Below are positions 1 through 42,211 of a stretch of DNA of 42,211 bases, piece by piece (within the stretch, counting starts at the first letter, position 1; every line of letters starts with the position of its first letter). Position numbers and translations under genes: made by a program. The notes under the pieces were generated by a model, which saw only the letters and a program-made list of their open reading frames with translations, did no database searches and was not told the origin of the DNA. Origin of the DNA: Anaeromyces robustus (lineage: Eukaryota > Neocallimastigomycota > Neocallimastigomycetes > Neocallimastigales > Neocallimastigaceae); NCBI GenBank assembly GCA_002104895.1, contig MCFG01000250.1, positions 62,501 through 104,711 on the forward strand. Direction: 5' to 3'.

Positions 1-479
1 GTAGGAAAGTTTTCAAGTGTTGATTTACTTTTAAGCAAAAAACTTGTAATTAAATTGACAATCACTATGTAATCTTATAATCCAGAAGAACCAAACTTTA
101 ACATTGTGGATTTTTTTATTTTCATTCTGTTTTTTTTTTATTTTTATTTTTATTTTTTTAAACTAGAAGAAGAGAATATTCTTTCTCTAGTCAGTAGACT
201 TCCTTGTTTTCTATTTACTAAAAAAAATTACGAAATATATTTAGATTTATTATATATAATAGATATAAAAAGAAAAAAAAAATAATTCGAAAATTTTATC
301 TAAAAAAAAATCTATAATAAATACTTAATATAATAGAATATAAAGAAAAAATATAATAAATTTCTGGAATTATAATAAATAATATAGTCAGTAAGAGATA
401 CTTTTCGGATTTCAATGGATAAAAATTTATCTAATAGAGATAAAAAAATAAAATGAAAAAATAAGACTAAAAGTAAATT
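1..479. other. Spacer at window edge with slightly GC-richer scraps
   Basis: No intact gene is visible. The first 115 bases and 165-215 are less AT-biased than the surroundings. On the minus strand about 33 codons are open, ending at a TAA near position 55, with composition that could be a decayed or terminal exon, but no start, splice partner or family is recognisable. The rest is A/T-rich with homopolymer runs. Confidence 0.3.
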
Positions 480-1010
480 AGTCATAAAAAAAATTCATCA
501 AAAAGATAAAAAAAGTATTAGCAGACCAGTTAAAAAAAAACATTCTTATCTCAAAAATTTTAAAACAATTTAAAAATTTAATTTTTTATTATTTTAATAA
601 TATAAAATATATATAATAAAGACTTAAGACACAATAATAATAATAATTAAATAAAATTTATAATATTTTATTTTTTTTAATTAATAATTTTTAATAAATT
701 TTTATTGAATATATTTTTCTTTTTATATATATGTAAATAATTATGAAAAATTAATATATATAAATTTATACGTTGATAATTTAATTATTATATAATTATT
801 TATATTATTTTTTAAATTATTATATATATTTATATTTATAATTTATGTTTTATAATATATGCTTATATATTTATGTAATTCTTTTTAGTTAGTTATTTAT
901 ATATAACATTTATGTTTTATAGTTAAATTTTTTTAATAACTAAGTATAAAAATATAAAATATATTATACATTAATATTTTAATTGTATAATAATTTTATA
1001 TTAAATAATA
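480..1010 (+). repeat. Repeat block A, left copy (A1)
   Basis: This AT-rich block recurs as a reverse complement at about 17270-17790 (A3). Shared landmarks are the stretch around 'gcagaccagtt' (near 520), 'gacttaagacacaataata' (near 623-641) and 'aatatatgcttatatattta' (near 855-874). Each is found in reverse complement on the right side, in the matching order. A shorter direct copy lies at 3600-3960. Boundaries are approximate because the sequence is low in complexity. No coding function is seen. Confidence 0.75.
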
Positions 1011-1635
1011 TAAATATTTATTTGAAACAATGAATTTTTTTTTTAATATTCATATATTGTAAGGAAGTAGAATATAAATATTTTCTTATCTTCCTTATAT
1101 TGGCTTTTTTCAATTGTTTATCAAAAACATTTAATAATTATGAATTATGTTGATAATTATGAATGAATAACCAATTATCCTTAAAATATATTGGGTTAAA
1201 TAATATAATGCATTAATATGGGTTAAAGTAAATGAAATATATAAAATATGATTATATTAATTATGATAAAAATTTTTTATTTTTACTATTTATTTAATAA
1301 TTATTAAATAGTAAAAAAATAAAAGAAAAAATCTTATTTTTAAATTTCTTTTTTTCTTTTTAATTTTTCAATATATGAATTTTAAATATGCTATATATAA
1401 ACATTTTAACAAATTTCATTTTTTTAAAATAAAATATAATATGGAATTAACATGGAATTAAAATATTTAATAATAATTCTTTAAAAAAGAAAAATTATTA
1501 TTATTTAAGGAATTATTACTTATAATAAGTTTAATTCCATTTTTATTTATTTTATTTTATTTATTTTTTTTACTTTGCTTGATAACTTTGGAAACCAATT
1601 GGTTAATAAAGTTTATAGCTATTTGATAATAGTGA
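1011..1635. other. AT-rich spacer downstream of the 162-residue secreted protein gene
   Basis: Nothing but A/T-rich sequence with short poly(A)/poly(T) runs. It lies 3' of the minus-strand gene at 1636-2124 and probably holds its 3' untranslated region. No hairpin or polyadenylation signal can be singled out from the background. Confidence 0.4.
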
Positions 1636-2124
1636 TTAACATCTGTTTTTTCTTGCTTGACCTGGTTTCCAACATTCATATACAGCTTTTCTATCTTTAG
1701 CTTTCTCAGTCTTAACACAACATTCTTCTTCATTCATTTTTGCCCATACACATCTTGTTCCATTCTTTTGGTATTGTTTACGTTTTGCAGTAATACAACC
1801 ATTATCATCACAAGCACAAACTACTCCAACAGTTCTTCCACCTCTAGATGATACTCTGAATCTACCAGCTTTATCCCATTTCTCTATAAATAAAGTTTTA
1901 TTATTATCTTGATGAGGCTCAATACATACAAAAGCCCATAATGGACGCCAATCTAAAACATATCCATCAGCATCAAAACTTAATAAACTACATTCTCCTT
2001 TGCCAAGTTGAAGATGACGTAAATCACGTTTGTCAAATGGACTAGTTTCAGTATCAATGGAATGACAATTAACTGAAATTAATAAAGAATTTATTAATAA
2101 GAAAAAGAATCCTAAAAGACGCAT
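1636..2124 (-). CDS. Secreted cysteine-rich prepropeptide, 162 residues
   Basis: I do not recognise the family. The ATG at 2124 opens a clear signal peptide (residues 1-20, MRLLGFFFLLINSLLISVNC). A short acidic propeptide ends in Asp-Lys-Arg at residues 31-33, a typical Kex2-type cleavage site. The predicted mature part (about 34-162) is basic at its end and holds ten cysteines, including closely spaced CAC and CC, so several disulfides are likely. The architecture (signal, pro-segment, DKR, Cys-rich body) is shared with the gene at 16445-16693, which sits in the mirror position between repeat blocks B and A. Composition is about 37% GC against about 10% in the flanks, which supports a real gene. 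Single exon; no splice sites are needed. Role unknown: an effector, antimicrobial or wall-associated peptide are all possible, and none is shown by sequence. Confidence 0.8.
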   Translation of the reverse strand: MRLLGFFFLLINSLLISVNCHSIDTETSPFDKRDLRHLQLGKGECSLLSFDADGYVLDWRPLWAFVCIEPHQDNNKTLFIEKWDKAGRFRVSSRGGRTVGVVCACDDNGCITAKRKQYQKNGTRCVWAKMNEEECCVKTEKAKDRKAVYECWKPGQARKNRC

Positions 2125-2261
2125 ATTGTAAGACTAATTGAATGAGATAGAATTTTATATTTATATTTATATTATTATTTTTTTATATTTAATTGTTGAT
2201 TTTTTAATGAAGTGAAATTTTCCTTCTTTTATACTTTTTTTCTTTTTTTTTTCTAAATTAC

Positions 2262-2323
2262 AAAAAATTAAAAATAATAATTATTTCCTTTTTTATTAAT
2301 AAGTATATAAAGTTGTATATTAA

Positions 2324-2408
<85 letters not shown>

Positions 2409-3385
2409 TGTCATCATTAATTACTATTAATATAAATGGATTTTTATTATTAATTTAATAGAATAATCCAAATTTATTTATTATTGAAATAAATAAACTC
2501 GGATTATTCTCTTATTCTATGTTTATTCTAACTATTCTATGATAATAAAATAATAAAAATGCTTAGTAAAAATAATATTAAAAATAAATGTTTTATTTAT
2601 CTTTTTATTTATTTTATTAAAAGATTAACTATGATTAACTATATTTAATTATATAATTAACAAGATATTAATATTTAATTTCTTTTATTTAATATCTACT
2701 TCATAAATGTGCCACTAATTCATTACATAATAAATAGTATTATTCATGGTAAATTAATATTATTAATTATTATATTAATATGTATTAATATATATTTTAA
2801 TATAATAAAGTTAATTTTTGAAAAAAAAAAAAGAAATATAATTTATTAGAATACCATACAATAATTTATTATCATTAAAAAGAATTTATATTTTTATAAA
2901 ATGTTTCATATTATTATAGTTAATATAAAAATTAATAGGAATGAAAAATACACCAAAATACAGTAATTATAAATTGTCAAACTAATTAGTAATAAAAATA
3001 TAAAAAAAATTTTTTTAATTTATACTATTTAATTCATTATTAATTTAATTTTTAATTAATTAATATAATTATTAATTCCATTATTATTATATTATACTCT
3101 TATTATTTAATATAAACTTGTATGTATATGAAAAAAATGTTTAAAAAAATATTAATATTTTTGTCAATTTCTTTTTTTTTTTTTTTAAACAACAATATTA
3201 ATTAACATAAAGATAAACATAAATTTATCATTTTTTTTATACAAAAATATTCCGCATTGGAATATTCGAAAAAAAAAATATAATTATAATAAAAAAGATT
3301 AAATAAATAAAAGAAAAAATGCAACTAAGAATATTCTGAAAGAATAAAATTCTTAAATAGATGATACAAAAGCTTTAAATATATT
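2262..3385 (+). repeat. Repeat block B, left copy (B1)
   Basis: About 1.1 kb that reappears in reverse complement at about 14078-15300 (B2), in collinear order. Landmarks: the segment with 'aaataaactcggattattct' (2489-2508), 'atgtgccactaattcatta' (2707-2725), 'gaataccatacaataattta' (2850-2869), 'ggaatatttgaa'-like dyads near 3258, and 'aagaatattct' near 3328, each present in reversed order and orientation on the right. The identity is imperfect, with many small indels. Sub-segments (about 2980-3330) belong to the same family as the palindrome at 12920-13885. Confidence 0.8.
2325..2405. repeat. (ATT)n microsatellite
   Basis: About 26 near-perfect ATT/TTA triplets inside repeat block B1. The mirror copy at about 15190-15240 has only a short interrupted AAT tract, so the expansion is specific to this arm. 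Confidence 0.95.
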
Positions 3386-3599
3386 TAAAAATTTAAAAAT
3401 TTATACACAAAATGTTAAAAGTATATAAAATTTTAAATATAAAACTTTATATACATATAAATTAACAGGATAATCTTTGGTAATCAAAACTTGGTATATT
3501 AGTGTATATAAAAGTTTATATACATAATATTAAAGTTCAAATCACACTCCCCACTCCACATCAATCTTTTTTGTTTTTAATTTAATAAATAATATATAG

Positions 3600-3960
3600 A
3601 GGCTTATAACAATAATAATAAAAGAAGTAAAAGATAGATAATAAAGACAATAATAATAAAAAATAAAATTCATATTTTTTTTTTAAAAAATTTTTATAAT
3701 TTTTTATTGAATATATTTTTCTTTTTATTTTTATATACGTAAATAATTATGAGAAATTAATATATATAATTAAAAATATAAATTTATACATTGATAATTT
3801 AATTATTATATAATTATTTATATTTTTTTTTATTATTATATATATTTATATTTATGATTATTTATATTTATGATTTAAGTTTTATAATATATGCTTATAT
3901 ATTTATGTAATTCTCTTTAGTTAATTATTTATATCTAACTTTTATATTTTATAGTATATG
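3600..3960 (+). repeat. Repeat block A, partial direct copy (A2)
   Basis: Shares with A1 (480-1010) the run from an AAT-rich start through 'ttttattgaatatattttt' and 'gataatttaattattatata' to 'tatgcttatatatttatgta', in the same orientation. It sits immediately inside block B1, between B1 and the giant lectin gene. The right half of the island shows no equivalent inner copy, so the symmetry is broken here. Confidence 0.65.
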
Positions 3961-4832
3961 CTATATATATGTATTTTTTTTATTTATTTATATATATTTA
4001 TAATTTATATTATTATGAAGTATATATAATTTATATATATATATTTATATATATATATTTTTTTTATTTTATTATTAAATACGGTATATATATGTGTATG
4101 TATAAGTATATATAAGTATGTATTATTTTTATACAAAATAAGTATTGTTTTTATAATTATTATTATTTAATATTTTTACTGGAAAGTATATATATTATTA
4201 TTATTATTAAATAATATATATAGATATATATACAAAGTATATAAATATTTTGTATATAGTGTAAATGAATCCAATTCAAACAGGAATTTTAATTAAAATT
4301 TCCTTTTTTTTTTCATTGTTTTATGAAACATTGTAAGATGAATCAATGTTTCCATAAACATTGTAAGAAGAAACATAAAGTTCTTCACAATCATTATTTT
4401 TTAATTACAAAAAATATAAATTATTTTATACATTAATAAATTTAATTGCATAAATTATTTTATATTTTTTTATTGGATTTTTTATCATAATTGTATTGAT
4501 TGTTTTTTTTTTCTAATTGTTCCAGCATATCCATTATTAGAATTACTGATTACCAATTTCCTTAATTTATTTTTAATATTTTTTAATATTTTTTTTAAAA
4601 AAAATATATATATTATAGACAAGTTATAATATTATTTTATAAATGTAAAATATTTATAAAATAATATTATTTACAAGTTTTTATAATTAAACCTATAAAA
4701 TAAAATTTAAAATAAAATTTTATTTTTATTTTGTCCATTGGTTTAAGAAAAATATTGTGTTATTTAACATAAATATTTATTAATAAAAGAAAAAAATTTT
4801 TTTTTCTTTTACATAATGGAATAAATTATTAG
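3961..4832. other. 3' flank of the giant lectin gene, with two perfect hairpins
   Basis: No gene. A 9-bp perfect stem (4325-4333 with 4344-4352, GAAACATTG) and a 19-bp perfect A/T stem (4626-4644 with 4652-4670, 7-base loop) stand out. Both are downstream of the minus-strand gene and could lie in its 3' untranslated region or beyond the transcript end. The rest is microsatellite-like A/T sequence. Confidence 0.5.
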
Positions 4833-4862
4833 TTTGTAAATATATATATATATATTTACAAA
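4833..4862 (-). terminator. Perfect 30-bp palindrome just after the stop codon of the giant gene
   Basis: The stretch TTTGTAAA-(TA)n-TTTACAAA is its own reverse complement over 30 bp and starts four bases beyond the TAA of the 2274-residue gene. It would form a hairpin in the mRNA 3' end. A 3'-end or stability element is plausible. In DNA this AT-rich a chance palindrome with a TA core is also possible, so the functional label is an inference. Confidence 0.3.
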
Positions 4863-4866
4863 TCAA

Positions 4867-7800
4867 TTAGAGTATAATATTTGTATTTTCAACTCCGGAA
4901 GGACTAGAGGTACATTGATATTTGTATTCTGTACGATCATTTCCAAAGAATATACAGCAAGGATATTTTGTTTGATTATTCATAAAGTTAAGAGCTTCTG
5001 TTTTCGTATCAAATGATTGGACATAACCTGAAACAGGATTATTACAACTGTTTAATTTATCTCTTTGAATAACCCATTTTTGATAACCATTTGAGTAACC
5101 AACACATGTGGCATCCCCATTAGTCGAACAACTTCCACAAGCTACATTATAAGGTTTAAGTCCTTTAATCGAGACTGCTCCAGAATCAACTTCAAATTCT
5201 TTTCCAGAATAAACATCAACATTTTTATCATTGTAATCACAACCTCTATATTCTTTATATTTAGAAGAATCAGAGGAACATTGATATTTGAATTTCTCAG
5301 GATCATCTTCAAAGATTCTACAACAAGGATATTTCGTTTGAGTATCTATAAAGTTAAGAGCATCTGTTTGATTTTCAAATGATTTAACATAACCTATAAC
5401 TGGATCACAACTGTCTGACTTGTCTTTTTGAATAACCCATTTACCGAAAGTATATGCATAACCTGCACATGCACCATTACCATTAGTTGAACAACTTCCA
5501 CAAATTACATTATACTTATTAATTCCCTTAAGCGTAAATCCTCCAGCATCAACTTCAAATCTTCTACCAGAAGAGACGTCAATATCTATATCATACATTT
5601 TACAACCTCTATAATCTGAAATTTTGCTTCTTGTAATACCAAAATCATCAGATTTACTACACCAATTATATTTTTTACAACAGTTACCTTCAGGACAAGA
5701 TTCATTAATACCACAGTAATCAACAGGTTTACTACACCAATTATCTACACTACAACATTCACCTTCAGGACAAACCATATTAAATTCTTTTCCACATCTT
5801 CCAGTACTTTTTGTTATAATACGTTCAACTCTGGAAGGACTAGAGGTACATTGGTATTTTTGTTCTACACGATCATTTTCAAAGAGTATACAACAACCAT
5901 ATTTTGTTTGATTATTCATAAAGTTAAGAGCTTCTGCTTTCTTATCAAATGATTGGACATAACCTGAAACAGGATTATTACAACTGTTTAATTTATCTCT
6001 TTGAATAACCCATTTTTGATAACCATTTGAGTAACCAACACATGTAGCATCCCCATTAGTCGAACAACTTCCACAAGCTATATTATAAGTTTTAAGTCCT
6101 TTAATCGACACTGCTCCAGAATCAACTTCAAATTCTTTTCCAGAAGAAATATCAACGTTTTTATCACTGTAATCACAGCCTCTATATTCTTTATATTTAG
6201 AAGAATCAGAGGAACATTGATATTTGAATTTTTCAGGATCGTTTTCAAAAATTCTACAACAAGGATATTTCGTTTGAGTATCTACAAAGTTAAGAGCATC
6301 AGTTCTCTTTTCAAATGATTTGACATAACCTATAACTGGATCACAACTATCTGACTTGTCTTTTTGAATAACCCATTTACCGAAAGTATTGGCGAAACCC
6401 GCACATGCACCATTACCATTAGTTGAACAACTTCCACAAATTACATTATAGTCATTAATTCCCTTAAGCGTAAATCCTCCAGCATCAACTTCAAATCTTC
6501 TACCAGAAGAGACGTCAATATCTATGTCGTACATTTTACAACCTCTGTAATCTGAAATTTTACTTCTAGTAATGCCAAAATCATCAGATTTACTACACCA
6601 ATTATATTTTTTACAACAGTTACCTTCAGGACAAGATTCATTAATACCACAGTAATCTTCAGATTTACTACACCAATTGTCTTTACTACAACATTCACCT
6701 TCAGGACAAGTCATATTATACTTTCTTCCACATCTTCCACTGTATGGATAGGTAGTAGAAATATACCATTGTTGACTACTATCGCTAGGATCACAATTAT
6801 TTAATTCTAGATTAGTAGTACCACCAATACATTTATTACCAAATAAAGTCGATTTAATCATCATTTCATTATCTGTAATACCTTCCATAATAGCATTTTT
6901 ATCACATTTTCCTAATGTAACTGTATTTTTGTCAGAAACACGTAAACATGAATTATGAGATGGAAGTTTATAAAAACCTTTACCTTTAACAGGAATTTCC
7001 CATAAAAGTGTATTATTACATGTACGTAATACTGCAGGTTTTTCCAATTCAGTATAGCCTAAACATTTTTCATAACTTTTATTATATATCCAAACCGTTT
7101 GAGTTTTTACAGATAATTCAGTTTCAGTTATCCATAATTGATTGAGATCATTATCATTACATTTTTCAAAAGCTAATTCCTCATTTTTAATAAGTAAACA
7201 ATAATCACTATATTCAGAATTTTCATACTTAATAGTAGATTTACTCATATCTCCCATATTAGCAGCTAAAGATTCATCATTAGTAGCATAATAATTTGAA
7301 TAATATTTTCCATCATTAAATCCAAGGTAATTGTTGGTTCCAACATTTTTCCATATACCACTTCCTTCTGCAGGAATTTCCCATAAATATTTATCTTCTC
7401 CTTTACCACAATCTGCAGAATATTTTAATTCTAAATCTTTAGAACCATCAAAATAAATACATCCATTATCATACATACTGCGAATGTATACTTTTTTAGT
7501 TTGTTCAGGTGGCTCAATTTCGTATGAAATAAGTTTTGGATCTTCATATTTCCAATAGATATTATTATTGTCATCAATGATAACGACATCATTTTTAATA
7601 AAAGTAAGACCATATATACCTGTAGCAGGTTCATCAATTTTTCCAAATAGTTTTAACATTTCATTGTCATTTTTTATAGATGTAATTTTCAATAAACCTT
7701 GATTTGTAATTTCAGCTGAATTAACAACATTATTTTTATTTTCATAAATTGCAACAGTATATTCAATTGGTTTGTCTAAAATAATACCATGAGCCTGATA

Positions 7801-10800
7801 ATAAATACCTGTTTCATTGAGATAAATTGATCTTGTACCATCCAAATTAAATAATGAATCATCATTATAAAGGAAATTACCATATCCAGTACTATTACTA
7901 TAAATACTATATAAAATAGGACTTCTAGAACATTCATTACAATATTCATAGGCTACATTAACAGGAGAATAAAAATGATAAGAATCTTTCATTCCCTCAC
8001 TTGGCCATGAATGCCAAATTATATTTTGAGATCTCTTTTGAATGTTAGTAGAATAATGTTTTTTAAGTTCATTTTGTTGTTCTACCGATTGTTTTAATTT
8101 AGTTTCTATAGTTTCTTCTGAACATAATATTGTATTACTTTTAATACTAATACCTTTTTTACATCTTGATTTTTTTAACTTTGCACCTACTAATTCATTA
8201 TTGTAATTCAAAATAAAAGTATCTTCTCCAACATTGACATAAATATTATCAATTGTTGTATTTGTACTATTATTGGTATTAATAATTGTTGTATTTGTAC
8301 TATTATTAGTATTAATAGTATCATTATCATTATCATTTTCATTTTCATTTGTAGTAATATCCTCACTATTTTTATTTACTTCAACAACATTAGTATGAGT
8401 TGTTTTCTTATGATCAGTATTTTTATCTGTTTTATTTTTAGCGTTAGTTTCAATGATAGTGGAATTGACATCATTTCTTGGCAATAAAAGATTTATTTCT
8501 CTTTTTGAAAGATTGGCAACATTATTTTTTGGTCTAATATTCATTATATTTACATATTTCTCTTCAAGTAAACAATAATTTTTTGCTGATAAATCCCATG
8601 CTATTACATCATTGTCTGGATATTTAAAATAATTATCGGTACAACAACCGATTTCACTACCATTATATTCCCCTTTACATTCTTTCGTATAATAACATTC
8701 ATAATCTTTTAGAGAAAATGGTGTATAGTTATCTGTGTTAATACAAACATATTTATTTTCTTCACTATCCAAGATTCCAGAAATTTTTTCGGAAGCCTCA
8801 TTAGTGAAAAATTGACCCTTTAATAATTCACATTTTTGGAATGCAGAACAAAAGAGTTCTTTACTACCACTAACAATATATTCACCTTCATCTGTAATAG
8901 TAAATGTATATGGTGGATAGATATTATTATTTATAGTTTCAGATGATAGTTCAGAAGTCCATAAAATCATATTTTTTTTATCTCTAAGTACTAATTGACC
9001 CATATTATTTATAAATAGATTATATGGACCTTTAGCATACCACATATTAGCTGTTTTAGATTCCCAGGTAGTTCTTCTACCATCTTTCATAATTAAATTT
9101 CCAGTATGGGTAAGATACATTTTAAATCTTTTATTATCGGATTGAATACCAGTACCAGATACTAAAAATGGACTACAGTTTTGAGGATTTTGAGTGTAGT
9201 AGGATTTATCATATATATATTTTATGGATTTATCTAATTGATTATGTAAATCATTATCTTGATATGTTGTTATGACTTCTTTTTTCGTTGGAACTTCATA
9301 ATGTTCTGGACAAATGTAACCTTTGTAATGTGGATTTTTAACTCCAAAATTAAATTTGTCATCATTATATGTCTTAATAGATGACCATATCATAACTAAA
9401 TGTTCATCATATAATTCAATACGTGCTTCTTTGAAAGCAGTTTTAGGACGTAAAACTAAAAAGTATTCACTATTTGTTTCAGATACACCAACAGGATATT
9501 GAAGATTTATAGGTAATGAATCCCAAACCTTAACCCATTCATTTTCACGAGTTTTATCTGCAAGTATACCTTTAGCTTCAATTCTAAGATGTCCATCTGT
9601 TGTAACGAAAAATTTTGCTACTGCATTTTCATTTAAATCAGTTATGAATCCTGTATCTGTTTGCCATACGATATAATTACCTTGATGTAATTTTAAATTT
9701 CCATTTCTTTCAAAGGTAAGACGATAATCCAAATCAGTTTCCAGATAAGGTGAAATGGTAGAATTACTAAACATTTCATGACCTGAAACTATTTTAGTAA
9801 CTGGTACTTTTATTCCATCATACCATGTAAGTCCTTTATTAATATCAACTTCACTATTAATTAATTCAAATGGATATACCTCATCGATATCTTCTATATA
9901 TTCAATAACAAATGTTGCTCTCTTATTATCATTTAATTTTCGTTCATAATTTGCAATATAAAAAGTAAAGTCAGTACCATATTCTCCTGAATTATCATCT
10001 AAACCACAAATAAATGGAACAATTACTGATTCTACTCTAGTTTTAGCATATTGAGATCTTTTTTCAGTTCCATCAAATGTAATACCATCTTCAAGAGTAT
10101 ATGTAATATCTGTTTCAGTTGTATTAGATTTCGTAAATTGATATAATTCATCATTTCTTTTAATAATTTCTTTAGCATAATTATCTGTAGCTGTATAAGT
10201 ATTTACTGAACCAAAAGTATGCTTAATACTATTACCAACAGCATCAGACTTAGATTTCGTCCAACCATTTGTTTTACTCCATCCATTCGTTGTCACATCA
10301 GAATGAATATCTGTTTTAGTATTTGTTTCGGTATCCGTTTCTGAGTGACCACTAGTATGAGCATTACTTACACCATTTACATGTGTATCAGTATTACTGT
10401 AACCATTGTTAACGGTTGATGCTTGACTCCAACTTTTACCATTTCCAACAGATAAATTTACTACTTGCGATTGACCTTGTATTTGACCTTGACCTTGATG
10501 TTGATTAAGATCATTTATATTTATATTAGTATTATCATTTATATTAGTATTATCATTTATATTAGTATTATCATTTACATTAGTATTAAATGTAGTATCA
10601 CCAGGAGTTTCTTCTGAAAAAAAAGCTTCTTTTACTGTATCATGAATAGCACTTGCTAGTAAACCAGTACCAACTCCTATAACTATGTCATCTATCCCAA
10701 CTACTCTTTTATGTAAACTTGTTTCTTTCCATACTTCTCTTTTTTGGAAACCCATACCCATAATACTTGACATAGCATCATTATTAATTGATCCTTGATT

Positions 10801-11691
10801 TACAGAACTTGCTGAAATTGTTCCTTTATTTTGAGAATAAGTTTTTGAAGTCGAATGCTCACTATATTTAGTCTTAGTATCTTGTGTCATATCTGTATCA
10901 GAATGTGATCTACTTACTGATTTTTCAGTAATATCTCCTACTGCTTCACTATAAAATTGAGTATTACTTCCATTCGTTTCTTCACTTACTGTATATAGAT
11001 GACTATATTCTAAAGTATCTGAAATAGATTTTGCAATAGCATCTGAAACACCATAAGATCTGGAGTTTCCATTAGAAACAGAAAATGTTTTTCCATTACC
11101 TTCAGTAACTGAGTATGAAATAGAATTTTTAAATGAAATGGCAAATTTATTATTAATTTCACAATTTGGCGTAGGACAAACATAAGTTTCATTTTTTAAT
11201 AATACAAAATGATCATAACCTTCAATATAATTTGCATTTTTTCTACCAGTTAATACTTCTGAATATGGATTTGAATTTACTGAATTACTTACTAAAGGAT
11301 AACAAGTTAATGGTGAATTAAGATATTCTTCAAAAAGAGCAGTTCTATTAACACCTCCATCGAATTTCAAAACATCAAAGCTTTCAACATCAGATCTTCT
11401 CTTAAATGGGTTTTTATTCCTTTTAAGTATTCTTTTAGATCCAGTAAAATCAATAATTTCAACCGATTCTACAGATTTTTCGGGAATACCATCACAGCAG
11501 TACATATGACCATACCAATTTGGACCCATCTTTTCAGCAAATTCATATAGATCATCTTGATAAGAAACACGAAAAATACCTTTACTTGAAAATGAACATA
11601 TATCACAATGTTCGGTTTTATTTTTTTGTAATTTACTGTCTAATGATAAAACAACCTTTAATAAATTTATTAAAATCAATAGCCGTAACAT
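4867..11691 (-). CDS. Giant secreted multi-lectin protein with chitin-binding-like domains, 2274 residues
   Basis: Single exon, ATG at 11691. Signal peptide at residues 1-16. Then a Cys-containing N region (26-180); Ser/Thr/Asn-rich stretches (190-310, 415-500) split by a short hydrophobic segment (about 332-356) and NDNTNI-type repeats (370-395); bulb-lectin-like (B_lectin) modules near 650-780 and 840-945, with a possible third at 1215-1380; and two ricin-B-like modules (1400-1520, 1530-1646) with QLW and QQW motifs. The C-terminus (1652-2270) is a tandem duplication, each half holding two hevein-like CPEGxCC knots (CBM18-like) followed by two RGC...CGSCSTNG modules of a family I do not know. 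Dibasic Lys-Arg sites at 317-318, 328-329, 1063-1064 and 1219-1220 would allow Kex2 cutting into several chains. Likely role, inferred: binding glycans or chitin outside the cell. No enzymatic domain is seen. It is flanked by inverted repeat blocks. Confidence 0.88.
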   Translation of the reverse strand: MLRLLILINLLKVVLSLDSKLQKNKTEHCDICSFSSKGIFRVSYQDDLYEFAEKMGPNWYGHMYCCDGIPEKSVESVEIIDFTGSKRILKRNKNPFKRRSDVESFDVLKFDGGVNRTALFEEYLNSPLTCYPLVSNSVNSNPYSEVLTGRKNANYIEGYDHFVLLKNETYVCPTPNCEINNKFAISFKNSISYSVTEGNGKTFSVSNGNSRSYGVSDAIAKSISDTLEYSHLYTVSEETNGSNTQFYSEAVGDITEKSVSRSHSDTDMTQDTKTKYSEHSTSKTYSQNKGTISASSVNQGSINNDAMSSIMGMGFQKREVWKETSLHKRVVGIDDIVIGVGTGLLASAIHDTVKEAFFSEETPGDTTFNTNVNDNTNINDNTNINDNTNININDLNQHQGQGQIQGQSQVVNLSVGNGKSWSQASTVNNGYSNTDTHVNGVSNAHTSGHSETDTETNTKTDIHSDVTTNGWSKTNGWTKSKSDAVGNSIKHTFGSVNTYTATDNYAKEIIKRNDELYQFTKSNTTETDITYTLEDGITFDGTEKRSQYAKTRVESVIVPFICGLDDNSGEYGTDFTFYIANYERKLNDNKRATFVIEYIEDIDEVYPFELINSEVDINKGLTWYDGIKVPVTKIVSGHEMFSNSTISPYLETDLDYRLTFERNGNLKLHQGNYIVWQTDTGFITDLNENAVAKFFVTTDGHLRIEAKGILADKTRENEWVKVWDSLPINLQYPVGVSETNSEYFLVLRPKTAFKEARIELYDEHLVMIWSSIKTYNDDKFNFGVKNPHYKGYICPEHYEVPTKKEVITTYQDNDLHNQLDKSIKYIYDKSYYTQNPQNCSPFLVSGTGIQSDNKRFKMYLTHTGNLIMKDGRRTTWESKTANMWYAKGPYNLFINNMGQLVLRDKKNMILWTSELSSETINNNIYPPYTFTITDEGEYIVSGSKELFCSAFQKCELLKGQFFTNEASEKISGILDSEENKYVCINTDNYTPFSLKDYECYYTKECKGEYNGSEIGCCTDNYFKYPDNDVIAWDLSAKNYCLLEEKYVNIMNIRPKNNVANLSKREINLLLPRNDVNSTIIETNAKNKTDKNTDHKKTTHTNVVEVNKNSEDITTNENENDNDNDTINTNNSTNTTIINTNNSTNTTIDNIYVNVGEDTFILNYNNELVGAKLKKSRCKKGISIKSNTILCSEETIETKLKQSVEQQNELKKHYSTNIQKRSQNIIWHSWPSEGMKDSYHFYSPVNVAYEYCNECSRSPILYSIYSNSTGYGNFLYNDDSLFNLDGTRSIYLNETGIYYQAHGIILDKPIEYTVAIYENKNNVVNSAEITNQGLLKITSIKNDNEMLKLFGKIDEPATGIYGLTFIKNDVVIIDDNNNIYWKYEDPKLISYEIEPPEQTKKVYIRSMYDNGCIYFDGSKDLELKYSADCGKGEDKYLWEIPAEGSGIWKNVGTNNYLGFNDGKYYSNYYATNDESLAANMGDMSKSTIKYENSEYSDYCLLIKNEELAFEKCNDNDLNQLWITETELSVKTQTVWIYNKSYEKCLGYTELEKPAVLRTCNNTLLWEIPVKGKGFYKLPSHNSCLRVSDKNTVTLGKCDKNAIMEGITDNEMMIKSTLFGNKCIGGTTNLELNNCDPSDSSQQWYISTTYPYSGRCGRKYNMTCPEGECCSKDNWCSKSEDYCGINESCPEGNCCKKYNWCSKSDDFGITRSKISDYRGCKMYDIDIDVSSGRRFEVDAGGFTLKGINDYNVICGSCSTNGNGACAGFANTFGKWVIQKDKSDSCDPVIGYVKSFEKRTDALNFVDTQTKYPCCRIFENDPEKFKYQCSSDSSKYKEYRGCDYSDKNVDISSGKEFEVDSGAVSIKGLKTYNIACGSCSTNGDATCVGYSNGYQKWVIQRDKLNSCNNPVSGYVQSFDKKAEALNFMNNQTKYGCCILFENDRVEQKYQCTSSPSRVERIITKSTGRCGKEFNMVCPEGECCSVDNWCSKPVDYCGINESCPEGNCCKKYNWCSKSDDFGITRSKISDYRGCKMYDIDIDVSSGRRFEVDAGGFTLKGINKYNVICGSCSTNGNGACAGYAYTFGKWVIQKDKSDSCDPVIGYVKSFENQTDALNFIDTQTKYPCCRIFEDDPEKFKYQCSSDSSKYKEYRGCDYNDKNVDVYSGKEFEVDSGAVSIKGLKPYNVACGSCSTNGDATCVGYSNGYQKWVIQRDKLNSCNNPVSGYVQSFDTKTEALNFMNNQTKYPCCIFFGNDRTEYKYQCTSSPSGVENTNIIL
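4897..5802 (-). repeat. Intragenic tandem duplication, C-terminal copy
   Basis: This about 906-bp stretch and the one at 5830-6738 encode the same order: hevein-like pair, module a, module b. Long stretches are almost identical at nucleotide level (for example around 5570-5700 against 6500-6660), and most differences are single bases. The duplication is therefore recent or kept similar by gene conversion. Residues 1964-2265 of the giant protein. Confidence 0.9.
5830..6738 (-). repeat. Intragenic tandem duplication, first copy
   Basis: Partner of 4897-5802, encoding residues 1652-1954. A short linker rich in Ser, Arg and Ile (about 1951-1963) separates the halves. Within each half, modules a and b are older, more diverged duplicates of each other: both have RGC near the start, GSCSTNG, a KWVIQ motif, GYV.SF and a CC near the end. 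Confidence 0.9.
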
Positions 11692-11944
11692 TTTAATAAA
11701 TACTATTTTTAAAAAAAAATATTAAAAATAAATTTATCTTAAATTATTTAATTTTATATATATTATTTATATAAAATTAAAATCCCTAATTGAAAGGAAT
11801 ATTTATATTAAACAATATAGTAATTGTTTTTATTTTTATTTTTTTTTTATTGATAAAGTATCAAATTATTATTGAACAATCTTTGTATTTATATATTTTA
11901 AAAAATATTTTTTTATACTATTATATACTAATAATAATGACATA

Positions 11945-11977
<33 letters not shown>

Positions 11978-12174
11978 TATAATAATAATAATAAAAAGTT
12001 GTTATTTAATAGTTATTTAATATCAATATTGTAATATTAAATTTATTTATTGTACAAATAAAATTAAATTATGTAAAATTAATTTAAAATGTTTTCTTTT
12101 TTTATATATAGCTTTTTTTCGTTTTTTCTTTTTTTCTTTTTTTTATTTGTATAAATTTGTACAAACAAAATAAT
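11692..12174 (-). other. 5' flank of the giant lectin gene
   Basis: AT-rich sequence that should contain the promoter and leader of the minus-strand giant gene. An (AAT)n microsatellite of about 50 bp lies at 11945-11994. No distinct TATA box can be picked out from the A/T background. No gene is seen. Confidence 0.4.
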
Positions 12175-12183
12175 ATACATAAT
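12175..12183. repeat. 9-bp target-site duplication, left
   Basis: ATACATAAT here and again at 12748-12756, directly abutting the two ends of the short transposon 12184-12747. An exact 9-bp match is expected for a Mutator-like (MULE) insertion; 8 bp would fit hAT. Confidence 0.8.
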
Positions 12184-12747
12184 GGGAAGTGTGCATTTCG
12201 GCAATGTATTTCGTAAATGTATCGCGCATTAAAATAACGTATTATTTAAATGTATTATATTGTGGCTTATAAAATAAATAAATAAAAAATTTATTATATT
12301 ATTAAAATCAATATTTTATTTATTATTGATTTATGAAACCAATTTATTAGTGGTATCTTCTTTTTATTAATATTTCTTTTTTTTTTTTATTTAACTTATG
12401 AAATAAATAAAATATTATGTGAAATTTAAAATTTATATTTATAATTCTTTAAATTATGAAATAAAAAAAATATTAAGTGAAATTTAAAATTTATATTTAT
12501 AATTCTTTAAATTATGAAATAAATAAAATATTAAGTGAAATTTAAAATTTATATTTATAATTCTTTAAATTATGAAATAAATAAGAAATGCTTTAATATA
12601 CAAGTACTAGTATATAAACTCTCTTAAAAAATTTTTATATAAATGTGGCGTCAAAAAATATTTATATAAATTTAAAATATGAAATGTGGCGTAAAGGACC
12701 TGTCAATGCAAAAAATTTCATGTACATTGCCGAAATGCTACACTCAG
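12184..12747 (+). mobile_element. Short non-autonomous inverted-repeat transposon (MITE), copy 1
   Basis: 564 bp with no coding capacity. The left end reads GGGAAGTGTGCATTTCGGC, and the reverse complement of the right end reads CTGAGTGTAGCATTTCGGC. The terminal repeats share the core GCATTTCGGCAATGTA. It is flanked by a 9-bp duplication, ATACATAAT. Subterminal GTGGCGT motifs occur twice near the right end (around 12643 and 12685), as expected of transposase-binding repeats. Internally it holds three tandem copies of an about 58-bp unit (about 12396-12580). A second copy with the same termini in opposite orientation is at 18899-19405. The duplication length suggests a MULE-like source element; no transposase is present in the window. 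Confidence 0.85.
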
Positions 12748-12756
12748 ATACATAAT
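12748..12756. repeat. 9-bp target-site duplication, right
   Basis: ATACATAAT, identical to 12175-12183 on the other side of the short transposon. Confidence 0.8.
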
Positions 12757-12919
12757 TAATATATTTGATTTTAATATAAATATATTTGGTAGATTAAATT
12801 GTAAAATGTATGTGTGTGTAGAATAATATATAATTTTTCTTTATATAATATATATTAATGTGTAATAAAATTAATGTTTTTTTTTATTTTAATAAATTAG
12901 ATTAATATAGCATTTCCTC

Positions 12920-13885
12920 CATTAATAAACTAATTTTAAATTATAACAAACATTATAATATATAATATATAAATATTTATTTGGACAACAATGTTTAAAA
13001 AATTTTTTTTAAAATGGTAATAAAATTTTTTATAAAAAATTTTTTTTTTTTTTAATTTATACTATTTAACTCATTTTAATCTAATTTAATTAATGTAATT
13101 ATTATTATGTTATATTCTTAAGATTTTTTTAAATCATTTTCATTTATGTAAGTTTATATCACATAATAATAATAATAATAATAATTAGTATTTTTGTCAC
13201 CTTTTTTTTTAATAACAATATTATACATTAAACATTAAAGATAATTCATTAGTTTTTTTATATAATTTATAATTACTATAGTTATTAATAATTATTAATA
13301 GTATCTATATTTAATAATTATTAATAGTATCTATATTTAATAATTATTATCTATCTATATTTAATAATTATTATTAACCATATCAATATAAAGCTTTTAT
13401 ATCATCTATTTAATCTTTTTAGTTAACGTTTTTTCTTTTATTTATTTAATCTTTTTTTTTAAAAAAAACAAAAATTAATCATTTTTGTTGTAATTATTTT
13501 AATTTTTTCGAATATTCTAAATATTCTAATGTGGGGTACTTTTAAATATAAAAATTATGAATTGAATTATGTTTATTTTTAATGTATAATATTGTTATTA
13601 AAACAAAAAGTGACAAAAATACTAATATTTTTTATAACTTTTTTCATATACATAAGTTTACATTACAATACATAATAATAAGTCATAATAATAATTATAT
13701 TAATTAAATTAAATATTATAAATTAATAACGAATTTAGTAAAAATTAAAAAAAATTTTTTTTGTATAAAATTTTTATTACCATTTAAAAAAAAAAAAATT
13801 TTAGATTAAACATTATAATATATAAATAAATAACATATATTATAATGTTTATTATAATTTAAAATTAGTATTAAAATTAAAATGA
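12920..13885. repeat. Large imperfect palindrome of the B repeat family
   Basis: Arms at about 12920-13270 and 13560-13885 are reverse complements of each other. Both contain, in opposite orientation, the run from 'actaattttaaattataa' through 'atggtaataaaa' and 'agtatttttgtcac' to 'aataacaatattatacatt'. The about 290-bp spacer has short tandem repeats (around 13260-13375) and a GAATATTC dyad near 13508. The same family appears in B1 (about 2980-3330) and B2 (about 14078-14480), so at least four related copies surround the giant gene. No coding sequence. Confidence 0.75.
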
Positions 13886-14077
13886 ATGAAAAATACACCA
13901 ATTACACTAACTATATTATTACAAATATGGTAAGTAAATTAATTTCTTATGGTTATTGTTGCATTAGAAATTTCTTTTTTTTTAATCATATATTTTATTT
14001 TTTTATATAATTATATACTTCTAGTTTTCAATAATTATTATTATCTACACTTAATAATTATTATTATCTACCAATAT
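13886..14077. other. Short spacer between palindrome and block B2
   Basis: AT-rich, with two short repeats of an AATAATTATTATTATCTA-like unit just before block B2. No gene seen. Confidence 0.4.
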
Positions 14078-15300
14078 AAAGCTTTTTTATCATCTATTTA
14101 AGAATTTTTTCAGAATATTCTTAGTTGCGTTTTTTCTTTTATTTATTCAATCTTTTTTATTATAATTATATTTTTTTTCGAATATTCCAATACGGAGTAT
14201 TTTCGCACAAAAAATAATGTATCTTTATGTAAATTAATATTGTTGTTTAAAAAAATATTAATATTTTTTGTCAATTTCTTTTTTTTTTTTTTTGGTTTCT
14301 TTTTTTTTTAACATTTTTTCATATACATATAAGTTTATATTATAATAAGAATATAATATAATAATGGAATTAATAATTATATTAATTAATATAAAAAAAT
14401 TACATTAATAATGAATTAAATAGTATAAATTAAAAAAAATTTTTTTTTGTAATATATTTTTATTCCCAATTGAAAAAATAATTTTTAGATTAGACAATTT
14501 ATAATTATTGTATTTGGTGTATTTTTCATTCCTATTAATTTTTATATTAACTATATTATGAAACGTTTTATAAAAATATAAATTCTTTTAATGATAATAA
14601 ATTATTGTATGGTATTCTAATAAATTATATTTCTTTTTATTTTCAAAAATTAACTTTATTATATTAAAATATATATTAATATATATTAATACAATAGTTA
14701 ATAATATTAATTTACCAGGAATAATACTATTTATTATGTTGTGAATTAGTGGCACATTTATGAAGTAGACGTTAAATGAATGGAATTAAATATTAAAATC
14801 TTGTTAATTATATAATTAAATATAGTTAATCATAGTTAATCTTTTAATAAAATAAATAAAAAGAAAAATAAAACATTTATTTTTAATATTATTTTTAATA
14901 AACAATTTTATTATTATATTATCATAGAATAGTTATAATAAACATAGAATAAAAGAATAATCCGAGTTTATTTATTTCAATAATAAATAAATTTGGATTA
15001 TTCTATTAAGTTAATAATAAAAGTGCATTTATATACATAATTTTATTATTAATTTTAATATCTATTTTAAAATTAAAATTAAAAAAGTTGATTTAGAATA
15101 TAATCGATATATATCAACAAAATATTACTATTATATTGACACAATATTATTTAATATATTCCTTTTTTACAAACATGTATAAAAAAAAACATACTAATAG
15201 TAATAATAATAATGACAATAGTAATAATAATAAATAATAATATACAATTTTATATACTTACTAATAAAAAAAGAAATAATTGTAATTTTTAATTTTTAGT
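14078..15300 (-). repeat. Repeat block B, right copy (B2), inverted relative to B1
   Basis: Reverse-complement partner of 2262-3385. Reading outward, it holds in order the 'agaatattctta' dyad (near 14122), 'cgaatattccaatacggagt' (near 14170), 'ttggtgtatttttcattcct' (near 14515), 'attagtggcacatttatga' (near 14745) and 'gaataatccgagtttattta' (near 14954), each matching B1 in reversed order. Paired coordinates sum to about 17450 across the block, showing one collinear inverted duplication rather than scattered repeats. Confidence 0.8.
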
Positions 15301-15758
15301 AATTCATATGTTTAATATTTGTTAAACATTTAAAGTGTATATGATTTTACTATAAATGGATAAAAGTGGTAAGTTAATAATAATAAAAGTAAAGCATTGA
15401 ATAATGAATCATTTAATTGATCCTTTTTTTATTTTTTTTATTTTAATAAAAATTTTTAGATTAATTTATTTTATAAGTGTTTATTTATAGTATTTATATG
15501 TACCATCGTTAAAAAAAAAATTAAAATTTTATGTTTAAAAGTGTATAGAATATAAGAATTATCCATATATTATTTTTAAAAGGTATACAATAATTATAAT
15601 TTATATTAATTAATAAATTATATATATTATATAATAAAATTTAAAACTTTAAATTTAGTGTTGTTTGATATGATTTTAAATTTTATTTTTTTTTATTTAG
15701 AAATTATTTCCTTTATATAGAAAATAATTTTTATTAAATAATAATAGATAGTTAAATT

Positions 15759-15800
<42 letters not shown>

Positions 15801-16444
15801 ATGGTATATAATAAATAATAAATAATAATATATAAAAAAATTATAATTATATTACATCATCAATACCATTAATTATTATTTTTATTTTGTTATTTTATTT
15901 TATTATATTTTATTTAATGTTTGTAATAAGTATACCGTTTTCTTTTTAAAGAAAAATGATAATGAAATATATAATATAGAACAATAGAATATTCAAATGG
16001 TATATAGAGTAAGTATATATAAATACATATATATTTCATATTATATATATAGTATTATCATAGTAATAGTCATTTTTAATTATTTAATACAAAAATATCA
16101 ATTGTTTTGTAGAATTTCAATTTATCAATTTGTATTATATTATATATATTAAATATATATAGAACTTTAAACTATTTTTCAGTAAAAATTATAAATAGGT
16201 GTTTATTTTTCAATAAAATAATTTTTTTTCATACTTTTATTAATTAGTTTATAACTAATTTGAAATATTACAAAACTAGTTAAATAATATAATTTTTTAT
16301 TTTTAACTATTAATAAAAAAAAAAAAAAACAAATTACTTACAGTATTGTGGGCTTATTGTGTATTTACCTTTCGTCCTCGTTACAGTTAATACTCTTCAG
16401 TTTTCTTTTCTTCTTTTTTGTACAATTACGGTCTATTTTTTAGG
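15301..16444 (+). other. Spacer upstream of the 82-residue secreted peptide gene
   Basis: No gene. A (AAT)n tract runs directly into a (ATT)n tract at about 15758-15801, giving a roughly 40-bp palindrome. The last 130 bases before the gene are distinctly less AT-biased (with 'cttattgtgtatttacctttcgt'-type sequence, 16350-16440) and are probably its leader. A 'ttttttag' directly before the start codon could be a splice acceptor of a leader intron, but no donor can be assigned. Confidence 0.4.
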
Positions 16445-16693
16445 ATGTTGAAATTTAATTCAATTTTTCTTCTCATTATTTCCTGTATGGTTTTATTGAG
16501 TGGTGCTACTGAGAATGCCCAGGTAGATAAAAGAGGAGCTACTCTTAGTTGTAGTTTTAAATGTTGTAAGTGGATTGGTAACGAATGCATTACTAGGTAT
16601 GGAAGCAATATGAATGAATGTAATAAGAGGAGAAGTGATTGTTGGAAAAAGATCATTTTTCATCCAGTATCAGATTGTACATGTTCGTACTAA
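16445..16693 (+). CDS. Secreted cysteine-rich prepropeptide, 82 residues
   Basis: Family not recognised. The first ATG in frame is at 16445; the open frame runs a little further upstream but offers only TTG. A signal peptide occupies about residues 1-21 (MLKFNSIFLLIISCMVLLSG). A short pro-segment ends in Asp-Lys-Arg (28-30). The mature peptide of 52 residues holds eight cysteines, arranged C-x3-CC near the start and C-x-C at the end, and many basic residues: the layout of a small disulfide-knotted peptide. Architecture and position mirror the gene at 1636-2124: both lie between repeat blocks B and A and are transcribed outward. Sequence similarity between the two mature parts is not evident by eye. 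A defence, antimicrobial or effector peptide is possible; nothing in the sequence decides this. Confidence 0.75.
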   Translation: MLKFNSIFLLIISCMVLLSGATENAQVDKRGATLSCSFKCCKWIGNECITRYGSNMNECNKRRSDCWKKIIFHPVSDCTCSY

Positions 16694-16707
16694 ATGTGAA
16701 AACATGA

Positions 16708-16826
16708 ATGATAGAATTTTGATTCCTCAGTTCAATTTCTATCATCTCCTATCATTCAAACATATATAGACTAAATTTAGTCGCCTCGAACTCCCTGATA
16801 TCTCCACTAAGTTGACACAGGGAGTT
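16708..16826 (+). terminator. Three consecutive perfect hairpins in the 3' region of the small peptide gene
   Basis: Starting 15 bases after the stop codon: a 9-bp stem ATGATAGAA (16708-16716) with TTCTATCAT (16737-16745); a 14-bp palindrome GACTAAATTTAGTC (16769-16782); and a 9-bp GC-rich stem AACTCCCTG (16789-16797) with CAGGGAGTT (16818-16826). In DNA with so little G and C such stems are unlikely by chance. They probably structure the 3' untranslated region. The role (3'-end formation, stability, localisation) is inference. Confidence 0.5.
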
Positions 16827-17030
16827 TTATAAAGAAATTTTGTTTAAATAAAATAATATATTCAAAAAGAAATTATTTTTTAAAAAAAATATATATAAAC
16901 ATGTATACATTTCCTGATATCACCACCAAGTTGATGCGGGTAGTTTTATATATAAAGAAAATTTATTTAAATAAAATTATATATTACAAAATTCAAGAAG
17001 AAATTATTTTTTTATAAAAATAAATGTAAT
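16792..17030 (+). repeat. Tandem duplication of about 120 bp with diverged hairpin
   Basis: The segment starting 'tccctgatatctccactaag' is repeated as 'ttcctgatatcaccaccaag' at about 16913, followed in both copies by 'tttaaataaaat' and 'agaaattattttt' tracts. The third hairpin of 16708-16826 is perfect in the first copy and disrupted in the second. Confidence 0.7.
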
Positions 17031-17053
17031 ATATTATATTTTATTACATTACA

Positions 17054-17142
17054 TTGAAAAATTTTTGTAGAGAAAAGATAGTTACCTATATTTTTATGTA
17101 CAAAATAATATTATTTTTTTCTCTACAAAAAAAATTTTTCAA
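17054..17142. repeat. Foldback element, 89 bp
   Basis: TTGAAAAATTTTTGTAGAG at the left end and the near-complement CTCTACAAAAA..TTTTTCAA at the right end (one arm has extra A residues) make a long stem around a loop of about 40 bases. It resembles a tiny inverted-repeat element, but no target duplication can be recognised in the A/T flanks. Confidence 0.5.
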
Positions 17143-17269
17143 TTATATATATAAATATTTTACAATAATATATATATATATATTTTTTTGTACTAAATAG
17201 AATTGTACAAAATAAAATTAGTGATAATCTTGTTAATAAAGTAATTGTAACATTAACAGAAAAGTATAA

Positions 17270-17790
17270 AACTATTACACAATTAAAATATTAATGTAAA
17301 ATATATTTTATACTTTTATACTTAGTTATTAAAAAAATTTAACTATAAAACATAAATGTTAGATATAAACAATTAACTAAAAAAAATTACATAAATATAT
17401 ATGCATATATTATATAGCATAAATTATAAATATATAAAATAATTAAAAAAAAATATAAATAATTATATAATTAAATTATCATTGAATAAATTTATATTTT
17501 TAATTATTATTATATATATTAATTTCTCATAATTATTTATGTATATACATATAAAAAAAATATATTCAATAAAAAATTATTAAAAATTATTAATTAAAAA
17601 AAAATATAATAATATAAATTTTATTTATTTATTATTATTATTATTATTATTGTGTCTTAAGTCTTTATTATATATCTTTTATATTATTAAAATTATCTCA
17701 AAAAATTTAAAACAATTTAAAAATTTAATTTTTTATAAGAATGTTTTTTTAACTGGTCTGTTAATACTTTTTTTATCTTTTATATGTATA
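17270..17790 (-). repeat. Repeat block A, right copy (A3), inverted relative to A1
   Basis: Reverse-complement partner of 480-1010, with the landmarks 'tatttacattgt'-like start, 'aactaaaaaaaattacata' (near 17376), 'tgtgtcttaagtctttatta' (17651-17670) and 'aactggtctg' (17751-17760). The next about 110 bases (to about 17890) match the start of A2 (3600-3720) in reverse complement instead. A 90-codon hydrophobic open frame inside it (17650-17922) is treated as noise. Confidence 0.75.
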
Positions 17791-17940
17791 TATTTTTTTA
17801 TATGTAAAAATTTATTAAAAATTATTAAAAAAAATAAATTTTACTTATTTATTTTTATTGTCTTTATTATATATCTTTTATTATTATTGTTGTTAGTTTT
17901 TATATATCGTTTATTAAATTAAAAAATAAAAATATTGACG

Positions 17941-17998
17941 TGGAATGAAGATACTGACATGAACTTTTCATCAAAGGTTCATCGAAGTCTTTATTCCA
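17941..17998 (+). other. Isolated perfect-stem hairpin
   Basis: TGGAATGAAGA (17941-17951) pairs with TCTTTATTCCA (17988-17998) with one mismatch, and inside it ATGAAC (17959-17964) pairs with GTTCAT (17977-17982), extended by a T/A stem. The 58-base structure is GC-richer than its flanks and lies just outside block A3. It could be the tip of a decayed element or a small structured RNA; no family is recognised. Confidence 0.35.
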
Positions 17999-18307
17999 TC
18001 TAAAGTGATTATTGTATCTTCTTACAGTTAATAATCTAATGCATTAGGTTAAAAGTTTAAAAAATTTTTCTCCTTTTTATTTTTATTTTTAGTCTTATTT
18101 TTTTTATTTTTTTTCCTTCTATATTCATTCTATAAGTATACCTTTTCCTATGGATCAAATGGTTTGTAAAATATCTCTTATTTATTATATATATGTATTA
18201 TTTATTTAGTCTCTTTTTATTCGATTTTTTTCTTTAATTTCTTTTTTTGACTTATTATTTTCATTAACTAGATTAAGTGATCTTACATATAATATGGTAT
18301 TTTTTTA

Positions 18308-18676
18308 ATGTTGTCTCTCCTAGAGAAAAAAATTTATCGCTGGCCTGATTACTACAAAGATCTTGCTTTTGATGTCTCTGAATATACTCTCAATAATTAC
18401 TACTAGGAGAATGCTCTAAGAAATTTATATTTAAGGAAAATGTTTGAAATATCAACGACCCTATTTCTTCCTCTGAAATTTGTAAAACACTCCTTATGTA
18501 ATATTTACACCTCTACCTTAGAGTATAAAAATATATCAACCATAAAATTTATCTATTCCTTCTTGGTGGAAGAGCTTCGTTTCGATATAGGGAAACGGAA
18601 ACAATTAATGGAATAACATTACAAAAGTCCAAAGAAGCTTCCTGTTCCATACCTTGTGGTGTTAGCTGATTTTTAA
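18308..18676 (+). pseudogene. Decayed protein-coding remnant, 123 codons with two in-frame stops
   Basis: Reading from the ATG at 18308, one frame stays protein-like to a TAA at 18674, with only two internal stops (TAG at 18404 and one TAA near 18617). The composition is clearly coding-like (about a third G+C). The translation has charged and aromatic residues in normal mixture (for example IYRWPDYYKDLAFDV at residues 9-23 and IKFIYSFLVEELRFDIGKRK later), unlike the F/I/K/N-only noise of random AT-rich frames. I recognise no family. It lies next to the second short transposon and outside repeat A3. A transposon-derived ORF or a dead single-copy gene are both possible. Confidence 0.55.
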
Positions 18677-18844
18677 CTAAAAAAATACTTGTAATATGCA
18701 GCTTTTTGGAACTATTATTTGAATAGTACTAATTACACACCATCCAAGACCAAGAGAATCAACAAAATATTTATTTAATATTAAAATATTTAAATTTATT
18801 ATTACAGTAAATTATGAAAAAGAAATGAAATGTAGATTTCAATT

Positions 18845-19465
18845 TCATTTACTATATTGTATACATTTACTATATTGTATACATTTACTATATTGTATCT
18901 GAGTGTAGCATTTCGGCAATGTACATGAAATTTTTTGCATTGAATGGTCCTTTACGCCACATTTTATATTGTAAATTTATATAAATATTTTTTAACGCCA
19001 CATTTATATAAAAATTTTTTAAGAGAGTTTATATACTAGTACTTGTATATTAAAGCATTTCTTATTTATTTCATAATTTAAAGAATTATAAATATAAATT
19101 TTAAATTTCACTTAATATTTTATTTATTTCATAATTCAAAGAATTATAGATAAATTTTAAATTTCACTTAATATTTTATTTATTTCATAAGTTAAATAAA
19201 AAAAAAAAAAAAGAAATATTAATAAAAAGAAGATACCACTAATAAATTGGTTTCATAAATCAATAATAAATAAAATATTGATTTTAATAATATAATAAAT
19301 TTTTTATTTATTTATTTTATAAGCCACAATATAATACATTTAAATAATACGTTATTTTAATGCGCGATACATTTACAAAATACATTGCCGAAATGCACAC
19401 TTCCCTATTGTATACATTTACTATATTGTATACATTTACTATATTGTATACAATTATTATATTGT
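18845..19465. repeat. 18-bp minisatellite interrupted by the short transposon
   Basis: The unit ATTTACTATATTGTATAC is repeated about three times before 18899 and about three times after 19405. The transposon copy at 18899-19405 sits inside one unit, duplicating TATTGTAT. The array therefore predates the insertion. Confidence 0.85.
18899..19405 (-). mobile_element. Short non-autonomous inverted-repeat transposon (MITE), copy 2
   Basis: 507 bp, the reverse complement of the element at 12184-12747 along its whole length. It begins CTGAGTGTAGCATTTCGGC and ends GCCGAAATGCACACTTCCC. Flanking TATTGTAT (18891-18898 and 19406-19413) is an 8-bp duplication, although the host minisatellite makes its exact length ambiguous. 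It has two instead of three copies of the internal 58-bp unit, which accounts for the 57-bp length difference from copy 1. The close similarity of the two copies suggests both moved fairly recently. Confidence 0.85.
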
Positions 19466-20062
19466 ATACATGTTTTATAATAATTACATGTAATCATGTA
19501 ATATAATACATGAGAATTTACTCTATAAGTTTTTATTGTACTACATTATAATACATTATGATATTATAATATTTATTATTATAGAATTATTTTATATAAT
19601 ATTTTATAAGAATAAAATATAATATTGAATAGTATAATAAAGTCTTTTATATATTATATTATACTATTCAAGAATAGTATTAAAATTTTTTATTATATTT
19701 TATTTAATATAATTTATTATTTAATTATTATAAAAATATTTTAAAAAATTTTTTTTATTTGTATCACCTATTATTAAAAAAACTAAAATTTTTTTTAAAA
19801 ACTTTAAAAACGGCAATCCATTTTTTAATTATTATTTTTTTTTTTAATTTTATTTTAATCTTGTAAAATAAAATATGTGTATATTACTTTAAAAATTCAC
19901 AAAATAATTTGAATTCTATAATAAAAGTAAATATTTATATAAATATATATTTTTAAATTTTATTAGGAATACTATAATAATTAGGGTTACTTTTTTTAAA
20001 AAAATAAGAATCTTATTTTTTAATAGTAAATGTTTAGTGACCCATCTTCTGAATTATTACAT
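19466..20062. other. AT-rich spacer with a 15-bp perfect hairpin
   Basis: No gene. TTGAATAGTATAATA (19625-19639) and its exact reverse complement (19657-19671) form a stem with a 17-base loop. The rest is A/T-rich, with long T and A runs. Confidence 0.4.
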
Positions 20063-20299
20063 CTAGAATTTGTCACCTATTTTGTTATCACCATTATCAT
20101 CATTACTAAATATTTATTTTTTATTACCATTATCCTCATTCTCATCATCATTATTAGCAGAAATTAAATTTTCTCTTTTTGTATTATTTGAACTTTTAGT
20201 TTATGATTCATTATCTTTTGAAACTAATTTCTTTATATTATTTTTTTTATTATCATGAATTTTTAAAGTTTTTTTTTTTTTTTCAATATCATATACCAT
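20063..20299 (-). pseudogene. Asp/Asn/Lys-rich coding remnant with two in-frame stops
   Basis: From the ATG at 20299 (MVYDIEKKKK) one frame continues for 79 codons to a TAG at 20063, broken by two internal TAA codons. The residues are hydrophilic (NNDDENEDNGNKK near the end) and typical of low-complexity tails of fungal proteins. No family is recognised. Together with 20386-20526 it may be the end of one dead gene; the gap between them contains no AG acceptor on this strand, so splicing cannot rescue it. Confidence 0.4.
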
Positions 20300-20385
20300 T
20301 TTAATATATTATAAAATTTCATATGATTATTATTTATTTTAATGTTATTAAGTGTTGGAAATGATTTTAGAATAAAAAAAAAAAC

Positions 20386-20526
20386 TTAATTCACTTCTAG
20401 CCTCTTCCATTCAATGAATGAAATACCATTCGAATCAGTATTAGAATAAATTCTATGCCTTATTATTTCGACATCTATGCCCTTGAAACCGCGTCCGGAG
20501 AGTGTTCTTATTGTTATTATAACCAA
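20386..20526 (-). pseudogene. Coding-like remnant, 46 residues open
   Basis: Open on the minus strand from just after a TAA to a TAA at 20386, in a patch of about 38% G+C. It reads RTLSGRGFKGIDVEIIRHR and then a segment ending IEWKRLEVN. There is no start codon. The patch is much richer in G and C than anything within 500 bases, so it is likely the relic of an exon or of a mobile element. Family unknown. Confidence 0.35.
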
Positions 20527-21301
20527 TTAAAAAGAATCCGAAAGGTTTTATATATATATATATATAATAACAGTAAGAAAATGCTACAAAAAGAAAAAAA
20601 ATATCGAAATAAATACATAAATAATAAAAATTATAATAATAATTATTTTCCTAAAAATAATTAAAAATCTTTATATATATAGAAAAAAAAAAAAAAAAAA
20701 CAATCACAATCAACTTTTTTGTTTATTTTTTCTTTTATTATTTTTTAATACATAATATATTTTTCAAATAATAATTTTTTTTTTGTTAATTTTTTTTATT
20801 ATTTAGTTAATGTATGAATATATATATGATAATTTAAAATTAAAAAAAAAAAAGTTAAAAAAATTATATATATATTAATTTTTTAATACTTTTTTTTTTT
20901 CTTTTCTGTACACTGTTTGTGTTTATATATTTTCTGTGTTTCAAATTTTTTTCTAATAATTTAAAAAAAAAATAAAATTAAAAAATTTTTTACTTCTATT
21001 GATTATAATAATTAAAATAAAAAAAAATAAGAAAATTAAACAAGTAAAAATATGTAAATGAAAAAAAAAATATTATAAAATTATTACAATTATTTATATA
21101 TATATATATATATTATATATTATTTAAATATTATAAAATATTTAAATATTTCAATATTTTATATTAAATATTTTATTATATTTCACATATATATAATATG
21201 ATATATAAATGTTTATTTCTTTTTAGTATAATTTTCGTTTAGTTTTGTTATTTTGAAAAAAAAAATTTTTTAAAAATTTAAAATTTAAATTTTTTTTTTT
21301 T
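20527..21301. other. AT-rich spacer downstream of the CotH gene
   Basis: Homopolymer runs and (TA)n only. Presumably contains the 3' untranslated region of the minus-strand CotH/dockerin gene. No feature can be supported. Confidence 0.4.
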
Positions 21302-23923
21302 TTATTTTTTACAATAGGATTGAATACCACACCAATGATCTAATTCAAATCCCCATGATCCAAATTCATCTTTATCAATAACTAAACATCCTTTACAACA
21401 TGGAAAACCTAATTCTTTTGACCAACATACTTTATCTTGGGTTGGTTCTTTATATGGGGTAATACCACACCAATCTTCCTTTTTAAGATCTATACCCCAT
21501 TTACCATAACTATCTTCATAATATACATCATTTGTACCTTCTGGACAACATCCATAACCTACTAATTGTGCCCAACATTGTATTGATGATGATTTTGTTG
21601 ATGAAGAAATTGGTACACTACTAGTAGATTCAGTAGATCCAGTAGATGTTGATACATTTGATGAATCAGGTCTACTAACATGTGGTGGAGGTGGTGGTGG
21701 GACAGGAATAGCTGATTTATATTCAACATTTTTATTTACTGGGAAAGTATAACTTTCATCTATATAAGTAGGATCACATTTCATTTCATAATATCTACAT
21801 ACAAATCTATATCTATAAAGTATCCAATATTTTAAACCATATGTATAATTATATTTAGTTTTTACTCTTGTAAATTCACTAGCAGCATCCCATACTTCTA
21901 ATGAATATAAATCAGTAGCTTTAGTATTCAATCTACCTGGATATTCACCATTTTCATCTGGGGTTTTATCAGCTTTTACATAAGGTTTAATAAAGTTTTT
22001 TAATTCATCAATATGTGGGAAAAGTATTGCTGGATTAAATACTTTATCAACTACATATTTTAAAATTTTTTCAAAACGTGTTGGATCTTTTAAAATCAAA
22101 ACATCAATAATATTTAATTGTTTTGTAAATTGTTCAAATGATATACTAATATAACCATCACGTGGAATACCAAAATCTAAATCAAAATCATAGGATAAAT
22201 AAATCCATTTACCATTTTTCTTTTTATATAAATAGAAATTATGACCTGTTGTAGGATTATGAACGTGATCCCATGAACCTAATAAATAATCTATAGCCAT
22301 TTCTGTTAAGAAATGATCAATTTCAAAAATATTTTCAAGATCTGCAGATGATTTTGCCCTGTAAACATCATGTAAAAATTGGAATAAATCACTATCATCT
22401 TCTACATCTTTATTTTCATTAAAACAACTATCAGTATAAGCTGGATTAAAGTCAAAAAGATATTCACATTGATATAATGATGAAGTATCAGCATCTCCAT
22501 AAGATTTTTCAATCCATGATGGTTTAAAAGCATCAATTAATAAATATAATCCCATATATTTATTATTAATATATAATGTAATATAATTTGTTGAAATTGA
22601 AGGAATACCTAATCGATCATGAATATCAGAAACTAACTTTGTTCTTAAATATGTTGGCTCTGAACCGTCAGCACGAAGTTTAAATTGTTTGCGACCATAT
22701 AAATTATCATCGTGAATTTTTAAATTATAAGCTGGTTTACCATATAAACGTGAATTATTTCCTGCCATTTTAAATGTAACTTTTTCAAATGATTTCTTAT
22801 CACTAAAAAAATATATATATTATATAAATAGATACAGATATAAGATATAAATATAAAATATATGAATAAATAAAATATATATAACAATAGTTTCATTAAT
22901 TATCTATAATAATAACTAATAAATAATAATAATAATAATAATTTTAAAAAGAAATATAAATAAATCTTTTTTTTTTTTTTTTTTAATATACATACCCATT
23001 AATATCAACAACTAAAGTGGCATTTTTAACTTTAAAATCAAAACTATCATTATCATCTTCACCTCTTCTAAAAATATTTGGCATTTGTTTTACGCCACTA
23101 TTATAATAATTAATCATATATTGGAAGAAAGATAAAACTTTAGCATTTTTTGCCATTTTCATACTTGAAACAGTAGCAAGAACGTTTAATAAATTAATTT
23201 CTGGATTACTTGCTAATGCTTTAAAGAAAACTGAACCACCATCTTTAAGATTATAATGTTCTGGATTAAAGTCACAACCATCCATAATATTTCTAACATC
23301 AATTTGTGAAAATCCATCTTCATCAATTTTTAAATCAGGTAATAATTTATTTACATCGTATCCAGGATAAACTTTATAAAAATTTACACCTTTTAATGCA
23401 TTTAAAAACATTTCAACATTAACTTTAGATCTCCCTAAAGTCATTTCATAATCATAATTTGCAATTGCTTTTTCCTTTAATAAAGGAAAATCTTCTTCAG
23501 GTATAGTTATTTTAAAAGTTGCAACTACATTATCAGTTAATTCGAAAAGTTGAGCACGTTGACCTTGCTCAATAAATGAGCTTACCGACCATACGCAGTA
23601 AGCTTTATTTAAATAAATAAATTATTGAATTAAATAAATAATTGAATATATATAATTTATAATTAATACATATAATATATTGTTTTTTTTTTTTTTTAAA
23701 AAAAAAAAAAGTTATTTATTATTATTTTATTAAGTAGTTATAAATTAAAATAATAAAGATTAAAAATTATTATAAATTAAAACTATTTTTTATTCTTTAT
23801 TTTTAATTGAAAATTAAAAAAAATAATTATAATTTTATGATATATATAATATAAAAATATAATCCTTTTTTTTTTTTACTTACCATAACATAATATTAAA
23901 ATGAAATATTTTACTAACATCAT
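21302..23923 (-). CDS. Secreted CotH-family protein with two fungal dockerins, 715 residues, three exons
   Basis: Exons, deduced from frame and splice signals: 23923-23884 (MMLVKYFILILCY plus one base, donor GTAAGT), 23602-22996 (donor GTATGT) and 22802-21302. Phases agree and give 715 residues. Signal peptide about 1-22. The CotH domain starts at the FKITIPEED strand (about 43-51) and includes KMAGNNSRLYGKPAYNLKI (227-245) and the kinase-core motifs GSWDH (about 391-395) and YDFDLDFG (419-426), whose acidic residues match the metal/catalytic Asp of CotH kinases. A Pro-rich and Ser/Thr-rich linker (578-623) leads to two CBM10-type fungal dockerins (about 624-663 and 675-712) with CW..GYGCC and WG.....WCGI patterns. 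Dockerins should tether it to a cellulosome scaffoldin outside the cell; what CotH does there is not established. Introns are 281 and 193 nt. Confidence 0.9.
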
Positions 23924-25177
23924 ATAATGATTATATTATACAATTAATAAATACAAATAAAAAAAAGACAACTTTTTGTTAACAATTATATATGATTATA
24001 GAGAAAAAAAACTAAAAATAAAAAAAGAAATCTTTTATTAACAATTATAACAATTATTAAGAGAAAAAAAGAAATCTTTTTTTATTTTTAACAAATAATT
24101 ATAAATGATTGATTTTCCTTTTTATTATTATTTTTATTTTTATTTTTATTTCTTCTATTATTATTATGTTTGTACTCTTTTATTTTATATACATAAGATA
24201 TAATTGTTAAAAAAATGTTACTTTAATTGAAATAAAAAAGAAAAAAAAAAAAAACATTAATACTTTTTTTCATTTTTTACTTTTAATTTTATTTCATATT
24301 AAATTTTTATTCCGTTAATTTCCTTTTTTGTAAAATATATATTTTAAATAATCATTTTTAACATAATATCATATTTAATGTTACACATATATTTTTTTAA
24401 AACTTTATTGAATTAAAATATTATAAATTAAATTAAATTTAGATTAAATATGAAATATATTATATAGATTTAAATAATTGAATATATTTTAATATATAAT
24501 ATTATATATATTTAATTAAAATTGTATATTAATTTAATTATAAAAAATATTTTTTTTAAATATTTTTATATAATTATTATAGTTTGAATATAACCATGAT
24601 TATTTTGTTTTATAATATTATAATATATAATATATAATATATAATATTCATTTTTTTTGTATGTTTATATTTATATAATAATTTTAAAATTTATTATTTT
24701 TTTTAAAAAAAAAAATTTTTTTTTTAATTTATATATATATATAATTTTTTTTTTTTTTTTAATAATTATTATTAATAATAATTTTTCTTATTAATAAAAT
24801 TTAATATATAAATATATTAAAAAACTATTAATTATTAATTAAATTATTTATTATTTATATATTATTATATATTTTTTATTATCATCTTACCAAGAATTTA
24901 ATTTGAATTTTGCTTTTCTTGGTGTGATTTGAAAGTATATAAAAAACATTTAATAATTTTATTTAATAATATAGCAAAAATGTTATAATTATATCATAAT
25001 AAAATAATATAAAAAAAAAGTTAACATTAATTAAATATTAAATAATGAAATAATAATTAAAAAAATAATTAAATATATAAATCAATTCAAAATAATATAT
25101 TGCAAATATATTATGTAAATTTTAATATAAACAAATATTTATTATTATTTATTAATATTTATTATTATTTATTAATT

Positions 25178-25276
25178 AATATTTATTTATTTATTTATTT
25201 ATCTATCTATTTATTTATTTATTTATTTATTTATTTATATTATATATTTATTTATTTATTTATTTATATTATATAT

Positions 25277-25331
<55 letters not shown>

Positions 25332-25338
25332 TTAATTT

Positions 25339-25370
<32 letters not shown>

Positions 25371-25400
25371 TTAATTTATTATTTATTTATTAATATTAAT
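25178..25400. repeat. (ATTT)n tetranucleotide microsatellite
   Basis: Over 200 bp of TTTA units with a few interruptions. The open frame across it (repeating Leu-Phe-Ile-Tyr) is an artefact of the repeat. Confidence 0.95.
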
Positions 25401-25733
25401 TTATTTATTTAATTATTTATTAATTTTAAATAAAATAATAAAGAAGGTTTAAAATAAATTCCTTGATTTAAAATAAAGAAAAATTTCTAATATATTTAAA
25501 ATTATTAATATGGAGAAATATTTCTTAATAAAAAATAAAAAATTTTCCATAACAATTTTTATTATAAATTTAACTTATATATATAATTAAAAAGATGGTC
25601 CAGGTATAAGCCGCCTATATTTGATGAAATAACTTTAATATTCTGAAAAGGGGTTTAAGGTTCTTTGATAATCATTATAAATTTATTAAAAAGTATAATT
25701 AAAAAGTCAATGAAAATTGATGAAAAAATGTTT

Positions 25734-25810
25734 GAATGAATAAATGAATAAATGAATAAATGAATAAATGAATAAATGAACAAATGAATAAATGAATAAA
25801 TGAATAAATG
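25734..25810. repeat. 8-bp minisatellite (AATGAATA)n
   Basis: About nine units of AATGAATA, one with a T-to-C change (AATGAACA). Confidence 0.9.
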
Positions 25811-26447
25811 ATATATATAAATGGATTATTTTAATTATTTTAAAAGATTTTATTTAATGTATCATATTTCATCAAACCATTTTTTGTTTTTTAAAAATGA
25901 AATAATGTAAACTTGTATCATTATAAGTAGATGAAATAATAAGAATTAAATAAATTTACTTTAATTCTAATTTTTTATTTTTATTTTATCATTATTTATG
26001 TGATAAAACATAATAAAATAATAATAATAATTAATGATAAAAAAATATTGCACAAAGATATAATGGTGATTCTATATTATATGGATTAGGTTACTTTCGA
26101 TTTATTTCAATAATATTATTTATATTATTCATATATATATATATATATAAACAATTTTTAAAACATATATATATAAATATAAATACTATTACTTAAAAAT
26201 TTGATATTCATTTATTTATAATTTAGTTTCATTGATATTCACTAATTATGAAAGAAAATTCTAACCTAATACATGAATATTTTTTATTAATAATTTAATC
26301 ATTATTTTTTGTTCGAAAAAAAAAAAAATATAATATAGATAAAATGTCTATTGAAATATAAATTTATGATTATTATCTATTGTTACTTACTTCTTAAAAA
26401 TAATCATAAACATAGTCATATTAAATAATAATATTAATAAGACGAAA

Positions 26448-26448
26448 A

Positions 26449-26495
<47 letters not shown>
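26448..26495. repeat. (AAAT)n microsatellite
   Basis: Twelve perfect AAAT units. Confidence 0.95.
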
Positions 26496-26744
26496 AATTC
26501 AAACAAGAATAGTTCAAAATATTAAAACTCACTATAACTTGAATTATTAATAATAATTAATTTATTTACTTATTTATAATATTACTTATTGTTTAATTTA
26601 AAATTTTTGTATTATTCGTATTAATTTAGTGATAACTAAAAGTATTAATATATTATTATGTTGCTTTAACTAAATATATTAATATATAAATATTTTCATT
26701 AATATAATTATAATAAACTTATTTTTATTATATAAATTTCTCTT

Positions 26745-26882
26745 TTAAATGTTTTTATTATTATCTAAATTAGCATTAATATTATTATTTGGTCCATTAT
26801 GATTCATATTATTTGTTCTATTACGATTTATATTAATTGATTCATAATTACTTGTATTATTATCATTATTATTATCATTATT
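26745..26882 (-). pseudogene. Asn-rich coding-like remnant, 45 residues
   Basis: Open on the minus strand between two TAA codons. It reads as a low-complexity Asn-rich tail with normal interspersed residues (for example SNYESININRNRTNNMNHNG). No in-frame ATG, and no AG acceptor between the upstream stop and the open stretch, so it cannot be a terminal exon as it stands. Possibly the end of a decayed gene; it could also be chance. Confidence 0.25.
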
Positions 26883-27227
26883 TTAGTTTTTATTTATTAT
26901 ACTATTATTTATTTATTTAAATATTTAAATAAATTTAAATATCATACATAAAATAAATATATAAATAAAGTATCATTAAATAATTATTTATTTATACATT
27001 TAGTATTAAAAATTAAATAAAATATATAATATATATAAAAATTTTTAATTAGAATTTTAATTTTAAATAATTAATACATATTATTTAATTAATTTTTATT
27101 TAGAATTTTTAGAATTTTCATTAATAAAAATATTTTTAAACATAAAATTTTAATTTTTTTTTTATATTTTTATTATATCCTTGATATGTATATAATATAG
27201 AAATATAGAAATATAGTAATATAGAAA
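26883..27227 (+). other. 5' flank of the GTPase gene
   Basis: AT-rich. Should hold the promoter and leader of the gene starting at 27228. No specific element can be distinguished. Confidence 0.35.
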
Positions 27228-30200
27228 ATGATTACAATGATGTATGAACAATTTTAAAATAAAGTTTATTTATATATTATAAAACTTTATCAATTTATTA
27301 TTCATGTTTAAATATATATTAATTTATTATTTTTTTTAAATAAAAAAAAAAAAAAAAATTAGGAAACTACTACTATTGACTTTATTAATTATATTAACTA
27401 ATGTCATAACAGAAACAATTCCAACTTCAAAATCAGGTTATCCAATAATTGATGAAAATGGTGAATTCAAGTAATTGATAATAAAATTTTAAAAATAATA
27501 AAAAAAAAGTATTAGATTTTTATTATAACATAATATTATTGAAAAAGAAAAGGATAATGAAAAAAAAAAAATAATAAAATATCCGTAATAAAATTTTTAT
27601 ACTTAAATTTAAAATAATTGATATATTTATTTTATTGGTTTATAGTACTGGTTTATCGAAATATATGAAAGAATGTAAATTTAATTTTGGTGAAAAGGAT
27701 TCTCGAATTCATGTAATTTCTATTATAGGTTCACAAAGTACTGGAAAAAGTAAGTATTTAAAATATCAGGATGATAATTGAACTTTTATTTTTTTTAAAA
27801 AAAAAAAAAAAAAATTATTAAAAGAAATTTTTAAAAAAATATATATACATAATTATATTTGAATAAAGAGAAAAATAAATCATTTTTATTAATTAAACTT
27901 ATATTTATTTATATTTATATATTTGTATATATTTTAAAATATTATATTTATATGTATATTTTTAGGTACATTATTAAATTTACTTTTCAATACGAACTTT
28001 AAAATTATGGGTGATGAAATAAAAAGAACAACTCAAGGTATATTAATTAGTCCAGTTGAAAATTCAAATATATTAATATTAGATAATGAGGGTGTTGATG
28101 GATATGAAAATTATCAGGATAGATATGGAAATAAACAGGTAATTATATATATCATTTATATATATTATATATATAAAATTATAACTTATAATATATAATT
28201 TAAATTATATAGAAATTAGAAAGAAAATTAGCACTTTTCAGCATATATACTTCAGATATTGTAATGATTAATATTATGGAGAATGATATTAATAGAAGTA
28301 ATGGAGCTAATATTCCTTTGTTTGAAAATATCTTTGATGTTTTTTCAAAAAATAATGCAAAACAGAAAACTATTCAAGTAAAGTAAGTAATGTAATTATA
28401 ATATAATAAATAATTGTTATTAATTATTTTTATAAAAGTTTTTTATTTTATGATATTTAACATAAACATTTTTATATTATATTTATTACATTATAATATA
28501 TATATTAATTTATATATTCATATTTATATTTTTTATAATAAAAATAAAAATTAAAATAAAGTAATAAGAAATTACTTTTATTTATAATTCGTGATTTCAG
28601 TAATAGAACCAGTTTAGATCAGATTAAAAAAATAATAACCAAACAATTTAAAGACACGTGGAATAAAACAAAAGTATTATCTTTTACATATTATATACAT
28701 AAATTTAATATGCTTTTGAAAAATAAAATTAAATTAATTTTAACACATTTTATATTTATAAATTACTAGCCTATAGGATTTAATCATGAATTTGAAGATT
28801 ATTTCAATTTAGAATGTGAATCTTTAACTCAAAAACCTGGAAAAAAAGTAAATGATATACAAATTATACAAAATAATAATAATAATAATAGTAAAAAAGA
28901 ATAATATACAAATGCATAAGTTAATATTATTAATAATTATGTATATTCTATTTTTAATCTTATATATTTAAGCCTGAAGAATCAGAAAAGTTTTATAAAG
29001 AAAATTTGGCAACATGGCAATCGAAACAAAATTTATTTGATAGAGAAATAGAAGAATTGAAAGAGAGGTAAAAATCAAAGAAAAAAAAAAAGTTAATTTT
29101 ATATAAAATTATTTATATTTCTTCTATTTAATATATATCTATATTATTTATTATTTCAGTTTCTAAATAATATAATGATATTAATTAATTATTATATTAT
29201 ATTTTATATAATACTTCTTCTTCTTCTTCTTCTTTTTTTAAATAAAGATTTTTCAATCATGAAAAGTCAAATTATATTTTCAAAAATGAAACTGAAAAAT
29301 TTATGATTAATTATACAGAATTTTCAGAGTATGCTGAATTTATATGGGTAAATATTAATTATATATTGATTTTTATTTTTAATTCGTATATTAAAATGTC
29401 TATATATATATGTTTTATATATAAATTATTTAATTTATAGGATAATATAAAAAGTAACTCAGATCTTGATATTCCTACTTCAAATCAACTTTTAATTACA
29501 TTTAAATTTAAAAGATCTATTGAGGTTTTTTTTTTTTTTTTTTTTTTACTAAATATATAAATATATATATAATTAATTTATAAATCAAAATTAATAGTAA
29601 TTTTTCGTTTAATATTGATATAATAATTTATTATTATACATATTTTTTTTTAACTAAAAAGAATGCATATAATGAATTTAAAAGTATAATTAAAATTTAT
29701 GAAGATAAAGTTTCTAATGATGAATATATTGATAAAAAAAAGCAAGAATTTGATAATCTTAAAGATAAATATATAGGTAAAATTTTAAATAATAAATAAA
29801 TAATTGATTTTTCAATATATAATATTTAATATATATATTTCATCATTTTATAATTTTAGTTATTTATAATGAATTAATTATAAATTATAACATATTATAA
29901 TTATAATTATAATTAATTTAATTGATAATTACATACTAAATGTTATTATTATTATTTTATTAATATATAAATAATAGAAATGCTTAATAATTATGAAGAG
30001 AAAGCTGTTAATTATAATAAATTCAATATATTTGATTATAAAAAATTAAAGAATGAAGCAATAAATAAAATAGAAACTTATTTAAATGATTTCTATTCTT
30101 TAATCATGTCAAAAAGCAAGGAAAATGATAATGTAATTTGAAATTATAATATATATATATATTTTTAATTTTTATATTTTTTAATTTTATATTATAAAAA

Positions 30201-30802
30201 TTATATTATTAAAATTATATTATTAAAATTATATATATATCATAGAATATTACTAAGGAGTTTGAAAATGAAATTGCAAATAAACAATATTATAAGAAAA
30301 TAGAGGAGGGTAAAATTATTAAAAAACAAGAATTAGATGATCTTAAAAAGAAATATATTGGTAAATATTTATATATATTTATATACTACATAAAAAAAAA
30401 AAAAAAGAATTAAGTAAATAAAACTACATATTATATTTAAATAATATATATTTTTATATATATTAATAAATATATGTTTATATTAATTTAAATTTATAAT
30501 TATTATAACAAATACAAATAAAATAAATAAAAAAAAAAAAAACATTAAAAATAAATAGAAAAATATGATAATGAAATTGGTTTATATAAAGAATTTAATA
30601 CTGAATATAAAGATATGAAACAAATTTTTGAGAATAAAATAAATTTAATTTATAAGTCACAACTTGATGTATTTAAATCTAAATCTGAGGTAAAATAATT
30701 AAAAATAATTAAAAATAATTAAAAATAATTAAAAATAATTATTATAATTAAATATCATTTTATATTATTAAATAATTTGTTGAAAATAATAATAAATAGT
30801 TC

Positions 30803-30834
<32 letters not shown>

Positions 30835-31991
30835 TAATAACAATTAAACAAAAAAAAAAAAAAAAATAATTTTGATTAAATAACATAATTAAAAAAACTA
30901 AATAAATCTAATATATATTTTAATTATGTTATTTTTTTTTTTTTTTTTAATTTTTTTTTTTAAAATATAATATATAAATATATACATACATACACTTATA
31001 TATATATTTAGAATGAATATAATTTACTATCTTTAGTTATTCAAAATAAATTAAAGGAAATTTTTAAAAACAAAGACAGTCGTGTCAATTTTTGGGATGA
31101 ATTAATAGAAGATCTTAAAAGAATTACTGATAAATCTATTAATATTTATGAAAAATTATCTATGGAATATGATTATGAAATAAATTTTAAAGAAGATTTA
31201 AAAGAAATTAAAAATGATAGTTTTAATAAATTTATTAAATTATTAAAAAAAGAAATATTAAATCAAGAAAATGATATAGAAAATTTACTTTTACAACATT
31301 TTGAAAATCATTATTGTAAATTTTATAAAGTACATCAATTAATGAAAACTAAAGAAAATATTATGAATGAAAGTATTGAAGAAGCTCAAAATATTATACA
31401 ATTATTATCTGAAACTAAATTTTCAGAAGATAAATTTAAAACTATTAATGAAGATATTAAGGTAAGGGAAAGAAAAATGAAAAAAAAAAAAAAAATAAAA
31501 ATAAATAAATAAAAATAAATAATTAAATAAGTAAATAAATAATAATAAATAAAAAAAGAGTATAAATAATAGATAAAAATATAAATATATTTAAATAAAA
31601 AAATTTTTTTTATATTTCTTTTTTTTTTTTTTTCCTTTTTTCATTATTTTCTTTTAATGAAGATTAACATAATTAATATAATATATTTTATATAATATAT
31701 ATAATATATATTTATCTATAGATTGTAAATGAGTATAAAATTTTAGAAGATGATAAAGTTAGAAGAATATTAGATGAATATAAATATAAAATTAATAATA
31801 TTTATGATAAATTTAGTCAAAAAGTTAAAAAAAGTTTATTTATTGGAGCCGCTGGTATATTAGGTATAGCAAGTGTTGCAGGTACAGCAGGTACAGCAGC
31901 TCTACCAGGTTTAGCTACAGCCGCTTGTAAAGTTGTATGTGAAACTGGTTTATCTGATTCTATTTGTACAGCTTGTCAATCAAATATTTAA
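27228..31991 (+). CDS. Sey1/RHD3-type dynamin-like GTPase with N-terminal signal sequence, 757 residues, 16 exons
   Basis: Exons: 27228-27241, 27363-27470, 27646-27749, 27966-28138, 28213-28382, 28562-28673, 28770-28847, 28973-29067, 29248-29347, 29441-29524, 29662-29776, 29978-30132, 30246-30360, 30559-30689, 31012-31461, 31722-31991. Phases agree throughout. GTPase motifs: P-loop GSQSTGKS (69-76), switch TT in KRTTQGI (96-102), DNEG (115-118) and IIRD (198-201), the RD motif of GB1/RHD3 GTPases. YPIIDENGEFN (31-41) and YAEFIWDNIKS..DLDIPT also match Sey1 landmarks. Sey1 fuses ER membranes from the cytosol by a C-terminal transmembrane hairpin. Here the protein begins with a hydrophobic leader (about 4-20) and ends in a Gly/Ala-rich stretch (about 705-735) and a Cys-containing tail, so topology should differ. 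The 14-nt first exon is the least certain part. Confidence 0.85.
29662..30360 (+). repeat. Duplicated exon pair within the GTPase gene
   Basis: Exon 11 (29662-29776) and exon 13 (30246-30360) are both 115 nt, both start in phase 0 and end in phase 1, and both end in a KK-QE-x-D-x-LK-x-KYI pattern. Each is followed by an exon (29978-30132, 30559-30689) starting with the same split Glu codon. They encode repeated helices of the Sey1-type helical bundle. Confidence 0.7.
30694..30738. repeat. 9-bp intronic tandem repeat
   Basis: Five units of AATTAAAAA/AAAATAATT type directly after the donor of exon 14; an (AAT)n tract follows at about 30805-30835. Both are inside the intron. Confidence 0.8.
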
Positions 31992-32060
31992 TTCATTCAT
32001 TAATAAATTCATTAATTCATTAATTAAATATTGATATATATATATATATATACATATATC

Positions 32061-32091
<31 letters not shown>

Positions 32092-32676
32092 ATATAATAA
32101 TAAGATTTTAAAATTTTATATATAAATATATATACATTATATACATATCAAAAAAAAAACAAAATATATATTTTTAAATAAAAGTTTATTTATTTATTTT
32201 ATTATTTTATTTATTATATTTATTTTTTTTTTTTTTTTAATCTTTTTCTTTTTGTTTTAAATAAATATTTTTGTAACATAATTATTACTATTATTATTAT
32301 TATTATATTTTATTCTAATTTATTGTATTTATTATATATCAATTTATTTATATAACTTTTCTTTAAAATATTTAATCTTTAGACAACATTTTTTTTTTTA
32401 ATATAACAATAACAATAATAATAATAAATATATTTATAGTTATTTATTTATTTATTTATTAATTTCAAATAATAATAATAAAAATAAAATATTTAATCAT
32501 TATTTTATATTATTATATTATTTAAATTACATAAATTATATTTAAAAAAAAAATTATACACACATTTAATTGAAAGATAATTTTTATAATTATTTGTAAT
32601 TTCTTTTTTTTTTTTTCTTTATATTCGTCTATAAATAAATATATATATATATTGATATTAAAGTTTATAATAACAA

Positions 32677-32712
<36 letters not shown>

Positions 32713-32726
32713 TATTTCTTCTTAAT
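31992..32726. other. Convergent 3' spacer between GTPase and ankyrin genes
   Basis: AT-rich, with poly(A) runs (around 32060-32090), (TA)n tracts and short ATT repeats. Holds the 3' ends of two convergent genes. No further feature seen. Confidence 0.4.
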
Positions 32727-34562
32727 TCATCTTAATCTATTTTTTGTTCCAAAAATTGTCATATCATCTATTCCACCAGCAATACCATGATAAACCATTC
32801 TTCTTCTAAAATCTCTATCATCTCTTTCCATTAATAATTTTTTTGGTGCACTTATACTATACATATACAAATTTATATAAATACCAACAATAATACTTTC
32901 AATTGGTTTATCTTTAATTACATTTGAATAAGTCCATTCTGTTGTTGAATTTAAAAAGTCTTTATATTCTTCTTTATAATTATTAATTTGATAATTTTTT
33001 AAATAATCATCTGTTTTTTCTTCTTTAGATTTTTTTTTATCAAAAAATAAAAATCCTTTACGATCCTCTTGTAATTTTTTTTCCATTTCTTTTGGAGGTA
33101 ATGGTTTATTTAAAATATCTAATATTCTACTTTCATTTATTTCATTAGCAAGATCTATAGATGATGTTCCTTGATAATTCATTATATATGGATCTGCATG
33201 ATTATGCATTAATAAATTGATAAAGGTAGCATCTCTTAATTTGAGAGCATAAGCTAAAGGTGTATTTCCTAAATTATCTTGATGATTAATATTATTTGGT
33301 GTGATAAAATATTCTTTTAATCTTCCTAATTTAGTAGCTATAATAAGAATATTTTCATTTTTATTATTAATATGATCAAGGGTTCTTTTAGATTTTATGG
33401 CTGCTTTTTCAGCATCACTATATTGATTACGAACAACATAATGCATTAATAAACTATTATTATTATTATCTATATAATCGTAATCAAAAGTAGGATGTTC
33501 TGTTAAAGATTTTAAAAAGACATTTTCATAAGAATCTATAAATAAAGAAAGATAGGATACACTAAGACCTTTTTTATTTTTTATTGAAAGATCAAGTCTT
33601 TTAAATCTTTCAAGAAGAAAACAACAAGAACATAAATCACCTATCATCATGAAAAACATAAATGGTGTATTTCCTTCTTCATCAATGGGTACATTAAAAT
33701 TATATTCATATTTATTTAATACTCTCATAGTTTTTATATAATTCTCAATTAATTTACATTTTGAATTAATATAAATATCTTTAAATTGATTTATAAGTAT
33801 AGTTACATAAACTTGATTAAATTTTACAGACATATCATAATTAGAAATTTTACCAAGTAACTTATCTAATTCTTCATGTCTTCCATTTTCTATTAAATAC
33901 ATAGCAGCCGTTTTTCCTTCATAACTGATAAGGTTTAAATCTTTTGTATTTTCAAAAACTTTTTTGAAATATTCAAATTTTTTATGTTTACAACTACTAG
34001 TGAGTAAATTTTCATTATTTTTATTTATATGATAAATATCAACTTTTCCAGTATCAACTATATAATTAAATATTTGTTCATTTGATAAAGCATATAATAA
34101 AACGGTATCATCATTTTTATCATTAATATATATAAGATCTATATTTTTATTAAGTAATTCTTTTACAACATCAAATAAAGAACATTCAGCAGCATGATGT
34201 AAGGCTGTCATTCCATTTTCATCTTGAACGAAAATATTAATATTCATAGAAAAGAGCCATTTAATAGTTTCTAATTTTTTTTTTTGAATAGCTTTAATTA
34301 ATATTGTACTTTCCCTAAATTCATTTAAAACATCAATAAATAATTCATGTCTTAAAACTTTTTCAATTAATTTATATTTTTTTAATTCTTCAACAATGAT
34401 ATAATTTAACTTTTCAATAAACCCTCTAATACGTTTAATATTTGTAGAAGATCTTAAATTACTATCTATTAATTTTTTGTTATTTTCAATAGTATCAATA
34501 ACTTTTTTTTTATCTTTAACTAATTGTGATATAATTTTTCCTTCAAATTCTTCATAATTCAT
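32727..34562 (-). CDS. Ankyrin-repeat protein, 611 residues
   Basis: Single exon, ATG at 34562. No signal peptide or membrane segment, so probably cytosolic or nuclear. The N-terminal about 90 residues are helical and charged. Ankyrin repeats follow: the clearest are DENGMTALHHAAECSLFDVV (about 114-133), a TPFMFFMMIGD repeat near 300, and LGNTPLAYALKLRDATFINLL followed by HNHADPYIMNYQGTSSIDLA (about 430-475). Others between are degenerate, typical of solo ankyrin proteins of fungi. The last about 110 residues (Lys-rich, then a Tyr-rich segment and Arg-rich end) belong to no family I know. Ankyrin repeats bind proteins; the partner is unknown. Convergent with the GTPase gene, 735 bp apart, so no shared promoter. 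Confidence 0.85.
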   Translation of the reverse strand: MNYEEFEGKIISQLVKDKKKVIDTIENNKKLIDSNLRSSTNIKRIRGFIEKLNYIIVEELKKYKLIEKVLRHELFIDVLNEFRESTILIKAIQKKKLETIKWLFSMNINIFVQDENGMTALHHAAECSLFDVVKELLNKNIDLIYINDKNDDTVLLYALSNEQIFNYIVDTGKVDIYHINKNNENLLTSSCKHKKFEYFKKVFENTKDLNLISYEGKTAAMYLIENGRHEELDKLLGKISNYDMSVKFNQVYVTILINQFKDIYINSKCKLIENYIKTMRVLNKYEYNFNVPIDEEGNTPFMFFMMIGDLCSCCFLLERFKRLDLSIKNKKGLSVSYLSLFIDSYENVFLKSLTEHPTFDYDYIDNNNNSLLMHYVVRNQYSDAEKAAIKSKRTLDHINNKNENILIIATKLGRLKEYFITPNNINHQDNLGNTPLAYALKLRDATFINLLMHNHADPYIMNYQGTSSIDLANEINESRILDILNKPLPPKEMEKKLQEDRKGFLFFDKKKSKEEKTDDYLKNYQINNYKEEYKDFLNSTTEWTYSNVIKDKPIESIIVGIYINLYMYSISAPKKLLMERDDRDFRRRMVYHGIAGGIDDMTIFGTKNRLR

Positions 34563-35479
34563 TTTTTTATTAAATTAACTTTATTTAATAAGTAGTTTTT
34601 GTATTTTTGTATTTTATTATAATAACTTAATAATTTTTTTATGATATATATATATATAATTATTTTATTATTTTAACCCGTTTTTTTTTAATTTTATTTT
34701 GAAAAAAAAAAAAAAAAAAATTAAAAACAATTTTTATTATTTATATTCAATCTTATTAATATTTTAATTTCATTGGCTGATAAAATTGAATGTTTTATAT
34801 ATTATTATATTTATTAAAAATATAATTCTATAGAAAATGAATGGTTACAACGATTATAATAATTATTTTTTGGTAATTTTTTTGTGTCACTTTATTTGTT
34901 TTATATTAAAAATTTTTAAAAGATAAAAAATTTTAAATGTTACACATATATTATATAGTCATAATTAAAATATAATTAAAAATATATTATATTCATAATT
35001 AAAATATAATTAAAATATTTTATATTCATAATTAAAAATCAAATTTTAAATTCAAATATATAAATAAATTAATTATTTAAAATTGAAAATTTTAGAGTAC
35101 AAAAAAAATCTATATTTTATTAACTTTATTATCAATTCTATTTTTTGTTCTATCTTTTAAAGTGTAAAAAAACGTAAAAACATTAAGCTACACTTTTACA
35201 TATTATTTATTTATAATATTTTTTTCTTCTTTTTTTTTTTTAATAAACAAAAAATTTAATGACCATTCTTAATTTTTTTTTAATAGTCACCTATTTTTTA
35301 AATTGAAAGTTGGAGTTTGCTTATATGATCCACTTTTAATTTTAATGAACTTGTAAAGTCTAAATACAAATGTAAAATGTATAATTGTAAAAAGTACGTA
35401 TTAAATTCCAATAACGTTCCTATAAAAAAAATAAATTACATATAGTATTTTATATATTATATTAATAACAAAATAAACA

Positions 35480-35690
35480 TAATTAAATAATAAATATAAA
35501 ATAAATAAATAATAAATAAATAATAAATAAATACATTAATAAAAATAAATAAATAAACAAAAATAATAAATAAATAAATAAACAAAAATAATAAATAAAT
35601 AAACAAAAATAATAAATAAATAAATAATAAATAATAAATAAATAAATAATAAATATAAATAAAAATAAATAAATAAATAAATTTTTTGTA
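35480..35690. repeat. Compound AAT/AAAT microsatellite
   Basis: About 200 bp of mixed AATAAAT and AAAT units with occasional C. Confidence 0.9.
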
Positions 35691-36894
35691 TTATTTTATT
35701 ACTTATATATGTATTAATTAAAAGAAGAAATTGTTATCATATTTTTGTTTTTAATAAATTTTATTATTTTTTTTAAAAAAAGAGTATATTATTTTATTTT
35801 TATTTTTATTTTTATTTTTATTTTTATGATTTTTTTTAGTTTTTATGATTTAATAATGATTTATCATATTATTTTTTATATATTCATATATTCATTATAA
35901 AAATGATAACATTTAAATAAATAGTCTTTTTTAACGTTTTTAATTAATTTTGATTTCTTTTTTTAATATTTCTATCGTATTAAGTGTTTCTATTATAAAA
36001 GAAAAAATTAATATTTTTTCTTTGTTTTTTTTTTTTTATGTTAAAATTATTTTATTTTCTTTTTTTTACATAAAAAATGACAATTATTAAAGAAACTTCA
36101 CATGACCTTTTAATTTATAAATTTAATAAATTAATATTAATATTAATTTATTTATTAATAATATTAATTTACTGCTGTGTTTATTACCTTTATAAATAAT
36201 TTTTATTTATTATTTATTTATTAATTTATAATGAATAAATATAAAAATATATATATACTAAAATATAATATATATTAAAGTAAATTTAATAAATTAGAAT
36301 AAAATAAATAAATAAATTAATAAATTTAAGGTTATAGAAACCAAAACTAAAAACAAAAAACCATTACATATTCAATTAAAATTGAAATAAATAAATATAA
36401 CCATAAAAATAAGATGGAACTTATATACTTTATTAGGATTAGAAAAAAGAAGTAATAAATCAATAATAATCATAAATATTACTGAATAATTATTTTATTA
36501 TAAATATAAATACAAGAAAAAAAAAACTTTATATAATTATTTATTGAATTGTATATTTTAATATATTTTAATAAATTAATACATTTACATTATTACATTA
36601 ATACATTTACATTATTATATTATATTAATTTTCTATAATAAGTAATTCTTTGTTTTTATATAATAATATATTATTTTATATTGTATATTTTGTATTTAAT
36701 TATTAATAATAAATACATTAAATTACCAAAATTATTTTCATTATTTGCATTGTATATTTTTATACATTAAATAAATTTTTTTTTTAAAGTTATAATAAAT
36801 AATAAAAAATAATAAATATGATTAATAAATAATATATAATATTAAATAATTAATAATAATTAATAATTAATAATTAATAAATAAATAATATATA

Positions 36895-36975
36895 ATATTA
36901 AATAATAAATAATAAATAATAAATAATAAATAATAAATAATAAATAATAAATAATAAATAATAAATAATAATAAA
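36895..36975. repeat. 7-bp tandem repeat (AATAAAT)n
   Basis: About eleven nearly perfect AATAAAT units, flanked by looser AAT/AAAT sequence from about 36790 to 37015. Confidence 0.9.
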
Positions 36976-38393
36976 TAATTAATAATAAATAAATAATAAA
37001 TAATTAATAATAAATTATATTTCATTAAAAAAAAGTTTTTGTTACAATAAAATATTTATGCTCATAAATAATTTCGAATAAATAATAAAATAATAAAGAA
37101 AAAGGAAAAAGGGTAAAAAGTTTTTTTTATTAAATTTATGTTTTATATTATTATATTTAATGTTTAAAAAATCTTTCATCCTTTTTTTTTTTTTTATTTT
37201 AATAAAAAAAGAATAAATAAAACTGAGGTGTAACATCTAAATTTTAATATAATTTAATTCCCAAATAATAATTATATTATAGATACTTGGTTGAATATAT
37301 TTTTGAATTTATTTTTATTATTTGATACTTTGAATATATAAATAAATAAATAAACGCCAAAATTTATTATTTTTAATTTGTAAATCTATTTTAATTTTAA
37401 TTTTTTTATTTTTAAACTTGTATTTATAATTAATATATTTTTTTATTATAAATTTATTATTTTATATTTATTATTTAAGATAAATAGGATAATATTTTTT
37501 TTTGCCTAATTATTCTTATTCCTATAAGTATTATTTTATCATTTTTCATTATGTAAAATGACATATAATACATATTATGAATATATTATATATTATATTA
37601 TATATAATACATAATATTATTATATATAATATATATAATAATTAAATTATAAATATTAATTTTTAATTGTATATATCAAAATATAATAAGAATTATTTTT
37701 TATTTATGGTGTATAAATATACAGCCTAAATATATATATATATTTTTTTTATTTTAAATTAACAATGTATATACTTTATATTGTTGAAAAAAAAAAAAAA
37801 AAAGTAATGATGATGCATAACTTTTCATTCTAAAATTCCAAAAAGTTACTATTGTTGGATTGATTTAAAAATTTTTCATTCTAGAATGTTAAAATAAAAT
37901 TTATGTATATTAAATATTATGTTCGTACCCTATAGTTTGGTATTATGATTGGGATAATTAATCCTTTTTGAAAAATCATTTAAATTAAAAATAATGAAAA
38001 AATAAAAGATAACCCTTATTTTTTATTTAACCTATATATAAATCTTATTAATTATAATCAAAGAATAATATTAAAAAATTTTGATTGTTTTTTATCAATA
38101 ATATATTAATTATATATTTATTAAAATTGATGTAATATTATTTAATAAAGTTTATTTTATATAATTATATTTTTAATATAAATCAAAAATTTGTGTTTAA
38201 ATCTTAACAATTAATAAAATTTAAACGATTTATGGATTGGTTACTCAAAAAAAAAAAAATTATAAAAAGAAGAATTATTTCCAATTTTTGTTTTTTAAAA
38301 TAAAATAAAATAAAATTATAAAATAATAAATATATATATAAATTAATAAATAATTTTTTTATTATTAATAAATAAACCTATAATATAACGAAA

Positions 38394-39071
38394 ATGAAAT
38401 TCGCTCAAGTTTTTGCTTTAGTTGCTGCTTCTACTGTTTACGCTGCTGCTAACATTCCAAACCCATTCGCTGGTGCTTCTGTTAAAGTTCCAGGTGTTGA
38501 TACCTCAGCTTGTGAAGCTGCTTTAACTGATTATGAAAAGAATTGTCAAATGAACCAAAACACAAAAGATTTTAATGAAATTTGTAAGATCATCAATGAT
38601 GATAAATGTAGTTCACTCTTTAAGAATGGTATTTCTTCAGTTAAGGAATGTCAAGATATTCCAAAGGAATATCTTGAAATGTTTGATGCTAGTTTCGAAA
38701 TGATAAGACAAATGGTTGGTTTTAGTTGTGAACTTGATGAAGCTGGTAATTATTGTCCATTATCCAAGTTATCTCAAGAAAAAACTTTAGCCAATTCAAA
38801 AGCTTCTAAGGAAGAAGCCACCAAAGCTATTAATGAATCATGTAATTCTAAGAAATGTAGAGAAGCTTTCATTCAATACTTTGATCAATACAAATCTTTA
38901 GATGATGCTAAAGATTACCTTGAACTTTTAAATGCTGATACATGTAAGAAAACCGCTGAAGAAGCTAAGGTTACTCCAGCTGCTGTTTCTTCTTCTAGTG
39001 GAGCTACTACTATGAAGGCTACTGGTGCTATTGTCGCTATGTTTGGTTTATTATTAAATGCTCTTTTATAA
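38394..39071 (+). CDS. Small secreted, probably GPI-anchored cysteine-rich surface protein, 225 residues
   Basis: ATG at 38394 preceded by AAA, as usual for well-translated genes. Signal peptide MKFAQVFALVAASTVYAA (1-18). The body holds ten cysteines spread over about 30-185 in a helix-rich context (for example ACEAALTDYEKNC), so up to five disulfides. Then a Ser-rich stretch (VSSSSGATTM) and a C-terminal hydrophobic tail (about 210-225, ATGAIVAMFGLLLNALL), the arrangement of a GPI attachment signal. Codon choice is strikingly C- and GCT/GGT-rich compared with other genes here, which suggests strong expression. Family not recognised: no match to a wall-protein family that I can name. Probably a plasma-membrane or wall surface protein of the zoospore or hypha (inference). 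Single exon. Confidence 0.85.
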   Translation: MKFAQVFALVAASTVYAAANIPNPFAGASVKVPGVDTSACEAALTDYEKNCQMNQNTKDFNEICKIINDDKCSSLFKNGISSVKECQDIPKEYLEMFDASFEMIRQMVGFSCELDEAGNYCPLSKLSQEKTLANSKASKEEATKAINESCNSKKCREAFIQYFDQYKSLDDAKDYLELLNADTCKKTAEEAKVTPAAVSSSSGATTMKATGAIVAMFGLLLNALL

Positions 39072-39363
39072 ATTGCGTATTAATATAAAGATACTTTTAG
39101 AATAAACTGAAAGTAAATATATCTATTCTTATAATGAATAGATCATAAAGATTATTTTAATAATATAATATAAAATATTTTAAATAATAGAATTTATTAT
39201 TTTAAATATTTATATTTTATGATATATATATTTATATTACATTTTAATTTTATAACATAAATATTCAAATTTTTTTAAAAAAAAAAGTTAGAAAATAATT
39301 AATAAAATAAAATTTAATCAAAACAACAAAAACAAAAAAAATCTTTTAAAAGCAACAAAAAGA

Positions 39364-39432
39364 AAAATAAAATATAAATATAAATAAATAAAAATAAAAA
39401 TAAAAATAAAAATAAAAATAAAAATAAAAATT
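39364..39432. repeat. 6-bp tandem repeat (AAAAAT)n
   Basis: About ten AAATAA/AAAAAT-type units. Confidence 0.85.
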
Positions 39433-39477
39433 AAAATAACATAAAATTATTGGAATATTATTATTTTATAATTTAGT

Positions 39478-39480
<3 letters not shown>

Positions 39481-39520
<40 letters not shown>
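39481..39520. repeat. Poly(T) tract, 40 bases
   Basis: Forty uninterrupted T residues. Length may be inexact because such runs are error-prone in sequencing. Confidence 0.9.
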
Positions 39521-39523
<3 letters not shown>

Positions 39524-40165
39524 TATAAATTATTTGGATAATTATTAAATAAATAATATTGTATAATTTAGCTTTTTGTACTTTTAAAACTAAAAAATAA
39601 AATAAAATGTTAAGTGGTGGCAAATATAAGGAAAAAGTCAAAAAAAGTGTTTTACCATTTTTTTTTCTCATAAGAAGTAAATTAAAAATTATTTATTTAT
39701 AATATTATTATATGGAAGAGTGTAATATCTTCTTTATAATATTTATAATAATATTATTTACATTTTTTAAACTAAAAATCATAAATAAATAAATAATAAT
39801 ATTTATTTATTTTAGTTCTCATAAAATTGTTTTTAATTAATAACCATACCAAAAGACTTTTACCCAAATAGAAATTATTCATTAAAATTAATTCTTTATT
39901 TCTATTTAGGTTAACTTCATAAAAAGTAGTAAAATAATATAATCATAAAAGAAAGCTTTATAGAGTTTTATTATTTTATTATTTTATTTTATTTTTTTTT
40001 TTTTTATCCATAGTCATAATAATTGAATAATTGTCTTATTAAATTTATTTGATAAGGTAATATAATATATTATAATATATTATAATTTATTAGTATAATA
40101 TTATTTAAAATAAGAATAAAAAATGTTTAAGTTTGAACTTAAAACAAAATAAATCATAATAATTA

Positions 40166-40346
40166 TTAATATAATAATATAATATAATATAATATAATAT
40201 AATATAATATAATATAATATAATATAATATAATATAATATAATATAATATAATATAATATAATATAATATAATATAATATAATATAATATAATATAATAT
40301 AATATAATATAATATAATATAATATAATATAATATAATATAATATA
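40166..40346. repeat. Pentanucleotide microsatellite (TATAA)n, about 180 bp
   Basis: About 35 perfect units of AATAT/TATAA. The 101-codon frame across it is an artefact of the repeat. Confidence 0.95.
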
Positions 40347-40648
40347 TAATTTTAATATATATAAGTTTAATATAAAATTTTGTTTGAAATTTTTAATTTC
40401 AAACAATTAATAAAAAAAAAAAAGTTAAATAATAATTATAGTTATTTTAATTAGTAATTAGGTTATTTTATATCTTCAATTTGTTTAAAAGTCATTTATT
40501 AATAAAAAATTGTGTCAAATTTATTAATATTTATGATAAAATTGTTACAAATATTTTAATTGTATGAATTACATGTGGCTCATACATTAAATTTAATATT
40601 ACACATTTTTTAACAATTATAACAGTTAACAATATATAGGCAGTTTAA

Positions 40649-40649
<1 letters not shown>

Positions 40650-40707
<58 letters not shown>
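40650..40707. repeat. (AAT)n microsatellite
   Basis: About 19 perfect AAT units. Confidence 0.95.
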
Positions 40708-40709
<2 letters not shown>

Positions 40710-40962
40710 TATATAAAGGCAGTAAAAAAAATAATATAAAGGCAGTATATATCCACAGTAATAAAGTATATAACTTATTATTTGCTTAATTATTAGCTGG
40801 AGTATAAATTTATTTATATTATACGATTTATCATTCATTAAATATATTTATTTAAATATAATAACCAGTATGTAATAATTATAATATTAATATAGTAATA
40901 ATATAGTATTTTTTATATGAAATCCAATGTATAATTTTATACTAACTTTTTGTGTAGATATT

Positions 40963-41065
40963 CCTCTTCTGAGGACCTGTACTTCCATTCATTTGGAATG
41001 CTCAGAAGAGGGTAAATGCCTGTCGATACATGGCGACGTTAAGGGCATTTTATGAAGTCTCCTCA
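40963..41065 (+). ncRNA. Structured RNA-like leader with nested stems and possible pseudoknot
   Basis: Stem 1: CCTCTTCTGAG (40963-40973) with CTCAGAAGAGG (41001-41011), 11 perfect bp, capped by a small TTCCA/TGGAA stem. Stem 2: AAATGCC (41014-41020) with GGCATTT (41044-41050), 7 bp, enclosing GTCG (41022-41025) with CGAC (41034-41037). A third pairing, TGAGGA (40970-40975) with TCCTCA (41060-41065), is mutually exclusive with the inner part of stem 1 and would make a pseudoknot. The patch is close to half G+C in a region of about 10%. It lies about 500 bp upstream of the ORF at 41564 and may be the 5' end or leader of the same unit. It resembles the layout of self-cleaving leaders of non-LTR elements, but no known ribozyme core could be confirmed. 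Confidence 0.4.
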
Positions 41066-41563
41066 ATAATTGTTCTTTTTTCTAATAATATGTATAAGTT
41101 GGATATGCAGGAAATGAGTTATTTGTATTTTCTTTTAAATTTACCTTTCATGTATTTCTGTATATTATCACTGTATGAATCCATTGTAATTGCTTTAATT
41201 ATTGTATGAGCTTGATTCACTCAAAAGCATGTGCTTATACTTTATTAGAATTTAGAATAGTTATTTTTGAGTTCTTCACCTTTAACTTTTTTTTTAATTT
41301 TCATGAATTTAAGAATTTACAAGATTTCAAATATATTTACATTCGCAAAAAGAGATTTTTATAACAACTATCAATATTCTACAAGTGTTTTTATAATAGA
41401 GTAAAGAAGATAAACAATTGATAAATTTAAACAAAAGAAAAAAAAAAAAAGAAAAAATTTACATTCAGTTATTACTAGTCTACATTTTTAACTCGATTTT
41501 TTTAGTTTAGTACTTTCATTTTACTTTTTTTATTTTTTTCATCAATATTAAATATAGATCATA
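41066..41563 (+). other. Leader region upstream of the right-edge ORF
   Basis: Less AT-biased than ordinary spacers. It holds a 34-residue hydrophobic ORF, 41105-41209 (MQEMSYLYFLLNLPFMYF...), which could be an upstream ORF. No splice signal pair is needed to reach the ATG at 41564. Confidence 0.3.
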
Positions 41564-42211
41564 ATGGTACGAAATTTTTATAATAGTAACGAAAATAGCA
41601 ATGTTTTTGTTCGTGGATTCCGCTGTTATGGAACTGATATTAACAACACTAGCATTATCTTCATCAATGGCCTTCACTCATGGACCAATGCATATATGAT
41701 GGATTTTCTGGAATCAAATCTTAAGGAATTCAACAAGTACATTCTTTCAGTTAAACGATCTATGTGTTCTAGAGGTTGGTATTTTAGGATCAAAGTTTTA
41801 TCATCTGACTTTAAATTCGATGATTTCAAAAAGAAATTTGTATCATATATCTCAAATGCTAGCTTGTCGTATAGTAATTGCACTCATTATATTCGTAAAA
41901 GGTCACTTCAACAGATCAGAAATCAACTATTTTCTCCTTCAACAAACTTTAATGATTCAATTAATAACCAAAGTAATTCTACAACAAACTTAAATGATTC
42001 AATTAATAACCAAAGTAAGTCTACAACAAACTTAAATGATTCAATCAATAATCAAAGAAATTCTACAACAAACTTAAATGATTCAATTAATAACCAAAGT
42101 AATTCTACTACAACATCCTCACAATCTAATACTTCAGATTCTTTCCAACGCAACTCATTAGTTAGTATACACTCTAATCTCAACACTCTTAATTCTATCA
42201 AAGATAAGTTT
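41564..42211 (+). CDS. N-terminal part of an unknown protein, possibly ORF of a non-LTR retrotransposon (runs off the window)
   Basis: ATG at 41564; 216 codons remain open to the window end, so the gene is incomplete. Residues about 15-112 form a compact alpha/beta-looking domain (FVRGFRCYGTDINNTSIIFI, then SRGWYFRIKVLSSDFKFDDF), followed by a basic stretch (HYIRKRSLQQIRNQ), then four Asn/Ser/Thr-rich 14-residue repeats (STTNLNDSINNQSN type). The last visible residues (SLVSIHSNLNTLNSIKDKF) resemble the start of an endonuclease/exonuclease domain as found in LINE-type ORFs, but this is only a resemblance. GC content is higher and codon use differs from neighbouring genes, consistent with a mobile element. 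The alternative is an ordinary nucleic-acid-binding gene with a repeat linker. Confidence 0.5.
   Translation, partial: MVRNFYNSNENSNVFVRGFRCYGTDINNTSIIFINGLHSWTNAYMMDFLESNLKEFNKYILSVKRSMCSRGWYFRIKVLSSDFKFDDFKKKFVSYISNASLSYSNCTHYIRKRSLQQIRNQLFSPSTNFNDSINNQSNSTTNLNDSINNQSKSTTNLNDSINNQRNSTTNLNDSINNQSNSTTTSSQSNTSDSFQRNSLVSIHSNLNTLNSIKDKF
41936..42103 (+). repeat. 42-bp coding tandem repeat, four units
   Basis: Units at 41936, 41978, 42020 and 42062, each 42 bp (14 codons). They are almost identical at nucleotide level, with one or two substitutions, so expansion is recent. They form the Asn/Ser/Thr-rich linker of the right-edge ORF. Confidence 0.9.

Follow-up and report, generated by a model that had tools for sequence, protein, structure and literature searches.

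In a 42,211-nucleotide stretch of the anaerobic fungus Anaeromyces robustus (contig MCFG01000250.1; hereafter the window), a 16-exon gene is identified from its sequence as a real and intact paralog of the Sey1/RHD3 membrane-fusion GTPases. The gene probably represents a neofunctionalised Sey1 that, to judge from the predicted protein, is no longer an ordinary ER fusogen. The narrower proposal, that the protein has been sent into the secretory pathway instead of serving as an ER fusogen, is our preferred reading, held with evenly divided confidence. The evidence base is one gene in one genome.

Gene structure and family membership

Rebuilt from the sequence, the gene (27228-31991, plus strand) encodes a protein of 757 residues (Table 1), reproducing the spliced gene proposed in the first-pass annotation of this DNA. 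The joined frame is open across 757 codons, with no stop or frameshift, and all 15 introns (74-322 nt) are GT-AG, with 14 GTA donors and one GTT donor. The encoded elements follow the order MITMMKLLLLTLLIILTNVI leader, linker TETIPTSKSG, YPIIDENGEFN, GSQSTGKS, TT, DNEG and RD. The leader had been described as directly preceding YPIIDENGEFN; the order stands, but the ten-residue linker lies between the two.

Table 1. Parts of the Sey1-like gene. Splice-site ranks, here and in the text, refer to a matrix built on 39 further introns in this genome's three Sey1 genes.
Feature	Position	Strand	Basis
Exon 1: ATG ATT ACA ATG AT, start codon(s), donor GTATGA	27228..27241	+	donor rank 13 of 39
Exon 2: leader (K)LLLLTLLIILTNVI, linker TETIPTSKSG, N-terminal Sey1 segment YPIIDENGEF	27363..27470	+	3' intron common to three Sey1 genes
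Exons 3-6: GTPase core with G1 GSQSTGKS, G2 TT, G3 DNEG, G4 RD; switch II region diverged	27646..28673	+	Pfam, structure-database match, alignment
Exons 7-10: end of GTPase domain, start of helical stalk	28770..29524	+	alignment, intron comparison
Exons 11-12: first exon pair of helical stalk	29662..30132	+	repeat test
Exons 13-14: tandem duplicate of exons 11-12 within the helical stalk	30246..30689	+	30/86 columns identical
Exon 15: distal stalk	31012..31461	+	gene model, alignment
Exon 16: last stalk helix, KVKK, Gly/Ala-rich hydrophobic stretch, four-Cys tail, stop	31722..31991	+	alignment

A search with the RHD3_GTPase profile (PF05879), which the first-pass annotation had proposed, gave a clear match at residues 68-330 (E 5.8e-49; 167.1 bits against a cut-off of 42.4), covering profile positions 1-245 of 245. 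RHD3 was by far the best of the 6 Pfam matches at E up to 1, among which there was no GBP profile. The URGCP GTPase family was rejected as a home, scoring below cut-off on the window protein; in the genome its profile has a single match, in C262 (see below), likewise below cut-off. Among solved structures the sole match is Sey1 (5ca8/5ca9/5cb2; E 7.7e-41, residues 31-410), which we take to be the Candida albicans protein. With the C262 protein as query, this chain is matched at E 5.6e-123 (residues 39-681).

The PF05879 profile detects three genes in the 70 Mb genome (11 exon matches), the window gene (C169) and two others, C262 and C298. A genome search with the full window protein yielded no additional gene, all 16 matches lying in C169 or C262. 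As modelled, C262 (814 aa) and C298 (896 aa) both encode a pair of hydrophobic segments close to the end, with a further C-terminal region beyond them. The first-pass reading depended on a second canonical Sey1 in this genome, and both C262 and C298 are such hairpin-bearing genes. At 34% identity to C262 and 28% to C298, the window protein is further from either than they are from each other (46%), and its G1-G4 motifs (GSQSTGKS, TT, D-x-E-G, RD) align with both. Eight of its 15 introns have the identical column and phase in C262 and/or C298, including the intron after exon 2, which is common to all three genes; a further three agree in phase and lie at most 3 columns away, two are shifted by 11-12 columns, and no counterpart exists for introns 1 and 7. 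Exons 7-10 carry a 19-column insertion and one intron without counterpart relative to C262 and C298. The matching introns make common ancestry secure, and together with the PF05879 and 5ca8 matches they uphold the proposed Sey1 identity. A tree of four taxa, built on the N-terminal part and of the kind the first-pass annotation had suggested, gives the window gene the longest branch (1.21 versus 0.30, 0.40 and 0.62) and groups C262 with C298 (65% bootstrap), where long-branch attraction is possible.

Remodelling of the GTPase domain, stalk and C-terminus

All four GTPase motifs had been reported intact. This holds for the core motifs, whereas the switch II region and the block that follows are heavily altered. 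Over the aligned N-terminal part, 142 residues are invariant in the 5ca8 Sey1, C262 and C298, of which the window protein keeps 81 and changes 61. The RERG..QDF block after DxEG has five invariant positions altered and a five-residue insertion, and VGLYQGANMGLLKTV is mostly changed relative to the three-Sey1 invariants.

Aligned to each other, exons 13-14 and 11-12 score 108; shuffled sequences average 49.2, and none of 2000 scores as high. Against the first exon pair of C262, each of the two pairs gives a match that none of 2000 shuffles reaches; against that of C298 the matches are weaker (2 and 7 of 2000). With the second pair, exons 13-14 match C262 weakly (65 of 2000 shuffles) and do not match C298 (430 of 2000 as high). 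No such internal stalk repeat was found in C262 or C298 (690 and 837 of 2000 shuffles, respectively). By these alignments, the stalk contains a tandem duplication of an exon pair.

Exon 16 begins at an intron lying two columns from a C262 intron of equal phase, and occupies the place of the hairpin and amphipathic helix of C262 and C298. After the last stalk helix it encodes SLFIGAAGILGIASVAGTAGTAALPGLATAACKVVCETGLSDSICTACQSNI. From residue 690 to the end, only 4 of the 58 residues common to C262 and C298 are retained. The C-terminus has one hydrophobic stretch, with a best 19-residue Kyte-Doolittle mean of 1.77 at residue 707, compared with 1.79 (C262) and 1.76 (C298) for the weaker hairpin helices and 2.6 and 2.13 for the stronger ones. 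With approximate insertion-scale values, the tail sums to +2.08, the C262 segments to +2.38 and -2.88, and the C298 segments to +4.4 and +0.62. The closeness in hydropathy to the weaker hairpin helices makes a single membrane span possible; the two-helix hairpin is absent. The hydrophobic segment terminates 32 residues short of the C-terminus, and the protein ends in a 21-residue tail with Cys at 737, 741, 750 and 753, in agreement with the earlier description of one Gly/Ala-rich stretch and four Cys in place of a hairpin. A hairpin exon further downstream would have contradicted that description. Between 31992 and 32720, 3' of the stop, there is no exon-like sequence (6.7% G+C, with only low-complexity frames). 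As predicted from the gene model, then, the Sey1 transmembrane hairpin and amphipathic helix are missing from this protein.

Protein and DNA searches of the same genome for the Gly/Ala-Cys tail returned the window gene alone, a loose prefilter having passed one candidate in each; a shared cassette was rejected on this basis. A match of the tail to DUF726 (E 0.068) fell below cut-off and probably reflects Gly/Ala composition. Folded alone, exon 16 gives one long helix followed by two short ones at pLDDT 62.7, too weak for argument.

The leader and the start of the gene

Exon 2 is considered real from the intron that follows it, common to the three Sey1 genes, from the coding-like codon score of the linker (+15.2), and from the homology of YPIIDENGEF to Sey1 N-termini. 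It has no in-frame ATG, so a start has to be spliced on. Enumeration of single upstream exons over 26600-27420 (one-intron models only) gave six ATG models, three of which keep the leader, two with donor 27242 (GTATGA, rank 13 of 39) and one with donor 27264 (rank 1). Of the three leaderless models, two share a donor of rank 1 and the third has one of rank 0 of 39, all with introns of 621-645 nt; two of the three begin with another hydrophobic stretch, MFLLLSKLALILLF, so that five of the six models have a hydrophobic start. Among these one-intron models an ordinary donor is found only at 27242, where the leader is retained, and the best first-exon model thus keeps the leader of the first-pass annotation.

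The leader consists of one Lys and then ∼14 apolar residues, exon 2 encoding (K)LLLLTLLIILTNVITETIPTSKSG before YPIIDENGEF. Its best 10-residue hydropathy mean (3.49) exceeds the maximum of 3.05 among 12 reference leaders chosen by eye. It resembles native leaders such as MLRLLILINLLKVVLSLDS from the same window, which makes a signal peptide the ordinary expectation. Read by eye, the sequence after the leader offers no clear small-residue cleavage site.

The leader could instead be an error of the gene model, the true start lying in another upstream exon or at an in-frame Met of exon 3 and the product being a soluble, cytosolic, hairpin-less Sey1 derivative. The acceptor it depends on, at 27363, is a weak one (3 of 39), outranked by a leaderless acceptor at 27413 (rank 11 of 39); a second leaderless acceptor lies at 27437. 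Of 869 stop-free noncoding windows of 16 codons, 41 are as hydrophobic, whereas for noncoding DNA the 20.8% G+C of the first 48 nt of exon 2 is unusual (reached by 74 of 3603 windows). In codon scoring, which is ambiguous here, the 14 hydrophobic codons come to about -1.6, lower than every coding window of C262 and C298 (1% quantile +4.0); over 15 codons the score is -4.1, the lowest value when set beside 14 native leaders (-1.0 to 47.2), and the four hairpin segments score 9.9 to 19.6. The low score is, however, partly due to AT-rich Leu and Ile codons, two of the 14 native leaders likewise score below zero (three more are below 5), and the 14-codon score is matched in just 24 of 1057 windows from introns and 191 of 3805 from intergenic DNA. 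The leaderless one-intron models also require poor donors and long introns, and exon 2 itself is real on the evidence above. We therefore regard a gene-model error as rather improbable, and the leader as probably a genuine part of the predicted protein.

The leader region was also considered as a copied cassette and rejected. A DNA search of the same genome gave at least 92 matches (40 of 111 candidates scored), and those other than the self match are AT-rich partials within 27100-27402, read as low-complexity background.

Topology, function and relation to known systems

The first-pass annotation placed the GTPase domain in the ER lumen or outside the cell, or else had the protein anchored by its N-terminus, and proposed a function other than ER fusion. 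Such a different function is likely on the predicted sequence. A luminal or extracellular GTPase did not hold up as a firm assignment, with charge cues of leader and tail opposed, sequons at chance (8 versus a shuffle mean of 8.4) and no clear cleavage site. Judged by its leader, the GTPase would be luminal or secreted; the kept GTP motifs and the basic KVKK preceding the Gly/Ala tail fit a cytosolic one. If the tail spans a membrane, KVKK favours a cytosolic stalk. The kept GTP motifs also imply a GTP supply, which counts against the secretory reading, and such a supply is not known in the ER lumen or outside the cell. The four terminal Cys would be at home in an oxidising compartment; cytosolic lipidation is the alternative.

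According to the secretory reading, a divergent Sey1/RHD3 paralog would have abandoned its ER-fusion job, retaining the GTP-binding motifs and the GTPase/helical-stalk plan while the hairpin and amphipathic helix were lost and a stalk exon pair was duplicated. The leader would act as a signal peptide, bringing the protein into the ER lumen, where it would be retained or from which it would be exported. The four tail Cys may form disulfides there, and the Gly/Ala stretch may be a packing or weakly membrane-active segment. The protein might then be a nucleotide-dependent dimerising scaffold or tether at the luminal or outer face instead of an ER-tubule fusogen. The full proposition, of a dynamin-superfamily GTPase on the luminal or outer side of a membrane, derived from a Sey1 copy by loss of the anchor, gain of a signal peptide and disulfide-capable tail and rebuilding of the stalk by exon duplication, and acting where GTP is presumably unavailable, is tentative and somewhat less probable than not. 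If the topology is reversed as predicted, a fusogen fold would be reusable without its membrane anchor, and GTP supply in the secretory pathway would become a question.

The GTPase may alternatively be cytosolic and membrane-tethered, on the ER or elsewhere, with the leader serving as a signal anchor and/or the Gly/Ala stretch as a single tail anchor; it may then either dimerise with canonical Sey1 as a regulator or tether other membranes. The retention of all four GTP-binding motifs, the tail hydropathy close to that of one C262 hairpin helix, the position of the tail segment near the C-terminus and the basic residues on its stalk side are consistent with this. Against it, the leader is short and the positive charge on its N-side favours translocation of the part downstream, and the 61 changed Sey1 invariants make mixed Sey1 dimers doubtful on sequence grounds. 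The poor cleavage site, chance-level sequons, KVKK and GTP motifs hold the secretory reading at evenly divided confidence and leave the tethered cytosolic form unlikely but appreciable. Decay of a Sey1 pseudogene would account for the long branch and the lost invariants, but is very improbable in view of the uninterrupted 757 codons, the 15 GT-AG introns and the retained core nucleotide motifs. A frame open over this length despite 34% identity to C262 has probably been maintained by selection.

The genome is rich in dockerin domains (at least 150 matches, with 150 of 683 candidates scored), and a CotH-dockerin gene is present in the window, as expected of an anaerobic gut fungus. Four of the six other window frames of at least 150 residues look secreted or dockerin-bearing, which in such a fungus gives weak support for a secretory reading at best. 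In three anaerobic fungi, ∼20% of transcripts are reported to encode signal peptides and/or membrane segments (PMC5168858).

Lineage-specific duplications of atlastin/Sey1 are reported (PMC9804665), and the Dictyostelium Sey1 described in PMC8565484 is an ordinary Sey1. The 'RHD3' of a yeast secretome is a namesake only, a 210-residue cell-wall protein (PMC10657120). No leader-bearing Sey1, and none lacking the hairpin, appeared among the top-ranked open-access titles. No relative was found in IMG/VR with the window protein (2 pattern stretches) or the three-protein alignment (186) as query, or in prokaryote genomes (283), none of these stretches being confirmed by tblastn.

Guanylate-binding proteins are soluble dynamin-superfamily GTPases that would likewise lack a transmembrane hairpin, but the window protein has no GBP profile among its Pfam matches at E up to 1. 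Sey1 and atlastin proteins are fusogens facing the cytosol. Their plan, as outlined in PMC9804665, PMC12312388 and PMC3866526, has an N-terminal GTPase in the cytosol, then a helical bundle, a closely spaced pair of membrane segments and a tail in the cytosol that carries an amphipathic helix. Atlastin, the metazoan ER fusogen, resembles the window protein in the general GTPase-plus-helices plan given in PMC9804665 and PMC12312388, but the window protein has a longer, Sey1-type stalk and lacks the two membrane helices and the amphipathic helix. Sey1p/RHD3 has in common with it the full-profile GTPase domain, the N-terminal I-D-E-N segment and the long helical stalk, and the gene has intron positions in common with the two Sey1 genes of the same genome. 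In contrast to Sey1p/RHD3, the window protein carries a leader, a duplicated stalk exon pair and a Gly/Ala and four-Cys tail, has a diverged switch II region, and is built without hairpin or amphipathic helix.

Neighbouring features

Among the features that accompany the Sey1-like gene, the largest frame contains chitin-binding domains (PF00187). The small Cys-rich protein has no match in Pfam at E 0.01, and the hydrophobic tail at its C-terminus resembles a GPI signal.

Features in the vicinity of the Sey1-like gene
Feature	Position	Strand	Characteristics
Open frame, 2284 residues	4867-11721	-	Signal-like leader, Ser-/Asn-rich stretches, Cys-rich repeats
Ankyrin-repeat open frame, 615 residues	32727-34574	-	Convergent with the Sey1-like gene
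Small Cys-rich protein	38376-39071	+	Clear signal-like start

Possible alternative start of the Sey1-like gene

Upstream of the gene, at 26749-26791, lies another short, hydrophobic frame with an ATG, MFLLLSKLALILLF, which could in principle be joined to exon 2 via a poor GTCCAT donor.

Stalk exons and the other Sey1 genes

The same single fungal genome (G000) encodes two further Sey1 genes with the hairpin, named C262 and C298 after their contigs (loci L009 and L010), the latter carrying a long extension at its C-terminus that is rich in Asn and in acidic residues. In the window gene, exons 13-14 of the stalk, the helical region following the GTPase domain, are a tandem copy of exons 11-12, the two pairs together spanning 29662-30689; the other Sey1 genes contain a different second exon pair at the position of these copied exons.
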